This document shows, one piece after another, positions 1-64,000 of a stretch of DNA of 64,000 bases (the first letter of the stretch is position 1; each line of letters starts with the position of its first letter). This DNA is from Natrinema zhouii (GTDB taxonomy: Archaea > Halobacteriota > Halobacteria > Halobacteriales > Natrialbaceae). The notes beneath the pieces were generated by a model, which was given only the letters and a program-made list of their open reading frames with translations, was not told the DNA's origin and searched no databases. The position numbers were made by a program, and so were the translations under genes. Where the stretch lies: NCBI RefSeq assembly GCF_013456555.2, contig NZ_CP059154.1, positions 434,001 to 498,000 on the forward strand, given 5' to 3'.

Positions 1-944
1 ACTCGAATATCGCGGTCGTGACAGGCGTCGACCAGCGCCTTGAAGTCGGCCATCGTCCCGAGAGCCGGATCGACGCTGAAGTAGTCCGTCGTGTTGTATC
101 CGTGTGGACCACCGTGCTCCATCGGCGTCCCGAACCCGCTTTCTGCCTCGAGAAACGGCGTCAGCCAGAGCACGTCGATGCCGAGGCGCTCGAGGTGGTC
201 GAGCCGGTTTGCGATCGTCTCGAACGTGGGTTCGTCCGAATCCGGAAATCGCCGTGTGAAAATTTCGTAGACGATCGAATCGACGGCCCACTCGGGCGGT
301 TCGAAGGGGTGGACGACGCTGACGGCCGGCTCGTCGTCACGGGGCACTAGATCGATCGCGTCCGGAACGGAGTGGCGCTCGTCGACCGCGACGGCGTAGA
401 TGCGGACCGGTTCGTCGATCGCAGCGACCGGAATCGTCCCGTCCGACTCGAGCACGTCCTCGTTCCGATCGTCGACGACGTACTCGACGGTCGGCTCCCC
501 GTCGCCGACGACGCTCGCGGTCGCCGAGAGCCGGACCCGACCGTCCGCGACCGTCGCGTCCAGTTCGACCCGCGGTCGCGGCGCGTCCGCGTCGGCCGCG
601 GGAAACGCGCGGACCGTCAGTTCGTGCGTCCCGTCGGGTGCCTCGAGCGCGAGCGTGTACTCGCCCGGAACGTCCGGTTCGAACTCGGCGACCGGAGCGT
701 CGGTCGGTGCCGCGGTCGAACCGTCGGGAGCCTCGAGCACCCGCCACGCGTACGTCCCGTCACTGTCCGGGTTCCGCGGTGCGAGATCGTCGCGGCTCTC
801 CATCTCGTTCCCGTTCGGATCGACGATTCCATCGCCGACGGTGACGAATCGCGGCGGACCGGGGTGGTGCGATCCGTCGCCGCTCCGAAACGTGCGATCG
901 GACTCGGCTTCGCCCCCGTCTGCGCGCAGTCGTCGCTGATCCAT
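1..944 (-). CDS. malA: Alpha-amylase family (GH13) glycosidase, N-terminal part; gene runs off the left edge
   Basis: Only the first 314 codons lie in the window, read leftward from ATG 942-944. Residues 1 to about 220 form a beta-rich N-terminal region beginning with HHPGPPRFVTVG, which I remember from haloarchaeal MalA-type amylases. The catalytic barrel starts near residue 223 with IVYEIFTRRFPDSD, followed by LGIDVLWLTPF and the HGYNTTDYFSVDP block, all hallmarks of GH13. The catalytic Asp/Glu residues would lie beyond the edge. There is no signal peptide, so the visible start suggests an intracellular maltodextrin-degrading enzyme or one exported by another route. A TATA box lies 26 bp upstream, which supports this start and a leaderless transcript. 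A palindrome abuts that TATA box. The family is secure; the exact substrate is inferred. Confidence 0.88.
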   Translation of the reverse strand, partial: MDQRRLRADGGEAESDRTFRSGDGSHHPGPPRFVTVGDGIVDPNGNEMESRDDLAPRNPDSDGTYAWRVLEAPDGSTAAPTDAPVAEFEPDVPGEYTLALEAPDGTHELTVRAFPAADADAPRPRVELDATVADGRVRLSATASVVGDGEPTVEYVVDDRNEDVLESDGTIPVAAIDEPVRIYAVAVDERHSVPDAIDLVPRDDEPAVSVVHPFEPPEWAVDSIVYEIFTRRFPDSDEPTFETIANRLDHLERLGIDVLWLTPFLEAESGFGTPMEHGGPHGYNTTDYFSVDPALGTMADFKALVDACHDRDIR

Positions 945-966
945 GGGATTCCTTCCGGCTCGGGTG

Positions 967-974
967 ATAAATTT
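967..974 (-). promoter_or_regulatory. TATA box of the amylase gene
   Basis: Read on the minus strand this is AAATTTAT. It is centred 26 bp upstream of the ATG at 944, the usual haloarchaeal spacing for a leaderless mRNA. It touches the left edge of the palindrome at 973-996. Confidence 0.6.
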
Positions 975-996
975 GTGGTGTAGTAGTACACCACAA
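973..996. promoter_or_regulatory. 24-bp perfect inverted repeat, probable operator of the amylase gene
   Basis: The arms TTGTGGTGTA (973-982) and TACACCACAA (987-996) are exact reverse complements around a 4-bp spacer, GTAG. The element sits where the BRE and upstream promoter face of the amylase gene should be. A dimeric regulator bound here would compete with TFB/TBP or stabilise them. The sequence does not match the TrmB consensus as I remember it, so the regulator is unknown. Confidence 0.6.
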
Positions 997-1051
997 TTGT
1001 AACAGAGCGGGTTTGCAGTCACCGTCGCTGTCAACGACGGTGCGACCTCGT

Positions 1052-1210
1052 CGTTCGTCAAACGGCGCGAACCGGAGATTGGCTGGTTCGATGTCGGCTT
1101 ACGCTTCGTCGAACAACGCAAATCAGAGATTTGCTGGCTCGACGCGGCTTACGCCGCGTCGAACAACGCTGAGCGTTGCTCAGCGAGCGTGACGAAGCTC
1201 ACGCTTCGTC
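1052..1210. repeat. 50-bp tandem array of hairpin units sharing the 3' end of the dehydratase gene
   Basis: The segment CG(C/T)(T/C)(T/G)CGTC recurs at 1052, 1102, 1152 and 1202, exactly 50 bp apart. The last copy overlaps the final codons of the adjacent minus-strand gene. Read on the minus strand each unit starts GTT(T/C)GACGAAGCGTGA or a variant and holds two stem-loops. The stem sequences differ between units but stay paired: GACGAAGC/GCTTCGTC in one and GACGCGGC/GCCGCGTC in the next, then CTGAGC/GCTCAG and GCAAATC/GATTTGC. The unit at 1052-1101 is more decayed. Possible roles are 3' end formation, mRNA stabilisation or a small repeat element. Confidence 0.7.
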
Positions 1211-2437
1211 AAACAACTCCTCGCCCTCGACCATGTGTTCTTCCACGGTCTCCATGTCCAGCGTGACACCCAGGCCGGGTTCCTCCGGGACCTCGATGTA
1301 GCCGTCCTCGATGACGTCCTCCTCGACGAGGTCCGACCACCAGTCGAGCTCGTAGGAGTGGTACTCCACCGCGAGCGAGTTCGAGATGGCCGCGCCGACG
1401 TGGGCGCTGGCGACGGTCGCGACCGGCGAGGAGACGTTGTGCATCGCGACCGGCACGTAGTACATATCCGCGAGGTCGGCGATTTTCTGCGTCTCGCGCA
1501 TGCCGCCGATCTTGGGCATGTCCGGCGCGACGATATCGACGGCCTGCTCCTCGAGCAGGCGGCGCTGGCCGTGTTTCCGGTAGACGTTCTCGCCGACGGT
1601 GATCGGCGTCGTCGTCGACTGGGTGACCTCCCGCTGGACGTCGTGGTTCTCCGGCGGGACGGGGTCCTCGAGCCACCAGACGTCGTACTCGTCGAGGCGC
1701 TCCGCGAGTCGTTTCGCACTGCCGCCCGAGAAGCTCCAGTGGCAGTCGAATGCGACGTCGGCCCGCGAGCCGACGCGCTCCGTGACCTTCTCGACGATTT
1801 CCGCCTTGTGTTCGATCTCGGGGTCGCGGAGGTGTCGGTTCGCGCGGTCCTTCTCGTGACCGCTGGGAACGTCGAGGTCGAACTTCAGGGCGTCGTACCC
1901 CAGTTCCTCGACGACGCGCTCGGCTTCGTCGGCGCAGGCGTCGGGATCGGCTTCCTCCTCGGTGTGACAGTCGCAGTAGACCCGGACCTCGTCGCGGTAC
2001 TTGCCACCTAGCAGCTGGTAGGCCGGGACGCCGAGGATCTTTCCGGCGAGGTCGTGCAGCGCGACCTCGATACCCGAGATCGCGGTGACCGTGACGCCGC
2101 CGATCGAGCCCTCGCCGGACATCTTCTGGACAAGGTGCTCGGTCAGCCGGTCGATGTCCAGCGGGTTCTCGCCCTGCAGGAAGGGCGTCATCCGCTCGAT
2201 CAGTTCCGGCACGCCGGCTCCCCAGTAGGCTTCACCGGTGCCGGTAATCCCCGCGTCAGTGTAGATCCGTACCAGCGTCCACGGGAAGTTGCCGTCGATC
2301 ATCGTCGTCTGGATGTCGGTGATCTCGACATCCCGGTCGCCGCCGCGTTCACGGGTGACTCCCATCGTCTCGCTCGAGAGGTCACGCATCGTATACTCAG
2401 CGTTCGGATCGTGCAGCTGTGAGTAATCGATTCCCAT
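1199..2437 (-). CDS. Enolase-superfamily sugar-acid dehydratase (gluconate/galactonate/xylonate dehydratase-like)
   Basis: The 412-residue protein starts at ATG 2435-2437 (MGIDYSQLHDP), matching what I remember of the starts of haloarchaeal mandelate racemase/muconate lactonizing family dehydratases. Visible active-site elements are the lysine in DALKFDLD, the metal ligands in FDCHW, WLEDP and VGEN, and the terminal histidine of VAMHN. Such enzymes remove water from D-gluconate, D-galactonate or D-xylonate to give 2-keto-3-deoxy sugar acids in the semiphosphorylative Entner-Doudoroff or oxidative pentose pathways. Gluconate- and xylonate-type enzymes are too similar for me to choose between. 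The open frame extends 390 bases further upstream without family resemblance. The 3' end, FDEA-stop, forms the first copy of the hairpin array. Confidence 0.82.
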   Translation of the reverse strand: MGIDYSQLHDPNAEYTMRDLSSETMGVTRERGGDRDVEITDIQTTMIDGNFPWTLVRIYTDAGITGTGEAYWGAGVPELIERMTPFLQGENPLDIDRLTEHLVQKMSGEGSIGGVTVTAISGIEVALHDLAGKILGVPAYQLLGGKYRDEVRVYCDCHTEEEADPDACADEAERVVEELGYDALKFDLDVPSGHEKDRANRHLRDPEIEHKAEIVEKVTERVGSRADVAFDCHWSFSGGSAKRLAERLDEYDVWWLEDPVPPENHDVQREVTQSTTTPITVGENVYRKHGQRRLLEEQAVDIVAPDMPKIGGMRETQKIADLADMYYVPVAMHNVSSPVATVASAHVGAAISNSLAVEYHSYELDWWSDLVEEDVIEDGYIEVPEEPGLGVTLDMETVEEHMVEGEELFDEA

Positions 2438-2598
2438 AAGGCGGATTTTCACTCCTAAGGTAGTAATAGTTTCTACCTTCCGTGAGCAAGGTCCGGGGGT
2501 GCGCGTGGTCGGTGATTGGGAATCAACGGAAATGAACCCACCGCTTGCGAACGGCACCGCCGCTCGATCGAGCCAGAATCGCCGACCGAAGTCGTCCC

Positions 2599-3468
2599 TC
2601 ACACCCGCTCGAGTTCGTCGATCACGTCCTCGAGATCGACGTCTAACGCCGACATCGCGGCGAAGGCGGCCCGCTTCTCGGCCGTTCGACGATCGATCGC
2701 TCGTGGGCCGACGGCGAATTCGATCCGGCAGACTCCCTCCGACGGGCTCGAGTGGCCGAGCACGGTGACGGGGCCGACCTCGCGGGTATTTCGAACGTGG
2801 GTCCCGCCACAGGCCGCCACGTCCCACGGGTCCGTCTGACCGGTCATTCCGGAGAGCCGGTTCCCGTTTCGGGTGTCGGTTTCGTCCTCGATCGTGACGA
2901 TTCGGACCCGGCCCTTCTCGACGGCGCCCTCGTCGGCCTCAGCGTCGAACGCGACTTCCTCGCGCTCGCGCGCCGCCGAGATCGGCACGTCGTCCCACGA
3001 CACCGGCCGCGACTCCCAGATCACGCGATTGACCGTCTCATCCAGTTCGATCAGCATTTCGTCGTCGACGGTCGCGGCCGTCTCGAGATCGACCCGGACC
3101 GTCTCCGGGCCGATCTCGAGCCCGGCGTACGAGCCGTCCTCGAGCAGGCGCCGCGCGGCCCCCGTGAGTATGTGGCTGGCGGTGTGGGCCCGCATGCAGT
3201 ACATCCGGAACGACCACTCGACCGAACACAGCACGCGGTGGCCCGACCGAAACGACGGCTCCTCGGCCAGCACGTGGACCTGCTCGCCGTCGACCAGTTC
3301 GACGTCGCTCACGGTGAGATCGCCGATGGTCCCGCGATCGGCCGGCTGGCCGCCGCTCGCGCCGTAGAAGTGACTCCGCTCGAGCCAGACGCGCCGGCCG
3401 TCGATCGACGTCACTTCGGTCTCGAACCGCGTGGCGTACGGCTCCGCCGCCGCCCGTTGCCCGGTCAT
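2599..3468 (-). CDS. alaX: AlaX-type alanyl-tRNA editing hydrolase
   Basis: The 289-residue protein resembles the free-standing editing domain of alanyl-tRNA synthetase, which hydrolyses Ser-tRNA(Ala) or Gly-tRNA(Ala). Residues typical of the family are visible: SHFYGASGGQPADRG near the N-terminus, the zinc motif HTASH (HxxxH) and the second zinc motif CGGTH (CxxxH). The start at 3468 was chosen because ACTTTTAG lies about 25 bp upstream as a TATA box; a GTG at 3519 would lie upstream of that TATA box. The C-terminal roughly 60 residues carry a helical tail. The gene is monocistronic or loosely linked to its neighbours. Confidence 0.88.
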   Translation of the reverse strand: MTGQRAAAEPYATRFETEVTSIDGRRVWLERSHFYGASGGQPADRGTIGDLTVSDVELVDGEQVHVLAEEPSFRSGHRVLCSVEWSFRMYCMRAHTASHILTGAARRLLEDGSYAGLEIGPETVRVDLETAATVDDEMLIELDETVNRVIWESRPVSWDDVPISAAREREEVAFDAEADEGAVEKGRVRIVTIEDETDTRNGNRLSGMTGQTDPWDVAACGGTHVRNTREVGPVTVLGHSSPSEGVCRIEFAVGPRAIDRRTAEKRAAFAAMSALDVDLEDVIDELERV

Positions 3469-3540
3469 CGGTTGGAGTCTGTCGTCAGCCACTAAAAGTC
3501 TGCTCGCCGGGGGTGTCACCGAATCCGAAAGAGCGGTCGA

Positions 3541-4083
3541 TTACTCGGCGAGCGTGACGTCCAGTCGCTCCTCGAGCGCCTCGATCAGGCCGCCACCGAT
3601 GCCGGCCTGCGTCGCGCGTCCCTGTTCGACGGCGAGAAGGTCTTTCTCCGGTGCGCCGAGTTCGTCGGCGAGTTCCTCGCGCTGGAGACCGGCATCCCGT
3701 CGGGCCTCGACGAGCGTCTCGCCGTAGTCCGAGACGAGATACGGTAGCTGATCGTCGTCGTAGTTAGTCCCCTCGCTCTCCCAGTGTTTGGAGTCGCCGT
3801 CCCAGACCGGGTTCGCCTTCGCGACGTTCTGAGCCGCCTTCTGCTTGCGGCTGAGTCCGTCGTTCGAGGACCCGCCGGACGAACCGCTCCCGCTCGAATT
3901 CCCGCCGCTCCGGTTCCGGTCCCCGCCGTGGGTCTGCGAATCGTCGTGTGGCGCACAGTCCGGGCAGACCTCGAGTTCGGCGCCGGCGACCGTTGCGAGC
4001 CTGAGCGAGGGACTCTCGGCCCCACAGAGTTCGCAGTTCGTCCCGCCACCGCTGCCGGACGAACCGGTCGAGTATTTGGCCAT
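3541..4083 (-). CDS. mbf1: MBF1-type multiprotein bridging factor (zinc ribbon plus HTH)
   Basis: The 180-residue protein has an N-terminal zinc ribbon, CELCG and CPDC (residues about 14-38). A Ser/Gly/Asn-rich linker follows, then a C-terminal Cro/C1-type HTH with GETLVEARRDAGLQREELAD and an EKDLLAVEQG turn. This arrangement matches archaeal MBF1 (aMBF1), which in eukaryotes bridges TBP and activators and in archaea is linked to translation and ribosomes. The start at 4083 is supported by a TATA box, TTAAAAT, 26 bp upstream. The long glycine/serine linker (about residues 45-75) looks like a local haloarchaeal expansion. Confidence 0.88.
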   Translation of the reverse strand: MAKYSTGSSGSGGGTNCELCGAESPSLRLATVAGAELEVCPDCAPHDDSQTHGGDRNRSGGNSSGSGSSGGSSNDGLSRKQKAAQNVAKANPVWDGDSKHWESEGTNYDDDQLPYLVSDYGETLVEARRDAGLQREELADELGAPEKDLLAVEQGRATQAGIGGGLIEALEERLDVTLAE

Positions 4084-4189
4084 GCGACACATTGGCCACT
4101 TGCGCATTTTAACCGTTCGGTACGGGGGATGGCGGACGGTAGCGGCTCGGCGGCAGTCACTCGAGCCGACTCGCTGGAGCGGTGAGAAA

Positions 4190-5494
4190 TCAGCGGCCGA
4201 AGTGTTTCCTGATGGTCGTCCGCACGGGTAACGCCAGCCCGCCGACGAGCGGACAGAGCACGAACGCGGCGAGATCGACCGGAAGCGAGACCACACCGGC
4301 CGCCGCAGCACCGAAGCCGGCGGCCGGCGCGAGCACGGGGACTACGTACAGATACGACGGTGCCCAGCCGGGCAGCCGCTTTGTATGGCGGATGATCACG
4401 GCGAACAGGAGCGGCATGAGTACCGCTCCCGCGAGCAGGGGACCGCCGACCAGCGTCGTCGTGGTCGCCACCGCGACGGCGACGACGATCGTCTCGTTGA
4501 TCGTCACCGCGCCCCACGTGTCTTCCCGGCGGACGGCGCGAGTCACCAGCAGCGCGGCCAGCGCGAGCGCGACGACGCCCGCCAGGGCAGCGTACCACAG
4601 CGTCGGCTCGAGCGGCGGCGTCACGAACTCGACGCGCTGGACGAACGCCGTCATCGTCTCGATTCCGTGGTGGCTCTCCGTGAGCAGCGCCCAGATCCCC
4701 GAGGGGTTCGCGCCGATCGCGCGTCCGTCGGCCCAGAGCGATCCGAGGGACTCCCCGTTCGCGAGCGCGAAGTCGATGATACCGGCGGCGTAGACGATTA
4801 CTGAGAGCCAGATCAGCGGTAGCGAAAAGTTCTGTCGCCGCCACCAGCGAACGAGCGGATTGGCAGTCGTCGTCGATCGAGATCCGGACGCTGTTCCGGT
4901 TCCGGTCCCGGCCGACCCGCCGGTTCCAGTAGTCGTTCCGCCGCCTGCGCCACCGGTCTGACCGGCCGTTCCCGAGGCGCTTCCGCTCGCGGTTCCGGCG
5001 CCCGTTCCGGTTCCAGCGCTCGTTTCGTTTGTCCTCGAGGCCCCGCTTGCGGTCCCGGCTGCGGCTCCACTTGCTGTCGAAGTCGTTCCGCCAGCGCCGG
5101 CCGTCGCGGAGCCAGCCGTTCTAGAGCCGGACGTTGCGGACGAGGTCGACGCGGAAGCGGATGCCGTCTCCGATGCCGCCGATTCCGAGTAGCTCAGTTC
5201 CGTCCCGTCGGCCTCCTCGTCGTCGCCGTCGCTCTTCCAGACGTCCGGCGAGGGAAGGCCGCTGGTCCGTTTCGCGACGTAGTCCTTGTGCCCGAGTCGG
5301 TCGTAGGCCTGTCGCTCGACCGGGTCGCCGAGAATGTCGTAGGCCGTCTTGACCGCGGTGAACTGGGCCCGTGCGCGGTCGTCGTCGTTCAGGTCTGGGT
5401 GGTAGACCCGAACCTGTTCGCGGTAGGCGTCCTTGATCTCGTCCTGAGCGGCGTCGGACGGGATCTCGAGGAGGTCGTAAAAGTCATCTGTCAT
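4190..5494 (-). CDS. J-domain protein fused to a multi-pass membrane domain
   Basis: The 434-residue protein begins with a complete J domain (residues 1-70): DDFYDLLEIPSDA, the essential HPD in VRVYHPDLN, and AYDILGDPVERQAYDRLG. Residues about 95-230 are a Ser/Thr/Gly/Ala low-complexity spacer. The C-terminal half holds five or six hydrophobic segments, such as LSLPLIW-like and LWYAALAGVVALALAALL stretches, ending RTTIRKHFGR. It lacks the Gly/Phe and zinc-finger modules of DnaJ, so it is a type III J protein. It presumably recruits DnaK (Hsp70) to the cytoplasmic face of the membrane. A TATA-like GTTATAATTT lies 47-57 bp upstream, so a short leader is likely. Confidence 0.82.
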   Translation of the reverse strand: MTDDFYDLLEIPSDAAQDEIKDAYREQVRVYHPDLNDDDRARAQFTAVKTAYDILGDPVERQAYDRLGHKDYVAKRTSGLPSPDVWKSDGDDEEADGTELSYSESAASETASASASTSSATSGSRTAGSATAGAGGTTSTASGAAAGTASGASRTNETSAGTGTGAGTASGSASGTAGQTGGAGGGTTTGTGGSAGTGTGTASGSRSTTTANPLVRWWRRQNFSLPLIWLSVIVYAAGIIDFALANGESLGSLWADGRAIGANPSGIWALLTESHHGIETMTAFVQRVEFVTPPLEPTLWYAALAGVVALALAALLVTRAVRREDTWGAVTINETIVVAVAVATTTTLVGGPLLAGAVLMPLLFAVIIRHTKRLPGWAPSYLYVVPVLAPAAGFGAAAAGVVSLPVDLAAFVLCPLVGGLALPVRTTIRKHFGR

Positions 5495-5629
5495 GTGAAT
5501 GTGGGGACGGTGTGGTCTGTGACGAAGATTGTCGGGGAGGGTTATAATTTCAGTGTTCTTTCCGGTTCGGTTACGAACCCTCGTCACTCGAGGAACGTGG
5601 GTATTTCGGCCGACTGCGTGAGACGCCGC

Positions 5630-6904
5630 TTACGAGAAATCCGCGAGCGACGACTGGCCGGCCGATCTGTCGTCGCGGATCGGCTCCGGCTCCGCTTCGG
5701 TCGACTGACCAGCCGAATCGGTCGCGGAGCCGTCCTCACTCCGTTCCCAGCTCTCGAGACTGGCCTGATCGGCGGCCACGAACTCGAGGTTTGCCACCCG
5801 AACGCCGAGTTTGCGCACGGGGTCGGTCTCGAACTCGGTGAATAGGTCGCGAGCGATGCGGTCGACGAGATCGGGGTCGTCGATCGGCCCGGGAAGCGAC
5901 CGCTCGCGCGTGTTGACGTCGTAGGGCGGCGTGACCGCCTTGACGCCGATGGTCCGGTACAGTGCGCCCTCTCGCTGTGCGCGATCCGCCACGGCCCCTG
6001 CGAGCGTCTCGATCAGTTCGTACTTCGGATCCGGCGCTTCGACCGGCTCGGCGAACGCTGACTCCCGGGAGAAGCTCTTGGGGTCCCCCTTCGGCTCGAC
6101 TCGACGGTCGTCCTCGCCGCGGGCGCGGTCGTACAGCTCTCGGCCGCGCTCGCCGAACGCCTCGACCAGTGGCTCCGGGTCGGCCGCGGCGACGTCACCC
6201 GCCGTCTCGAGGCCCATCTCCCGAAGCTCGCGGGCGGTCACGGGACCGACGCCGTGGAGCAGGTCGACCGCGAGCGGCGCGAGAAACTCCCGAATGTCGC
6301 CGGGTTCGACGACCGTGAGCCCGTCGGGTTTGTCGAAATCGCTCGCGATCTTGGCCGTGCTCATCGTCGGGGCGACGCCGACGCTGACGGTGACGCCGAC
6401 CTCCCGACGGATGCGATCCCTGACGTGGCGGGCGAAGCCGTCCGCGACCTCCCAGGCGGTCCGTTCGGTCACGTCGAGATAGGCCTCGTCGATGCTGACC
6501 TCGCGGACCACGTCGGCGCAGTCGTGGAGGATCTCCCGAACGTCGGCCGCGACCGACTCGTAGTAGTCCATGTCCACCGGCCGGTAGTGGCCGGTTTCCT
6601 CGCGCTCGATCTCGTCCACTTCACCGGCCTCGTCGGCCGCGCGCCTGGGGAGTCGCTCGAGGGCCGTCGAGATGGCTTGCGCGCTCTCAACGCCGAACTC
6701 GCGGGCCTCGTAGCTCGCGGTGGCGACCGCGCCGATGGTGTCGCCTTCCTCGTACCCCATCCCGACGACGAGGGGTTCGCCGCGGAGCTCGGGCTCGCGC
6801 AGTCGCTCGCAGGAGGCGTAGAAGCAGTCGGCGTCGACGTGGCAGACGATACGCTCCTCGTCGTCCTCGTCGTCGACGCCCGGGAGCCGCGGCCCGTCAG
6901 ACAT
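5630..6904 (-). CDS. dinB: DNA polymerase IV (DinB, Y-family translesion polymerase)
   Basis: The 424-residue protein has the Y-family catalytic residues: VCHVDADCFYASCE with the first Asp and steric-gate region, and SIDEAYLDVT with the second acidic pair. The HhH thumb follows (LLHGVGPVTARELREMGL), then the little-finger domain. The C-terminus ends QSSLADFS, a PIP-box-like tail for PCNA binding. The start at 6904 (MSDGPRLPG) agrees with my memory of haloarchaeal relatives; an upstream ATG at 6976 would add 24 residues and sits 20 bp from the preceding gene. It carries out error-prone bypass of damaged bases. Confidence 0.92.
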   Translation of the reverse strand: MSDGPRLPGVDDEDDEERIVCHVDADCFYASCERLREPELRGEPLVVGMGYEEGDTIGAVATASYEAREFGVESAQAISTALERLPRRAADEAGEVDEIEREETGHYRPVDMDYYESVAADVREILHDCADVVREVSIDEAYLDVTERTAWEVADGFARHVRDRIRREVGVTVSVGVAPTMSTAKIASDFDKPDGLTVVEPGDIREFLAPLAVDLLHGVGPVTARELREMGLETAGDVAAADPEPLVEAFGERGRELYDRARGEDDRRVEPKGDPKSFSRESAFAEPVEAPDPKYELIETLAGAVADRAQREGALYRTIGVKAVTPPYDVNTRERSLPGPIDDPDLVDRIARDLFTEFETDPVRKLGVRVANLEFVAADQASLESWERSEDGSATDSAGQSTEAEPEPIRDDRSAGQSSLADFS

Positions 6905-6996
6905 TCGTCTACCGGTGGATTCGTCCGGACCGATGTGAACGTTGCGTCCCGGTTCGAGGGTCGGGGGACGGGCCATGCTCGGTCACGGTAGCAACG

Positions 6997-7728
6997 CTAC
7001 AGCTCGTAGGCCATCATCACTTCGTCGACGTACTCGCCGTCGATCGTGTAGTGGTCCTTCCGGATCGCCTCCGTGTTCCAGCCGTGAGCCGTCAGGAACT
7101 CGAGTGCGGTCTCGTTGACCACGGGGATGCTGTTGTAGAGTTTCCGATACCCGTTCGCTTCGGCCCATTCGACCCCTCGCTGTAGGAGCGTGCTGCCGAT
7201 CCCGTATCCCCGATAGGTGTCGCGGACGCCGACGGTCTGTTGGGCGACTTCACGAACCGGGTCGACCTGCTGAAGATCGAGGTGGGTCCATCCGATGACG
7301 TCCCCGTCGACAGTCGCGACGAAGAACCGCCGGGACTGCACCGCGTTGTGTCTGGTAACGGCGGTTTCGTACAGGAGTTTCTCGGCGATCGTCTCGGCGA
7401 CGACGTAGGTCTCTTCGGCCGTGACGTCTCGGATCGTCTCGACGAGACCGTCGAAGTCCCGCTGACGAGCGGGGCGAACGGTGACGGTGAACTCGTCCAG
7501 GTCGTGCTTTTCGACGGCACCGAACTCGAGTGCGATCCGGAGGGTTCCGCCCGCCTCTTCCAGGTAACCGTCCGATTTCAGTTGCTCGAGACACGTTCGA
7601 AACTCTTCGGACGGGAGGGAGACGATGTCCGGTAATTTGCGTCGTTCGGCGGTCCCGTGCCGTTCGACGTACTCGTAAATGCGCCTGCTGGCATCGGAGG
7701 CGAACGCCGGCTGTTCTCTCGCGTCCAT
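6997..7728 (-). CDS. Winged-helix/GNAT N-acetyltransferase fusion, paralogue of the gene at 29400
   Basis: The 243-residue protein has an N-terminal helix-turn-helix-like region (RRIYEYVERHGTAERRKLPD through LKSDGYLEEAGGTLRI, residues about 12-65). A GNAT acetyltransferase domain follows (residues about 80-243), with the acetyl-CoA loop in YRGYGIGSTLL and a beta-bulge region FFVATVDGDVIGWTHL. The start at ATG 7726-7728 is preceded by GGAATAAGC about 27 bp upstream. The same architecture and closing sequence (EVMMAYEL versus EIMMAVEL) occur in a second copy at 29400-30131. The substrate is unknown; HTH-GNAT fusions may modify regulators or be ligand-responsive. Confidence 0.75.
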   Translation of the reverse strand: MDAREQPAFASDASRRIYEYVERHGTAERRKLPDIVSLPSEEFRTCLEQLKSDGYLEEAGGTLRIALEFGAVEKHDLDEFTVTVRPARQRDFDGLVETIRDVTAEETYVVAETIAEKLLYETAVTRHNAVQSRRFFVATVDGDVIGWTHLDLQQVDPVREVAQQTVGVRDTYRGYGIGSTLLQRGVEWAEANGYRKLYNSIPVVNETALEFLTAHGWNTEAIRKDHYTIDGEYVDEVMMAYEL

Positions 7729-7857
7729 ACACACACTACAGGCCGCTCTCGCTTATTCCTTGTTCATTGGTAACTCATCTCATTCCGTCCAGCTCGGTCA
7801 CAGTTCGCCTCGGTACGATCCACCAACGATCCAGCCGTGAAAACGCATCTCGACCGA

Positions 7858-8592
7858 CTATTCCGCCGGCGGTTCGGGGAACTCCACCAGTAACCGTTTG
7901 CTCTCGGGCATGAGATCGTCCCAGCTGACGGACCCCTGCTCTGCGATCGTCGCCGGTTCCAGCATCGAATCGCCGTACACTAGCGCCGCGGTGAGCGCCG
8001 GTGGGCGAAGTTCTACCTCACCGCCTTCGGTCTCTACGGTACCCTCCGGGCCGAATTCCGCCGTCGGTTCCCCGACGACGATCCGCATCACCATGCCGAA
8101 TATCTCGTGGGGCGCACAGAGCACGTCGTAGACGCCCGGTTCGTCGAAACGGTACAGCCAGAACGCGTTCATCCCCAGTACCGGCGAGGAAAACGGCGGG
8201 ACGCCCTCCGGAACGCGACGCTGGCGACCGAGCCGTGGATGGTACGCGGTGACGGTGTGATCCGGCGTCGCGAGATTGAATCGCACGATGTCTCCGGTCT
8301 CGACGAAGAGTCCCGTCGGCTCGAAGTAGAACTCCGGCACCGGTCGCCCCTCCTGCGGGCGCGTTTCCAGATCGACCTCGTGGTCGGGCTGTAACGGCTC
8401 TGGAAGTTGCCCGTCGCCCTCGAGGCCCGAGTAGCCGAGCACCGGATGGATGCAGTTCGGCTGCTGACACGACCGCCGCTTCGGGCCACCCCGATCGTCG
8501 TCCCCACTCGCTGCACCGAGTCCGGACGCGAACGGAATCGTCGACGTTACACCGGCCGCTTTCAGAACCTGTCGTCGATCCATGTTCGCCAT
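7858..8592 (-). CDS. Secreted cupredoxin-domain protein (halocyanin/plastocyanin-like)
   Basis: The 244-residue protein begins with a Tat-type signal (MDRRQVLKAAG, then a hydrophobic run to about residue 28), so it is exported folded. Type-1 copper ligands are visible: a histidine in TPDHTVTAYHP, and the Cys-His-Met set in LCAPHEIFGM (C-x2-H-x4-M). A plastocyanin-like blue copper electron carrier or copper-binding periplasmic protein is therefore likely. About 80 residues after the copper site form a C-terminal extension of unknown role. The start at 8592 lies about 25 bp below CATAACTAATC; MDRR at 8583 is an alternative. Confidence 0.75.
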   Translation of the reverse strand: MANMDRRQVLKAAGVTSTIPFASGLGAASGDDDRGGPKRRSCQQPNCIHPVLGYSGLEGDGQLPEPLQPDHEVDLETRPQEGRPVPEFYFEPTGLFVETGDIVRFNLATPDHTVTAYHPRLGRQRRVPEGVPPFSSPVLGMNAFWLYRFDEPGVYDVLCAPHEIFGMVMRIVVGEPTAEFGPEGTVETEGGEVELRPPALTAALVYGDSMLEPATIAEQGSVSWDDLMPESKRLLVEFPEPPAE

Positions 8593-8782
8593 CTGCTCGA
8601 CCCCAGATTAGTTATGAAGGGGCATTGGGCGGCTAATCCGTTCTTGTGAACGGATCGTCACTTGAAGCTGTACATTATCGTTCCGTAGTCTCGAGTACCC
8701 GATGGAACGTCTCGAAGTCGAAATCAGTAGTATACGCACGTGTCTCGACTCGAGTCACGGAAGTAGTGCTCGAGTCACGAAA

Positions 8783-9112
8783 TCAGTTGTACTCCCGCCA
8801 TCGGTACCCGCACTCGGTACACTTGAAAAAGCGCGTCGGCGGTTCGTCGGCCGAGGCGGTCTGCTTGAGCGTGTACCACGCCTCCTCGGCACCGCACTCG
8901 TCGCAGATGACGTCCGTCGCCTTCGGTTTCCCCTCGAAGTTGGCCTCCTCGCTGGATTCGATCACCTCGCCGTCGGTCTGTGACTCCGTCGTGACGAACG
9001 CGTCTTCCTGCTCGCGGTCCCGTTCGCTCGAGGCCCCGCAGTCGTCGTTCGTACAGACCATGCGGTCGCCGCGGGCTTTCATCATCGAACCGCAGTCGTC
9101 GCAAAACTGCAT
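8783..9112 (-). CDS. tfs: Transcription factor S (TFS, RNA polymerase cleavage factor)
   Basis: The 109-residue protein has the two zinc ribbons of archaeal TFS. The N-terminal one is CDDC with CTNDDC and the C-terminal one is CDEC with KCTECGYRWREYN. The acidic hairpin that enters the polymerase active site is present as SADEPPTRF, with the catalytic Asp-Glu pair intact, so the protein should stimulate transcript cleavage. The start is supported by a CTTTTTGC element about 29 bp upstream. Confidence 0.95.
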   Translation of the reverse strand: MQFCDDCGSMMKARGDRMVCTNDDCGASSERDREQEDAFVTTESQTDGEVIESSEEANFEGKPKATDVICDECGAEEAWYTLKQTASADEPPTRFFKCTECGYRWREYN

Positions 9113-9169
9113 ATCGGACAGCTACGAACTCGGGACGCAAAAAGTCACCACTTCGCCCGATCCGCGGCG

Positions 9170-9763
9170 TCAGTGCCGTTTCTCGAGCGCTTCGTCCTCG
9201 AGCACGAACGGGCAGTCCGCGACCCGGAACGTCTCGGTCGACGTGACGGCGAGAATTTCGGTCCCGTCGCGAGTGCAGGCGACGGCGGGCGGGTCGGCGA
9301 AGTGCTCACAGCCCTGGCAGTACGAGCGTTTCTCGACCTCCCGAATCTCCCGGTTGACCGGTCGGAACTCGCTGCCCGGTTCGGCCGATTCGGGAGAATC
9401 GCTCGGCCCGTTCGTCTCACTTGACTCAGCTGCATCAAGCGATCGGTCCACAGATTCCGACTCGTCCGTCCGATCCGCCTCGAGTCGCTTCCAGAGGCGG
9501 TCGCCGTCGATATCGGCGGCGTCGTGTCGGTCGAACAGCTCGTCGAAATCGGATGTACTCGAGCGCGATCGGTCAGTGCCGTTCGCGACGGTTTCGGCGA
9601 GATCGTCGAGCGGATCGGATCGATCGCTCGCGTTCTCGTCCGGGTCCGCTGCTGGATTGCTGTTCTCGTCCGTATCCACCACCGGATCATCGTCCTCGTC
9701 GTGGATGAACTCCGTTCCGTTCGCGTCGTCGTCCGCCTCGTTCCGACTCGCTTCGTCGGTCAT
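9170..9763 (-). CDS. Acidic protein with C-terminal cysteine motif, unknown function
   Basis: The 197-residue protein is very acidic and low in complexity over residues 1-130 (runs of D, E, S, T and N). A compact C-terminal region follows: REVEKRSYCQGCEHF, ACTRDGTEIL and ADCPFVLEDE. The four cysteines (CxxC, then two single Cys) could bind zinc or an Fe-S cluster. Its ATG overlaps the stop of the gene before it (tcat at 9760-9763 on the plus strand), so the two are co-translated. TFS follows downstream on the same strand. I do not recognise a characterised family. Confidence 0.65.
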   Translation of the reverse strand: MTDEASRNEADDDANGTEFIHDEDDDPVVDTDENSNPAADPDENASDRSDPLDDLAETVANGTDRSRSSTSDFDELFDRHDAADIDGDRLWKRLEADRTDESESVDRSLDAAESSETNGPSDSPESAEPGSEFRPVNREIREVEKRSYCQGCEHFADPPAVACTRDGTEILAVTSTETFRVADCPFVLEDEALEKRH

Positions 9764-10638
9764 CGGTCAGCCTCTCCGGACTCGCTCTTCTCGGCTACAT
9801 CGTCCCCGTCTCCGTCGCTACGGGTCGTGTTTCCGGATTCGGTGTCCGCCTCGATGGCCTCGAAGAGCTCGTTGCTCGCCGATCCAGTCGGGCTCTCGAC
9901 GCGCCCCTCGAGCGCCGGCGGGTCGCCGGTCTCGAGCCGGTGGGAGCCGAAGATCGACGAGCGCTTCGCGATATCCGAAACCCGGCTCGCGCAGTGAGGA
10001 CACGCCGGAGCGGTCAACAACGCGAGGTCGACGCTCGAGCCACAGTCGGCGCAGGTCGCCGTTCGAATTCCGAGCTGGTTCGCCGCGCGCTGGAGCCGTT
10101 CGGTCGCTGCTCGTTGTCGCCGTTGATCGGCGAGTGCATCCCGCTGCTCCCGAAGCTCGATCACTGCCCGTGCGAGCAGCGTCGACCGATCGTCGAGTTC
10201 GTCCGTCGTCTCGAGGAGGCTCTCGAGAACCGCCTCGTAGTTATCGAACCCGCGATCGACGCTCTCCTCGAGGGCAGCGAGATCGTCGCGAATCGCCCCG
10301 AGGTCGTCGGCGGTCGCGTACGCGGGGTGGTCGTGATCGGTCAACGCCTTCCCGTCGGTCTCGCGTTTGACCTGAACCACGCGGGACCGAACGTCCTCGA
10401 GCAGGCCCGTGAACTCCTCGCGCTGGGCCTCAAGCTGGCTCCGTACCGCAGTCAGCTCGTCGGGATCGGCCACCTCGAGGGTGTCGTCGGTCGCGACGGT
10501 GTGCGCTGCGGTTAACAGCTGCCGACAGACGTCATCGCGACTCTCGTCGCGTCGAGTCGCCTCCGCGGTCAGCCAGTCGTCGACTTCGGCAGGCAGTGGG
10601 AACGAAAAGCCGCCGTCGTCGTGGTCCTGGCTCGACAT
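9760..10638 (-). CDS. Coiled-coil protein with zinc ribbon, unknown function
   Basis: The 292-residue protein starts with a short region resembling a ribbon-helix-helix or CopG-like segment (FSFPLPAEVDDWLTAEATRR). A long coiled coil follows (about residues 60-185, many heptad Leu with Arg/Glu/Gln). A zinc ribbon (CADCGSS and CPHCASRV, about residues 197-222) and an acidic tail complete it. It leads a two-gene operon with the cysteine-motif protein at 9170, overlapping by four bases. The start at 10638 is preceded by ATACTTATCC about 27 bp upstream and by a 15-bp palindrome. Function unknown; a scaffold binding nucleic acid or protein is a guess. Confidence 0.65.
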   Translation of the reverse strand: MSSQDHDDGGFSFPLPAEVDDWLTAEATRRDESRDDVCRQLLTAAHTVATDDTLEVADPDELTAVRSQLEAQREEFTGLLEDVRSRVVQVKRETDGKALTDHDHPAYATADDLGAIRDDLAALEESVDRGFDNYEAVLESLLETTDELDDRSTLLARAVIELREQRDALADQRRQRAATERLQRAANQLGIRTATCADCGSSVDLALLTAPACPHCASRVSDIAKRSSIFGSHRLETGDPPALEGRVESPTGSASNELFEAIEADTESGNTTRSDGDGDDVAEKSESGEADR

Positions 10639-10680
10639 CTGGTCGTAGTAGGCTGATTAGTCGGATAAGTATTGGTTCGA

Positions 10681-10695
10681 ACTCAGCTGCTGAGT
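10681..10695. promoter_or_regulatory. 15-bp palindrome just upstream of the 10638 promoter
   Basis: ACTCAGC and GCTGAGT are perfect arms around a single T. The palindrome ends a few bases upstream of the TATA-like ATACTTATCC of the coiled-coil gene. That position suits an operator, although a rho-independent-like role for the gene ending at 10824 is not excluded. Confidence 0.4.
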
Positions 10696-10737
10696 CGGGG
10701 CAGTGAGAGGCTGTTGACGCCCGCTGCGACGCTCACC

Positions 10738-10806
10738 ACTCGCCGGCACCCCACCGCCGCGTTCGCCGACACTCCACCACCACGTTCGCCGCCACTCCAC
10801 CGCCAC
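10738..10806. repeat. Three 23-bp direct repeats downstream of the RecA-like gene
   Basis: Units start at 10738, 10761 and 10784, each 23 bp, with consensus (G/A)(T/C)TCGCCG followed by CACTCCACC. The second and third units differ at only a few positions, and a decayed fourth begins at 10807. They lie between the stop of the RecA-like gene and the promoter of the next minus-strand gene. I see no coding function for them. Confidence 0.6.
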
Positions 10807-10823
10807 GCTCACCGCTGGAAACC

Positions 10824-11660
10824 CTATCGGATTTTCCGGACGTTGCTGATATCGAACCCGCCGTCGTGGATCTCGGTCTCGAACCGGACGATATCTTCGT
10901 CCTCGAGCCGGGAGAGCACGCCGCGGAACTGCTCGACGACGAGGGTGCGGGACCGCTCCGAGCCGCCGCTTTCCCACTCGAACAGCAGCGTGCCGTCGGT
11001 AGCTTCCTTGATCCGCCCGAGCTCCGTGGGCTCGAGGAGATCCGAGTTGATGAGCAACAGAATCACGCCGCCCCAGCGGTGTGACGCTCGTTTGAGTCCC
11101 TTCAGCAGGACGGTCAGATCCGACAGCCCGAGCCGGTCGTCGGCCACCGCGACGAGATCGGTCAGCGAGTCGATCACGACGAGGTTCCCCGTCGCGTGCT
11201 CGGTGAGGTACTCGCCCAGCGCCTCGAGGACGTCGGTGCGCTCGTTGTGAGAACCGAGTTCGGTGATGTCGGCCATCTCCTCGGCGTACCAGTCGGTCGG
11301 AACCGGCGTCAGCTGGAAGTACTCCTCGGCGAGTTCGACGAACGAGACGTCGTCCGTCCCCGCCCGGACGAGTTCGTCGTCCATGACGAACTCCATCTCG
11401 CTGACGATCGCGCGTTGCTCGTCCGTAAACGAGACGTAGTGGACGGCCTCGGGGACAGTCGCCCCCGGCTCGAGGTCGCCGTAGTAGAGGTCGAACAGTT
11501 CGGGATCGGCGTCGACGAGCCCGTTCATCGCGGCGCTCGTGTAACAGAACTCCCGCGCGCCGGCACCGGATTCGCCGGCGAGGAGGACGACGCTCCCGGT
11601 CGGTGCGCCGCCGCCGATCATCCGATCGAGCCGTGAGATTCCGAGCGGCATCCGCTCCAT
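10824..11660 (-). CDS. RecA/KaiC-superfamily ATPase-like protein with altered P-loop
   Basis: The 278-residue protein has the RecA/KaiC fold layout: LPLGISRLDRMIGGG-like entry, a P-loop region GSVVLLAGESGAGARE, and a Walker B strand NLVVIDSLTDL. An LLKGLKRASHRWGGVILLLINSDLL strand set follows, with a C-terminal INVRKIR-type end. The Walker A sequence reads GESGAGAR, with Ala-Arg where Lys-Thr/Ser is usual, so ATP hydrolysis may be lost or altered. It is divergent from the HTH_10 regulator at 11770, with about 110 bp between them. I recall haloarchaeal 'HTR-like' proteins of this kind; their function is not established. Confidence 0.72.
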   Translation of the reverse strand: MERMPLGISRLDRMIGGGAPTGSVVLLAGESGAGAREFCYTSAAMNGLVDADPELFDLYYGDLEPGATVPEAVHYVSFTDEQRAIVSEMEFVMDDELVRAGTDDVSFVELAEEYFQLTPVPTDWYAEEMADITELGSHNERTDVLEALGEYLTEHATGNLVVIDSLTDLVAVADDRLGLSDLTVLLKGLKRASHRWGGVILLLINSDLLEPTELGRIKEATDGTLLFEWESGGSERSRTLVVEQFRGVLSRLEDEDIVRFETEIHDGGFDISNVRKIR

Positions 11661-11769
11661 ACCTGTCCGTTCGGACGGACCGAGTTACCTGTTGTGGCAG
11701 TTGCGGGCGGAGAGCGGACCGAGTCGACCGGCCCCCATCAGCAAAGCCGGTGGGGCGCGTACCGGTCGC

Positions 11770-12429
11770 ATGGCCATCATCGCCGAAATATCGATCGAGG
11801 CCGACGAGTTCCTCCTCGGCCAGATCATCGCCGAGTACCCCGGCCTCTCCGTCGAGATCGAGCGCGTCGTCCCCGCGGCCAAGCGGGTCATGCCGTACAT
11901 CTGGGGGTATGGATCGGATCTGCGATCGTTCGAAGTCGCCATGAGCGAGAGTCCGAACGTCAGATCAATCACCGCGCTCGACGAGTACGACGATCGGGCG
12001 CTGTACAAGATCAAGTGGGAGGACCCGGCCGAGCAGCTGATCACCGGCATCGCGCAGACGGATGCAACGATCCTCGAGGCCCACAGCGACGAGGAGTGGC
12101 TCTTTCGGATCCGCTTCGAGGAACACGCCGGGCTCGCACGCTTCAATCAGTACTGTACCGAGCACGACATCGCGTACCGGCTCAACCGAGTCTCGTCGCT
12201 GGCCGACATCGACGCCAACGGGGACGATTACGAACTCACGGAGGCTCAGTACGAGGCGGTCTCGCTGGCCGTCGAGCGGGGCTACTTCAAGGTCCCTCGC
12301 GAGGTCGAGTACGAAGAACTCGCCGACGAATTGGGTGTCTCAGTGCAGGCGTTCTCGGAGCGGGTGCGCCGTGGGGTTGACAAAGTGCTTCAGGCCGTTT
12401 TCCTCCGCCCGAATTCGAGAAATCCTTAA
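11770..12429 (+). CDS. HTH_10 (bacterio-opsin activator type) transcription regulator
   Basis: The 219-residue protein has an N-terminal ligand/sensor-like domain (residues 1-150). The haloarchaeal HTH_10 domain is at the C-terminus (about 160-215): LTEAQYEAVSLAVERGYFKVPREV followed by YEELADELGVSVQAFSERVRRG. These regulators are numerous in haloarchaea and control target genes as single-component factors. The gene is followed 90 bp later by a DUF7344-type gene in the same direction, an arrangement repeated at 27243-28648. It is divergent from the RecA-like gene. Confidence 0.82.
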   Translation: MAIIAEISIEADEFLLGQIIAEYPGLSVEIERVVPAAKRVMPYIWGYGSDLRSFEVAMSESPNVRSITALDEYDDRALYKIKWEDPAEQLITGIAQTDATILEAHSDEEWLFRIRFEEHAGLARFNQYCTEHDIAYRLNRVSSLADIDANGDDYELTEAQYEAVSLAVERGYFKVPREVEYEELADELGVSVQAFSERVRRGVDKVLQAVFLRPNSRNP

Positions 12430-12519
12430 TCGGATCTTCAGAGACGCCATTACTACTGAGATAAAGGTCATGAGTAGCCCGGCGGACAGGCTATCGTCGT
12501 CCCGAACTACTGACCGAGC

Positions 12520-12909
12520 ATGGTAGAACGACTCCGGCTCGAGCAGGTAGACACGCCCGAATTCCTCGACGGGATACACGCGCTGCTGGCCGATTCGACG
12601 CGGCGGAACGCGCTCCGACACCTGACGACGTACAGCGGCCCGGTGACCGTCTACCGACTGACGACCGAACTCGCGGCGGCCGAATACCGGATACCGACAA
12701 CCGACGTTCAGCCGGAACAACGACGGGAGATCGATCTCCTCCTCCGGCACGCACACCTGCCAGTGCTTCGCGACGCAGGCCTGCTCGAGTGGGACCGAGA
12801 CCGCGATCTGGTTTCGCTGACGTCGCTGCTGGATCACCTGTCGGTAACAATTGCAAGCCCGCACAACGTGCTCGACATCTCGGTTTCCTCACGCCTAGAA
12901 CTGTCCTGA
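12520..12909 (+). CDS. DUF7344-type winged-helix protein
   Basis: The 129-residue protein has the haloarchaeal pattern of an N-terminal helix (FLDGIHALLADSTRRNALRHL), a long middle helix, and LLRHAHLPVLRDAGLLEWDRDRDLV, which corresponds to the recognition helix and wing. There are no membrane segments. It probably binds DNA, but no target or ligand can be read from the sequence. Its position directly after an HTH_10 gene suggests a functional link. Confidence 0.7.
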   Translation: MVERLRLEQVDTPEFLDGIHALLADSTRRNALRHLTTYSGPVTVYRLTTELAAAEYRIPTTDVQPEQRREIDLLLRHAHLPVLRDAGLLEWDRDRDLVSLTSLLDHLSVTIASPHNVLDISVSSRLELS

Positions 12910-12964
12910 GTGCGGCCACGTTCGAACCCGAGGTTCCGCCGATATCGCGAGGACGTTCTCTCCG

Positions 12965-13942
12965 TTACTCGTCGAATCCGCACCGAGCCCCGCCCTCCGC
13001 TGGCTCCGCGAGAATAACCCGGCCCTCGAGCCCGCGATCGGCGAGCGCGTCCGCGGCCGCGGCTTCGGCCTCGTCGGCGTGTCCGGTATCGGTCACGCCG
13101 TAGACAACCGGTCCCCACGACGACTGGCCGACGCCCGAGAGGACCTGACATTCCTCGAGCGCTTCGACGAGTTCGCCCGCAGGCGGCCGGAAGACGCCGC
13201 CCTGTGCATCTGCGTACCAGGCACCGTTCTTGCGGCCGATTTCGGCGACGGCCTCGCCGAACGGCTCGAGGCGGCCCGCGGCGGCGGCCGGCAGCAGTTT
13301 GCGGGTGACGACGCCGGCGATTTCGTCGGCGATGGCCGGATCGGCTCGCTCGACGACCGCCCGCATGCTCGCATCCTCGTCGTCGCCGCTGCGGCCGGGG
13401 TCGGCGTCGGGGACGACGACGAGGAATCGCCAGTCAGCGGGCAGGTCGTGGCGGGCGACGACCGGCGGCACCGTCCAGTCGCCTTCCGCCGGCGGCTCCG
13501 TCGTAAAGCGGTTCGTCGGGTGACCGGCGTCGACGACGAACCCGCCGCTCTCGAAGGTCGCGACGCCGACGCCGCTGCGACCGCCCCGCCCCATCGCCGG
13601 TGCGTGGGTCCGCACCTGGGGCTCGAGGCCGTGGGCTCGCGCGGTCGCCGCGAGCACGGCCAGTGCGAGCTGGGTGCCGCTGCCGAGACCGACGTGGCGG
13701 GGTAAGGACGCCTCGAGCGTGATCGCGACGCCCGAGACGTCGAGGACGTCGACGGCGCGGGTCGCGTACGTCCGAACCAGCGGATCGTCGGCCGTGACGG
13801 CGGCGGCCGGTTCGGCGGTGACGGTCACCCGGGGCTCCGCGAGTCCGACACCGATACCGCCGTAGAGCCGCTCGCGAGCGAGTGAGAGGTTCTGAAAGCC
13901 GACGTGAAGTCGCGCACCCGCGCTGACGGTGGCAGTCGCCAT
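12965..13942 (-). CDS. GHMP-kinase superfamily protein, beta-ribofuranosylaminobenzene 5'-phosphate synthase type
   Basis: The 325-residue protein starts at ATG 13940-13942 (MATATVSAGARLHVGFQNLS). It shows the GHMP-type motif PRHVGLGSGTQLALAV and downstream blocks GRGGRSGVGVATFESGGFVVD and GVGQSSWGPVVYGV. These match beta-RFAP synthase-like proteins. The canonical enzyme makes the first committed intermediate of methanopterin, from PRPP and 4-aminobenzoate. Haloarchaea are generally thought to use folate-type pterins, so the real product here is uncertain. An upstream ATG extends the frame but lacks family resemblance. Confidence 0.75.
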   Translation of the reverse strand: MATATVSAGARLHVGFQNLSLARERLYGGIGVGLAEPRVTVTAEPAAAVTADDPLVRTYATRAVDVLDVSGVAITLEASLPRHVGLGSGTQLALAVLAATARAHGLEPQVRTHAPAMGRGGRSGVGVATFESGGFVVDAGHPTNRFTTEPPAEGDWTVPPVVARHDLPADWRFLVVVPDADPGRSGDDEDASMRAVVERADPAIADEIAGVVTRKLLPAAAAGRLEPFGEAVAEIGRKNGAWYADAQGGVFRPPAGELVEALEECQVLSGVGQSSWGPVVYGVTDTGHADEAEAAAADALADRGLEGRVILAEPAEGGARCGFDE

Positions 13943-14088
13943 GATGCTATCCACCGCTACGAAAGCCCCCGGCAAGGGGGTTTCGACGGTGGCAACGACT
14001 GGGATCGTCGTGACAGTGTCACCGCTGCCCACGCGCTCGAGTCGACGGGACGCAGCGGTTATGTCGTTCCCGCCGACACTCCCCGACG

Positions 14089-14796
14089 ATGCGGATAGTC
14101 GACGCCTCGGTCGTCGTCCCCGCCCGCGACGAAGGGAAGCGGCTCGAGCGAACCCTGGACTCGCTCGCCGCCCAGCGGTTCGACGGCGGTCTCGAGGTAA
14201 TCGTCGTCGCGACCGGCGCGAAAACGGTGCGGATCGCTCGAGCCCATCCGACCGTCGATCGGGTGCTCGCCGACGACCGCAGGGAGGGTCCCGGCTCGGC
14301 CAGAAACCGAGGCGCAGCCGTCGCCACTGGCGATGTTCTCCTGTTCACGGACGCCGATACGGTCGTCCCGCCGTCGTGGGTTCGCCGCCACTGCCGCCAC
14401 TACGCCACCCCCGAGGTCGTCGGCGTCGGCGGGCCGCTTCGCCCCCTCGAGAACGGACTCCGTCACCGAGCGTGCTTTCGGATTCTCTCGGACTGGTGGT
14501 ATCGCGCGTGCTGGCCGATCGGCTTCGTCCAGCAGCCGGGGTGTAACTGCAGCGTGCGACGGAGGGCGTTCGAGGCGGTCGGCGGCTTCGACGATTCCCT
14601 GGGATACCTCGAGGACACGGACCTCTCGTTGCGACTGCGCCGCGAGGGGACCGTCGCGTACGATCGCACCTGTCCCGTCGACACGTCGACTCGCCGGCAG
14701 GAACGGGTCGGCTACGGACGGCTCTGCTGGACGTATCTCGTCGGCTACCTCGAGTACGCACTGCCCGGTCTGTCGCCGACTCGAGAGTACTTTTAG
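14089..14796 (+). CDS. Family 2 glycosyltransferase
   Basis: The 235-residue GT-A protein has the N-terminal ASVVVPARDEGKRLERTL, the donor-site GPGSARNRG, the metal-binding DAD of LLFTDADTVVP, and GGFDDSLGYLEDTDLSLRL, whose ED pair is the usual catalytic base region. No membrane segments are evident, apart from hydrophobic stretches in the C-terminal third (CWTYLVGYLEYALPGL) that may associate with the membrane. It probably transfers sugar to a lipid or protein acceptor. The acceptor cannot be inferred from the neighbours. Confidence 0.85.
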   Translation: MRIVDASVVVPARDEGKRLERTLDSLAAQRFDGGLEVIVVATGAKTVRIARAHPTVDRVLADDRREGPGSARNRGAAVATGDVLLFTDADTVVPPSWVRRHCRHYATPEVVGVGGPLRPLENGLRHRACFRILSDWWYRACWPIGFVQQPGCNCSVRRRAFEAVGGFDDSLGYLEDTDLSLRLRREGTVAYDRTCPVDTSTRRQERVGYGRLCWTYLVGYLEYALPGLSPTREYF

Positions 14797-14954
14797 TCCC
14801 TGCGGCGACCGTTACTGACGCGGGAGTCGGTCGGAAGCGGGCACCGACGCGACCGATTCGATCGGTCCGAACGAGCCGAACGTCTATCCCTCCCATCGAA
14901 CCGAATGAGTTCGGTCGAACCGCAACCCCGGGAACGATTGACCGGGAAAGGACG

Positions 14955-14961
14955 ACTTATG
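14955..14961 (+). promoter_or_regulatory. TATA box of ilvD
   Basis: ACTTATG is centred about 27 bp upstream of the ilvD ATG at 14985, consistent with a leaderless transcript. Confidence 0.5.
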
Positions 14962-14984
14962 CCCCTTCGACGCAAGATCCGACC

Positions 14985-16712
14985 ATGAGCAGCGACGACG
15001 AGTTCGACTACGGAAAAGACGAGCAGTTGCGGAGTCGCGAAGTGACGGAGGGGCCCGACAAGGCACCCCACCGCGCGATGTTCCGTGCGATGGGGTTCGA
15101 CGACGAGGACTTCGGCGCGCCGATGATCGGCGTTCCGAATCCGGCGGCCGACATCACGCCGTGTAACGTCCATCTCGACGACGTCGCCGACGCGGCGCTC
15201 GAGGGGGTCGACGAGGCCGGCGGGATGCCCATCGAGTTCGGCACGATCACGATCTCCGATGCCATCTCGATGGGGACCGAGGGGATGAAGGCTTCGCTGA
15301 TCTCTCGAGAGCTGATCGCCGACTCCGTCGAACTCGTCTCGTTCGGCGAGCGCATGGACGGGCTGGTCACCATCGGCGGCTGCGACAAGAACATGCCCGG
15401 AATGATGATCGCCTCGATTCGGACGGATCTCCCCTCCGTGTTTCTCTACGGTGGGTCGATCATGCCCGGCGAGCACGAGGGACGAGAGATCACCGTCCAG
15501 AACCTCTTCGAGGGCGTCGGTGCCGTGGCGGACGGCGAGATGTCCGGCGAGGAACTCGACGAGATGGAGCGCAACGCCTGTCCCGGTGCGGGTTCGTGTG
15601 GTGGCATGTTCACCGCCAACACGATGGCCTCGATCTCCGAGGCGCTCGGCTTCGCACCGCTGGGCAGCGCCGGCCCGCTCGCCGAGGACGAAGCGCGCTA
15701 CGAGGTCGCCCTCGAGGCCGGCGAACTCGCCGTCGAGGTCGTCGAAGAACAGCGCAAACCCTCCGACTTCCTCAGCAAGGAGTCGTTCGAAAACGCCATC
15801 GCGCTGCAGGTCGCCATCGGCGGCTCGACCAACGCCGTCCTCCACCTGCTGGCGATGGCCGCCGAAGCCGGCGTCGACCTCTCCATCGAGGAGTTCGACG
15901 AGATCAGCCAGCGGACGCCGAAGATCGCAAACCTGCAGCCCGGCGGCACGCGGGTCATGCAGGACCTCCACGAGGTCGGCGGCGTCCCGGTCATCCTGAA
16001 CGCCCTCTACGAGGCGGACCTGCTCCACGGCGACGCGCTGACGGTCACGGGGAACACGATCGGCGAAGAACTCGAGCGGATCAACCCGCCGACGATTGAG
16101 GAGCTCGACGCCGACTTCCTCTACACCGTCGACGAGCCGAAAAACGAGCAGGGTGCGATCCGGATCCTGACCGGAAACCTCGCGCCCGGCGGCTCGGTCC
16201 TCAAGGTCACGGGTGACGACGAACTCCACCACGAAGGACCCGTCCGCGTCTTCGAGGACGAAGAAAACGCTATGCAGTACGTTCAGGAAGGACACGTCGA
16301 GAGCGGCGACGTGATCGTCATCCGCAACGAGGGACCACAGGGCGGCCCCGGAATGCGCGAAATGCTGGGCGTCACGAGCGCGGTCGCCGGTCAGGGTCAC
16401 GCCGAAGACGTCGCGCTCATCACCGACGGTCGCTTCTCCGGCGCGACGCGGGGGTTCTCCATCGGCCACGTCGCCCCCGAGGCGTTCGCCGGCGGTCCCA
16501 TCGGTCTCATCGAGGACGGCGACGTGATCACCATCGATATCGAGGATCGCACCCTCGCAGTCGACGTCAGCGACGAGGAACTCGAGGCGCGCCGCGAGGA
16601 GTGGGACCGACCCGAACCCAACTACGAGACCGGCGTCCTGGCGAAGTTCGCTCGTGACTTCGGCTCGGCCGCCAACGGTGCCGTGACCAACCCCGGCGTC
16701 AAAGAGGACTGA
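14985..16712 (+). CDS. ilvD: Dihydroxy-acid dehydratase
   Basis: The 575-residue enzyme catalyses the penultimate step of valine and isoleucine synthesis (dihydroxy-acid to 2-oxo-acid) and also feeds pantothenate synthesis. Fe-S ligands are visible in GGCDKNMPGMM and NACPGAGSCGGMFTANTM. Other family blocks are GSTNAVLHLLAMA, VRVFEDEENAM and TDGRFSGATRGFSIGHVAPEA. The length matches the family, and the start has a TATA box 27 bp upstream. No other branched-chain amino acid genes are adjacent. Confidence 0.97.
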   Translation: MSSDDEFDYGKDEQLRSREVTEGPDKAPHRAMFRAMGFDDEDFGAPMIGVPNPAADITPCNVHLDDVADAALEGVDEAGGMPIEFGTITISDAISMGTEGMKASLISRELIADSVELVSFGERMDGLVTIGGCDKNMPGMMIASIRTDLPSVFLYGGSIMPGEHEGREITVQNLFEGVGAVADGEMSGEELDEMERNACPGAGSCGGMFTANTMASISEALGFAPLGSAGPLAEDEARYEVALEAGELAVEVVEEQRKPSDFLSKESFENAIALQVAIGGSTNAVLHLLAMAAEAGVDLSIEEFDEISQRTPKIANLQPGGTRVMQDLHEVGGVPVILNALYEADLLHGDALTVTGNTIGEELERINPPTIEELDADFLYTVDEPKNEQGAIRILTGNLAPGGSVLKVTGDDELHHEGPVRVFEDEENAMQYVQEGHVESGDVIVIRNEGPQGGPGMREMLGVTSAVAGQGHAEDVALITDGRFSGATRGFSIGHVAPEAFAGGPIGLIEDGDVITIDIEDRTLAVDVSDEELEARREEWDRPEPNYETGVLAKFARDFGSAANGAVTNPGVKED

Positions 16713-16837
16713 TCGTCGGACGTGTCCGGTCGTATCGATTTACCCGTCTCCGGGTGACAGCTTCGCGATACCACTCCCTTCGCTTTCCTGCACGAGTCTT
16801 TCCCGCCTTTGTGACCGACTACCAGCTAGACCGACCG

Positions 16838-16993
16838 ATGAGTAAGTACTGCCTCGAGTGTGACTGGCAGATCAGCACCGCCGACGGCTACACCGAAGCG
16901 GAGGTCTCCGAAAAGGCGATCGAACACTTCGTCGAAACGGGACACACGGTCGATTCGCTCCGCCTCCCGCCGCCGGTCGTCCTCGAGAACTGA
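16838..16993 (+). CDS. 51-residue zinc-finger microprotein
   Basis: The small protein MSKYCLECDWQIS...HFVETGH has a CxxC pair and two histidines spaced like a C2H2 or treble-clef finger. The start at 16838 (MSKYC) was preferred over an upstream in-frame ATG because the upstream part is unconserved-looking and basic. Such microproteins are abundant in haloarchaea and mostly uncharacterised. Confidence 0.6.
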   Translation: MSKYCLECDWQISTADGYTEAEVSEKAIEHFVETGHTVDSLRLPPPVVLEN

Positions 16994-17046
16994 ACCGAGT
17001 CTATTCGAGATCGTCCCCGTCCGGGCGGACCGTCTCGACGGGTTCG

Positions 17047-17478
17047 TTAGCCTCGTCGCGCGAGAATCCGCTCGATGATGAGCCGCGTCGAGAGCAGTTG
17101 CTCGTCGTCGGCCGGTTCCCGAGCGCTCGCCCGACGAACGTCGCAGTCGATCCCGCGGCGCTCGAGTTCGGTTGCGATGGCCTCGTCGTCGTGGTGCTGG
17201 TCGTGGCCGAGCGCGATCACGTCGGGATCGATCTCCTCTATCGGAACGAAGATATCCGTCTCGTGGCCGAGTATCGCTTCGTCGACGGCCTCGAGCGCGT
17301 CGACGACGTCCCGCCGCTGCGTCGCGGGGCAGACCGGCGCTTCCTTGTGGTCGACGTTCGTCACTCGGGCGACGATGACGTACAGTTCGTCGCCCATCGC
17401 GGCGGCCTCCTCGAGGTAGTGGACGTGGCCGGGATGGAGGATGTCGAAGGTTCCCTGGGCGATGACCGTCCGCGTCAT
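17047..17478 (-). CDS. ribL: Archaeal FAD synthetase (RibL-type cytidylyltransferase fold)
   Basis: The 143-residue protein has the nucleotidyltransferase signature [17 protein letters not shown], with the HxGH motif (HPGH), and the C-terminal LLSTRLI equivalent of ISSTxI. This size and pattern match archaeal RibL, which adenylylates FMN to FAD. It is the third of four genes I place in one neighbourhood: the JAMM protease and MaoC-like protein lie upstream on the same strand and a RecJ-like gene diverges from them. About 100 bp separate it from the JAMM gene. Confidence 0.88.
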
Positions 17479-17578
17479 GACCGTCTCGCCCTCGATCCGG
17501 CGGCGTGCGGTTTCCGCGTCGATCCCGTCATCTGTGGGTCGGTAGTCACTGGTGGCATCGTCTCGAGTCTCACAGCGC

Positions 17579-18076
17579 TCATCGTCGCAGTTCCTCGTCG
17601 ATATCTGCCTGCGTGAAATCGAAGAAGTCCTCGGTCTCGGGGAGGTCGACGTCGATCACGTTGAGTTGGGTCGGCTTACCCTGTGAGTCGAACGCCTTCC
17701 AATCTGTTTCACGGTAGGGTGCGCCGATAATGACGTGGACGCTCCCGCGACCGAACGTGTCCAGATCCGCGTTGCTCGGGCGGATCACGCCGTTGGGATG
17801 GGAGTGAATGCTTCCCAGCGCCTTCACGTCGTTCGGAATCTGGTTCGTCTTGACGGTCGCGCTGACGCTGTTGGACTCGGTGCCGGGCACCACGAGAATA
17901 TCCGTGATGACCAGGCCCTCTCGGTCCAGATCCAGCCGATCGGCCTCGGTCCCCCGGAGAAACCCCATATACTCGTTCGGATGGGTCGCCTCCGAGGACT
18001 CGAGGGCGAACTCGAGGGTCTCCTCGGCGATGCCGAGAATCTCGCTCGAGCGAAACAGCGCGTCGAACAGCCCCAT
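17579..18076 (-). CDS. JAMM/MPN+ metalloprotease (HvJAMM2-like)
   Basis: The 165-residue protein has the JAMM zinc motif: the upstream Glu in NEYMGFLRG and [15 protein letters not shown], which supplies H-x-H and the S-x-x-D pattern. JAMM proteins remove ubiquitin-like tags; in haloarchaea the substrates are SAMPs. The order RibL, JAMM, MaoC, RecJ-like matches what I remember around HvJAMM2 in Haloferax volcanii, but I cannot check it here. The start at 18076 (MGLFDALF) has CGTTTAGC about 28 bp upstream. Actual desampylase activity is unproven for this type. Confidence 0.82.
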
Positions 18077-18147
18077 ATCCCCACCTGCGGCCTTGCGGTT
18101 GCTAAACGTTCCGATGCGTGGGTTTGCCTCGACCCTCCAGTACACCC

Positions 18148-18558
18148 CTATTCGTCGGCCGAAATCGCATCTTTCGGAATGAGACCGTCGATCTCGGCTC
18201 GCATTACATCCTCTCCGTCCTCGTTCTCACAGACCGCTGTACTCTCCACGTCGTAGTAGCCGTCGCGCTCAGTTACCGACTCGAGTCGAACGGTACAGCG
18301 GATTCGCTCGCCGGTGTAAACGGGTTCGACGAACTCGAGCTCCATACCGCGTGCGATGTAGTTGAGATCGCCGCCGATCTTCGTCGGGAGCGTCGCAGTG
18401 AGCAATCCCTGAACGGTCAGCCGACCAACCTCGTCGGGCTCGGTGTGAATCGGTTGCTGGTCGCCCGAAATCTCGCCGAACTCGCGAACGTCCTCGTGGT
18501 CGAACGTCCGTTCGAAAGTGTACTCGTCGCCCTCCGCCGGTGGGAGCGAAACATCCAT
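18148..18558 (-). CDS. MaoC-like hotdog-fold hydratase/dehydratase
   Basis: The 136-residue single-hotdog protein has the hydratase-type segment FGEISGDQQPIHTEPDEVGR, with the Asp and His that act in (R)-specific enoyl-CoA hydratases, and GGDLNYIARGMELEFVEPVYTGERI. It probably hydrates an enoyl-CoA or acts as a related thioester enzyme; the substrate is unknown. A GATATC element about 25 bp upstream supports the start. Confidence 0.8.
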   Translation of the reverse strand: MDVSLPPAEGDEYTFERTFDHEDVREFGEISGDQQPIHTEPDEVGRLTVQGLLTATLPTKIGGDLNYIARGMELEFVEPVYTGERIRCTVRLESVTERDGYYDVESTAVCENEDGEDVMRAEIDGLIPKDAISADE

Positions 18559-18776
18559 GGACGGATAACCCGGGCGATATCTGTTGTAGCTACTGGTTGC
18601 AGGTGGACTGGGTGATTTGGTGGCCTACTCGGGCGCGAGGTGGTGTCGAACCCGATTCAGAGAACGTCTGCACCTCGTTTCGAGAGCGTTTCAAACGTGG
18701 TCTCGAGGGCACGCTCTGAGTCGCCATCGCTTCTTGACAAGGGTTATACGCGACCACCCCAAACCTTCCACTCAAG

Positions 18777-20681
18777 ATGACGCGTGACTCCGCCGGGGAA
18801 CCCGGCGCAGACGACGGGGATTCCGTCGTCTACGATCTCGCTCCCGATTGTACCGCCGACGATGTAGTGCAGGGCCGCTCCTATCTCGCCGAGATTAACG
18901 GTATCGTCGATTACGGCGTCTTCGTCGATCTCTCCGATTCCGTCTCCGGACTCGTCCACGAATCCGTCCTCGAGGGCACCTACGGCGTCGGCGACGAACT
19001 CGTCGTCGAACTCGAGAGCGTCCGTGAGAACGGCGATCTGGCCTTCGAACCGGTCGACATCGACGACTACACAGTTGAGACCGTCTCCCACGACTACTCG
19101 CTGACCGGCACCGACCGCCTCGAGGCCACGCTGGGCGAACAGATCCACCTCGAGGGCGTGGTGACGCAGGTCAAACAGACCGGCGGACCGACGATCTTCC
19201 ACGTCGCCGACGAGAACGGCGTCGTGCCCTGCGCCGCCTTCGAGGAGGCCGGCGTCCGCGCCTACCCCGCCATCGAAGTCGGTGACGTGATCCGCGTAAC
19301 GGGAACGCCGGAACACCGCGAGGGCTCGGTCCAGATCGAGGTCGACGGCCTCTCGAAACTCGAGGGCGAGGACGCCGCCGAGGCCCGTGACCGTCTCGAG
19401 GGCGCCCTCGAAGCCCGCGCCGAACCCCACGACGTCGAACCGCTGATCGACTGGCCGGCGTTCGAGAAGCTCCGGTCCGACCTCGAGGAAGTCGCCCGAC
19501 TGCTCCGCCGGACGGTGCTCGAGGGCCGTCCGATTCGCGTGCGACACCACGCCGACGGCGACGGCATGTGCGCCGCCGTCCCCGTCCAGATCGCGCTGCA
19601 GCGGTTCATCGCCGAGGTCCACGAGGACGAGAACGCGCCGCGCCACCTCATCAAGCGCCTCCCCGCGAAGGCTCCCTTCTACGAGATGGAAGACGCCACG
19701 AGGGATCTGAACTTCGCGCTCGAGGACCGCGAGAAACACGGCCAGCAACTACCGCTCTTGCTCATGCTGGACAACGGCTCGACGGCCGAGGACGTTCCGG
19801 CCTACGAGACGCTGGCCCACTACGACATCCCGATCATCACGGTCGACCACCACCACCCCGATCCGGACGCGGTCGAGGACCTGCTCGACGCCCACGTCAA
19901 TCCGTACCTTCACGACGAGGACTACCGGATCACGACGGGGATGCTCTGCGTCGAACTCGCGCGGATGATCTACCCAGATCTGGGCGACGAACTCCGCCAC
20001 GTCCCCGCCGTCGCCGGCCTCTCGGATCGATCGAAGGCCGACGCGATGGACGACTACATCGATCTCGCCGCCGAGGAAGGGTACGACGAGGATCGCCTCC
20101 AGGACGTCAGCGAGGCGCTGGATTACGCCGCCTTCTGGCTGCGCTACAACTCCGGCGACCAGCTGATTCAGGACCTCCTGCAGGTCGACAGCGACGACGA
20201 ACAGCGCCACCGGGACCTCGTCGAGTTCTTCGCCGACCGCGGCCGCGAGGAAGTCGACGAACAGCTCGACGCCGCGATGCCCCATCTCGAGCACGAAACG
20301 CTCGAGAACGGCGCGCATCTCTACCGAATCGACGTCGAGAACTACGCCCACCGCTTTACCTACCCCGCACCGGGGAAGACCACGGGCGAGATCCACGACC
20401 GCAAGATCGAGGAGACCGGCGACCCGGTCATCACGGTCGGCTACGGCCCGGACTTCGCCGTCCTTCGCTCCGATGGGGTTCGACTGGACATTCCGAACAT
20501 GGTCTCCGAACTCGAGGCAGAAATCGCGGGCGGCGGCGTCTCCGGCGGCGGTCACCTCGTCGTCGGCTCGATCAAGTTCGTCACCGGCAAGCGCGAGGAA
20601 GTGATCGACGCCCTGGTCGAGAAGATGGCCGAGGCCGACATCGACGAAGCGCTCTCGAGTGCAGCGCCGATCGACGACTGA
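18777..20681 (+). CDS. RecJ-like DHH-family protein with S1 and OB domains
   Basis: The 634-residue protein begins with an S1 RNA-binding domain (GRSYLAEINGIVDYGVFVDLSD, residues about 30-95). An OB-fold region follows (about 115-195), then a DHH phosphoesterase core with RHHADGDGMCAAVP and VDHHHPDPD, and a DHHA1-type C-terminal domain ending in SGGGHLVVGSIKF. Haloarchaea encode several such RecJ homologues. S1-bearing ones are proposed to act on RNA or DNA, sometimes in complexes. The order DADG plus DHHH is intact, so nuclease activity is plausible. A TATA box, GTTATACG, lies about 30 bp upstream of the ATG. The gene diverges from the MaoC/JAMM/RibL genes. Confidence 0.88.
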   Translation: MTRDSAGEPGADDGDSVVYDLAPDCTADDVVQGRSYLAEINGIVDYGVFVDLSDSVSGLVHESVLEGTYGVGDELVVELESVRENGDLAFEPVDIDDYTVETVSHDYSLTGTDRLEATLGEQIHLEGVVTQVKQTGGPTIFHVADENGVVPCAAFEEAGVRAYPAIEVGDVIRVTGTPEHREGSVQIEVDGLSKLEGEDAAEARDRLEGALEARAEPHDVEPLIDWPAFEKLRSDLEEVARLLRRTVLEGRPIRVRHHADGDGMCAAVPVQIALQRFIAEVHEDENAPRHLIKRLPAKAPFYEMEDATRDLNFALEDREKHGQQLPLLLMLDNGSTAEDVPAYETLAHYDIPIITVDHHHPDPDAVEDLLDAHVNPYLHDEDYRITTGMLCVELARMIYPDLGDELRHVPAVAGLSDRSKADAMDDYIDLAAEEGYDEDRLQDVSEALDYAAFWLRYNSGDQLIQDLLQVDSDDEQRHRDLVEFFADRGREEVDEQLDAAMPHLEHETLENGAHLYRIDVENYAHRFTYPAPGKTTGEIHDRKIEETGDPVITVGYGPDFAVLRSDGVRLDIPNMVSELEAEIAGGGVSGGGHLVVGSIKFVTGKREEVIDALVEKMAEADIDEALSSAAPIDD

Positions 20682-20869
20682 GAGCGCGAGCGCCTATTTC
20701 GCCAGTCGTTCCGAGTCTGTCAACTGGGTAGCGACTGCTATCCGTTTACCTGTGGATCAATTTGCCTGTAAATCTCCGGGAAGCGGCCGATCTGCGTCGC
20801 GCTCGAGCCATTCTCGCCGTCTCCCGGTAACTATCTCGATCTGGGGAACAGTGGTACTACGAATCGTAG

Positions 20870-20879
20870 TTAATTTTTA
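20870..20879 (+). promoter_or_regulatory. TATA box of the GH97-type glycosidase
   Basis: TTAATTTTTA at 20870-20879 is the most AT-rich stretch in the region. It lies about 28 bp above GTG 20902 and 34 bp above ATG 20908, so it does not settle the start. Confidence 0.5.
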
Positions 20880-20907
20880 GTGGACGTATCAGGACGTACG
20901 AGTGAGT

Positions 20908-23900
20908 ATGGTTGATGAAAGATCACACCAAACATTCGGACGATATCGACGGCGCGGACTGCTCGGCGGCATGGCATCGCTGTTCGCGGCGACGGCCTAC
21001 TCGCTGAACGTTTCCGCGGAGACTGCTTCGCCGGTCGACGAGGGCGATGACTCGACGACGCAGACGGTGTCATCACCGGGCGGGAGCGTGACCCTCAGCA
21101 TCGACGTCGACGACGGAACGCCGACGTACAGCGTCTCGTTCGAGGGGACGACCGTCATCGACGCCTCGCGACTCGGGTTCGAGTTCCGGAATCAGCCGGC
21201 CTTCGGCGTCGGCAGTAACGCGGCCGACCTCGAGGTCACGGGGAGCGAGTTGAATCGGGTCGATACCACCTGGGAACCGGTCTGGGACCGGTACGACGAG
21301 ATCGAGGAGCAATACACCGAACTCCGACTCGGTCTCGAGGAGACCGCGGACCCGGGCAGGGGCGGCACCCTCGAGATTCGGGTGTTCGACGACGGGGTCG
21401 GGTTCCGGTTCCTCTTCGACGAGCGCTTCGGCGAGCAGTTCGTCATCACCGCCGAGCGGACCGAGTACTCTTTCGCCGACGACTACGAGTCGTGGTGGAT
21501 CCCCAACGACTACAACAATTTCGAGGTCGAGTACGAGGAGACGTCGCTGAGCGAGATCGAACCGACGCTCGAGTCGGACCTGGGCGGCGAGTTCGACGGC
21601 GTCCACACGCCGATGACGATGCGGACCGACGACGATCACTACGTCAGCGTCCACGAGGCGAACCTCGACGACTACGCGTCGCTAGCGATCGCGCCGCGGG
21701 AGGGCGGTGAGACCGCCTTCGAGTCGACGCTTGCGCCGCTTCCCGACGGGACGAAGGTGTCGGCGTCCGCGCCCCACCTGACGCCGTGGCGGACGATTCA
21801 ACTCGGCAGGCGGCCAGGAGATCTCGTCGAATCGAACCTCATCGTCAACCTCAACGAGGACTACAGCGACGACGTCTTCACGCAGGGCGTCGACTGGATC
21901 GAGCCCCAGAGGTTCATCGGCGTCTGGTGGCTGATGATCACCGGCCGCGCCGACTGGGAGTACCAGGGTCCCCAGACCGGCAACCACGGCGCACAGACCG
22001 GCCGGGCGAAGCAGTACATGGACTTCGCGAGCGAGCACGGCATTTCCGGCGTGCTCGTGGAAGGCTGGAACCAGGGCTGGTCGAGCTACCCGGGCGACGG
22101 GAGCGACCTCAACTTCACGGAGTCGTATCCCGACTTCGATCTCGAGGGGGTGACGAGCTACGGCGCGAGCCTCGAGCCGCCGACGCAGATGACGATGCAC
22201 AACGAGACGGCGGGGGACTTCCGGAACTACGAGTCACAACTCGAGGAGGCGTTCGGTCTGTACGACGACCTCGGCATCCGGACGATCAAGAACGGCTACG
22301 TCGCCGACAGCGGGAATCTCGCCGGGGAAGGGTACAGCCACCACAATCAGGTGCTGGTCAACCACCACACGCTGGTCGCGGAGACGGCGGCGGCGAATCG
22401 GCAGATGCTCGACGTTCACGAGCCGATCCACCCGACGGGTCGCCGCCGAACCTATCCCAACCTGATGACTCGCGAGGGCGTGAAGGGACAGGAGTACGAC
22501 GCGTTCGGCGACGTCAGCCCCAGCCATCACGTGACATTTCCGTTCACGCGTATGCTCGGCGGCCCCGTCGAATACACGCCGGGCATCTTCGACACGGACT
22601 CCGGCTCCGGCGGCATCGAGACCACGCGGGCCAAACAGCTCGCGATGTACCCGACCTACTTCAGCGGGCTCCAGATGGTCGCCGACCTGCCGAGTTCGTA
22701 CCTGGCCGACCGCCCCGCCACTCTCGAGATCGGCGAGGTCGCCCAGGCCCAACACGCCGAACTGGACGGCTTCGTTACGCAGTCCGAGTGGGCCAATGCA
22801 CAGGGCGAGGCGTACGTTCCGTTCGACGCCACCAGCGCCGACAGCGGTGCGACGGTCAGCTGGACCCTCGAGGGCGCCGACGCCGGCGAGTACGACGTCC
22901 ACCTCCGGGTCGCTAACTACGAGGCCGACAACGGGCTCGCCGAGGGCGTCGACGCGATGGCCACACTCCGGGTCGACGGGGAGCCGATCGAGCAGCTATC
23001 GATCCCCGGAACGGACTACTGGGACGTCTGGACCGCGACGGCGACGGCCGTCTCGCTCGAGTCCGGCGATACCGAACTCTCCCTCGCGCTAACCGACGAG
23101 GACACCGGCGGCTTCAACCTCGATTCGATCACCGTCACGGAACAAGGCGCGTCGATGCCCGAACCCGAGGAGCCGCCGATCACCGGGCCGACCGTCCCCG
23201 CGTTCCAGTTCATCGAGGACGTCCCGGCAGCGGGGTGGGACGAGACGCGAGTTATCGACTCCTCGATCGGCGAGTACATGGTCACCGCCCGGCAGAGCGG
23301 CGAGGAGTGGTACGTCGGCGCGATGACCGACGAGCACGGCCGCGCGCTCGAGGTGCCGCTCGACTTCCTCGAGTCCGCACCCGGTCGACGGCGCGGCCAC
23401 GAGAAGGAAACGGAGAGGGGACATGAACGGGGCCGAGATCACGAAACGGGCCGCGGAAACGGTCACGGAAAGGGCCACGCGAAAGGCAAGTACGTCGCCG
23501 AGATCTACTCCGACGGCATCGACGCCGGCTACGACGACGAACTCGAGGCCGTTCGCATCGACGAGGCCGTCGTCGACGACTCGACGACGCTGCTGGCATC
23601 GACGGTCGGCTCGGGCGGCACCGCCGTTCGGCTCCGCCCGGCGACGCGGGAGGACCTCGAGACGCTCCCAGACTACGAGCGGCCCTCGCAGGACATCGAC
23701 GTGTCGATCGATGCGGAGACGTTCGTGCGGGAGCCGTTCGTCGCTGCAACCGGCTCCAACGACAGTGACTACATCGGCGGAACGAACGTGGAACTCGTCG
23801 TCGACGGCGACGTCGTCGCGCTCGAGAACGTCCGGTTCGGACCGGGAACGAACGAGGGAACGTTCGCGTTCGGTGCGACGATCGACGAAGCGGGAACCTA

Positions 23901-24666
23901 CGAGGTGACCGTCCGGACGCTCGAGGGGGAGCCCCTCGCCAGCCGAACGGTAACGGTAACGCCGCCGGAAACAGTCGCGTCGATTACCGATCCGAGCGGT
24001 GACGACCGCGGTCCCGGAGAGTACGCGTATCCGACCGCCGACGCGTTCGCGGACGGCGTCTTCGACCTCCGGTCGTTCGAGGTGACTCGGACCGCGAGCA
24101 GGGTCCAGTTCACCTTCGCGGTCGAGACCCTGAACAACGCCTTCGGAAGCGATCGCGGCTTCTCGCCACACATGTTCGTACTGTGGCTCCGCGATCCGAA
24201 CGCGGACGGTGGCGCGACGTCCGAAGTCGGCGATCTCGGGCTGGCCGCCGACTTCGAGTCGGCGTGGCACTACCGCCTTGAGGTCAGCGGCTTCACGAAG
24301 AGCGGGGTCGACGCCGGGGGGAACTCGCTGACCGACGCCGACGGTAGCGAGATCGCGGTCCGGGACGTCGTGGACACCGACGCGAACACCGTGACGCTCG
24401 CCGTCGATCGGGCGGCGTTCGGCGGGACCGATATCTCGGAACTGGAAGTCGTGGCGATGGTCCAATCCGAGGATCGGGGCGCACTCCGTCCCGTCGCTGA
24501 AGACGCCGAAGCGTACGTGTTCGGCGGTGCTGTCTCCGGTGCGGCCGAGAACGCACCGCGCGTGATGGATCTGGTGACGCCTGCGGGCGTCACCCAGTCC
24601 GAGGCGCTGGCCTACTCGACGGACGAGCGGGCGACGCTCCCGTTCGTCCCGCTGAGCGACGCCTAA
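20908..24666 (+). CDS. Secreted GH97-type glycosidase with inserted carbohydrate-binding module and C-terminal glucodextranase-type domain
   Basis: The protein has about 1252 residues. A Tat signal (GRYRRRGLLGGMASL) leads it. The GH97 N-terminal beta domain (about 50-310) and barrel (about 320-600) follow, with HEPIHPTGRRRTYPNLMTRE. Between MVADLPSSYLADRP and AFQFIEDVPAAGWDETR sits a roughly 150-residue CBM6/35-like beta domain (VSWTLEGADAGEYDVHLRVA, GGFNLDSITV). The GH97 C-terminal domain (YMVTARQSGEEWYVGAMT) is split by a His/Gly/Arg/Glu-rich insert. A glucodextranase D-type module (ITDPSGDDRGPGEYAYPTA) ends the protein. GH97 members are alpha-glucosidases or alpha-galactosidases, so an exported alpha-glucan enzyme is likely. 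GTG 20902 is an alternative start. Confidence 0.88.
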   Translation: MVDERSHQTFGRYRRRGLLGGMASLFAATAYSLNVSAETASPVDEGDDSTTQTVSSPGGSVTLSIDVDDGTPTYSVSFEGTTVIDASRLGFEFRNQPAFGVGSNAADLEVTGSELNRVDTTWEPVWDRYDEIEEQYTELRLGLEETADPGRGGTLEIRVFDDGVGFRFLFDERFGEQFVITAERTEYSFADDYESWWIPNDYNNFEVEYEETSLSEIEPTLESDLGGEFDGVHTPMTMRTDDDHYVSVHEANLDDYASLAIAPREGGETAFESTLAPLPDGTKVSASAPHLTPWRTIQLGRRPGDLVESNLIVNLNEDYSDDVFTQGVDWIEPQRFIGVWWLMITGRADWEYQGPQTGNHGAQTGRAKQYMDFASEHGISGVLVEGWNQGWSSYPGDGSDLNFTESYPDFDLEGVTSYGASLEPPTQMTMHNETAGDFRNYESQLEEAFGLYDDLGIRTIKNGYVADSGNLAGEGYSHHNQVLVNHHTLVAETAAANRQMLDVHEPIHPTGRRRTYPNLMTREGVKGQEYDAFGDVSPSHHVTFPFTRMLGGPVEYTPGIFDTDSGSGGIETTRAKQLAMYPTYFSGLQMVADLPSSYLADRPATLEIGEVAQAQHAELDGFVTQSEWANAQGEAYVPFDATSADSGATVSWTLEGADAGEYDVHLRVANYEADNGLAEGVDAMATLRVDGEPIEQLSIPGTDYWDVWTATATAVSLESGDTELSLALTDEDTGGFNLDSITVTEQGASMPEPEEPPITGPTVPAFQFIEDVPAAGWDETRVIDSSIGEYMVTARQSGEEWYVGAMTDEHGRALEVPLDFLESAPGRRRGHEKETERGHERGRDHETGRGNGHGKGHAKGKYVAEIYSDGIDAGYDDELEAVRIDEAVVDDSTTLLASTVGSGGTAVRLRPATREDLETLPDYERPSQDIDVSIDAETFVREPFVAATGSNDSDYIGGTNVELVVDGDVVALENVRFGPGTNEGTFAFGATIDEAGTYEVTVRTLEGEPLASRTVTVTPPETVASITDPSGDDRGPGEYAYPTADAFADGVFDLRSFEVTRTASRVQFTFAVETLNNAFGSDRGFSPHMFVLWLRDPNADGGATSEVGDLGLAADFESAWHYRLEVSGFTKSGVDAGGNSLTDADGSEIAVRDVVDTDANTVTLAVDRAAFGGTDISELEVVAMVQSEDRGALRPVAEDAEAYVFGGAVSGAAENAPRVMDLVTPAGVTQSEALAYSTDERATLPFVPLSDA

Positions 24667-24823
24667 TCGAAACTCGGTCGCGTGAACCCGAAGTGGGAAA
24701 CGGTGAGGGCCCGCACCCGACCGCGACGCGCGGATCTTCCTCTCATCGTCTCAGAAAGAACGGAGTAGCGACGAACGCACCTCGAGAACGGTCGTAATCG
24801 AAACGATTCAACGGGGGGTTCGT

Positions 24824-24952
24824 TTAATCGGCACCGTGACGCGGCGTGTAGCCGCAGTCGTCACAGGTGAGTGATTCGTACTGAGCAGAGAGCGATCCCG
24901 CACATTCCGGACAGTGGTATTCGGATTCGAGTGAATGTTTGCTGATTGCCAT
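24824..24952 (-). CDS. 42-residue zinc-ribbon microprotein
   Basis: Starting at MAISKHSLESEYHCPECAG, the protein carries CPEC and CDDCGY, a minimal zinc ribbon. The start at 24952 is supported by GCTTATCAG about 27 bp upstream. The longer open frame (to 25039) is not needed. Function unknown; microproteins of this kind are common in haloarchaea. Confidence 0.6.
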   Translation of the reverse strand: MAISKHSLESEYHCPECAGSLSAQYESLTCDDCGYTPRHGAD

Positions 24953-25099
24953 GTGCGACTCGAGGAACTGAACACTGATAAGCTCGCCTATTATGAGGGT
25001 TGAATTATGCCGTGAAACTAGAATGCATACGACTACCACAATCGAACCGACAGCGAACCGTGGTGTTTTACCGGCGAGTCGTCAGTGAGCTCGTAGCCG

Positions 25100-25423
25100 C
25101 TAGAACTGATATCGTCGCTCGTCGTCCATCGACGGATACTGATCCGCACCGGTCATTTCCTCGAATGTCATGCCCGAAAGATACTCGTCATAGGTTACGT
25201 CGTATGCCGATCGCAGCTGGAAATCCAGTTTGCCGGTATCGACGGTCGACTGAAAGAGCATGTGAATCGCCCGACGGACCAGTTCGTCCGTCTCCTCGGG
25301 CTCGAGAGCGGTCTCGAGCAAGGCGAGTTCGTTGCGCGTTTCGCGATCGAGCGAGACGGTGAGGTCGTCGCCGATACCGGTATACGAGTCCGTCACTTCG
25401 TCGGTGAGATCGTCGAGGCTCAT
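25100..25423 (-). CDS. Small conserved-looking haloarchaeal protein, unknown function
   Basis: The 107-residue acidic protein MSLDDLTDEVTDSYTG has a short basic-acidic helical core (ETRNELALLETALEP, DELVRRAIHMLFQSTVD) that resembles a ribbon-helix-helix or DUF-type helix bundle. No catalytic residues, membrane segments or metal motif are visible. It lies upstream of the microprotein gene at 24824 on the same strand. Confidence 0.5.
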   Translation of the reverse strand: MSLDDLTDEVTDSYTGIGDDLTVSLDRETRNELALLETALEPEETDELVRRAIHMLFQSTVDTGKLDFQLRSAYDVTYDEYLSGMTFEEMTGADQYPSMDDERRYQF

Positions 25424-25506
25424 AGGGGAGGGAACTCGAGCGCGCCGGATAGACCTTTCGTGGTCACTCCGAACGAAGAAACGGCGTCCCGGGCTGCCGC
25501 GCTCGC

Positions 25507-25776
25507 TCAGCGGACGGCTCCGCAGTGTTCGCAGGTATCGGCGTCGGCATCGATCCGCGCACCGCAGTCGGCACAGTTGGTCCGCTCGAGGTGGTCACCA
25601 TCGTCGTAACTGGGGGCCTCTCGCAGAGAGACCGCGATCCCGACCACGATGATCGACCCGCCGATGAGCAGCCATCCGACGGGACCGATCGCCAGGAAGA
25701 ACATGACGACGAACGGGACGACGATTACTGCGAATCCGACACCGATCAGTGTCGGGCCGAGCGACTGCGAATTCAT
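25507..25776 (-). CDS. Membrane-anchored zinc-ribbon protein
   Basis: The 89-residue protein has two transmembrane helices (LGPTLIGVGFAVIVVPFVVM and GPVGWLLIGGSIIVVGIAV). A C-terminal cytoplasmic zinc ribbon, CADCGARI and CEHCGAV, follows. Haloarchaea carry many such small membrane zinc-ribbon proteins; none of the functions is known to me. Confidence 0.65.
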   Translation of the reverse strand: MNSQSLGPTLIGVGFAVIVVPFVVMFFLAIGPVGWLLIGGSIIVVGIAVSLREAPSYDDGDHLERTNCADCGARIDADADTCEHCGAVR

Positions 25777-25946
25777 GATTATGAACTATCGACTCTCTGG
25801 AGAAAAATATACAGGTAATTCCGGCTTCGACTCCTCGTCGCTACTCCATCGCTTCTCGCGACCGTCGACTGTGATCGGTTGTAGATCCGTCAAGAGCGTC
25901 GGTGAATTGCGACACTGACTTACAGCCGACGGTGTAACCCCCGTCG

Positions 25947-26870
25947 ATGACAGCAGGGGCCCAGGAGTGGGCGTTGCCCGACGACCCGGCGGCCGTTCGC
26001 GAGGCGCTGATCGGGTGGTACGAGGACGACCACCGCGACTTCCCGTGGCGGCGGACCGATGATCCCTACGAAATCCTCGTCAGCGAGGTGATGAGCCAGC
26101 AGACCCAGCTCGGCCGCGTCGTCGAGGCCTGGGAGGCGTTCCTCGAGCGCTGGCCGACGACCGCCGAGCTGGCCGACGCCGATCGTGCCGACGTCGTGGG
26201 CTTTTGGACGGACCACAGTCTGGGGTACAACAACCGGGCGAAGTATCTCCACGAGGCCGCTGGGCAGGTTCAAGAGGAGTACGACGGCGACTTCCCCGAA
26301 ACCCCCGAGGAACTGCAGGAACTGATGGGCGTCGGTCCGTATACGGCCAACGCGGTCGCGAGCTTCGCCTTCAACAACGGCGATGCCGTCGTCGACACGA
26401 ACGTCAAACGCGTCCTCTACCGCGCCTTCGACGTGCCGGACGACGATGCGGCCTTCGAGGAGGCCGCGAACGAACTCATGCCCGACGGTCGGTCTCGAGT
26501 CTGGAACAACGCGATCATGGAACTGGGTGGGATGGCCTGCGAGCAGACGCCACACTGTGACGAAGCGGGTTGTCCGTGGCGGGAGTGGTGTGGGGCCTAC
26601 GCCAGTGGCGACTTCACCGCGCCCGACGTACCCACGCAGCCGAGTTTCGAGGGGAGTCGCCGCCAGTTCCGCGGCCGCGTCATCGGCACCCTCCGAGAGT
26701 ACGACGAACTCGAGATAGACCCGCTGGGCCACCGTATTCGCGTCGACTACACTCCCGACGGCGAGTACGGCCGTGAGTGGCTCGAGGGCATTTTGGCTGA
26801 TCTCGAATCGGACGGGCTGGTCGAACTCGACCGTGACGGTGATGTACCTATTGCACGGCTCCGCCGCTAG
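25947..26870 (+). CDS. mutY: A/G-specific adenine glycosylase (MutY)
   Basis: The 307-residue protein has the HhH-GPD glycosylase core. FPWRRTDDPYEILVSEVMSQQTQ leads it, LMGVGPYTANAVASFAF is the HhH, and DAVVDTNVKRVL carries the catalytic Asp. The Fe-S cysteines run CEQTPHCDEAGCPWREWC. Their spacing, C-x5-C-x4-C-x5-C, differs from the textbook C-x6-C-x2-C-x5-C. MutY removes adenine mispaired with 8-oxoguanine. The C-terminal region is shorter than bacterial NUDIX-like domains and ends in a winged-helix-like stretch. A CTTACAG element lies about 26 bp upstream of the start. Confidence 0.9.
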   Translation: MTAGAQEWALPDDPAAVREALIGWYEDDHRDFPWRRTDDPYEILVSEVMSQQTQLGRVVEAWEAFLERWPTTAELADADRADVVGFWTDHSLGYNNRAKYLHEAAGQVQEEYDGDFPETPEELQELMGVGPYTANAVASFAFNNGDAVVDTNVKRVLYRAFDVPDDDAAFEEAANELMPDGRSRVWNNAIMELGGMACEQTPHCDEAGCPWREWCGAYASGDFTAPDVPTQPSFEGSRRQFRGRVIGTLREYDELEIDPLGHRIRVDYTPDGEYGREWLEGILADLESDGLVELDRDGDVPIARLRR

Positions 26871-27242
26871 AACAGTCACACATCGAGACAAAACGCCGAG
26901 CAGCCTGCATTCCCTGTCAGCCAAATTTTGGTCTTTGGCCAGTCGAAAGGATGTTACGATCCTACTTGTACCTGACCGAGAGTTACAGGAACTGAGAACA
27001 CGCTCGGAATCCGCTTCGATGCCGTTTGACGTTTTATTGTCATAGGACGTTGGAATCGAGCAGACAATTCTCGTCTCGCGAGACGAGAGCTGCTATTGGA
27101 AAGGCGACTATTGCATCCGTCTCTCTCAGCAACGACTACTCAGTGGAATAGTTCGGCGATTGCGACAGTCATCGGGATTGGGTGGCGGGAAAGGCTACCG
27201 GAAACCAAACCCGTCTATACGTCATCGTGGTGGACTTTGGTG
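26871..27242. other. Intergenic region without a credible gene
   Basis: This stretch is more AT-rich than the neighbours and has no open frame with coding character. It holds a perfect 20-bp palindrome (27069-27088) and the upstream region of the HTH_10 gene at 27243. Confidence 0.5.
27069..27088. promoter_or_regulatory. Perfect 20-bp palindrome TCTCGTCTCGCGAGACGAGA
   Basis: The two 10-bp halves are exact reverse complements with no spacer. It lies about 155 bp upstream of the HTH_10 regulator and could be an autoregulatory operator or a transcript hairpin. It is not followed by a clear poly-T run. Confidence 0.45.
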
Positions 27243-27941
27243 ATGACCACAGTCGTCGAACTCGAGGTTCCGGCTGCGCGGCTCGGATTCGCTCGGACGT
27301 TCGATCGCGTATCGACGTTCGAGTTTCAGGTCGGCGGAATGATCGGTGGCTCGTCACCGCTCGTCTGGACCAACGGCCCGGATCGCGAGACGATCGAGCA
27401 GGCACTCGAGGCGGATCCGTCGGTCGAAGTGATCACGCGCGTGGCCGACGGAGACGAAGAGCCCGCGACGGAAGACGGAGCCGCGACCGGCCAGAACGAC
27501 CAGTGGCTGTTCCGACTCGAGTTCGGAGACGGCGTGAAGCTATTCAAACAGATCGTCACCGAGACCGACGGGGCGATCCTGACGGCTCGGGGCGCTGACG
27601 GACGGTGGATGCTGAAGTTACTGTTCGACGATCGAAAATCGGTGTCGACCTGTCACGAGTTGTTCGAGCAATACGAGTATCAGGTCGCCGTCACTCGAAT
27701 CAGCGGCATCGACGATCTCGCGAGCGCACAGACACCTCTGACCGAAACCCAATACGAGACGATCTGCAAGGCTCACGAACTCGGCTACTTCGACGTCCCG
27801 AGGGGAGTAACGCTCAAGGAGCTGGCTGCGGAGCTCGACATCTCGCATCAGGCGCTCTCGGAGCGACTCAGGCGAAGTCACGCGGCGCTCGTCAGTGCGG
27901 AACTGTCCGAGCGAACCGCACCGATGGCGATCGATCCCTGA
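27243..27941 (+). CDS. HTH_10 (bacterio-opsin activator type) transcription regulator
   Basis: The 232-residue protein has an N-terminal sensor-like domain (about 1-170). The C-terminal HTH_10 domain is LTETQYETICKAHELGYFDVPRGVT then LKELAAELDISHQALSERLRRSH (about 175-225). Start ATG 27243 (MTTVVELE) fits the family. A DUF7344-type membrane protein follows 137 bp later, as also occurs at 11770-12909. Target genes are unknown. Confidence 0.82.
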   Translation: MTTVVELEVPAARLGFARTFDRVSTFEFQVGGMIGGSSPLVWTNGPDRETIEQALEADPSVEVITRVADGDEEPATEDGAATGQNDQWLFRLEFGDGVKLFKQIVTETDGAILTARGADGRWMLKLLFDDRKSVSTCHELFEQYEYQVAVTRISGIDDLASAQTPLTETQYETICKAHELGYFDVPRGVTLKELAAELDISHQALSERLRRSHAALVSAELSERTAPMAIDP

Positions 27942-28078
27942 GCCGGTCCGCCGGCTCGACCGCGCTTGAACCCGATCCGTCGGATGACCCACACGCTGTC
28001 GCCGAGCGATCTGTCTCACGAATGAACGAGTGCGTAGATTTATCTGTTGGACAGGAATACTGTTGGCCGTGAACCCGA

Positions 28079-28648
28079 GTGTTCGAACGCAGCCAGACGG
28101 ATGGCGTCAGTGAATCACCGCACGCATCTGCTGTCATCGACGATCCGTCTGACCTCTCACTCGACGATATTTACCATCTTCTACAGACGAAGCGCCGTCG
28201 GGACGTGCTCCGATACCTGCACGAGGAGGGTGGGCGGGTGCGGTTGCGCGACCTCGCCGAACAGGTCGCCGCCTGGGAGCAAGAGACGGCCGTCGAAAAC
28301 CTGAGTTCCGACGAGCGCCAGCGGGTTTACATCTCGCTGTATCAGTCACACCTGCCGAAACTCGACAATCACGGAATCGTCAACTACGATAAAGACCGCG
28401 GTTGGGTCGAGCCGACGCCGCTCGTGGCACGGCTGCAGCCCTATCTCGAGCCACCGTATCGGACCCAGTCGTCCGAACGGTGGCCGCGACGGTACGCGGT
28501 GACGATCACCCTTTGCGGGCTATTTCTCGGGGCGATCGCAGCGGGGATCGTTCCGGTTTCCGGACTCGTCGGGGCGGGACTCGTGCTCGTCGCGTTCACC
28601 GTCGTAACGGGTGCACACGCGTGGTCGACCGATGCATTCCATCGATAA
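28079..28648 (+). CDS. DUF7344-type winged helix with two C-terminal membrane helices
   Basis: The 189-residue protein starts with GTG 28079. Residues about 25-125 form the DUF7344-type winged helix: LQTKRRRDVLRYLHEEGG, then YISLYQSHLPKLDNHGIVNYDKDRGWVE. Two hydrophobic helices follow (LCGLFLGAIAAGIVPVSG and GAGLVLVAFTVVTGAH). It is a membrane-tethered DNA-binding-like protein downstream of the HTH_10 gene. A GATTTATC TATA box about 40 bp upstream suggests its own promoter with a roughly 12-nt leader. Confidence 0.75.
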   Translation: MFERSQTDGVSESPHASAVIDDPSDLSLDDIYHLLQTKRRRDVLRYLHEEGGRVRLRDLAEQVAAWEQETAVENLSSDERQRVYISLYQSHLPKLDNHGIVNYDKDRGWVEPTPLVARLQPYLEPPYRTQSSERWPRRYAVTITLCGLFLGAIAAGIVPVSGLVGAGLVLVAFTVVTGAHAWSTDAFHR

Positions 28649-28723
28649 CGATACCGTTTCGGCAGACACGTTCCGCCGATAGCGCTCCAGTGCTCTTCGA
28701 ACACGATAGCCGAACGACGACCG

Positions 28724-29173
28724 TCAATCGGCGCGGGAGGGGGCGATCGCATTCGTTTCGCGGGACCGCTCGAGGAGCTCGGAGGTGTGGAACGCGACCG
28801 AAAAGTCCTGCGGGCTGGGGAGCGCACAGGCGAGCCAGCCGATAGTCGCGGCGGCGATGATCGGCGTGTCGCTCGTCACGTAGCCAGCGAACGCCAGCCC
28901 GAAGGCGGGGATCGCGAGGAGGGCGGGTGCGAGTGCGGCAAGGCGCAACGCCCAGGGAGATTCGGTCCCGGTCGGTCGGGGGTAGACGGCGGCCCACGGA
29001 CGGGTCGTCACTAGCGCGACGAGTCCGTCGGGACGGCCGGGAAGATAGGAGACGGAGTACTCGACGTGTGCGAGTCGAAGAACCGTCGCGTGTGCCCACT
29101 CGTGGGCCACCAGTCCGACCGCGACCGCGAGGGCAAGCGCACAACCAGCAACCACCAGAGTAGAGCCGATCAT
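28724..29173 (-). CDS. M50-like membrane metalloprotease, small
   Basis: The 149-residue membrane protein has the zinc motif HEWAH (HExxH) in its first helix (VAVGLVAHEWAHATV). PSPQDFSVAFH near the C-terminus could supply the third ligand. Three or four hydrophobic segments flank these. The start at 29173 (MIGSTLVV) was chosen because the upstream extension is hydrophilic and unlike the family. It may be a site-2-type protease or a related DUF3267-like protein; no substrate can be inferred. Confidence 0.65.
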   Translation of the reverse strand: MIGSTLVVAGCALALAVAVGLVAHEWAHATVLRLAHVEYSVSYLPGRPDGLVALVTTRPWAAVYPRPTGTESPWALRLAALAPALLAIPAFGLAFAGYVTSDTPIIAAATIGWLACALPSPQDFSVAFHTSELLERSRETNAIAPSRAD

Positions 29174-29399
29174 AGGAACGCGAGATGTAGGCTGTGAGGA
29201 CCCGTCAGCCGGGATGAGGTGCACATCTCGCGCACTCGAGTCGACGAACCGTCGATGGAAGGTCCTCCGGCTGTACCAGTTGCCGTCTTAAGGTCCGATC
29301 GCGTCCCGAATCGGATCGTCCGTCAGTCTAGGGCTAGTGTCCGGTCGGAACCGAATCGGTCGGCCAACAGTTAAGTATTGTCTCGTGGTACCGCATAGC

Positions 29400-30131
29400 A
29401 TGGAATCAGCAGAAACGCTCGAGTTCGGCCACGCTGACCGAAAAGAGATATACGAGTACGTCGAGCGCCGCGGCGCGGTCGATCCGGAGGAGACGCGAGA
29501 CCGGCTGGGCCTCGATCCCGGCGGATTCCGCCATCACGTCGCGATCCTCAAACGAGACGGCCGAATCGAGGAGGAAGAGGGGACGCTTCGAGTTACGATC
29601 GACGCAGGTGCAGAGGAGGAGTACGTCTCCGAAGCGCTCGAGTTCCACATCCGGCCGGCGCGACAGGAGGATCTGACGGGGATCGTCGGGGCGATCCGCC
29701 AGGTCGCCGAGGAGAAGACGTATATCGAGGCGGAAAGCGTCGCCGACGAAATCGATCACGAGAACGCGTTACTCCGCCACAACGAACTCCAGTCGCGGAT
29801 GTTCTTCGTCGCCACGGTCGACGACGAGGTCGTCGGCTGGGTCCACCTCCACGCGCCGGAGTTAGAGAAGCTGAGCCACACCGCCGAACTCACCGTCGGC
29901 GTCCTGGAGGAGTACCGCGCTCACGGAATCGGTTCACATCTCCTCTCGCGCGGTCTCGAGTGGGCCGGCTCCAACGGCTACGAGAAGGTCTACCAGAGTG
30001 TCCCCTCGACCAACGAGGAGGCGATCGCCTTTCTCGAGGAACACAACTGGGAGACCGAAGCAGTGCGCGAGGACCATTACAAACTCAACGGTCATTACGT
30101 CGACGAGATAATGATGGCTGTCGAACTCTGA
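29400..30131 (+). CDS. Winged-helix/GNAT N-acetyltransferase fusion, paralogue of the gene at 6997
   Basis: The 243-residue protein has an N-terminal HTH-like domain (KEIYEYVERRGAVDPEETRD, FRHHVAILKRDGRIEEEEGT). The GNAT domain includes YRAHGIGSHLLSRGLEW, the acetyl-CoA loop, and FFVATVDDEVVGWVHLH. It is clearly homologous along its length to the protein at 6997-7728, so the two are paralogues. A TATA box, GTTAAGTAT, lies about 26 bp upstream of ATG 29400. Substrate unknown. Confidence 0.78.
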   Translation: MESAETLEFGHADRKEIYEYVERRGAVDPEETRDRLGLDPGGFRHHVAILKRDGRIEEEEGTLRVTIDAGAEEEYVSEALEFHIRPARQEDLTGIVGAIRQVAEEKTYIEAESVADEIDHENALLRHNELQSRMFFVATVDDEVVGWVHLHAPELEKLSHTAELTVGVLEEYRAHGIGSHLLSRGLEWAGSNGYEKVYQSVPSTNEEAIAFLEEHNWETEAVREDHYKLNGHYVDEIMMAVEL

Positions 30132-30174
30132 GTTGACAGTTCGATTTATGTAACCGTCCCCGAAACGGAAGGGT

Positions 30175-31296
30175 ATGCGATACGATACCCCCGTGCGGTT
30201 CGAGCCCGAGGGCTGGGGGGAATCGACGGCGGCCATCGTCGGGATGGGACTCGTTCTCTCGATCGCCGGCATCGTCCAGACGCTCGGCACGCCGGCCGCC
30301 CGGCCGGTCGTCGCGTACGAACTGTTCGTCTCGTTGCTCGTCCCGACCGGACTGGCCACCGGCGGCTACTGGCTGGCCGATCGAAACGTCTCGTCGGCCG
30401 ATCGCTGGCGGGCCGTGACGAAGGTGTCGGTCGGGATCGTTCTCGCCTGCGTGCTCGCGCTCTGGCTGACGGGATACGTCGCCCTCGAGAGCAGTGCGAT
30501 CCGTGACCCGCTGGGGCTGACGACGACGCTGGCCGGCGTCGGCGGTGCGACCGGCTTCGTGAGCGCCGTGCGTGAGCTGCCAGACGAGTCGATCGGCTCG
30601 AGCGGACCGCCGAGAGCGGCCGGTGTCGCGCTGTCGGCACCGACTGACCCATCCGACTCGACGGCGACGGCCACTGCGTCGAACGAATCGACGACGACCA
30701 CTGCGCTCCCGTCGACCGCGCTCGAGTCGCAGAGCGACGTGCCGGCGATACCTGAGACGACGACCCCGCTCTGGACCGACGTCGATCCGCTCGGACGGGC
30801 CGGCGCTCCCGCGCGACCCGTGGAACCGTCCGAACGGACCGCGGTCGACGGTACCTTCCCCGACGCGTTCGAGGCGTCCGTCCGCGATGTGTCGGCCGAT
30901 CCCGTCGGCTCGCACGACTCGCTCAAGTCGCCGACGGCGGCGCGGGATCCCGGCGTCGACGCCGTCGCGGCCGTTCCGTCGACGGCCGAGACGGTCCTCG
31001 GCGTCCTCCGGCGCGAGCGTGCCCGCATCGCCCTCGCGGTCTTGTACCACGAGTGGGACGGTGCGGAGCGATCGGTCGAGGCTCTCGCCAGCGCCGTCTC
31101 GTATCACGTAGACGACTCGGCCGATGCCGTTGCGGTCGGACTGCGACACGCGACGTTGCCCGAACTGGCGGAGATTCGAGCCGTCGACTGGGACCGTCGT
31201 ACCGGTCGCGTCTCGGCGTCCGACCACGCCGTCTTCGAAGAGGGCGTCCGCGAAGCGGCGGTGCTGCTCGAGTCGTTCGAACCGGGGACGAGATAG
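30175..31296 (+). CDS. Membrane protein with disordered linker and C-terminal DUF7344-like winged helix
   Basis: The 373-residue protein has four predicted N-terminal membrane helices (about residues 18-135). A long Ser/Thr/Ala/Pro-rich segment follows (about 140-275). The C-terminal domain (about 275-365) resembles the DUF7344 winged helix: LGVLRRERARIALAVLYHEWD and VAVGLRHATLPELAEIRAVDWDR. A TATA-like CGATTTATG about 28 bp upstream supports the start. The YchF-type GTPase gene follows after about 95 bp. Confidence 0.62.
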   Translation: MRYDTPVRFEPEGWGESTAAIVGMGLVLSIAGIVQTLGTPAARPVVAYELFVSLLVPTGLATGGYWLADRNVSSADRWRAVTKVSVGIVLACVLALWLTGYVALESSAIRDPLGLTTTLAGVGGATGFVSAVRELPDESIGSSGPPRAAGVALSAPTDPSDSTATATASNESTTTTALPSTALESQSDVPAIPETTTPLWTDVDPLGRAGAPARPVEPSERTAVDGTFPDAFEASVRDVSADPVGSHDSLKSPTAARDPGVDAVAAVPSTAETVLGVLRRERARIALAVLYHEWDGAERSVEALASAVSYHVDDSADAVAVGLRHATLPELAEIRAVDWDRRTGRVSASDHAVFEEGVREAAVLLESFEPGTR

Positions 31297-31391
31297 CGCT
31301 CGGGGAGACTGTCGGCCGCTCGGCGGGTCGAGCGGTCGGCGAGGTCGGTCGAATCGAAAGACAATTCCTCCGGACGGCGCTACCGAAAGGC

Positions 31392-32570
31392 ATGCTTTCG
31401 ATTGCACTTGCCGGGAAACCGAACGCCGGCAAGTCAACGTTCTACACGGCGGCGACGATGGCGGAGGTAGACGTCGCCAACTACCCGTTCACGACGATCG
31501 ACGCCAACCGCGGGGTGAGTTACGTCCGGACCGAGTGCCCCTGCCTCGAGCGCGACGAACGCTGTAACGCGGACAACTGCGAGGATGGCAAGCGCTACGT
31601 TCCGATCGAACTCCTCGACGTGGCAGGACTCGTCCCCGGCGCTCACGAGGGGAAGGGACTGGGCAACCAGTTCCTCGACGAACTCACGAACGCGGACGTG
31701 ATCGTCAACGTCGTCGACGCCTCCGGCGGGACCAACGAGAAGGGCGAGCCCGTCGATATCGGCGATCACGACCCGCTCGAGGACATCGACTTCATCGAGG
31801 AGGAGATGGACCTCTGGCTGGCCGGCATCGTCGAAAACAACTGGGAGTCAGTCGAGCGCAAGTCCCGTTCGCCCGATTTCGATATCGACGACGTGCTGGC
31901 GGACATGCTCTCGGGCTTCGGCGCGTCGCCAAAGCAGATCGCGATCGTCCTCCGCGATCTGGACTACCCCGACGACCCGATCCAGTGGGAGGACGAACAC
32001 CGCGAGGCGCTCGCGCGCGACGTCCGCCAGCGGACCAAGCCGATCGTCGTCGCGGCGAACAAGATCGATATTGCTCCCGAAGAGAACGTCGAACGCCTGC
32101 TCGATCTGGACAAGCCGGTGATTCCCACCACCGCAGAGGGCGAACTCGCGCTTCGCCGGGCCGCCGACAACGGATTGATCGAGTACGACCCCGGCGATGA
32201 GACGATCGAAATCGGCGACGACGTCAACGACGCCCAGCGCGAGGCGCTCGAGGGGCTCGCGGACACCATGGCCGAGTGGGGCGGCACCGGCGTCCAGACG
32301 GCGCTCGACTACGCGGTCTACGACCTGCTCGACCACCTCACCGCCTATCCGGTCGAAGACGCCTCGAAGTGGTCCGACGGCAGCGGCAACGTCCTGCCAG
32401 ACGCCTTCCTCTTACCCGACGAATCGACTCCGGTCGACCTCGCTTACACCGTCCACTCCGACATCGGCGACGGCTACCTGCACGCGGTGAACGCGAAGTC
32501 GAATCGCGAGATCAGCGAGGAGTACGAACTCGAGGAAGGTGACGTGATCAAGATCGTGAGTACCAACTGA
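31392..32570 (+). CDS. YchF/Obg-family GTP-binding protein with TGS domain
   Basis: The 392-residue protein has the full GTPase set. G1 is GKPNAGKST, G3 is LLDVAGLVPGAHEG and G4 is NKID. The C-terminal TGS domain (about 320-392) ends GYLHAVNAKSNREISEEYELEEGDVIKIVS. This class associates with ribosomes and translation. Start MLSIALAGKPNAG at 31392 was chosen because the P-loop begins at once, typical of the family; the longer open frame upstream is not coding. Confidence 0.92.
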   Translation: MLSIALAGKPNAGKSTFYTAATMAEVDVANYPFTTIDANRGVSYVRTECPCLERDERCNADNCEDGKRYVPIELLDVAGLVPGAHEGKGLGNQFLDELTNADVIVNVVDASGGTNEKGEPVDIGDHDPLEDIDFIEEEMDLWLAGIVENNWESVERKSRSPDFDIDDVLADMLSGFGASPKQIAIVLRDLDYPDDPIQWEDEHREALARDVRQRTKPIVVAANKIDIAPEENVERLLDLDKPVIPTTAEGELALRRAADNGLIEYDPGDETIEIGDDVNDAQREALEGLADTMAEWGGTGVQTALDYAVYDLLDHLTAYPVEDASKWSDGSGNVLPDAFLLPDESTPVDLAYTVHSDIGDGYLHAVNAKSNREISEEYELEEGDVIKIVSTN

Positions 32571-32641
32571 TGGTTCCGAATACAGGCACTATCTAGTTCT
32601 GCACCTCCTCGACTGGTACGTTTCCGTCAAGCCGTGGATCA

Positions 32642-32917
32642 GTGCGAGGCGCTTCGGCTTGCGATGAGCACGCTGCAGCACCGAGCAGCTTCAATATCGG
32701 TGTCACGAACTACAGTTACGAGGCCGTCGAAGGCGAGCGAATCTTCGAAGTCGGCGACGTACTGGAGAAGTGGTCGCTCGAATTCGAGCCTCGCGGATAC
32801 AGACAGACGTATGCGATTTTCGACCTGCCTGTGGGCGAATACGAGTGGACGGTGAGCATCGGCGAGGATTCCATAAGCGGTCACATTCGAGTCGTCCCCG
32901 GTGAGGAAGACTGTTAG
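32642..32917 (+). pseudogene. Remnant of a small lipoprotein-like gene
   Basis: The reading frame shows APSSFNIGVTNYSYEAV followed by a beta-strand-rich stretch (YAIFDLPVGEYEWTVSIGED) resembling small haloarchaeal lipoproteins. The segment SACDEH just upstream looks like the end of a lipobox. No signal peptide or initiator precedes it; a stop lies at 32594 and only GTG 32642 is available. I infer a gene whose 5' end was lost, though a novel short protein starting at the GTG is possible. Confidence 0.4.
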
Positions 32918-33261
32918 GTCCGTCCGAACTGGGACTCCTCTTTTCGATTGGGATCTGTTTCAGAAACAGTGATCCAGTACGTCCGGCAATTGTCGCCTTG
33001 GTGTCGACTTCATCCCCGCTGTGAACGGCGAAGTTTTCCCCTCGATTTCTCGTAAAAGATGACGGAGAAACCGGACCGTTTGATGGTGATCTATCTGTTA
33101 TAGACGCCTGTATTGGACTAGTGCGACCGTTGCGCATCGACTGATAAGTGCCGATAGTCACCGCGAGAGTCAGACGAGAGTAGATTGAAATTCAGGAGGT
33201 GTGTACACTGGGAGGACTCAGTATCTGTAATCGAAACGATATCCCGTAACGCCCCACCTCT

Positions 33262-33455
33262 GCCGGATCTGAGTACCGGAGGCCTTTTGTAGCGATAGCC
33301 AAGAAAAGGTGGTAGGCGGCACGGTCAGGCAGCACCTTTCAGCCCGCGTGGTTTCCACGTGAGGCTCTGTTGACTGACCTACCCCGTCTCTCTAATACCC
33401 GTGAGCGGCCGCTATCGCTCCTGCAGAGGGACGCTGATGGACGGGTTTTAATATC
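33262..33455 (+). ncRNA. Candidate structured non-coding RNA with possible pseudoknots
   Basis: In an otherwise empty 640-bp region, several complementary segments fall within about 190 nt. They are AGCGATAGC (33291-33299) with GCTATCGCT (33411-33419); AAAGGTG (33305-33311) with CACCTTT (33333-33339); and GGTCAG (33323-33328) with CTGACC (33374-33379). A strong local hairpin, 33341-33351 with 33355-33366, has about 11 pairs with one bulged A and a TTT loop. CGTCTCTCT (33385-33393) also matches AGAGGGACG (33425-33433) with one G-U. A TATA-like ACGATATCC near 33234-33242 could give a start near 33262, and GGGTTTTAAT follows at 33443. The strand is inferred. Some pairings would be expected by chance in GC-rich DNA. 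Confidence 0.4.
33446..33455 (+). promoter_or_regulatory. TTTTAATATC: TATA box or U-rich terminator
   Basis: This AT-rich run is the only promoter-like element before the 33571 gene, which would then have a leader of about 95 nt. It could equally be the T-tract ending the candidate RNA; sequence alone does not decide. Confidence 0.4.
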
Positions 33456-33570
33456 TCTCCTCGAGTTCGGAACATAAATCTCACCCGAGAGCCGGTAGCC
33501 AGCCGCTAGGAGTCTCACGAGGGCTGTCGCGTAGAGATGAGCTTTTGCTCACTGGCGTTCTACCTCACCC

Positions 33571-33822
33571 ATGACGCCCCGTTCCACCCGCGTTCCCCGC
33601 CCACGTCGCGAACCCGAACCCTCGGATCAGTTGGCCGTTCTCGCGGATCGCCTGGATGCGACGGAGCGTCGACAGCAGCAACTGCAGAATACGGTCGCCG
33701 CGCTCGCTCGAGAAGTCGGCGTCTCGGTCGGCGGCCTGTGTGGGCACTGTGGGGAGAGCCATATGCTCATCAAAGACGGGAGCATGTACTGTCCCCGGTG
33801 TGGACACCGCCGATCGCTGTAG
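33571..33822 (+). CDS. Coiled-coil zinc-ribbon microprotein
   Basis: The 83-residue protein has a short N-terminal basic/acidic segment and a coiled-coil helix (LAVLADRLDATERRQQQLQN). A C-terminal zinc ribbon follows (LCGHCGESHML and YCPRCGHRRSL). No function can be assigned; small zinc-ribbon proteins with coiled coils are frequent in haloarchaea. Confidence 0.6.
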   Translation: MTPRSTRVPRPRREPEPSDQLAVLADRLDATERRQQQLQNTVAALAREVGVSVGGLCGHCGESHMLIKDGSMYCPRCGHRRSL

Positions 33823-33882
33823 GATCGGCTCGAGACACCGGTCCGCTGTCCGTCAATCGACGTCGCAGACCAGCCGACACCC

Positions 33883-34743
33883 TCAGACGAGTTGCCCAAC
33901 GGGGTCGAACCGGACGGCCGCAACGAGGACGGCGAGGAAGACGTACGAGCCGCGGATGAGTAACATGGTCGCGAGTTCGGGGTCCGCCCGTCGCGCGACC
34001 CCGGCGACCGCGGCGAACGCGAGCACCGCGAGGAGGGACGTGAGGGGGAAGAGGCGAGCGATGGCGAAGGCGACTACGACCAGGAGTGCGACAGTCATCA
34101 GCCCGTATGCGACGCCGTACGCACGGTCGGGACCGACCGAGACCGCGACAGTCCGTTTCTCGATCGACCGGTCATACGCGTAGTCCTGCGCATCGTCGAT
34201 CACCTTGATCCCCGAGAGGAGCGTGAGGAAGACGATCGCGAAGCCGAGCGGAACGGCCGTGATCGTCGCGGCCTGCACGTAGAATCCCCCGAGCACGGAG
34301 AGCGAGATGCCGAGCGGGTAGCCGGTCGTCGCCGTCACGGGATTCATATCGAGCTGTGGCGCGTGATGGTAGGCGATCACCCAGGTCGGAACGACCAGCA
34401 CGAACGCCAGTACGTCGACGAGAACGGCGAGTAGCACGCTACACAGCAAAAAGACCGCAGTCGAGAGAACGAGCGCGATTTGACACCCCGAGGCAGTCAA
34501 CGGATGGTCGTCGTCCTCGCCCCGGAGGTGGAAGTCGACGTAGCCGTCTTTCACGTGGGCCGTATACACCGCCGCGAACATCGCGATGACGTGGATCGCT
34601 GCGAGCAACGGATCGACACTCCCAGCAAGGATCGCGCCGAACAGCGACGCGGCCAGCGGCGGTGTCATAAAAACGGGATGGACCTGCGACCAAAGCGCTC
34701 GAGCGGTCGCATCGATCCCGGTGCCGTCCCTCGCGAAGGCCAT
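33883..34743 (-). CDS. UbiA-family prenyltransferase
   Basis: The 286-residue membrane protein has about nine hydrophobic segments and the two Asp-rich motifs that bind prenyl diphosphate through Mg2+. The first is HVKDGYVDFH (DxxxD) and the second is VIDDAQDYAYDRSIEKR. UbiA enzymes transfer isoprenyl chains to acceptors such as quinones or glycerol phosphates; this one could serve menaquinone or lipid synthesis. The start at 34743 (MAFARDGTG) is supported by TATTATACAT about 25 bp upstream. It diverges from the ThDP enzyme gene; their shared 171-bp spacer holds three direct repeats. Confidence 0.88.
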   Translation of the reverse strand: MAFARDGTGIDATARALWSQVHPVFMTPPLAASLFGAILAGSVDPLLAAIHVIAMFAAVYTAHVKDGYVDFHLRGEDDDHPLTASGCQIALVLSTAVFLLCSVLLAVLVDVLAFVLVVPTWVIAYHHAPQLDMNPVTATTGYPLGISLSVLGGFYVQAATITAVPLGFAIVFLTLLSGIKVIDDAQDYAYDRSIEKRTVAVSVGPDRAYGVAYGLMTVALLVVVAFAIARLFPLTSLLAVLAFAAVAGVARRADPELATMLLIRGSYVFLAVLVAAVRFDPVGQLV

Positions 34744-34764
34744 ATGCGTGCGACAACGAACCGA

Positions 34765-34774
34765 TGTATAATAC
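34765..34774 (-). promoter_or_regulatory. TATA box of the UbiA gene
   Basis: Read on the minus strand the element is GGTATTATAC, a strong TATA box centred about 26 bp upstream of ATG 34743. Confidence 0.6.
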
Positions 34775-34798
34775 CTAGGCCGGAGACGAACGCGTTGG

Positions 34799-34860
34799 AA
34801 CTGCCGTCCGAACGCAAAAACTGGCGTCCGGAACACGAAAACCGGCGTCCGAGACGCGAC
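34799..34860. repeat. Three 20/21-bp direct repeats in the UbiA-ThDP divergent promoter region
   Basis: Units start at 34799, 34819 and 34840: AACTGCCGTCCGAACGC, AACTGGCGTCCGGAACAC and AACCGGCGTCCGAGACGC. The 20- to 21-bp spacing is close to two DNA helical turns, so bound proteins would face the same side. The array lies between the two divergent TATA boxes. Confidence 0.6.
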
Positions 34861-34914
34861 GTTCGACCCGCTGGAACACACAATTTGATGTGAGTTGCCG
34901 TACCACGAGGGAGC

Positions 34915-36606
34915 ATGACGAACGAATACACCGGAGCGGATCTCTTCACTGACGCGCTCGAGTCATACGACGTCGATTACGTCTTCGGTAATCCGGGGAC
35001 GACCGAACTGCCGATCATGGACGCGATCAGTCGAAGCGACCTCGAGTACAGGCTCGGGCTCCACGAGGATATCGCGGTCGGGATGGCCGGTGGCTACGCT
35101 CAGCGGCGGCGGTATCACGCCCATCACGACGACTCGATCACTCCGGTCGGCGTGGCGAATCTCCACATCGCACCCGGATTAGCGCACGGCCTGGGCAACC
35201 TCTACGCGGCCAAGATTGCCGGCGCGCCGCTTGTCGTGACGGCGGGGAACCACAGCACCGACTTCCGCCACGAGGAGCCAATCCTCTCGGGCGATCTGGT
35301 CGACATGGCCGAGCAGTTCTGCAAGTGGTCCGACGAAGTACTGGACGTCGCGGCGCTGCCGACGATGCTCCGCCGAGCCTTCCGCGTCGCGATGACGCCC
35401 CCGACCGGCCCCGTCTTCCTCGGACTGCCCCTCGACGTGATGCTGGCCGAAACCGACGCCGAGCCGGAACGACTGGGTCCGATTCCCAACGCAGGAAGCG
35501 GCGATCCCGCTCAACTCGAGCGCGCGGCCGACCTGCTCGCCGAGGCCGACGATCCGGTGCTGGTCGTCGGCGACCACGTGGCCCGTTCGGGTGCCGACGC
35601 CGTCGCCGCGGCGGTCGAACTCGCGGAGGCGACGGGCGCTCGCGTCCACGGCGAGATCCTCTCCTGCGAGGTCGACTTCCCCACCGACCACGACCAGTGG
35701 GTGTCCTACCTGCCGACCAACGAAGGGCTCGCCGCGATGCTACTGGACACCGACACGATACTCTTCGCTGGCTGTTCGACGAACACGACGCTGACCCGTC
35801 ACGAGGAGGCGTTAGTCGATCCCGACACAACCTGTCTCCACCTCAGCGACGACACGTGGCAGATCGGGAAGAACCAGCCCGCTGACGCCGCCGTGATCGG
35901 CGATCCGGGGCTCGTCATGCAGGGGATCACCGAGCGCGTTCAGGGGAAACTCTCGGACGACATCGTGGCGGATCGGCTCGAGGCGGTCGCCGAGATCAAA
36001 GCCCTGGCCGAGGAGAAGATGGCCGGCTACGGCGAAGGCAACGTGGAGGACGATCCGCGCGCCTCGAAGGCGGAGCTGGTCGACGCCATGGAGCGCGTGG
36101 CCGGCGACGCCGCCATCGTCGACGAGGGCGTCACCTCGAAGTACGCGATGCTGACCCGCTGGGACCTCGCGCCCGAACAGTACATCTCGAACAAGGGCGG
36201 CGGCCTCGGCTACGGCCTCCCGGCGGCGGTCGGCGCCGCCGTTGCGGAAGCCCAGCGAGAGGACCCCAGCGACGTGGTCGGCTTCATCGGGGACGGCTCC
36301 TATCAGTACTACCCACACTCGATCTACAGCGCCGCCCGCTACGATCTGGACCTGACGGTCGTCATCTCGGACAACCGCAACTACCGCATCCTGAAGGACA
36401 ACACGCTCAATATCATGGGCGGCGAGGAGGACGACTACGAGTTCGTCGGGATGGACTTCGAACCCGCGGTCGATCTGGTGAAAAACGCCGAGAGTCACGG
36501 TGCGCGCGCCGAACTCGTCGAGACGCCCGACGAAATCGAAGGTGCGCTCGAGGACGCGCTGGCCCGCGACGGAACGGACGTGCTCGACGTACTGGTCCAC
36601 GACTGA
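34915..36606 (+). CDS. Thiamine diphosphate enzyme, acetolactate synthase/benzoylformate decarboxylase-like
   Basis: The 563-residue protein has the three-domain ThDP fold. The N-terminal domain holds FGNPGTTELPIMDAI and the catalytic Glu in GLHEDIAVGMAGGYA. The ThDP-binding motif is VGFIGDGSYQYYPHS followed by NRNYRIL. The acetolactate-synthase segment that usually follows GGYA is replaced by RRRYHAHHDD and VANLHIAPGLAHGLGN, so it is not a standard ALS. A benzoylformate or oxalyl-CoA decarboxylase-like role is possible. A CAATTTGA element about 31 bp upstream fits the promoter. Confidence 0.82.
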   Translation: MTNEYTGADLFTDALESYDVDYVFGNPGTTELPIMDAISRSDLEYRLGLHEDIAVGMAGGYAQRRRYHAHHDDSITPVGVANLHIAPGLAHGLGNLYAAKIAGAPLVVTAGNHSTDFRHEEPILSGDLVDMAEQFCKWSDEVLDVAALPTMLRRAFRVAMTPPTGPVFLGLPLDVMLAETDAEPERLGPIPNAGSGDPAQLERAADLLAEADDPVLVVGDHVARSGADAVAAAVELAEATGARVHGEILSCEVDFPTDHDQWVSYLPTNEGLAAMLLDTDTILFAGCSTNTTLTRHEEALVDPDTTCLHLSDDTWQIGKNQPADAAVIGDPGLVMQGITERVQGKLSDDIVADRLEAVAEIKALAEEKMAGYGEGNVEDDPRASKAELVDAMERVAGDAAIVDEGVTSKYAMLTRWDLAPEQYISNKGGGLGYGLPAAVGAAVAEAQREDPSDVVGFIGDGSYQYYPHSIYSAARYDLDLTVVISDNRNYRILKDNTLNIMGGEEDDYEFVGMDFEPAVDLVKNAESHGARAELVETPDEIEGALEDALARDGTDVLDVLVHD

Positions 36607-36640
36607 GTCCGGCGGTCGAACGACTGATTCTCGGCCGCCG

Positions 36641-38188
36641 TTACGACCGCCAGTACGACGGCGTCAGGATGACCAAGACGGAGAGGATCTCGAGCCGACC
36701 GATCCACATGAGGAAGGTCATGTACAGCTTCGCGGCGTTCGAGAAGGGCTCGTAGCTGTTCATCGGTCCGACGACGCCGACGCCCGGGCCGACGTTCCCG
36801 AGCGTCGCGATCGTCGCGCTGATCGCCTCGAGCCCCGATAGCGAGAGGTCGGATGTTCGGTGCGCATCGAGAAAGAGCAGGACGGTCGAGACGACGAACA
36901 GCACCAGAAAGAGGAGAACGAAGACGAAGATGCCGTGAATCGCCTCCTCGTCGATAACGTCGCCCGTATCACCCATCCGAACTGGCCGGATCGCCTGCGG
37001 GTGGACGGTCGTGAACAGTTCTCGCTGAATTGACTTCCCGACGACGTACCAGCGGATGATCTTGATCGATCCGGCCGCGGAGCCCGCGGAGCCGCCGAGG
37101 AACATCGCGAACAGGAGGATCACCTGCGTCGACTCGCTCCACGTGTTGAAGTCCATGCTGGCGTAACCCGTCGTCGTCACGATCGCGAGCGTCTGGAAGA
37201 GCCCGTGGCGCAGCGAGCGCTCGAGGCTCCCCGGAACCGCAGCGACGTTCTCCGGCACCGTCTCGAGGCCGACCCCGAGGAAGAGCAGCACCGAGAGGAG
37301 GGCACCGACGACGCCCATCGACAGGATATACGATCGGAACTCGGCGTTGCTCGTCAGGCGGTCGGGACGGCCGCGCCAGGCGTACCAGTAGAGCGCGAAG
37401 TTCGTCCCAGCGATTATCATGAAGGGCATGACCGCCCACTGGACGATCGGTGCGAAGGCCTCGATGCTGCGTCCCTCCGGCGAAAACCCGCCGGTCGGCA
37501 GCGACGTGAGCGCGTGAGCGACGGCGTTGTAAAACGTCATGTTCGGGGCCAGCCCCGCGAGGTGCAGGGCATAGTAGACGAGCACGGCGGCGAGCGTGAA
37601 CCAGACGTAGATCAGCCAGAGTGCTCGCGCCGTCTGTTCGATCCGCGGGGTGAGCTTCTCGACCTGAATGCCCGGCGCTTCCTCTCGAATGATCTGTGTC
37701 CCGCCGACGGAGAGTTCCGAGAGGATCGCGACCATGAGCACGAGAATCCCCATCCCGCCGAGCCACTGGGTGAGCTGCCGCCATATCATGATCGACCGCG
37801 AGTGGGTCTCGACGGAGATTTCTCCCATGACCGTCGCGCCGGTCGTCGTGAACCCGCTCATGCTCTCGAACAGTGCGTTGACGGGGTTTGCGATCGTCCC
37901 CGTCCCGGCGACGAGATACGGGATCATCCCGACGAGCGGGAGTACGAGCCACGTCAGCGCGACGAGCAGGAACGCTTCGCGGTGCTCGAGAGTGGGATCG
38001 GGCTCGAGGCGCTCGAGCCCCGTTCCAACGGCGACGGCGACGACGAGTGCGACGAGGAACGGCAGCAGGCTCTCTCGATAGTACAGCGCGACGACGGTCG
38101 GAAACAGAAACGTCAGAGAGAGGTATTTCAGTACTGTGCCGAGTAGACTGCAACTAGAGCGGACATCGACGTGAATCCTGCGTGTCAT
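36641..38188 (-). CDS. trkH: TrkH-type potassium transporter
   Basis: The 515-residue membrane protein has the repeated P-loop filter segments of Trk/Ktr subunits, such as MSGFTTTGATV, SLPTGGFSPEG, TTTGYASMDFN and TLGNVGPGVG. MTQWLGGMGILVL-type and GGSAGSAAGSIKIIRW segments complete the pattern. TrkH-type proteins take up K+ with a cytoplasmic TrkA regulator, needed for salt-in osmoadaptation in haloarchaea. No trkA gene is adjacent. The TATA box at 38268 is directly preceded by a 24-bp repeat array. Confidence 0.92.
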   Translation of the reverse strand: MTRRIHVDVRSSCSLLGTVLKYLSLTFLFPTVVALYYRESLLPFLVALVVAVAVGTGLERLEPDPTLEHREAFLLVALTWLVLPLVGMIPYLVAGTGTIANPVNALFESMSGFTTTGATVMGEISVETHSRSIMIWRQLTQWLGGMGILVLMVAILSELSVGGTQIIREEAPGIQVEKLTPRIEQTARALWLIYVWFTLAAVLVYYALHLAGLAPNMTFYNAVAHALTSLPTGGFSPEGRSIEAFAPIVQWAVMPFMIIAGTNFALYWYAWRGRPDRLTSNAEFRSYILSMGVVGALLSVLLFLGVGLETVPENVAAVPGSLERSLRHGLFQTLAIVTTTGYASMDFNTWSESTQVILLFAMFLGGSAGSAAGSIKIIRWYVVGKSIQRELFTTVHPQAIRPVRMGDTGDVIDEEAIHGIFVFVLLFLVLFVVSTVLLFLDAHRTSDLSLSGLEAISATIATLGNVGPGVGVVGPMNSYEPFSNAAKLYMTFLMWIGRLEILSVLVILTPSYWRS

Positions 38189-38267
38189 AGGTATCGAGTT
38201 CCGTCCGAATCAGGGACCATCGCTATGGCGACCGAACGCGAGTATCTACTCGGATTAGTTGAGTCTC

Positions 38268-38276
38268 AATAAATAC
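38268..38276 (-). promoter_or_regulatory. TATA box of trkH
   Basis: On the minus strand the run is GTATTTATT. With transcription starting about 27 bp on, the leader to ATG 38188 would be about 50 nt. Confidence 0.55.
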
Positions 38277-38371
38277 TGCGTTATACCCGGTTCACAATGT
38301 GCAGTGACGATTGGCTGCCAATATGTAGTGATGAGTGGCTCACAACACGCTGTGTCGACGGGTTCGTAGTG
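38276..38371. repeat. Four degenerate 24-bp direct repeats directly upstream of the trkH promoter
   Basis: Units start at 38276, 38300, 38324 and 38348, exactly 24 bp each. The second (TGCAGTGACGATTGGCTGCC) and third (TGTAGTGATGAGTGGCTCAC) are alike at about 18 of 24 positions. The outer two are weaker. The array ends five bases from the stop codon of the preceding oxidase gene and abuts the trkH TATA box. Confidence 0.6.
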
Positions 38372-38375
38372 CGGG

Positions 38376-39803
38376 TTACTGCTCCGAATCGCGGACCCGC
38401 TTGCCATCAGCCGTTTCGGGGAATAGCTTCCCCGGATTGAGCGTGTCGGTCGGATCAAGCGCCCGCTTGATAGTTCGCATGGCCTCGACCGCACCGGCCC
38501 CGTGTTCGGGCTCGAGGTATTCCCGTTTGCCCTGGCCGATGCCGTGTTCGCCAGTCGCGGTCCCGCCCAGCTCGATCGCGAGTTCCACGATCTCTCGAGA
38601 GAGGCGCTCACCGCGTTCGACCTGCTCGGGATCGTCGGGATCGACGAGGGCGCTGTAGTGAAGGTTGCCGTCGCCCGCGTGACCGTAACAGGGAACGAGG
38701 AGGTCGTACTCGTCGGCCAGCCGCTTCGCCTCGTGGACGACCGCGGGATAGGAACTGATCGGCACCGTCACGTCACCGGGGTGAAGCGGCTCGAGGGCGG
38801 GATCGTAGCTCACGACGGCGTAGGCCAGTTCCCGACGCGCTTGCCAGAGAGCGTCCATCTCGTCATCGTCGTCGCTCATCTCGAAGCGGGCGACGTCGTG
38901 ATCCTCGAAGATCGTCCGGCAGAGGTCGATCTCTTCCTCGATGCCGTGGTTGGCGTGAAACTCGAGGAAGACCATCGGCGCGTCGGGGAGCTCGCTCCCG
39001 AGATACTCGTTGGCCATCGTCGCGCTCAGCCCGTCGACGAGTTCGATCCGGGCGACGCCGACGTCGGTCCGAACCGCGTCGAAGACGGCCTCGGCCGCGT
39101 CGTCGAGCGTCTCGAAGATCGCTCGGCCGCCGCGGATCTGTTCGGGGCGGCCCGCGAGTTCGAGCGTCGCCTCGGTGACGACGGCCAGCGTTCCCTCGCT
39201 GCCGACGATGAGATCGGTCAGGTTGTAGCCGCTCGAGGTCTTGATCGCCCGCGACCCCGTCTGGACGACCGTGCCGTCGGCGAGCACCGCCTCGAGGCCG
39301 AGCACCCAGTCGGCGACCTCGCCGTACCGAACCGTCTGCATGCCGCTGGCGTCGGTCGCGATCATCCCGCCGATGGTCGAGATGTCGCCCGAGGAGGGCA
39401 ACGGCGGGAAGAAGAGGCCGTCGGCGGCAACGTGCTCGTCGATGTCCGACCCGATGAGCCCCGGACCGACATCGATCTGGACGTCGTCGGGCCGGTAGTC
39501 GACGACATCGTCCATCCGCGTGAGATCGAGGCTGATGCCGCCGTGAGTCGGGACGGCGTTCCCCTCGAGCCCCGTTCCCGCGGCGTAGGGGGTCACGGGA
39601 ACGCCGCGGTCTGTCGCCGCGGCGAGCACCGCCGAAACGTCGGCCGTCCCTTCGGGCCAGACGACGGCGTCCGGGAGAACGCCACGACCGTCCTTTTGCG
39701 CCGTTCCGAAGTCCGTTGCGTGTGATTCTCGTCGTCCGTCCGCGAACGAAACCTGGCCGTCCCCGAGCTCGAGCGCCTCGAGGAACGAACAGTCGTGTGT
39801 CAT
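38376..39803 (-). CDS. FAD-binding oxidase, glycolate/D-lactate oxidase family (GlcD-like)
   Basis: The 475-residue protein has the PCMH FAD-binding domain (GTGLEGNAVPTHGGISLDL, PPLPSSGDISTIGGM, GYNLTDLIVGSEGTLAV). The C-terminal FAD-linked oxidase domain has YGHAGDGNLHYSAL and TGEHGIGQGKREYL. The Fe-S subunits of the glycolate oxidase complex are absent nearby, so it may act as a D-lactate or D-2-hydroxyacid dehydrogenase. The start at 39803 (MTHDCSFLEALE) was chosen as the family-like start. Confidence 0.85.
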   Translation of the reverse strand: MTHDCSFLEALELGDGQVSFADGRRESHATDFGTAQKDGRGVLPDAVVWPEGTADVSAVLAAATDRGVPVTPYAAGTGLEGNAVPTHGGISLDLTRMDDVVDYRPDDVQIDVGPGLIGSDIDEHVAADGLFFPPLPSSGDISTIGGMIATDASGMQTVRYGEVADWVLGLEAVLADGTVVQTGSRAIKTSSGYNLTDLIVGSEGTLAVVTEATLELAGRPEQIRGGRAIFETLDDAAEAVFDAVRTDVGVARIELVDGLSATMANEYLGSELPDAPMVFLEFHANHGIEEEIDLCRTIFEDHDVARFEMSDDDDEMDALWQARRELAYAVVSYDPALEPLHPGDVTVPISSYPAVVHEAKRLADEYDLLVPCYGHAGDGNLHYSALVDPDDPEQVERGERLSREIVELAIELGGTATGEHGIGQGKREYLEPEHGAGAVEAMRTIKRALDPTDTLNPGKLFPETADGKRVRDSEQ

Positions 39804-39898
39804 ACGCCCACGTTGGCCACGACCGGTATCAACGTTTCCCACTGTTTCGACGGCTGTTGAAGGGTACCACTACGGAGCCCGCTGTCGTTCCCTTGAGT

Positions 39899-40222
39899 AT
39901 GACCGATGAGACATCCTCGCCACCGGATTCGGACACCGGTGGTGCGGCCGACGGCTCGCGTTCCGAGACGACTCAACAGTTACACCACCACCTTGCGGCG
40001 ACCGCCGAGTTACCGATCGATCGCGGGGCCAATCGCTGGCTCGGGGAGGCCGAAGCGATCGCCCGCGACGTCGCGATGAGTGACCTCGACAGCGAGACAA
40101 TGCTCGAGCGCGTCGAGAAGATCCAGCGGTTGCTTTCCGAAATCGACCGGACTGGCAATGAGGAAGCCGACGATCACCTCGAGACGGCACGGCGGCTGTG
40201 TGCAGAGATCCTCGACGAGTGA
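39899..40222 (+). CDS. Small haloarchaeal protein, unknown function
   Basis: The 107-residue acidic helical protein starts at ATG 39899, MTDETSSPPDSDTG, divergent from the oxidase. Its helical part (QQLHHHLAATAELPID, NRWLGEAEAIARDVAMS, ERVEKIQRLLSEIDRTG) repeats heptads and may oligomerise. No enzyme or DNA-binding motif is visible. Confidence 0.5.
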   Translation: MTDETSSPPDSDTGGAADGSRSETTQQLHHHLAATAELPIDRGANRWLGEAEAIARDVAMSDLDSETMLERVEKIQRLLSEIDRTGNEEADDHLETARRLCAEILDE

Positions 40223-40382
40223 CTCCCGCTCGTCGCCTCCGTTCTCGCCACCTCCGTCCGTACCGCCCCCGTTCTCGCCCCGGATTGGACGGAAACGCTA
40301 CAATTTTATGTGAGTGCATACCGCGGTGTGCGGTGATGACACTGCGACGCGCGACTCGAGCGCCGACGCGGAGGGGAGCACT

Positions 40383-41390
40383 GTGAACGCCGAACTGGAC
40401 CTGCTGGTGCGACTCGGCGACTACGATCGGCCACAGGGCGTCGCCGAGCGCGCCGTGCAGGCGGAAGAACTCGGCTTCGACCGGATCACGGTCGGCGAGA
40501 CGACCGGCTGGAACATCGTCCCGCCGCTGACGCTGGCGGCCGACCGCACCGAGGAACTGGGTATCTCCAACGACGTGATCTCGCCGTACGGGCGAACGCC
40601 GTCGATGCTCGCCCAGACTGCGCTCACCATGCAGGACGCTGCGGACGGACGATTTCGGTTCGGGATCGGTCCGAGTTCGCCCGCGATCACCGAGCGCTGG
40701 CACGGACAGGAGTTCGACCGGCCGCTCCGGCGGACCCGCGAAGTGATCGAGATCGTGCGCGCGGTCTCCGACGACGGCGATCCCTCGTACGACGGCGAGA
40801 TCTTCGAGATCTCCGGACTGGGTTACGAGCGCGGCCCCCACGAGAACCCGCCGCCGATCGACGTCGGCACCCTCGGCCCCAAAGCCACCGAGATGGCCGG
40901 CCGCTTCGGCGACGGCTGGGCGCCCCAACTGTTCACGAAAGGCGGGCTCCGGGACCGACTCGAGGATCTGGAACGCGGTGCTGACCTCGCCGACAAGGAC
41001 CTCTCGGACCTGCGGGTGGCACCCATCGTCCGCGGGATCGCCGCCGAGGACCGCGAGGAAGCACGCGCGAAGGCTCGCAGCACCATCGCGTTCATGCTCG
41101 GTGCCTACGGGCCCTACTACGGGAACTCGGTCGCCGAGCAGGGCTATTCCGACGTCGTCGAGGAGATCCGGGCCGCGTGGGATGACCGGAATACGGACGC
41201 GATGGCCGACGCGTTGCCCGACGACGTTCTCGACGAACTCGCTCCCGCGGGCACGCCCGACGAGGTCCGCGACTGGGTCGAGGCGTACAGCGAGATCGAG
41301 GGTGTCGACGCCGTTCGAGTCGGATTCGTCGATGGGATGACCGAGGACGACAAGCGAACGACGATGGAAGCGGTCGCCGACCTCGCGTAG
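40383..41390 (+). CDS. LLM-family F420-dependent oxidoreductase
   Basis: The 335-residue protein begins MNAELDLLVRLGDYDRPQGV and has the TIM-barrel layout of the luciferase-like monooxygenase family: FDRITVGETT, GISNDVISPYGRTPSMLAQTALTM, FRFGIGPSSP and a C-terminal DEVRDWVEAYSE. These proteins use F420 (or flavin) to reduce or oxidise hydride-carrying substrates; a Mer-like reductase is only one option. The start is uncertain: GTG 40383, 40326 or 40314. AATTTTATG at about 40303-40311 would fit a start near 40326-40335. Confidence 0.78.
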   Translation: MNAELDLLVRLGDYDRPQGVAERAVQAEELGFDRITVGETTGWNIVPPLTLAADRTEELGISNDVISPYGRTPSMLAQTALTMQDAADGRFRFGIGPSSPAITERWHGQEFDRPLRRTREVIEIVRAVSDDGDPSYDGEIFEISGLGYERGPHENPPPIDVGTLGPKATEMAGRFGDGWAPQLFTKGGLRDRLEDLERGADLADKDLSDLRVAPIVRGIAAEDREEARAKARSTIAFMLGAYGPYYGNSVAEQGYSDVVEEIRAAWDDRNTDAMADALPDDVLDELAPAGTPDEVRDWVEAYSEIEGVDAVRVGFVDGMTEDDKRTTMEAVADLA

Positions 41391-41448
41391 TCGGTGCCGA
41401 CCTCGTCTCGAGAAACAGCGGGAGTGTTTCGATCGGACTCACACGCTG

Positions 41449-41456
41449 TATAAATA
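41449..41456 (+). promoter_or_regulatory. TATA box of the 41479 gene
   Basis: TATAAATA, the best TATA match seen in the window, is centred about 27 bp upstream of ATG 41479. Confidence 0.7.
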
Positions 41457-41478
41457 CCGTCTGGCACCTAGTGGGAGT

Positions 41479-41883
41479 ATGATCCCGCTACTGAACTCAC
41501 CCGAGAGCCTCACCGCATTTGGCGATTCACGTGCTGACGCCGTCGATACGGCGATGGATCTGCTGTCGAATCGACGCCGCCGTGCGATATTGGACTCTCT
41601 CGAGGAGAGCGACGGCTCCGCCACACTGACGGAGCTCGCAGTGGAGATCGCGGCACAGGAGGCGGGCTCCGAGCCGAACGCGATCTCGGATCACGGTGAC
41701 GTCTCGGCGAGAGACCGCCGGGCCGTTCGGATCTCGCTCCACCACACGCAGATTCCCAAACTGGCGGCCGCGGAGGCCGTCGACTACGATTCCGCGACGG
41801 AGACGGTCACGCTTCGCGATCGCGGACGGGCGCTGCTCTCCCGGCAGGAGGCCGTTCGCGGCCCCCCGCAGGAATCCCGATAG
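41479..41883 (+). CDS. DUF7344-type winged-helix protein
   Basis: The 134-residue protein has the DUF7344-type pattern: LLSNRRRRAILDSLEES, TLTELAVEIAAQE and RISLHHTQIPKLAAAEAVDYDSATETV. It has no membrane segment. The TATAAATA box lies about 27 bp upstream, so this is its own leaderless transcript. It precedes a TrmB-type regulator interrupted by a stop codon (41942-42730), perhaps a former regulatory pair. Confidence 0.72.
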   Translation: MIPLLNSPESLTAFGDSRADAVDTAMDLLSNRRRRAILDSLEESDGSATLTELAVEIAAQEAGSEPNAISDHGDVSARDRRAVRISLHHTQIPKLAAAEAVDYDSATETVTLRDRGRALLSRQEAVRGPPQESR

Positions 41884-41941
41884 CGGCCCGGCATGAATAG
41901 GCCCGTAGTATACCCGTCCGATTCCCTAGAAATGGGCATGT

Positions 41942-42730
41942 ATGCCCACCGAAAGTCAGGCGGTGCGGCTCCTCGACGACCTCGGCCTCACTGAGTATGA
42001 GGCCCGCTGTTTCGTCGCACTCTCGCGCGTCCAGACAGCGAGCGCGTCCGAGATCCACACGCTGTCGGACGTCCCTCGTTCTCGCGTGTACGACTCCGTC
42101 GAATGACTGCACAGAGACGGACTCGTCGACATCCAGCAGACCGAACCCCGCAAGTACCGAGCACTTCCCCAGGATGTCGTCCTCGATCGGCTTCGCGAAC
42201 AGTACGCGTCCATGCTCGAGGCCACCGACGACGCCCTTTCGAAGCTCCGCCGATCGAAAGGTCTCGAGGAGCAGGGCGCGTGGGCGATCGCCGATCACGA
42301 TAACGTGACCGATCGCCTCGGGCTCCTTCTCGAGGATGCGACCGACGAGATTTACGTGCTCATCGCCGACGAGGACACGCTCGACGACGAACTGTTCGAT
42401 CGGCTCGCAGCGGCGTCCGAGTCGGGCGTCTCCGTCCTGATCGAAGTCCCGTCCGAGGAGACGGCAGCACGGATTCGATCGCGCGTTCCCGATGCCGCCG
42501 TGGCGACGACCGCGCTCGCGGCGGACCCGGCGCGACTCGAGGGCAAGTGGCTGAGTCGGATCCTGCTGGTCGACCGTCGAGCGGTCCTCCTCAGCGCGCT
42601 GTCGGACGGGACGCGACCGAGTAACACGGAAGAGACGGCGCTCTGGGCTGAGGGCCCCGATCACGGGCTCGTCGTCGGCATTCGACAGCTGCTCGGCACG
42701 CGGCTCGATCGCGGCTCGGTGTTCGACTGA
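41942..42730 (+). pseudogene. TrmB-family regulator interrupted by an in-frame TGA
   Basis: Translation from ATG 41942 gives a winged helix (MPTESQAVRLLDDLGLTEYEA, SDVPRSRVYDSVE) and stops at TGA 42104-42106. The next codons read LHRDGLVDIQQTEPRKYRA, the continuation of the same helix and wing, and then a C-terminal TrmB-type sensor domain. At the interrupted position an Arg codon such as CGA would be usual, so one C-to-T change could explain it. Total length without the stop is 262 residues. The effect on the product is not proven; readthrough or reinitiation near ATG 42212 would give only the sensor part. Confidence 0.75.
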
Positions 42731-42733
42731 TCG

Positions 42734-43699
42734 CTACGGCTCGATGACGAGTTTCCCGAGGAAGCTATCCGACATGACGGTCCGCTGGGCGTCGGCGGCC
42801 TCCTCGAGGTCGTACGTCCGCGCGATTTCGATCGAGAGCGCGCCGGTATCCATGAGGTGGGCGACCCCGCGCAGCGGCGCGCGCAGATCCGGCGTGTTGA
42901 ACATGCTCATAAACTGGTAGGAGACGTCCTTCGATCGGGCCGCGCCGTCGTTCGTAAAGCCCGGATCGGGACTGTTCTCGCCGATGCCGACGACTCGAGC
43001 AGCTTCTGCGGCCACATCCGCGTCGAACTGCAGGTAGTCGTCGAGGCGGTGATCGAGAACCGCATCGACGCCGCCCTCGGAGGCCTCGAGCACGGCGTCG
43101 GCCAGATCGTCGCTGCCGTAGTCGAGCACCGTCTCGGCTCCGTAGTCGGCGAGGGCGTCGTGGTACTCCTCGGACGCGGTCGTAATCACCCGCGCGCTCA
43201 CGGCGGCCGCGATCTGGACAGCCGCGTGGCCGACGCCGCCCGATCCGCCGTGGACCAGACAGTGTTCGGCCGGCTCGAGGTCGGCGTGATCGATCAGGGC
43301 GCGCCAGGCGGTGACGGCGGCGACGCCCGCGGCTCCCGCCTCGGTCAGATCAGCGTCGTCGGGGAGGTGGACGACGCGATCGGTCGGGACCGTCGCGTAC
43401 TCCGCGTACGCACCCTGCGCGGCCGCCCCGCCGATACCGGTACCGTAGACGCGGTCGCCTTCCTCGAAGTCGTCGACGGCGTCTCCCACCTCGGCGACGA
43501 TACCCGAAAAGTCGACGCCTGGCGTAAACGGCACGTCGACCGGCGTGTACGAGCCGTCCCGGAAGTAGGTGTCGACGGGGTTGACGCCCGCGGCGGCGAC
43601 CTCGATCAGTAGTTCGTCCGCGGTTGGCTCCGGTCGGTCGATCTCGTCAACCTGCAGTACGTCCGCATCGCCGTGCTCGTGAAGGCGTACAGCGCGCAT
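42734..43699 (-). CDS. Zinc-independent alcohol dehydrogenase-like quinone oxidoreductase (MDR family)
   Basis: The 321-residue protein has the MDR fold with AGVNPVDTYFRDG and TPGVDFSGIVAEVG in the catalytic domain. LVHGGSGGVGHAAVQIA is the NADPH Rossmann motif. It lacks the cysteine-rich structural zinc lobe, as in quinone oxidoreductases. The protein starts at MRAVRLHEHG (43699); the open frame continues upstream without family resemblance. It diverges from the DJ-1 gene with 174 bp between them. Confidence 0.85.
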   Translation of the reverse strand: MRAVRLHEHGDADVLQVDEIDRPEPTADELLIEVAAAGVNPVDTYFRDGSYTPVDVPFTPGVDFSGIVAEVGDAVDDFEEGDRVYGTGIGGAAAQGAYAEYATVPTDRVVHLPDDADLTEAGAAGVAAVTAWRALIDHADLEPAEHCLVHGGSGGVGHAAVQIAAAVSARVITTASEEYHDALADYGAETVLDYGSDDLADAVLEASEGGVDAVLDHRLDDYLQFDADVAAEAARVVGIGENSPDPGFTNDGAARSKDVSYQFMSMFNTPDLRAPLRGVAHLMDTGALSIEIARTYDLEEAADAQRTVMSDSFLGKLVIEP

Positions 43700-43873
43700 A
43701 TCGTTCGAGACCACGGATCGGGGCCGTAAAATGGTACACGTGACGGCAGGGGAGACGGGGTCCTCGGAGCGGTCTCCCTGGTACTCGAGCGCGCCGCGTT
43801 GATCAGAGCGCTGCCCGGTCGTTTTGCACCAGCAAGTACAACCCTTGTCTGCACGAGCGCACTCGCTTTCAGT

Positions 43874-44440
43874 ATGAGCGAATCTGGCCAGCAGCCGCTC
43901 GAGGAGACGACCGTCGGAATCTTCCTCGCACCGGAAGGCACCGAAGAGATCGAGTTCACCGAACCGAAGGAGACGGTCACCGACGCCGGAGCCACCGTCG
44001 ACGTGCTCGGCAGCGAGACCGGCGAGGCGCAGACGGTGAACAACGATCTCGAGTGGAGCGACAGCTACGAGGTCGAGAAATCGTTCGACGAAGTCTCGGC
44101 GGACGACTACGATGCACTGATCGCCCCCGGCGGGACCGTGGGGGCTGATACGCTCCGAACCGACGAGGACGGCGTAGAACTCCTGCAACAGCACGTCGGG
44201 GACGGGAAGCCGGCGGGCGTGATCTGCCACGGCCCGTGGACGCTGGTCGAAGCCGATGTCGTCGACGGCAAGACGCTGACCTCCTACCACAGTCTCCAGA
44301 CCGACATTCGCAACGCCGGCGGCGAATGGGTCGACGAGGAGGTCGTCGTCGACGAGGGCCTGGTGACGAGTCGGAACCCGGACGACCTCGAGGCGTTCTG
44401 CGAGACGATCGTCGACGAATTCGCGTCAGCACAGCGCTGA
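43874..44440 (+). CDS. DJ-1/PfpI family glutamine amidotransferase-like protein
   Basis: The 188-residue protein has the class I GAT-like core: VGIFLAPEGTEEIEFTEP, YDALIAPGGTVGADTLR and VICHGPWTLVEADVV, whose cysteine is the nucleophilic elbow (CHG). Members act as proteases, deglycases or chaperones. Substrate is not inferable. The large inverted repeat region follows about 100 bp downstream. Confidence 0.86.
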   Translation: MSESGQQPLEETTVGIFLAPEGTEEIEFTEPKETVTDAGATVDVLGSETGEAQTVNNDLEWSDSYEVEKSFDEVSADDYDALIAPGGTVGADTLRTDEDGVELLQQHVGDGKPAGVICHGPWTLVEADVVDGKTLTSYHSLQTDIRNAGGEWVDEEVVVDEGLVTSRNPDDLEAFCETIVDEFASAQR

Positions 44441-44542
44441 AAGCTCCCGGACTTTTCTCCGCCGTTTTGGGATCGGACACGTGGCTACTGCGAAAGCAGG
44501 AGCGTTCAGCGTCGATGGTCCCTGTATCGCTCAGACTAATCA

Positions 44543-45001
44543 ACCGACGTGCGGTGGCGCGCGCTGTCGGTCGGCCGAACGAAGGTGAGGGCGACCGACG
44601 ACATTGTGCGAGGGATGAGTGAGTGAACAGCGTGAACGAGCGAATCGGCTGGGGAGGGCGTGGCAATCCCCTGTTGCCACGACAGCAGGACGCATTTTTC
44701 ACCCAACCGCCTTCAAGAATGCTGTTCTATATACATGTTAACTGATCGATTGACATAGAAAAACGAGAATGAGGCGGAGCGTCCTGCTCATCGTGGCAGC
44801 ACGGAGTTGCCTCGCCCTCCCCAGCCGATTGCGGTCCTCGCTCCCCCGGGTCGCTGCGGTCCTCATCCCTCGCACGACATTGTCGGCCGCTCTCGCTGTG
44901 CTCACGGTTCCCTACGGTCACCGTTCGCTTTCCGAGGCGCTCACTGTGTTCGCGCCTCGCGACGCTCGCTCGGCCGACAGCGCGCGCCACCGCACGCCGG
45001 T
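44543..45001. repeat. Large imperfect inverted repeat, about 460 bp, non-coding
   Basis: Left arm 44543-44693 and right arm 44779-45001 share complementary blocks. GTGCGGTGGCGCGCGC through CTGTCGG at 44549-44570 matches the complement at 44974-44995 exactly. GTGCGAGGGATGAG (44606-44619) matches 44862-44875, AATCGGCTGGGGAGGGCG (44643-44660) matches 44813-44830, and GCAGGACGC (44685-44693) matches 44779-44787. The right arm is longer, with extra sequence between blocks. The AT-rich spacer is 44694-44778. No ORF explains it. It lies between the convergent ends of the DJ-1 and aminotransferase genes. Confidence 0.75.
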
Positions 45002-45130
45002 TTCCCGGTCCGAAGTGAATATACAGCTCGTCTCCACAGCTCGTTCGATGGAAGACGCAGCGGAGAGAGAGAGAACCGACCCACAGAGACCCGCCGATGT
45101 ACTGGTAACAGCAGTCGGCTCGAGAAAATC

Positions 45131-46252
45131 CTATCGAACGGCTCGAGTCGCGTCGTCGATAATCTCGAGCGCCTCCTTCAGTTCCTCGGTCCCGGTCGCA
45201 TAGGAGAGCCGTGCGTAGCCCTCACCGTTCGCACCGAAGGCATCGCCGGGGACGACGACGACGCCGCGCTCGAGCACTTCGTCACACCAGCCGTCGGGGA
45301 CCTTCGGCATGACGTAGAAGGCTCCTTCGGGGGTTGGCACCTCGAGGCCGGCATCGGTGAGCCCGTCCAGCACGAGGTCCCGCCGCTGTTCGAAGGTGTC
45401 GACCATCTCCTGGACCGGCTCCTGTGGACCCGTCAGAGCTGCTTCGGCGGCGTACTGTGCGGGCGCGGAGGCGCAGGCCTGCCCGTACTGGTGGACCCGA
45501 AGCATGCGCTCGATCCGTCGGTTGGAAGCGACGACCCAGCCGAGTCGCCAGCCGGTCATTGAGTAGGTCTTCGAGCAGGCGCTGACGACGAGGACGTTGT
45601 CCGTCTCGGCGAATTTCAGCGGCGAGTGGTGCTCGCCCTCGAAGACGATGTGCTCGTAGACCTCGTCGGAGATGCAGAGCACGTCGTGCTCGTCGGCGAT
45701 GCGGGCGAACTCGCGCATGTCGTCTTCGCTCTGGACGGCCCCCGTCGGGTTCGCGGGGCTGTTAACGATAAACGCGGCCGTCTCGTCGGTGATCGCGTCC
45801 TCGACCGCCGCGGGATCGAGCGTCAGATCCTCCCGCAACCCGACGGGCTTCGGCGTACCGTCGGCGATGTGCGTCAGTGCATCGTAGGAGACGAAACCGG
45901 GGTCGGGGAAGATCACTTCCTCGCCGGGGTCGACGTGGGCCTCGAGCGCGAGATGGAGCGCCTCGCTGCCGCCCGAGGTGGCGATCACGTCTTCGGGGTC
46001 GACTTCGAGGCCGTAGTCGCGGTCGTACTTCGCCGAAATCGCCTCTCGAAGCTGTGGCGTGCCCTTGTTCGAGGTGTAGGCGTCGGCCCGCCCGGCTTCG
46101 ATCGCCTCGATCGCGCCGCGGCGTGCGTGGGCGGGTGTCGGAAAGTCCGGCTGGCCGAGTCCGAGGTTGATCGCGTCCTCGTCGGCGGCCTCGAACACTT
46201 CGCGGATGCCACTGATCGACACCTGCTCGACTCGCGCTGCGAATTCGGTCAT
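45131..46252 (-). CDS. Class I/II PLP-dependent aminotransferase
   Basis: The 373-residue fold-type I aminotransferase has the PLP lysine in VSACSKTYSMTGWRLGW. AYTSNKGTPQLREAI, VNSPANPTGA, CISDEVYEHIVF and the Arg of ARLSYATG at the C-terminus, which binds the substrate carboxylate, complete the pattern. An aspartate or branched/aromatic substrate is possible. It diverges from the lipoprotein gene at 46402. Confidence 0.9.
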   Translation of the reverse strand: MTEFAARVEQVSISGIREVFEAADEDAINLGLGQPDFPTPAHARRGAIEAIEAGRADAYTSNKGTPQLREAISAKYDRDYGLEVDPEDVIATSGGSEALHLALEAHVDPGEEVIFPDPGFVSYDALTHIADGTPKPVGLREDLTLDPAAVEDAITDETAAFIVNSPANPTGAVQSEDDMREFARIADEHDVLCISDEVYEHIVFEGEHHSPLKFAETDNVLVVSACSKTYSMTGWRLGWVVASNRRIERMLRVHQYGQACASAPAQYAAEAALTGPQEPVQEMVDTFEQRRDLVLDGLTDAGLEVPTPEGAFYVMPKVPDGWCDEVLERGVVVVPGDAFGANGEGYARLSYATGTEELKEALEIIDDATRAVR

Positions 46253-46401
46253 GGCTAAACGGGGGCAGTCGATCCCGATAACTCTTCATGTGTTCGTCGG
46301 CCCGTGGTCGCCGTTCGAGCGATCCCGACGAGCTGTCGATTCTGTCAACGAATCTATGGAGGCCACAAGGGATATGCCGCTCGTAGCGAATCTCTCCGAT
46401 A

Positions 46402-47070
46402 ATGACTATTTCCCGCCGATCGTTGCTCGCTGCGGGCGCGACCGGCACCCTCGCGCTGACGGCCGGCTGTATCGACGTCGTTCTCGGCAACGGGCCACTC
46501 GAGTTCGATTCCGACCGCGTCGCCCCGACCGACGGCGCACTCGAGGCGGCCGGCTACGAGGAAAGCGGCGTCAACAACGACGCGATCGAGCGAACGGTCG
46601 AGCTTCCCGGCGGCGTCGAACGCGACGTCCGAGCCGGAATCTGGCGTTCGGTCTACACGAAGGCGGTCGACTATCTGGGCGGAACGCACGAGGGTGCCGC
46701 CTTCGCCGCCGTCTCGATCCCCGGCATGACGGTCGCCGGTCGATCGCTCAACCCGCTCGACGATATGTCGAACAAGGAGCTTCTCGAGCGGTTCCTGAGC
46801 GAGGTGCCCAGCGATAACGGGGATATCAGGAACATCCGGCACGACGAGTCGTTCGGTCTCGATATCCTCGGCGACGGCCGCGAGGTGGATCTGTTCGTCG
46901 GCGAGAGCGACCTCGAGGGAGAGACGGTCGATATCGAGATCAAGCTGACGTCGTTCGATCACGACGGCGATCTGCTCGTGATACTCGGGACCTATCCCAG
47001 AATGCTCACGGCGGAATCCGCGAACGTCGAGGAACTGATGGAGTCCGTCGAGCACCCCGTCGAGAGCTAA
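46402..47070 (+). CDS. Tat-exported lipoprotein, DUF6517-like
   Basis: The 222-residue protein has a twin-arginine signal (SRRSLLAAGATGTLALTAGC) with a lipobox ending LTAGC, so Cys is lipidated. The mature part (LEFDSDRVAPTDGAL, GIWRSVYTKAVDYLGG) resembles DUF6517 proteins as I remember them; no enzymatic motif is seen. It is divergent from the aminotransferase gene. Confidence 0.7.
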   Translation: MTISRRSLLAAGATGTLALTAGCIDVVLGNGPLEFDSDRVAPTDGALEAAGYEESGVNNDAIERTVELPGGVERDVRAGIWRSVYTKAVDYLGGTHEGAAFAAVSIPGMTVAGRSLNPLDDMSNKELLERFLSEVPSDNGDIRNIRHDESFGLDILGDGREVDLFVGESDLEGETVDIEIKLTSFDHDGDLLVILGTYPRMLTAESANVEELMESVEHPVES

Positions 47071-47188
47071 CGAACGGTGCAGCGTCTCGGTTCGCGATAC
47101 CAATAGATCGTCGTCGAATCGAACGAAACCGAACGAGACACAGGCGACCGCGTTTTCGGTTGCACTGAATTAAACGCGAATAGCTGCT

Positions 47189-47250
47189 GGAGTGAGCCGC
47201 GAGTAACGTCCGGAGTGAACCGCAAATAGCGCCCACCGCAAACAGCGAAC
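47189..47250. repeat. Short degenerate direct repeats between convergent genes
   Basis: GGAGTGA(G/A)CCGC recurs at 47189 and 47212 (23-bp step), and ACCGCAAA(T/C)AGCG at 47219 and 47235. The repeats lie between the stop codons of the lipoprotein and korB genes. They may act in 3' end formation. Confidence 0.4.
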
Positions 47251-47283
47251 GCGGCGCGCAAAAATGACTAACGAACGGCGGCC

Positions 47284-48150
47284 TCAGTAGAACTCGCGGA
47301 CGAGGTCCATCGCGTCCTCGGGTGCACCGTCGGGAATCTCGGACATGTCCTCGGTGACGCCGTGTTGTTCGTGGTACGGCACGGAGTTTTCGTCCTGATA
47401 CATGATGCCCTGGTACTCCTTGTCGCTGTCGAGGATGACTTCCTTGGCAGCCTCGTAGTCGTTCGGATCGTGGTCCTCGTCTTCCTGCAGGTCGACGAGG
47501 TTGTCGCGGAAGTAGTCGTAGGTGTCGACGTCGTTGAACGTGACACACGGGCTGAAGATGTTGACGAACCCGAATCCGTCGTGTTCGATCGCCTCCTGGA
47601 CGATCTCGGCGTGACGCATCGCGTCCGAGCTAAAGGACTGGGCGATGAAGCTCGCACCGGACGCGAGCGCGAGGGCGAGCGGGTTGACCGGCGGCTGCTT
47701 CGACCCTTCGGGGGTCGTCGAGGTCTCGAAGTCCGATCGCGAGGTCGGCGAGGCCTGCCCCTTCGTCAGCCCGTAGATGCGGTTATCCATGACACAGTAG
47801 GACATGTCGACGTTCCGCCGGACGGCGTGGACGAAGTGACCGGCACCGATCGAGTAGCCGTCACCGTCGCCGCCGGCGACCATGACCTCGATATCGGGGC
47901 GGGCCATCTTGACGCCGGTCCCGACCGGGAGCGCACGGCCGTGGACCCCGTGAAGGGCGTAGCTGTGCATGTAGGTCCCGATCTTGCCGGAACAGCCGAT
48001 CCCCGCCACCACGAAGGTGTTGTCGGGGTCGTTGCCGGTGTTCGCGAGGGCTTTCATCATGCCGTTCATCGTCCCGAAGTCGCCGCATCCGGGACACCAC
48101 GTTGGCTGCTTGTCGGATTTGAAGTCGGTGAATCGTACGTCGGAGCTCAT
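47284..48150 (-). CDS. korB: 2-oxoacid:ferredoxin oxidoreductase, beta subunit (KorB-type)
   Basis: The 288-residue ThDP-binding subunit has WCPGCGD, GIGCSGKIGTYMHS and the diphosphate-binding GGDGDGYSIG with downstream NRIYGLT. CxxC and further cysteines bind one Fe-S cluster. Its ATG overlaps the stop of the alpha subunit (TAATG), indicating coupled translation. With KorA it oxidises 2-oxoglutarate or another 2-oxoacid and passes electrons to ferredoxin. The Kor rather than Por assignment rests on similarity to haloarchaeal proteins I remember and is moderately sure. Confidence 0.85.
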   Translation of the reverse strand: MSSDVRFTDFKSDKQPTWCPGCGDFGTMNGMMKALANTGNDPDNTFVVAGIGCSGKIGTYMHSYALHGVHGRALPVGTGVKMARPDIEVMVAGGDGDGYSIGAGHFVHAVRRNVDMSYCVMDNRIYGLTKGQASPTSRSDFETSTTPEGSKQPPVNPLALALASGASFIAQSFSSDAMRHAEIVQEAIEHDGFGFVNIFSPCVTFNDVDTYDYFRDNLVDLQEDEDHDPNDYEAAKEVILDSDKEYQGIMYQDENSVPYHEQHGVTEDMSEIPDGAPEDAMDLVREFY

Positions 48151-49904
48151 TATGCTGGTACCTCTTCGGTGAGTTTGTCGGTGATGTCGTCTGCGAGTTC
48201 GTCCGCCTTGAATCGAACGCCTGTATACTTGTTAATGCGTTTCACACGGGTAAGTACGTCGTGTTCGATCACGTCGGCGAACTGCCCGGTCGCGTTACAC
48301 TCGACGACGATCGTCTCGTCTGCGGCCTCGATATCCTCGGTCAGGTCCGGCCGGGGGAAGATGTAGGGAACCGAGATGACGCGGACGTCGATGCCGTCTT
48401 CCTCGAGGTAGTCGAGGGCTTCGATGAGCGCGCCCTCGTTCGATCCCCACGAGATGATGAGATTGTCGGCGTCCGGGTTCCCGAACTCGCGGTAGTCCCA
48501 GTCTTCCTCGTTCCGTGCGGTCTCGACCTTGCGATATCGCTTGTCGACCTGGTGGACGCGCTCGTCTTCTTCCTCCGTCCGGCGGCCGAGCTCGTCGTGC
48601 TCGAGGCCAGTGGACATGTGTGCGGCGTCGGTCGTGCCGGGGATGGCGCGCGGGCTGACGCCGTCTTCGGTGACGGCGTGAGCGCGGAAGTGACCCTGTG
48701 CGTCGAGCCACTCGTCGACGCCGTCTTCGTCGACGAGCTTGCCGCGATCGATCTCGACGTCGTCCATGTCGAAGACCTCCGGCGGGAACGTCTGTTCGGT
48801 GACCGACATCGCCAGATCGGAGACCAGGAAGACCGGCGTCTGGTACTTCTCTGCGAGGTTGAACGCCTCGACAGTCTTCCAGAAACACTCAGTGATCGAC
48901 GTGGGCGCGACGACGAACCGCGGGACTTCCCCGTGGCCGGCGTACAGCGCCATGTTGAGGTCGCCCTGTTCCTGTTTCGTCGGCATCCCAGTGGAGGGAC
49001 CGGAGCGCTGCACGTCGGCGATGACCAGCGGCGTCTCGCTGGTCGCGACCAGGCCGAAGGTTTCGGTCATGAGGTCGATCCCGGCTCCCGACGTCGCGGT
49101 CATCGATCGGGCACCGGCGCGTGCGGCCCCGAGCGACATGTTGATCGCCGATAACTCGTCTTCCGCCTGCACGACGTGACCCCCGTAGTCCTCGATACGC
49201 TCCGTCAGATACTCCATGATCGACGTCGCGGGCGTGATCGGATAGCCGGCGTAGAATCGGCAGCCGGCTGCGATGGCACCCATCCCGATCGCCTCGTTGC
49301 CGTTGAGGAGGACGTAATCGTTGTCGGTCGTGTCGATGTTGTAGCCGAGGTGGTCCAGATCGTAGTTCTCCTGGACGTACTCCTGTCCCGCCCGGGCGGC
49401 CGCCTTGTTGTTCTCGACGATCTTCGAGCCCTTCCCACCGAAGCGCTTCTCGAGGGCCTCGTCCAGATACTCGACGTCAAAATTGGTGATTTCACACGCG
49501 GCACCGAGCGCGACGATGTTGCGCATGATTGCGCCGCCAGCCTCTTCGGCCAGCGACTTCAGCGGAACGTCGACTGCGGTCGCCTCGTCGGGAATCTCGG
49601 CCTCCCACGAGCGCTCACCGTCGTAGATGATGACGCTGCCGTCGTGAAGTTCGTCGAGGTTTTCGTCGATCGTTCGCTGTGTGAGCGCGACGAGAATGTC
49701 CAGTCGATCGACGACGCTCTGGACCTGCTCGACCGACGTCCGAATCTTGTAGGCTGTGTAGCCGCCGCGGATTCGCGACGCGAAGTCTTTCGACGTGAAT
49801 ACGTGTCGTCCGGCTCGGGAAAGGGCCTGAGCGAATATTTTACCTGTGGAGTCGATACCGTCGCCGGCCTCGCCCCCTACCGCCCAGTTGAGATCCTCTG
49901 CCAT
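48150..49904 (-). CDS. korA: 2-oxoacid:ferredoxin oxidoreductase, alpha subunit (KorA-type, gamma-alpha fusion)
   Basis: The 584-residue subunit fuses the gamma domain (VGGEAGDGIDSTGKIFAQAL, residues about 5-190) to the alpha ThDP-binding domain (FYAGYPITPATSIMEYL, EDELSAINMSLGAARAGAR). It starts at MAEDLNWAV (49904) and its stop overlaps korB. The cysteine-free alpha subunit plus KorB forms the oxidoreductase used for ferredoxin-linked pyruvate or 2-oxoglutarate oxidation in haloarchaea. Confidence 0.86.
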   Translation of the reverse strand: MAEDLNWAVGGEAGDGIDSTGKIFAQALSRAGRHVFTSKDFASRIRGGYTAYKIRTSVEQVQSVVDRLDILVALTQRTIDENLDELHDGSVIIYDGERSWEAEIPDEATAVDVPLKSLAEEAGGAIMRNIVALGAACEITNFDVEYLDEALEKRFGGKGSKIVENNKAAARAGQEYVQENYDLDHLGYNIDTTDNDYVLLNGNEAIGMGAIAAGCRFYAGYPITPATSIMEYLTERIEDYGGHVVQAEDELSAINMSLGAARAGARSMTATSGAGIDLMTETFGLVATSETPLVIADVQRSGPSTGMPTKQEQGDLNMALYAGHGEVPRFVVAPTSITECFWKTVEAFNLAEKYQTPVFLVSDLAMSVTEQTFPPEVFDMDDVEIDRGKLVDEDGVDEWLDAQGHFRAHAVTEDGVSPRAIPGTTDAAHMSTGLEHDELGRRTEEEDERVHQVDKRYRKVETARNEEDWDYREFGNPDADNLIISWGSNEGALIEALDYLEEDGIDVRVISVPYIFPRPDLTEDIEAADETIVVECNATGQFADVIEHDVLTRVKRINKYTGVRFKADELADDITDKLTEEVPA

Positions 49905-50182
49905 GTTATGCTGAGGGTTACCCCCCACAAATGAAAAGGCTTCTGAAACCCCAGTCGAACGACCGCAATAGCGGGAACGATGTTCGAGCGGGAGAACCGT
50001 TCTGCGGTGGTCGGGAACGAATTCGCGGCGACGATTCGCGCAGGAGGAGAACGGTACGAAAACGCGTGAGCGGTGTGGCGTCGTCGCTCTCATCCGCGCG
50101 ATTCGCCCGGCCGTGACAGCACAGTGGCGTCCGCCGGGATGGAACGGAACGCCTTTTCAATCGGCTTTCGAACAGGTTCGAC

Positions 50183-50821
50183 ATGGAAGGGACGTCAGTC
50201 ACCGTCGCATCGGTCAGCGAAGTCGGTCCGGACACCGTCGCACTCGAGCTCGAAACGCCCGATGGGTTCGACGCCCATCCGGGACAGTTCGTCTTGCTGC
50301 GGGCCAGTCCCGACGGCGAGGAGGTTTCGCGTCACTACACGCTCTCGTCGCCGGACGTCGGAACGACGTTCGAACTCACGGTCGGCGTCGATCCCGACGG
50401 CGATCTCTCGCCGTGGCTCGCCGACCTCGAGGGCGGTGAAACCGTCACCGTCGAGGGGCCGTTCGGCACGATCACCTACGACGGCGAGGACGACGTCGTC
50501 GCGGTCGCCGGCGGGCCGGGGATCGGTCCCGCGGTCGCGATCGCCGAAGCGGCCCACGACGCGGGCCGCGACGCCGTCGTGATCTATCAGGCGGACGAAC
50601 CGGCCCACACCGACCGTCTCGAGGCGCTCGAGGACGCCGGCGCGACGGTCCGGTTCGTCGGCGATGACGCGAACGACGAACTGGCGGACGCGATTGCCAC
50701 GCACCGCGAGGCGGGCCAGCTATACGCGTTCGGCTTCGACGACTTCGTCACGTTCGTCGCCGAGGCGATCGACGACGCCGGCGGCGATCCGGACGAGGCG
50801 TTGATCGAGAACTTCGGCTGA
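50183..50821 (+). CDS. Ferredoxin-NADP reductase-like flavoprotein
   Basis: The 212-residue protein has the FNR-type FAD-binding beta-barrel with SRHYTLSSPDVG, where RxYT/S-type residues bind FAD. The NAD(P) domain has VAVAGGPGIGPAVAIAEAA. It is shorter than bacterial Fpr enzymes but has both domains. CCTTTTCAATC lies about 27 bp upstream of the start. It likely transfers electrons between NAD(P)H and a small redox protein. Confidence 0.82.
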   Translation: MEGTSVTVASVSEVGPDTVALELETPDGFDAHPGQFVLLRASPDGEEVSRHYTLSSPDVGTTFELTVGVDPDGDLSPWLADLEGGETVTVEGPFGTITYDGEDDVVAVAGGPGIGPAVAIAEAAHDAGRDAVVIYQADEPAHTDRLEALEDAGATVRFVGDDANDELADAIATHREAGQLYAFGFDDFVTFVAEAIDDAGGDPDEALIENFG

Positions 50822-50883
50822 CGACCGACGGCAACTGCCGCCGACTGCCACGAGACTGGCCGCGAGGTACCGATCGGTCGAAC

Positions 50884-51354
50884 TCACGCGTCGGATTCCT
50901 GCGCACGTCCCAGTTTCAGAAACGCGAGCGCCGCTCCCAGCAGGGCGGTGTTCTTCAAAAAGTCGGTGAGCTGCTGTTGTTTCTCCTCGGGATCGTCGAC
51001 GTTCCAGAAGTCGTGCATCACTGGGGTGACGCTGGCGAAGAATCCAGCGATTGCGGCGGCGGACGCGGCCGGCACCCGCCACAGCGCGACCCCGATACCG
51101 CCGAACAGGAGGCCGCCGCTTATCGCCGGAACCGAAAACGACGGGGCCGGCGCGTTTTTCATCTCGGCGTACTGAACGCGACCCTCGAGGTTTTGGAGGT
51201 TGTCCGTCGCCATGAACGCGAGGACGGCACCGAACAGGACGCGTGCGATCCGAAACAGTCCGCTTTCGGCTATCGAACTCCCGTCCGTCTCCGACTGTCG
51301 ACGCGTTCCGCTGGTACCGTCGGGCCGTTTCTCACGCTGCAGGAGGCTACGCAT
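50884..51354 (-). CDS. DoxX-like membrane protein
   Basis: The 156-residue protein starts at MRSLLQREKRPD (51354) and has four hydrophobic segments: FRIARVLFGAVLAFMATDN, ISGGLLFGGIGVALWRVP, AAAIAGFFASVTPVMHDFW and NTALLGAALAFLKLG. The HDFW and LTDF patterns resemble the DoxX family. A redox partner role is only a guess; the DoxX assignment is tentative. Confidence 0.65.
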   Translation of the reverse strand: MRSLLQREKRPDGTSGTRRQSETDGSSIAESGLFRIARVLFGAVLAFMATDNLQNLEGRVQYAEMKNAPAPSFSVPAISGGLLFGGIGVALWRVPAASAAAIAGFFASVTPVMHDFWNVDDPEEKQQQLTDFLKNTALLGAALAFLKLGRAQESDA

Positions 51355-51489
51355 ACACTGGCGTATACGCGCGGCGGGTTTCAGTCCGACCGTGACATTT
51401 GCCTGTCCCAGGAGAGCCGATAGTCGCTCTAGCGTATAGGTTAGAACGCGTGACAAAGGTGTTTATGCCGCTTTGTGGTGGAATCGCGT

Positions 51490-52407
51490 ATGCGACGAAG
51501 AGACCTCCTCGCCGGCACGACCGGCGCGGTCTGTGGACTGGCCGGCTGTACGGGTTCGACGTTCGAACGACTGCAGACGGACCGTTCCAGTACCGACGAC
51601 GATCCTGCTGGCGACTCGAGCGATACTACCCAATCGAACTCGGGCGACACGATCGAAGTCGGCGACCCCGACGAGGTTCCGTTCCCCGACGCCCACCCGC
51701 CACACGAGTTCGAACTGCGAAACGAGGGCAAGACCGATCGAACGGTCTCCGTTACGATTACGGCCGACGGAGATGACGACAACGGAGACGATGACAGAGA
51801 CGGCGAGACCGGCGCATTGCTCGAGCGCGACCTCGAGCTGGCGGCGGGCGACGGACTCACGCTCGTCCTCGTCGAACCACGATCGTACACGGTCACCGTC
51901 ACGACGAGCAGCGACGACGGCACGAGCGAGTCGACCGTAACCGACGGAGTCGACCGCGACCCTTTCGACTGTACTCGCTCTCGAACGACCCTGACGCTTC
52001 GCGATACCGGCACGCAGACGGAGTCGACCTCGACCTCGATCTCCTGTCCGGTTCCGGCGGTTGCAGACGCGTCTCTCGAGGTCGGCGAGCGAGAGTGTGC
52101 AGCGGAGACGGACGACGACAGTGCCACTGTCGAGTTCGCGGACGAAACGGTGATCGTCGACGGCGAGATCACGACGCCGACGCCGTGTCACGGCCTCTCG
52201 CTGGCCGAGACGGACTACGACGAGCGACGCGATATCCTCTCGATCACCGTCGCGGTCGGCGACCAAGAGAGCGACACCTGTACCGACTGCCTCGGCACTG
52301 CCGACTACGAGGCACAGATCGGCCTCGAGGGGCGGTATCCGGGGCACGTCGAAATCTACCACGAGACTCGTGACGAGACGCAGCGGATCACCGCGGCCGA
52401 GCATTGA
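51490..52407 (+). CDS. Tat-exported lipoprotein, unknown function
   Basis: The 305-residue protein has a signal MRRRDLLAGTTGAVCGLAGC with twin arginines and a lipobox (LAGC). The mature part is acidic, rich in Asp, Thr and Ser, with three or four cysteines in CTDC and CAAETDD contexts that may form disulfides or bind metal. A TATA-like GTGTTTATG about 26 bp upstream supports start 51490 as leaderless. Substrate or role unknown. Confidence 0.7.
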   Translation: MRRRDLLAGTTGAVCGLAGCTGSTFERLQTDRSSTDDDPAGDSSDTTQSNSGDTIEVGDPDEVPFPDAHPPHEFELRNEGKTDRTVSVTITADGDDDNGDDDRDGETGALLERDLELAAGDGLTLVLVEPRSYTVTVTTSSDDGTSESTVTDGVDRDPFDCTRSRTTLTLRDTGTQTESTSTSISCPVPAVADASLEVGERECAAETDDDSATVEFADETVIVDGEITTPTPCHGLSLAETDYDERRDILSITVAVGDQESDTCTDCLGTADYEAQIGLEGRYPGHVEIYHETRDETQRITAAEH

Positions 52408-52443
52408 GTGTTCAGCGGACGAGGAAACCGGGAGCCGAGGCGA

Positions 52444-52830
52444 TCAGTGCTCGACGAGTTCGATGAGGATTCCACCGGTATCCTTCGGATGCAGGAACGC
52501 CACCGAGTGACCCCACGCGCCCGGTCGCGGCTCCTCGTCGATCAGTGCCACGTCGTGGTCGCGGACCGTCTCGAGGGCCCCCTCGAGGTCGTCGGTCGCG
52601 AGCGCGAGGTGGTGGATTCCCGCACCGTTGTTCTCGAGGTAGCGAGCGATCGTCCCGTCCGCTTCGAGCGGCTCGAGCAGTTCGAAGTAGCCGTCGCCGC
52701 AGTCGAGGAAGACGACGCGCATGCCGTCGAACTCCTCCTCGTGGACGACCTCGAGGCCAAAGAGGTCGCCGTACAGTGCTGCGAGGTCCGCTGCGTCGTC
52801 GATCGCGATTCCGGCGTGATCGTAGTGCAT
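52444..52830 (-). CDS. mce: Methylmalonyl-CoA epimerase
   Basis: The 128-residue VOC-fold protein starts MHYDHAGIAIDDAADL. It has metal ligands His in YDHAGIA and GIHHLAL and Glu in LIELVEH. The epimerase interconverts (2R)- and (2S)-methylmalonyl-CoA ahead of the mutase found at 56406. The two genes are separated by an aldo/keto reductase and the PQQ dehydrogenase gene. Confidence 0.85.
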   Translation of the reverse strand: MHYDHAGIAIDDAADLAALYGDLFGLEVVHEEEFDGMRVVFLDCGDGYFELLEPLEADGTIARYLENNGAGIHHLALATDDLEGALETVRDHDVALIDEEPRPGAWGHSVAFLHPKDTGGILIELVEH

Positions 52831-52925
52831 CGAACTATACTGTTCGGAGCGGCCGTGTTACTGTTATGATTTTTCGTCCGGTTCGATCGCACTCGAGGTG
52901 CGGGACCACCGCCTCGCGTCGGCCG

Positions 52926-53759
52926 TCACTCCAGCTGCAACTGGTCGGCCAGCCGATCCGACGGGCCGCCGTCGAGGTCGAACACCGCGCGCATCTCTTC
53001 GGGTGAGAGTTCGAAGTCGAAGACGTCCGCGTTAGCCTCGATATGCTCACGGCTCGCCGCTTTCGGAATCGCCGCGACGTAGGGGTGCTGGATCAGCCAC
53101 CGCAGGGCCACCTGCGCCGCCGACTTGTCGTGGGGCTCGCCAATCGACTCCAGTCGGTCGTCACCGACGACGGCTCCCTCCGCGAGCGGACTGTACGCCG
53201 TCAGGAGAATCTCGTTCTCCACGCAGTACGCGATGAGGTCGTCCGGCTGGTGGTACGGATGGTACTTCACCTGGTTCGTGACGATCGGCGTCTCGGATTG
53301 CTCTATCGCATCCTCGAGCCCCTCGATCCCGAAATTGCTGATCCCGACGTGCTCGACCAGCCCGTCGTGCTGGAGTTCGTTCATCGCACCGATCGTCTCC
53401 TCGAGCGGTGCCTCGTCGCTCGGTCCGTGCAACAGGAGGAGGTCGACTGTCTGGAGCTCGAGCCGCTCGAGGCTCTGTTGGGTTGATTCGTGCACGTCCG
53501 CTCGAGCGGCGTTATCGGGATGGACTTTCGTCACGACGAAGACGTCCTCGCGGTCGACGTCGCTCTCGGCGACTCCCCGACCGACCGCGGCCTCGTTGTC
53601 GTACAGCTGGGCGGTGTCGATATGACGGTAGCCGACCGCCAGTGCGGTTTCGACGGCCCGCTGGCAGTCGTCGCCGGTCATACCCGCGGTGCCAAGTCCG
53701 AACACGGGTATCTCGGCCCCCTGTGCGATGACCGTTCCGCTCGTGGAAGTCGTGCTCAT
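52926..53759 (-). CDS. Aldo/keto reductase
   Basis: The 277-residue AKR has the catalytic tetrad in context: DTAQLYDNE (Asp and Tyr), VTKVHPDN (Lys) and LLLLHGP (His). IPVFGLGTAG at the start and YSPLAEGAVV, LRWLIQHPYVAAIPKAAS for NADPH binding follow. The substrate, perhaps a sugar or methylglyoxal-type carbonyl, is unclear. MSTTSTSG at 53759 is the selected start. Confidence 0.88.
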   Translation of the reverse strand: MSTTSTSGTVIAQGAEIPVFGLGTAGMTGDDCQRAVETALAVGYRHIDTAQLYDNEAAVGRGVAESDVDREDVFVVTKVHPDNAARADVHESTQQSLERLELQTVDLLLLHGPSDEAPLEETIGAMNELQHDGLVEHVGISNFGIEGLEDAIEQSETPIVTNQVKYHPYHQPDDLIAYCVENEILLTAYSPLAEGAVVGDDRLESIGEPHDKSAAQVALRWLIQHPYVAAIPKAASREHIEANADVFDFELSPEEMRAVFDLDGGPSDRLADQLQLE

Positions 53760-53948
53760 AGCAGGCGGTTCACCGCCACTCAGCATCAAGGTCCGGCCAG
53801 CAAGGAACGACCAGCGAGCCCGTCGCTACTCGAGGGATCCCCGACTGTCCGCTGAGAGCGCTATACTCGCTCCGCAGTTCACCTTCCGAAAAAAGCGGTC
53901 GATGGCGCGAGTGGATCGTCTTTCGATCGAGACCAGCGGCTCGAGTCG

Positions 53949-56231
53949 TTACGCGTCCTCGGATGTCGCGTTGTCGTCGGTCGCGGTGTCGTTCATCCCG
54001 CTTTCGTTATCCGCGGTCTCGTTGCCCTCTTCGATGGGCTCGTCCTGCGTGTCCTCCGTCGCGTTCTCGTCGGCCTCCTGCTCTTCCGGACTGCCGTCGT
54101 CTCCCTCGGGCATCGAGAGGGAATCTCCCTCGCCCGGTGGAACGATTTGCATGACCGCGCCCGTGTCTCCTTCGGGGACGCCCACCTGGTTCGCGAGGAC
54201 GTACACGTTGCCGTCGTTGTCCTGCCCGAACTGCCGGACGAAGTAGGGGAACGAGCCGTCTTCGGTTCCCGCGACCTGAAGTTCCTCCATATTCCAGAGT
54301 TCGTCTCTCGGGACGACCTGTTCTTGACCGCCGGCACCGGCGTTCGCTGCTCCGTCACCGGCCGTCTCGTTGGTCGCGTTCGTTTCGTTCGTCCCGTCGG
54401 TTTCGTTATCGAATCCCTCGTCTTCGATACCGTTCTCGGCCGCCGTTTCGTTATCGCTGGCGTTGGTTTCGTTACCTCCGCCGATCGGCTCGTCCTGCGT
54501 GTCTTCGGTCGCGTTCTCGGGGGCCCCCTCCGCATCGGGACTAACCCCTTCCGTCTGATTACCGCCGTCTTCACCGGTCATCGGTTCGCCGTCGTCGTCG
54601 GGTTCCGAGGCGGCGAGAAGCCGTCCCTGCGGTGACTCCCGCGCCGGGTCCGCCGTCCAGTCGCCGAAGATGTACTTGCCGTTCAGCTCTTGGACGGCAT
54701 CGGCTTCGTACACGTGGCCGCCGATGATCGTGATGCCGACCGTCTGCTCCTGATAGACGTGGGGATACTCGACGATCGGATCCTGCAGCTCTTGGCCGTT
54801 GTATGGAGCTTCGTCGGGGGCCGAATCGGGACAATCCTCCGGCGGCTGGCTCGGACTGTCCGTGCTGAAGCAGTGGGTGCCTTCCTTGACGTTCCAGCCG
54901 TAGTTGCCGCCCGCCTCGACGAGGTTCGCCTCCTCGAAGAGGTCCTGTCCGGCGTCAGAGACGAACAGCCGGTCGTTGCTATCGAACGAGATGCCGAACG
55001 GATTGCGCATTCCCCATGCGTAGTACTCGGGGAGGGCGTCTTCTTCGTCAACCAGCGGGTTGTCCTCAGGAATGCCGTACGGGCGGTCGTCACCCTCCGA
55101 ATCGACGTCGATTCGGTGGACGCCGCCGAGCAGGTTCTCGCTGACATCCTGCCCGTTCCCGCCTTCGTTGTCGTCGTACCAGTCCTCGACGTGGCCCTCC
55201 ATATTATCGTTCGCACCGCCACCGTCCCCCATCGGGACGTACAGGTAGCCGTCCGGGCCGAACGCCATCGGTCCCGCGTCGTGGTTGTACTGGGGCTTCT
55301 GGAACTCCATCAGGACCCGTTCGGACTCGGGATCGCCCTGACTCATGTCCTCGTTGGCCTGGAACTCGGAGACGACCTCGACGTGGCTCCAGCCGTCGGG
55401 CGTCTCGTCGTTCGGCGGCGCGCTGTAGTGAACGTAAAATCGACCGTTCTCCGAGAACTCGGGGTGGAACTCGATTCCGAGCAGTCCGCGTTCGTCGTAG
55501 TCCTGATTCGGATCCGCGTAGTCACCCTCGAACGTGCCGAGTTCGACGAGTCGATCGCTGATATCGAGGAACGGCTCGTCCTGCAGGCCGTCGTCGGTGA
55601 CGACCCAGAGCTCGCCGGTCTGGTCGGCGACGAAGTATCGGTCCTGGTCCTCGTCGGCGACCGCCATGTCCGTCGGCGCGGTCATCCCCTCCGCGAGGGT
55701 CTGGACGCCAATCTCCGTCCCCGACTGGAAGAAGGCCTGGCCCTGCCCGTCTTCCGACTCTTCGGTCCCGTTACCGCCGCCGACCGAGACCTCCCCGCGC
55801 ATCGTCGCCGAGTGGGGCTCACAGTAGTACTCCGCCATCTCGCTCGTCGCCTCGAACTCGAGCGTTTGGGTCTCGCCCTGCTGGCTCATGAGCTCGGTCC
55901 GCTCGAGGTCCTCGCCGTCCTCGCTTTCGATGACGAAGTTGTGTGAGAGTCCGTCGAGATTCTCCCACGTGACCTCGTACGTGGTTCCCTCCTCGAGTTC
56001 CAGCGTCGGGTTCGTCTCGCCGGAGATCGGGTCGGGCGAGACGCCCTGCCACCCGCTCGTTTCGCCGCCGAGTTCGATCGTCTGAGACTCGAACTGGGCG
56101 ACGCCGATCCCGCTCAGACCGACGACTCCGCCCGCGGCCGCGGCGGCCTGTAGCACACGGCGGCGCGAGGTCGATGGATAGTCGTCCGATTCCGATACGG
56201 GGGTCGATCGCTCGTCGGGTTGCTCGCTCAT
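53949..56231 (-). CDS. Tat-exported cupredoxin-PQQ sugar dehydrogenase fusion
   Basis: The 760-residue protein has a Tat signal (SRRRVLQAAAAAGGVVGL). A cupredoxin domain follows (about 50-155) with His of LSHNFV and the EYYCEPHSATM Cys-His-Met set. The rest (about 165-720) is a PQQ-dependent aldose dehydrogenase-type beta-propeller with LLGIEFHPEF, YNHDAGPMAFGPDG and EYYAWGMRNPFGISFD. Two acidic Thr/Asn/Glu-rich inserts (about 560-640 and near the C-terminus) repeat ENATEDTQDEPI and contain NxT/S sequons for N-glycosylation. The copper domain could take electrons from PQQ directly. The start at 56231 is the family-like one. Confidence 0.82.
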   Translation of the reverse strand: MSEQPDERSTPVSESDDYPSTSRRRVLQAAAAAGGVVGLSGIGVAQFESQTIELGGETSGWQGVSPDPISGETNPTLELEEGTTYEVTWENLDGLSHNFVIESEDGEDLERTELMSQQGETQTLEFEATSEMAEYYCEPHSATMRGEVSVGGGNGTEESEDGQGQAFFQSGTEIGVQTLAEGMTAPTDMAVADEDQDRYFVADQTGELWVVTDDGLQDEPFLDISDRLVELGTFEGDYADPNQDYDERGLLGIEFHPEFSENGRFYVHYSAPPNDETPDGWSHVEVVSEFQANEDMSQGDPESERVLMEFQKPQYNHDAGPMAFGPDGYLYVPMGDGGGANDNMEGHVEDWYDDNEGGNGQDVSENLLGGVHRIDVDSEGDDRPYGIPEDNPLVDEEDALPEYYAWGMRNPFGISFDSNDRLFVSDAGQDLFEEANLVEAGGNYGWNVKEGTHCFSTDSPSQPPEDCPDSAPDEAPYNGQELQDPIVEYPHVYQEQTVGITIIGGHVYEADAVQELNGKYIFGDWTADPARESPQGRLLAASEPDDDGEPMTGEDGGNQTEGVSPDAEGAPENATEDTQDEPIGGGNETNASDNETAAENGIEDEGFDNETDGTNETNATNETAGDGAANAGAGGQEQVVPRDELWNMEELQVAGTEDGSFPYFVRQFGQDNDGNVYVLANQVGVPEGDTGAVMQIVPPGEGDSLSMPEGDDGSPEEQEADENATEDTQDEPIEEGNETADNESGMNDTATDDNATSEDA

Positions 56232-56405
56232 AGTGCGCTCACGACAGGTGGTCGCCCGATATAAGGATAAACTGGTCCGGCCGTTCCTCCGAATTTCCCG
56301 TTTAATCAGGTGTTGTCCTCGAATCACCTGACGGGACCGGTCGTAAAACGGTATTACGCAAGTCCACCGATGCGATTACCCGACTCTAATTCGACGTTCA
56401 GTCGC

Positions 56406-58088
56406 TCACACCGCGCCGCCGGGTTGGTACTCCCCGAACTCGTCGCGCATGACGTTACAGATTTCGCCGACCGTCGCGTAGGCCTTGACCGCGTCGATGA
56501 TGTACGGCATCACGTTCTGCTCGCTCTGCGCCGCGTCGCGCAGCGCCTCGAGGGCCGCGTCAACGGCCTCGTCGTCGCGCTCCTCGCGGACGGACTCGAG
56601 GCTATCGATCTGTCGCTGCTGATCTTCCTCTGTGACCTCCTCGACGTCCATCTGGGGGTCCTCGTCGACTTCGAACTCGTTGACGCCGACGATGATCCGC
56701 TCTTTGTCCTCGATCTCCTTCTGGCGGTCGAAGGCCGTGTCCTGGATCTGTCGCTGAACCCACTGCTGTTCGACGGCATCGCGCATGCCACCGCGGTCGT
56801 CGACCTCCTCTAGGATCTCGTAGGCCTCTTCCTCGACCTCGTCGGTCAGGGATTCGACGTAGTAACTGCCGGCGAGCGGGTCGATGGTGTCGGCCGCGCC
56901 GGACTCGTGGCCGAGGATCTGCTGGGTCCGCAATGCGGTGCGAACGGACTCCTCGGTCGGCAGGGCGAGGGCCTCGTCCTTCCCGTTGGTGTGGAGACTC
57001 TGGGTGCCGCCGAGAACCGCTGCGAGCGCCTGATAGGCGACGCGGACGACGTTGTTCTCGATCTGCTGGGCGGTCAGCATCGAACCCGCCGTCTGGGTGT
57101 GGAACTTGAGCTGTTTGGACTTCGGATCGTCCGCATCGAAGCGCTCGTCGATGATGTCGTGCCACATCCGGCGAGCCGCGCGGAACTTGGCGACCTCCTC
57201 GAAGATGTTGTTGTGGCCGTTGAAGAAGAACGACAGCTGGGGTGCGAAGTCGTCGACGTCGAGGCCGGCCTCGATCGCCGTCTCGACGTACTCGATGCCG
57301 TCGCCCAGCGTGAAGGCGAGTTCCTGGGCAGCCGTCGAGCCGGCCTCGCGGATGTGATAGCCCGAGATCGAGATGGTGTTGAACTTCGGCGTCTCGGAGG
57401 CACAGAAGTCGAAGATGTCCGTGATGATCCGCATCGACGACTCGGGCGGATAGATGTACGTGTTGCGCGCGATGTACTCCTTCAGGATATCGTTCTGGAT
57501 GGTTCCGCGAAGCTCCTCGCGGTCGACGCCCTGCTGGTCGCCCACCGCGATGTACATCGCCAGCAGCACCGATGCGGGCGCGTTGATCGTCATCGACGTC
57601 GAGACCTCGTCGAGCGGGATGCCGTCGAAGACGGTTTCCATGTCGTCGAGCGAGTCGATCGCGACGCCGGCCTTGCCGACCTCGCCCGCGGCCATCGCCG
57701 CGTCCGAGTCGTACCCCATCTGCGTGGGCAGGTCGAAGGCCATCGAGAGCCCGGTCTGGCCTTGGTCGAGCAGGTAGTGATAGCGTTCGTTCGTGTCCTC
57801 CGGCGTCGAGAACCCGGCGTACTGACGCATCGTCCAGAGTCGCCCGCGGTAGCCGGTCGAGTACACACCGCGTGTGTACGGCGGCTCGCCGGGATTCCCC
57901 AGATCCTCTTCGTAGTCGAGGTCGGCGACGTCCGCCGGCGTGTAGAGTCGATCGACCTCCTGGCCGCCCGTATCGGTCGTAAACGTTTCCTTGCGCTCGC
58001 CGAACCGCTCGAGGACCGGCTCGACTTCCTCCTCGTGCCACTCTTCCTTGCTGGCACGGATCTCCTCGAGTTCGTCGGGATCGAACAT
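56406..58088 (-). CDS. Methylmalonyl-CoA mutase, large (catalytic) subunit
   Basis: The 560-residue subunit has the substrate-binding barrel of the mutase: [51 protein letters not shown] and [18 protein letters not shown]. The B12-binding domain is not fused and is absent from the window, so it is encoded elsewhere. It converts methylmalonyl-CoA to succinyl-CoA in propionate, fatty acid or other carbon routes. The epimerase lies at 52444. Confidence 0.9.
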
Positions 58089-58176
58089 TATGGTTACCGT
58101 GGACCGGCCGGGGCTTGAACTTTGATGAACGCGCCGCGTTTGCGCGGCCGTCCCGCCGACCCGCGTTCCGGTCGTC

Positions 58177-58518
58177 TCAGACGCTGTCGGTCGGATCGTG
58201 TTGCGCTGCCATCCGCGATGCTTCGTCGGCGTATCGCGCTCGCGTCTCCGGATCGTCGACGGTCCCCAGCGCGTCGGTTGCGACGAGCAACCCGGCTTTC
58301 GTCTCCCGCGCCGGCCCCGTAAAGCTCGTCAACGCGCGCTCGCGGCGGTGGTATCGCCGGCCGTCTTCGGTCGCGTACACGAGGATGATGAGATTGAGTT
58401 CGTCGTCGCCGTACGTTCGTTCGACGAGCCAGACGCGAACCTCGTCGCTGTCGTCACCGTTATCACTCTCGTCGGAATCGATACGCGAAGTCGCTACTTC
58501 TGATTGGTTTGAATCCAT
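58177..58518 (-). CDS. Small haloarchaeal protein, unknown function
   Basis: The 113-residue acidic protein [16 protein letters not shown] has a helical/beta core ([37 protein letters not shown]). No motif identifies a function. An alternative ATG gives a slightly longer product. It diverges from the membrane microprotein at 58575. Confidence 0.5.
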
Positions 58519-58574
58519 GAGTATCACTCCTCTCATCACAACCGCTTATGTCTCGCGCCGTCGATGCCTCGGTC

Positions 58575-58814
58575 ATGGCAACGGAACTGACGGGCGGGTC
58601 CGACGATGCGGGTGATCGCCGTCGCGCCGCCCGCTACGTCGCGCCGTTTCTCGCGCTCGGATTGGTGAACCTCGGGCTCTTGCTCCGCTGGGGGCTGGAT
58701 CCGCTGTGGGCCTTCGCCATCCTGCCCCCGATGCTGTTTCTCTCCGGCATCGGCTGGATCGCGTTCCGCCACGGCTTCCACGAGCGGTCGGCCGGCCCGG
58801 GTCCGAATCGGTGA
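58575..58814 (+). CDS. Small two-helix membrane protein, unknown function
   Basis: The 79-residue protein has two membrane helices (VAPFLALGLVNLGLLLRW and WAFAILPPMLFLSGIGWIAF). Start ATG 58575 was preferred to 58548 because CGCTTATG about 27 bp upstream serves as a TATA box. Function unknown. Confidence 0.55.
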   Translation: MATELTGGSDDAGDRRRAARYVAPFLALGLVNLGLLLRWGLDPLWAFAILPPMLFLSGIGWIAFRHGFHERSAGPGPNR

Positions 58815-58863
58815 CTCGAGCGGGGACGCCACCGCCGTCGGCCCCATCGCTACCGCCCCATCG

Positions 58864-59448
58864 CTACCGGCCCGTATCGTACTTGTACGTCGCCGAGTCG
58901 GGGTCGATCCCGAAATCCTCCGGCGACTCCTCGTCGTCCGCGTCCTCCCGCCCGTCGGGAGCGTTCTTGAACGCGTCCCGAAGCCGGTCGGGCACTCGGA
59001 ACTCGGCGACGTCGATCGAGAACGCCACCGCATCCGGGTCGACGCCGTCGCGTTTGGCCTCGAGTCGGTCCTGCAGAACGTCCGGGAGGCTCGATTCGTC
59101 GATCCGCTGGAAGCCGAACTGGGCGAGATATCTTCCCTCGCCGGTCAGGGAGTAGACGGTATCGAACCCCTCGTCGCTCGCGTACTCCACGAGCCGTTCC
59201 ACGACGTGGGCCCCGACGCCCTGCTCGCGCCAGCCCTCAAGGACGCCGATGCTGGTCAGTTCGCAGACGTCCGCCTCCTCGTCGGGCTTGTGGACGCGGA
59301 TGCGGCCGAAGCCGGCCTTCTCGCCGGACTCCTCATCGACCGCGACGACGTAGTCGCGCGAGCGGAACGCCGTCTCGTCGAGACCCATCGATTCGATGTG
59401 ATCCAGCAACCAGACCTCCTCCCTGTTTTTCGCGTCCCGCACGTACAT
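58864..59448 (-). CDS. GNAT N-acetyltransferase
   Basis: The 194-residue protein, starting MYVRDAKNREEV, has the GNAT core with acetyl-CoA loop GWREQGVGAHVVERL and YSLTGEGRYLAQFGFQ. The C-terminus is acidic and probably flexible. Substrate unknown; it is unrelated to the HTH-GNAT fusions at 6997 and 29400. Confidence 0.75.
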   Translation of the reverse strand: MYVRDAKNREEVWLLDHIESMGLDETAFRSRDYVVAVDEESGEKAGFGRIRVHKPDEEADVCELTSIGVLEGWREQGVGAHVVERLVEYASDEGFDTVYSLTGEGRYLAQFGFQRIDESSLPDVLQDRLEAKRDGVDPDAVAFSIDVAEFRVPDRLRDAFKNAPDGREDADDEESPEDFGIDPDSATYKYDTGR

Positions 59449-59630
59449 GACTCGATATAGGCGGCGTGCAGCCAAAAGGGTTTGTGGGATACCACGATCC
59501 CGCAGCGGGGCGACGGGGGATCGAAACCGTTACTCAGGTGTCTTCGACGTTGCTAGAGTAGGCTGCAGTCGAACGAGCTTCGACTGAAAACACGTTGCTG
59601 ACGGCGAAACTCGTCTACCTCTTCGAGTCG

Positions 59631-60587
59631 TCACCGAACCGATTCCTGTACCCGACCGCTGGCTGCCCGCGCCTGCTCGAGCAGTCGCTCGATCCGATCG
59701 TCCGTCGAGGGGTGCGTCGAGAGGAGCCGAGTCCACGGATCCTCATCCTCGGTGTGGACGTACAGGGGAGAGAGCAGTCCGTGCGACGGCTCCGCGGCGC
59801 GCTGGATCGTCCGGAGCGAGCGGGCGAGCGCGACCGGTTTGCCGGTGACTGCGGCGGCGCGGTCGTCGGCGGCGTACTCTCTGCGACGCGAGTGTGCGCG
59901 AACGACCAGCGTCACGAGCAGCAAGCAAAGCAGTACCCCGCTCTCGATGATCCCCAGCAGCCGGCCGAACACGGTCCGCGACCACGATCGAGGGGTTCCG
60001 CGTATCCACGCGATCGCTCGAGCGGCCCCCGCGATCGGCAACAGGAGCGGGGTCAAAAGCATGAAGACGAAGCCGACGATCGTCCGGAAGACGCTGTACG
60101 CGAGCGTCTGAACGAACGCGTCGTTGCGCTCGAGGTGGGCGAGTTCGTGGGCGACCAGCGCCTCGAGGCCGTCGAGCGACAGCAGGCGAAAGAGCGAGCG
60201 GTCGAGCACGATCACGCCGTTGCGGCCGCTCCCCAGTGCGAACGCGTTGGGAACCGGCAGCCGCGCGATCATGACGGTCGGCGAGTCGACGTCCATTCGG
60301 GACTCGAGGTGATCGAGCCGTCGGTAGAACGCCGGCGCGTGCGACCGCGGCAGTTCGACCGCCTCGATGCTCGAGAGGAGCTGTTTCGTCCCGAAGCGGT
60401 AGCTCAGGTAGCCGAGGAGGAGGGCGATGCCGGCAATCGACAGGAGCGTCGTCGCGGGGTCGGGTGCGGAAACCCGGAGCAGCGACAGCGCCCAGTAGCT
60501 GACGGCTGCCAGGCCGAGATACCACACCAGTACCAGGCAGCCGACGAGCGACATCAGGAGTCGGGTTCCGATGCGACGGGCGCACAT
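59631..60587 (-). CDS. M48-family membrane metalloprotease (HtpX-like)
   Basis: The 318-residue protein has the zinc motif HELAH (ALVAHELAHLERND) and the downstream Glu ligand in RREYAADDRA. Several membrane segments (LLMSLVGCLVLVWYLGL, LLSIAGIALLLGYLSY, FVFMLLTPLLLPIAGA, LLCLLLVTLVV) surround them. HtpX degrades misfolded membrane proteins. The start at 60587 fits the family. Confidence 0.86.
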   Translation of the reverse strand: MCARRIGTRLLMSLVGCLVLVWYLGLAAVSYWALSLLRVSAPDPATTLLSIAGIALLLGYLSYRFGTKQLLSSIEAVELPRSHAPAFYRRLDHLESRMDVDSPTVMIARLPVPNAFALGSGRNGVIVLDRSLFRLLSLDGLEALVAHELAHLERNDAFVQTLAYSVFRTIVGFVFMLLTPLLLPIAGAARAIAWIRGTPRSWSRTVFGRLLGIIESGVLLCLLLVTLVVRAHSRRREYAADDRAAAVTGKPVALARSLRTIQRAAEPSHGLLSPLYVHTEDEDPWTRLLSTHPSTDDRIERLLEQARAASGRVQESVR

Positions 60588-60670
60588 CGTTGTCGAACCG
60601 ACCTACGGGCGGCCGATTGAAACGGGTATCGGACGGTTCTCCCGAGCGTCCCACCGTTCCCCTCGAGCAC

Positions 60671-61597
60671 TTATCCCGCCGACAGCGCCTCTTCGAGCCG
60701 GTCTTCGATCTCGTCGAGTTCGTCGCGTAGCTCCTCGCCCTCGGCACCCTCGAGCTCGTCGATCCGGTCGGCGATCCCCTGCAGTCGCGAGTACTTCTCG
60801 TCCTCGTCGACGCCGGTCTTCTGCACGTAGACGTCCTCGTCGACGTCGTAGACCTCGTCCTCCTCGAGGTCGGTCACGGCGAGAACGACGTCTAGCTTGT
60901 CCCGATCGATGCCGGTGACCCACTCGCGCGGGATGCCGTGCTGGTCGAGGGCGGTGAAGACCGTTTCCGCGTCCTTCGGCCGCCGGCGCTCTCGCGTCGT
61001 TCGCCGGACGGTTCCGTACCGCCCGTGGAGTCGCTGCTCCGGGCCGAGTCGCTCGAGCAGCGGCTCGCGGGCCGACCGTCGCAACCGATCGGAGCCGTGC
61101 TGGACGTCCGACGCGAGCACGTACAGATCCGTCAGCGAGTCGGTGTCGAGCGCCGACGGCTCGTCGGCGTCGATCTCCTCGAGCAGCGCCGCGAACACCA
61201 GTGCGTCGTCGTGGACGCGTTCGGGCGGGTCCCGCGCGTCCGCCGCCGGGACGAGAAACGGGCTCTCCCCGCCAGCGGCGTCGGGGTCGTACCCGATCGT
61301 CTCGTCGTCGGCCGTATACGCGCCGGCGAGGGTCACGACGCTGGCGTACGGCTCGACACCCGGCTGGAGCTGGTCGATGGCGATCGACCCCTCGTCGAGG
61401 CGCTCGAGGAAGACGACGAACTGCTCCCGCCAGAGCGGCCGCCGCTCGCCGCTGTCCCCGAACCGGACGACGATCCGATCCTCGGCCGTCCGTTCGATCC
61501 CGAACGGCCGCTCGGAGACCGGCGTGAGCAGTTCCGCACCGGGCTCGAGGGCTTCACACTGTTTTCTGAGTGTGGTCCAGATGTCGTCGGGTTCCAT
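60671..61597 (-). CDS. Uncharacterised haloarchaeal protein
   Basis: The 308-residue protein starts MEPDDIWTTLRKQ. It has a beta-rich N-terminal part, a middle region (VHDDALVFAALLEEID, YVLASDVQHGSDRLRRS) and an acidic coiled-coil-like C-terminal segment (DELEGAEGEELRDELDEIED). I do not recognise the family and see no catalytic motif. Confidence 0.6.
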   Translation of the reverse strand: MEPDDIWTTLRKQCEALEPGAELLTPVSERPFGIERTAEDRIVVRFGDSGERRPLWREQFVVFLERLDEGSIAIDQLQPGVEPYASVVTLAGAYTADDETIGYDPDAAGGESPFLVPAADARDPPERVHDDALVFAALLEEIDADEPSALDTDSLTDLYVLASDVQHGSDRLRRSAREPLLERLGPEQRLHGRYGTVRRTTRERRRPKDAETVFTALDQHGIPREWVTGIDRDKLDVVLAVTDLEEDEVYDVDEDVYVQKTGVDEDEKYSRLQGIADRIDELEGAEGEELRDELDEIEDRLEEALSAG

Positions 61598-61710
61598 ACC
61601 TCGAATACGACGAGCGGGCGGAAAAAGCGCGGCCACGAATCTGCCATCCGAACCCGACCCGTTACCGCTCCCGCCTTGAGTCGTTGCCCGATCATCGGGT
61701 CGATCACTGC

Positions 61711-62367
61711 CTACCGAAGCATCGAGGGCAGTCGCGAGAGCGACGAGCAGTGATAGGTCGGCTCCACGTCCAGCTCAGCCGGGTCTCGATCCGCGGAGCG
61801 CGAGAGCAGTACCGAATCGATACCCGCGTTATCAGCCGCCCGGACGTCGACGGCCCTGTCACCGACGTAGAGCGCCGACTCCGCCTCGAGGTCCGCGACC
61901 GCGGCCTCGATGTTCGTCGGGTCGGGCTTGCGACGGGACAGCCCGTCGGGAGTCAGCGGACAGCCGTAGACCGTCTCGAAACTGGACCGGAGCCCGAACC
62001 GCTCGAGCAGCGTCGAGAGGACGACCGGATGGTTGTCGCTGACGATCGCGAGGGGCTGCTCGAGCGACCGAACCGCGGAGATGTCGTCGTAGACCGATCG
62101 CAGCCCGCGTTCGACCGCGTCGCACTGGGTCCGGACCATCTCTCGGGCGGCCCGTGCACAGAACGCGTCCGTCTCGATGCCGAGGCCGTGACACCGCCGG
62201 GCGATCGACTCGAAGTCGCCGGACGTGAACGCACGGAGCGTCTCGGCCGCCGGCCCGGCACACTCGAGTTTCTCGTACGTTCGACCGAGCGCGGCGGACA
62301 GCCGCTGGGAGGAGGGGGTCTCGACCACGACCCCGTCGAAGTCGAACAGGACCGCATCGTACACCAT
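61711..62367 (-). CDS. HAD-superfamily hydrolase
   Basis: The 218-residue protein has motif I DFDGVV (nucleophile Asp), motif II in IVSDN, a Lys in SRRKPDPTN and motif IV YVGDRAVDVRAADN. It is a phosphatase of the phosphoglycolate-phosphatase type. The start at 62367 is supported by GAATTATATTCG at about 62393-62401, some 27 bp upstream. It diverges from the AOR gene. Confidence 0.85.
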   Translation of the reverse strand: MVYDAVLFDFDGVVVETPSSQRLSAALGRTYEKLECAGPAAETLRAFTSGDFESIARRCHGLGIETDAFCARAAREMVRTQCDAVERGLRSVYDDISAVRSLEQPLAIVSDNHPVVLSTLLERFGLRSSFETVYGCPLTPDGLSRRKPDPTNIEAAVADLEAESALYVGDRAVDVRAADNAGIDSVLLSRSADRDPAELDVEPTYHCSSLSRLPSMLR

Positions 62368-62488
62368 ACTGCCAGGGCGTTTTCCCGCAGCGAATATAAT
62401 TCTGTTGAGCCGATTGGCACCGCTGGCACTCTCAAATAGTCCGTCGAACGGATCCAGAGCTAAGAGGCTCCTCGTGGAATGGGGTAGC

Positions 62489-64000
62489 ATGCTCCACGCA
62501 GACGGGCCACTCCTCTCCATCGATGTCGGCGAGCGAACGGCGACCGAGACGACCATCGACGGCGTTCTCGAGGCGGCCGTCGGTGGGCGGGCAGCCGCGA
62601 CCCGACTGGCTCACGAGCGAATCCCGTTCGACGCGGATCCCTTCGGCCCCGAGAACCGCGCGTATCTCGCCACGGGACCGCTCCAGCAGTCCCGAATGTC
62701 CTTTACCGGCCGAATGAACATGACCGGGCTCTCGCCGCTGACCGACGGACTGGTCTCGACCAACGCGGGGGGCTACCTCTCGCGGAACTTCGTCGGAACG
62801 GGGATCAGCGTCCTCGAACTAGCGGGGCAGAGCGACGAGTTGCTGGCCGTCCACGTCACGGATGGCGAATCACTCTCGTCGGGCAGCGAAGCGGCGTCGC
62901 GTCCGCGCGTCGCGTTCGAGGCGGTCCCCGAACTCGAGGGAGCGACGGTTCCGGAGACCTCCGCGTATATGGCCGAACACCACGATCTCGGCCCGGACAA
63001 CTGCATCGCGATCGGTCCCGCCGGCGAGAATCGGGTTCGGTTCGCCTCGGTGATGACGTTCGACTCGCGAGCGTTCGGGCGCGGCGGGCTGGGCGCTGTT
63101 CTGGGATCGAAGAACGTCAAGTGCGTCACCTTCGACGGGGACGCCGCGCCGCCGATCGAAATCCCGAACCCGCCGGAGATGGACGTTCACCGGGAGGCGG
63201 CACAGTCGGACGACCTGCTGCGACGACGGGGGACGACGGGCAGCACCGAGTTCATCAACGACAACTTCTCGCTGCCGACCAGATACTTCAGCGAGTACGG
63301 GTTCGAACACGCCGACCGAATCGGCGGTGCCGCCGTCGAGGAGAAGAAGTACGAGAAGGGCGCGTGCTCGGCCTGTGCGTACGCCTGCAAGCTCCCCACT
63401 CGGGACGAGGAGACGGGCGTCGAAACCGAGGGACCGGAGTTCGAAACCGTCTACGCGTTCGGCTCGAGCCAGGGTGTCGACGACATCGTCGACGTAATGA
63501 GAGCGAACGAGCTGTGTGACTCCCTCGGAATGGACACGATCTCCGCCGGGATCACCGTCGCAGCCTACCTCGCGAGTGAAGACGAGTTCGGCAACGCGGA
63601 CCTCGCTCGTGAGCTCACGGAGCAGATCGCGTACCGCGAGGGGATCGGCAACACCCTCGCCGAGGGCCTCGACCGCTGCCACGACGAGCTTGACGTCGAC
63701 AACTACACCGTCAAGGGGCTGGAGTTCGCCGCCCACGACGGGCGCGTTCTCCATGGGCAGGGGCTCTCCTACGCCGTCGCGAACCGCGGCGCGGACCACA
63801 TGTACGCCGGACTGATGAACCTCGAGTATAGCGGCGAACTCGATCCGGAGGGAACCCTCGGAAAGGTCGAACGACTCGTCCGCGAGGAGAACGCGGCGGC
63901 GTTCCGCGATACGGGCATTATCTGTGCGTTCGGCAGCAGCTATGTCACGGAGGACCGTCTGGAAGCGCTGTTCGACGCCGACTACGAGGACCTCATGGAG
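62489..64000 (+). CDS. Aldehyde ferredoxin oxidoreductase, N-terminal part; gene runs off the right edge
   Basis: The first 504 residues are present and remain in frame to 64000. Tungstopterin family blocks are visible: MSFTGRMNMTGLSP near the start, RGGLGAVLGSKNVKCV, and the Fe-S motif CSACAYACK (CxxCxxxC). The substrate could be an aldehyde or glyceraldehyde-type compound; haloarchaeal paralogues differ and cannot be separated here. Start ATG 62489 (MLHADGPLLSIDV) is the family-like one. It diverges from the HAD gene. Confidence 0.88.
   Translation, partial: MLHADGPLLSIDVGERTATETTIDGVLEAAVGGRAAATRLAHERIPFDADPFGPENRAYLATGPLQQSRMSFTGRMNMTGLSPLTDGLVSTNAGGYLSRNFVGTGISVLELAGQSDELLAVHVTDGESLSSGSEAASRPRVAFEAVPELEGATVPETSAYMAEHHDLGPDNCIAIGPAGENRVRFASVMTFDSRAFGRGGLGAVLGSKNVKCVTFDGDAAPPIEIPNPPEMDVHREAAQSDDLLRRRGTTGSTEFINDNFSLPTRYFSEYGFEHADRIGGAAVEEKKYEKGACSACAYACKLPTRDEETGVETEGPEFETVYAFGSSQGVDDIVDVMRANELCDSLGMDTISAGITVAAYLASEDEFGNADLARELTEQIAYREGIGNTLAEGLDRCHDELDVDNYTVKGLEFAAHDGRVLHGQGLSYAVANRGADHMYAGLMNLEYSGELDPEGTLGKVERLVREENAAAFRDTGIICAFGSSYVTEDRLEALFDADYEDLME

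Follow-up and report, generated by a model that had tools for sequence, protein, structure and literature searches.

Bat, the member that gave the HTH_10 regulators their name, activates the nearby bop gene (PMC7824242), and in Galperin et al. 2018 (PMC5847659) it is a light- and redox-sensing regulator, with canonical Bat-type proteins carrying REC, PAS and GAF input domains. The passages of that paper on the HalOD1 output domain give its copy numbers and its fusions to REC, PAS and KaiC and do not describe adjacency to HTH_10. In the window, a stretch of 64,000 nt from Natrinema zhouii, two HTH_10 genes (H1 and H2) are each followed on the same strand by a DUF7344 gene (D1 and D2), with spacers of 90 and 137 nt (Table 1). 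An earlier note had read this arrangement from the letters; coordinates and Pfam matches agree with it, and all four proteins exceed the curated cut-offs of their families (BAT, PF15915, 25.8 bits; HTH_10, PF04967, 23.1 bits; DUF7344, PF24035, 27.8 bits). The likeness of H1 and H2 to the Bat/HTH_10 family lies in their shared BAT and HTH_10 domains. Against the REC-PAS-GAF-BAT-HTH_10 layout of canonical Bat, they comprise BAT and HTH_10 only (219 and 232 aa, no Pfam match to REC, PAS or GAF in either) and have a small output gene as partner. They are short HTH_10 family members and not Bat orthologs.

Table 1. Positions of the two gene pairs and of the elements between their genes, counted from the first letter of the window
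Feature	Description	Position	Strand	Evidence
H1	Stand-alone BAT + HTH_10 regulator, 219 aa	11770..12429	+	BAT 35.9 bits, HTH_10 57 bits
D1 promoter-like block	GATAAAGGTCATGAGTAG; TATA-like box and conserved flank, operator candidate	12460..12477	+	Conserved in 7 orthologs
D1	Short DUF7344 protein, 129 aa, predicted winged helix	12520..12909	+	DUF7344 56.6 bits
H2	BAT + HTH_10 regulator from a lineage other than that of H1, 232 aa	27243..27941	+	BAT 28.1 bits, HTH_10 64.3 bits
H2-D2 gap	Without R1; relatives carry a conserved structured RNA there	27942..28078		Comparison with relatives
D2 TATA-like box	TTTATC upstream of D2	28039..28044	+	Position as in congeneric species
D2	Long DUF7344 protein, hydrophobic C-terminus	28079..28648	+	DUF7344 107 bits

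The earlier note had suggested that the pairs may be a two-component-like module. They resemble two-component systems as small haloarchaeal signalling gene pairs, but this label was not borne out: a Pfam scan of H1, D1, H2 and D2 found neither a histidine kinase nor a receiver domain, and the partner gene has a promoter-like box of its own, unlike a simple operon. Since a small output partner, DUF7344 or HalOD1, comes after HTH_10, the unit is better described as a Bat-type regulator with an output gene than as a two-component system. D1 is the short, soluble form of DUF7344 and D2 the long, membrane-type form, which groups with unpaired long DUF7344 proteins. The two membrane helices proposed for D2 are compatible with its hydrophobic C-terminal region, although a strict hydropathy scan called the first only.

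The earlier note also listed two other genes in the window. That at 41479 belongs to DUF7344, as proposed (77.1 bits), and the TrmB-like frame behind it (41942-42730) is indeed interrupted, an in-frame TGA standing at 42104. The gene at 30175 (30175-31296) encodes a membrane protein whose supposedly related C-terminal domain is borderline DUF7344-like, scoring 24.5 bits by hmmscan and 29.2 bits in the genome search, where neighbouring stretches were included, against the cut-off of 27.8. A gene resembling it comes after D2 in genome G004 (L121). Neither gene has an HTH_10 neighbour, and DUF7344 numbers about 47 genes in this genome; the two are unexceptional members or borderline relatives of that family and not additional instances of the pair.

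The window genome (5.34 Mb, five contigs) contains 51 DUF7344 matches, corresponding to about 47 genes, and 52 HTH_10 matches, so two neighbouring pairs within 64 kb might be luck. We therefore counted pairs, defined as a co-oriented DUF7344 domain within 400 nt after HTH_10, in four genomes carrying 35-62 HTH_10, 36-51 DUF7344 and 23-52 HalOD1 matches each, and obtained expected values by circular shifts in which one family was slid against the other around each contig. Seventeen pairs were observed (6, 5, 5 and 1 per genome) against 0.38 expected, and the reverse order did not occur in these four genomes. Three genomes lay above every shift, whilst G001, with its one pair, was not significant alone. 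The earlier note had proposed to weigh the pairing against gene abundance, which it clearly exceeds. That the pairs arise by chance from about 50 HTH_10 and 47 DUF7344 genes per genome is refuted by these counts and retains a negligible probability, for all that both families are large and G001 lacks a significant excess of its own. Taken over both partner types, an HTH_10 gene followed by a small DUF7344 or HalOD1 gene occurs at about 50 times the chance level; only ~15 % of HTH_10 genes in the four genomes have such a partner, and the majority of DUF7344 and HalOD1 genes are unpaired. The association is strictly ordered and is present in several haloarchaeal families.

DUF7344 had been named as the partner, which is confirmed but incomplete: in the same shift test HalOD1 (PF18545) was nearly as frequent, with 14 HTH_10-HalOD1 pairs observed against 0.28 expected and none reversed. 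A scan with the HalOD1 profile identified many HTH_10 genes followed by HalOD1 in place of DUF7344, as stand-alone genes lying directly after HTH_10 or after HTH_10-DUF7344. Some pair-1 orthologs display the latter order, with a HalOD1-annotated third gene on the Haloterrigena turkmenica plasmid pHTUR01 (HTUR_RS20740/RS20735/RS20730) and on a plasmid of Halobaculum magnesiiphilum. No HalOD1 gene stands beside pair 1 in the window, where 55 nt separate D1 from a convergent next gene. Tandems of DUF7344 and HalOD1 are rare (3 forward, 3 reversed). Among 80 named loci collected with the pair-1 HTH_10 profile, a set biased to pair-1-like proteins, the next gene was DUF7344 in 14 and HalOD1 in 11. 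We also identified a divergent four-gene cassette, DUF7344<-HTH_10|HTH_10->HalOD1 with a partner on each side, at 12 loci (L226, L227, L228, L230, L231, L232, L238, L224, L234, L240, L177 and L075), representing eight named genera and two genomes of one further genus in five families: Natrialbaceae, Haloferacaceae, Haloarculaceae, Haladaptataceae and Natronoarchaeaceae.

A tree built from 115 HTH_10 regions, sampled in favour of pair-1 relatives, placed H1 in a clade (SH-aLRT 98) of 24 members, 22 of them paired with DUF7344, and the paired label required 12 changes versus 29 in shuffles. D1 adjoins H1 in all seven close H1 orthologs, window included, and the distribution of these orthologs is patchy (7 of 61 genomes), with several located on plasmids. 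Such a concentration of paired genes in related clades, together with patchy and plasmid-borne orthologs, would suit a single ancestral HTH_10-DUF7344 pair that was duplicated and spread by plasmids or islands with no functional link between its members. However, outside the H1 clade separate pairing is seen for pair 2 and for two multidomain HTH_10 lines, giving at least four HTH_10 lineages with a DUF7344 partner, among them multidomain sensors whose partner is a double DUF7344 protein. HalOD1 is also found in this place, and pairs are retained at about 40 % identity across families, so we consider common descent on its own very unlikely. One of these separate paired lineages, in which a gene for a protein with two DUF7344 domains comes after a multidomain HTH_10 sensor gene, was seen in the window genome itself (L101, C1:2648414-2649320) and at L172.

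Many partner genes are preceded by a promoter-like box at a fixed distance. With a hexamer set picked after looking, start codons placed by rule and orthologous gaps that are non-independent observations, a TATA-like hexamer was present in 26 of 33 H-D gaps versus 5.2+-2.2 in shuffles, and it lay 57-68 nt before the D ATG in 19 of the 33 compared with one of 39 unpaired DUF7344 genes of the window genome. In H-HalOD1 gaps, it was found at 62-68 nt in 11 of 24. With TATA-like boxes at a fixed distance in the gaps, an operon with co-translation was set aside as the simplest reading. Judging by this box, partner genes generally appear to be served by a promoter of their own, with read-through possible in addition. 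The D1 box lies 60 nt ahead of the D1 ATG; as Haloferax transcripts are mostly leaderless (PMC3986360), this distance suggests that partner genes carry a leader of about 30 nt.

The same gaps bear on whether H physically associates with D (or HalOD1) in a regulatory complex, as the earlier note implies, with adjacency serving co-expression. The strict order and short distance would be expected of such a complex, as would the correlation of H and D partner distances among close relatives (Mantel r 0.50, 0 of 2000 permutations). Below 60 % HTH_10 identity this correlation was absent (r -0.11 to -0.14); deep co-evolution of the partners was thus not seen, and they may have been exchanged. Given also a promoter-like box at fixed distance that would be needless for co-translation, and one HTH_10 family combined with two unrelated partner families, we regard a complex as unlikely.

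The AlphaFold2 model of D1 (pLDDT 80, about 90-97 in the core) displayed a helical core and a beta-hairpin wing, as in solved winged-helix regulators, and matched ArsR/MarR/DUF24-type regulators at Z 9-10 (YodB 10.1, ArsR 9.5, haloarchaeal RosR 8.7). Foldseek returned best E-values of 0.02 or worse, and the model of H1 (pLDDT 65) was too weak for a fold search. At the sequence level, DUF7344 has a weak likeness to ArsR; its profile gave weak ArsR-type and Brr2 helicase matches only in a search of PDB sequences, and D1, though alike to ArsR/MarR regulators in predicted fold, matched no curated ArsR or MarR family. PHROGs and NCBIfam gave no useful match. D1 is thus predicted to be a winged helix, a fold that is by itself no proof of function; on this prediction, we propose that the DUF7344 partner binds DNA.

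Comparison of the seven pair-1 orthologs revealed a conserved block around GATAAAGG(C/T)CATGAGTAG in the H1-D1 gap, whilst the DNA upstream of H1 was not conserved. A regulon search with this block gave no further targets, as it occurs in the window genome at its own site only at up to 2 mismatches. A perfect inverted repeat at the D1 TATA box, also considered, was clear in L050 and L052 only and was imperfect or lost in the other orthologs. The 3' end of H1 showed no excess of synonymous-site conservation of the kind an activator site might leave (0.50 in codons 201-220, 0.48-0.68 elsewhere), so the conserved block may serve D1, TFB or another factor. Its position over the TATA box fits repression as much as activation. 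D could repress its own promoter, with H upstream merely through joint inheritance or movement and exerting no action on D; the overlap of block and TATA box is repressor-site-like, the D1 model resembles ArsR/MarR winged helices and the H1 3' end holds no conserved activator site. Yet HalOD1, which is not known as a DNA-binding protein, sits in the same place behind HTH_10 and shares the promoter geometry, and separate HTH_10 lineages show the same pattern. Autorepression alone is in our view quite unlikely.

Pair 2 has a different history. About 43 of the 61 family genomes have a clear H2 ortholog, and in the HTH_10 tree H2 stands apart from the H1 clade. A DUF7344 gene lay downstream in ten of 20 H2 regions examined, with 460-1040 nt to its domain; the other ten had none there. 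Directly 3' of H2 orthologs, and ahead of DUF7344 where that gene is present, is a conserved element of about 180 nt, designated R1, which is also found behind H2 where DUF7344 is absent. R1 folds into a consensus structure: in an alignment of 30 sequences that was fitted to the model and so favours the structure, 96.7 % of cells pair and both sides have changed in 8 of 23 pairs, a signal abolished by sliding the structure. Example loci are L290:1501-1678 and L289:1501-1685, with 28 further. A covariance model detected R1 in 48 of the 61 family genomes (single copy in 47, two copies in one), including all nine sampled congeneric species and, as a further carrier, Natribaculum breve, and every match in a class-wide sample fell within Natrialbaceae. 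The same model did not find it in the window genome. H2 was directly upstream in 24 of the 30 best matches. No H2 ortholog was seen within 1.5 kb upstream of R1 at L306, L311, L317 and L308, nor at L307, where the contig is too short to tell; R1 loci without H2 are often still beside orthologs of the window's downstream genes 28724 and 29337. Because R1 is found without upstream H2, it is independent of H2. Searches of Rfam 15 gave no R1 match at the gathering threshold over seven host loci, a tRNA being the only hit; with E up to 1, three loci likewise yielded no match.

As R1 is carried by relatives, including nine congeners, and is missing here, the shortness of the pair-2 gap (137 nt) is best explained by a deletion in which an RNA gene was lost and the D2 TATA-like box retained. 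On this reading, pair 2 is what remains of an H2-RNA-D2 locus. It is not a pair-1 unit, and the two pairs are not two copies of one module. The idea of a repeated module in the earlier note consequently survives for the oriented HTH_10-DUF7344 unit, which is far above chance and spans several families, but not for the two pairs in the window. R1 is a candidate RNA family absent from Rfam, with a natural deletion in the window genome.

For pair 1, the reading we favour, at about even confidence and together with the RNA-deleted origin of pair 2, is that of a recurrent haloarchaeal unit in which a Bat-type regulator sets the promoter of its adjacent partner. The unit would consist of a small Bat-type one-component regulator gene and, directly after it, an output gene encoding DUF7344, HalOD1 or sometimes both. 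H1 would sense a cue through its sensor-like BAT domain and act on the D1 promoter, and the regulator would in this way set the level of its partner, which would pass the signal on. If the predicted winged helix is correct, a DUF7344 partner would bind DNA, probably including its own promoter. Control of the adjacent partner promoter by the regulator is the most likely function of the arrangement. More tentatively, these genes may follow a plug-in design, in which Bat-type regulators each drive a dedicated DUF7344 or HalOD1 output from a leadered promoter, divergent cassettes act as two-armed switches and partners are interchangeable cartridges of one network; we consider this possible rather than probable.

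The families HTH_10, DUF7344 and HalOD1 are already known; what appears new is their fixed order, in which a Bat-type regulator is accompanied by a small output gene dedicated to it. Our literature search, which covered few subscription journals, found no description of a fixed order of HTH_10, DUF7344 and HalOD1, in keeping with the earlier suggestion that the arrangement had not been described. It also found no paper naming DUF7344 and no published function for the family, and the literature on DdfA, CsmR and HVO_1357 gave no link between HTH_10 and DUF7344. The fixed gene order connects three large, mostly uncharacterised families and names likely regulator-target pairs. Each pair offers one promoter to test, and the roles of stand-alone HalOD1 and DUF7344 proteins become directly testable.
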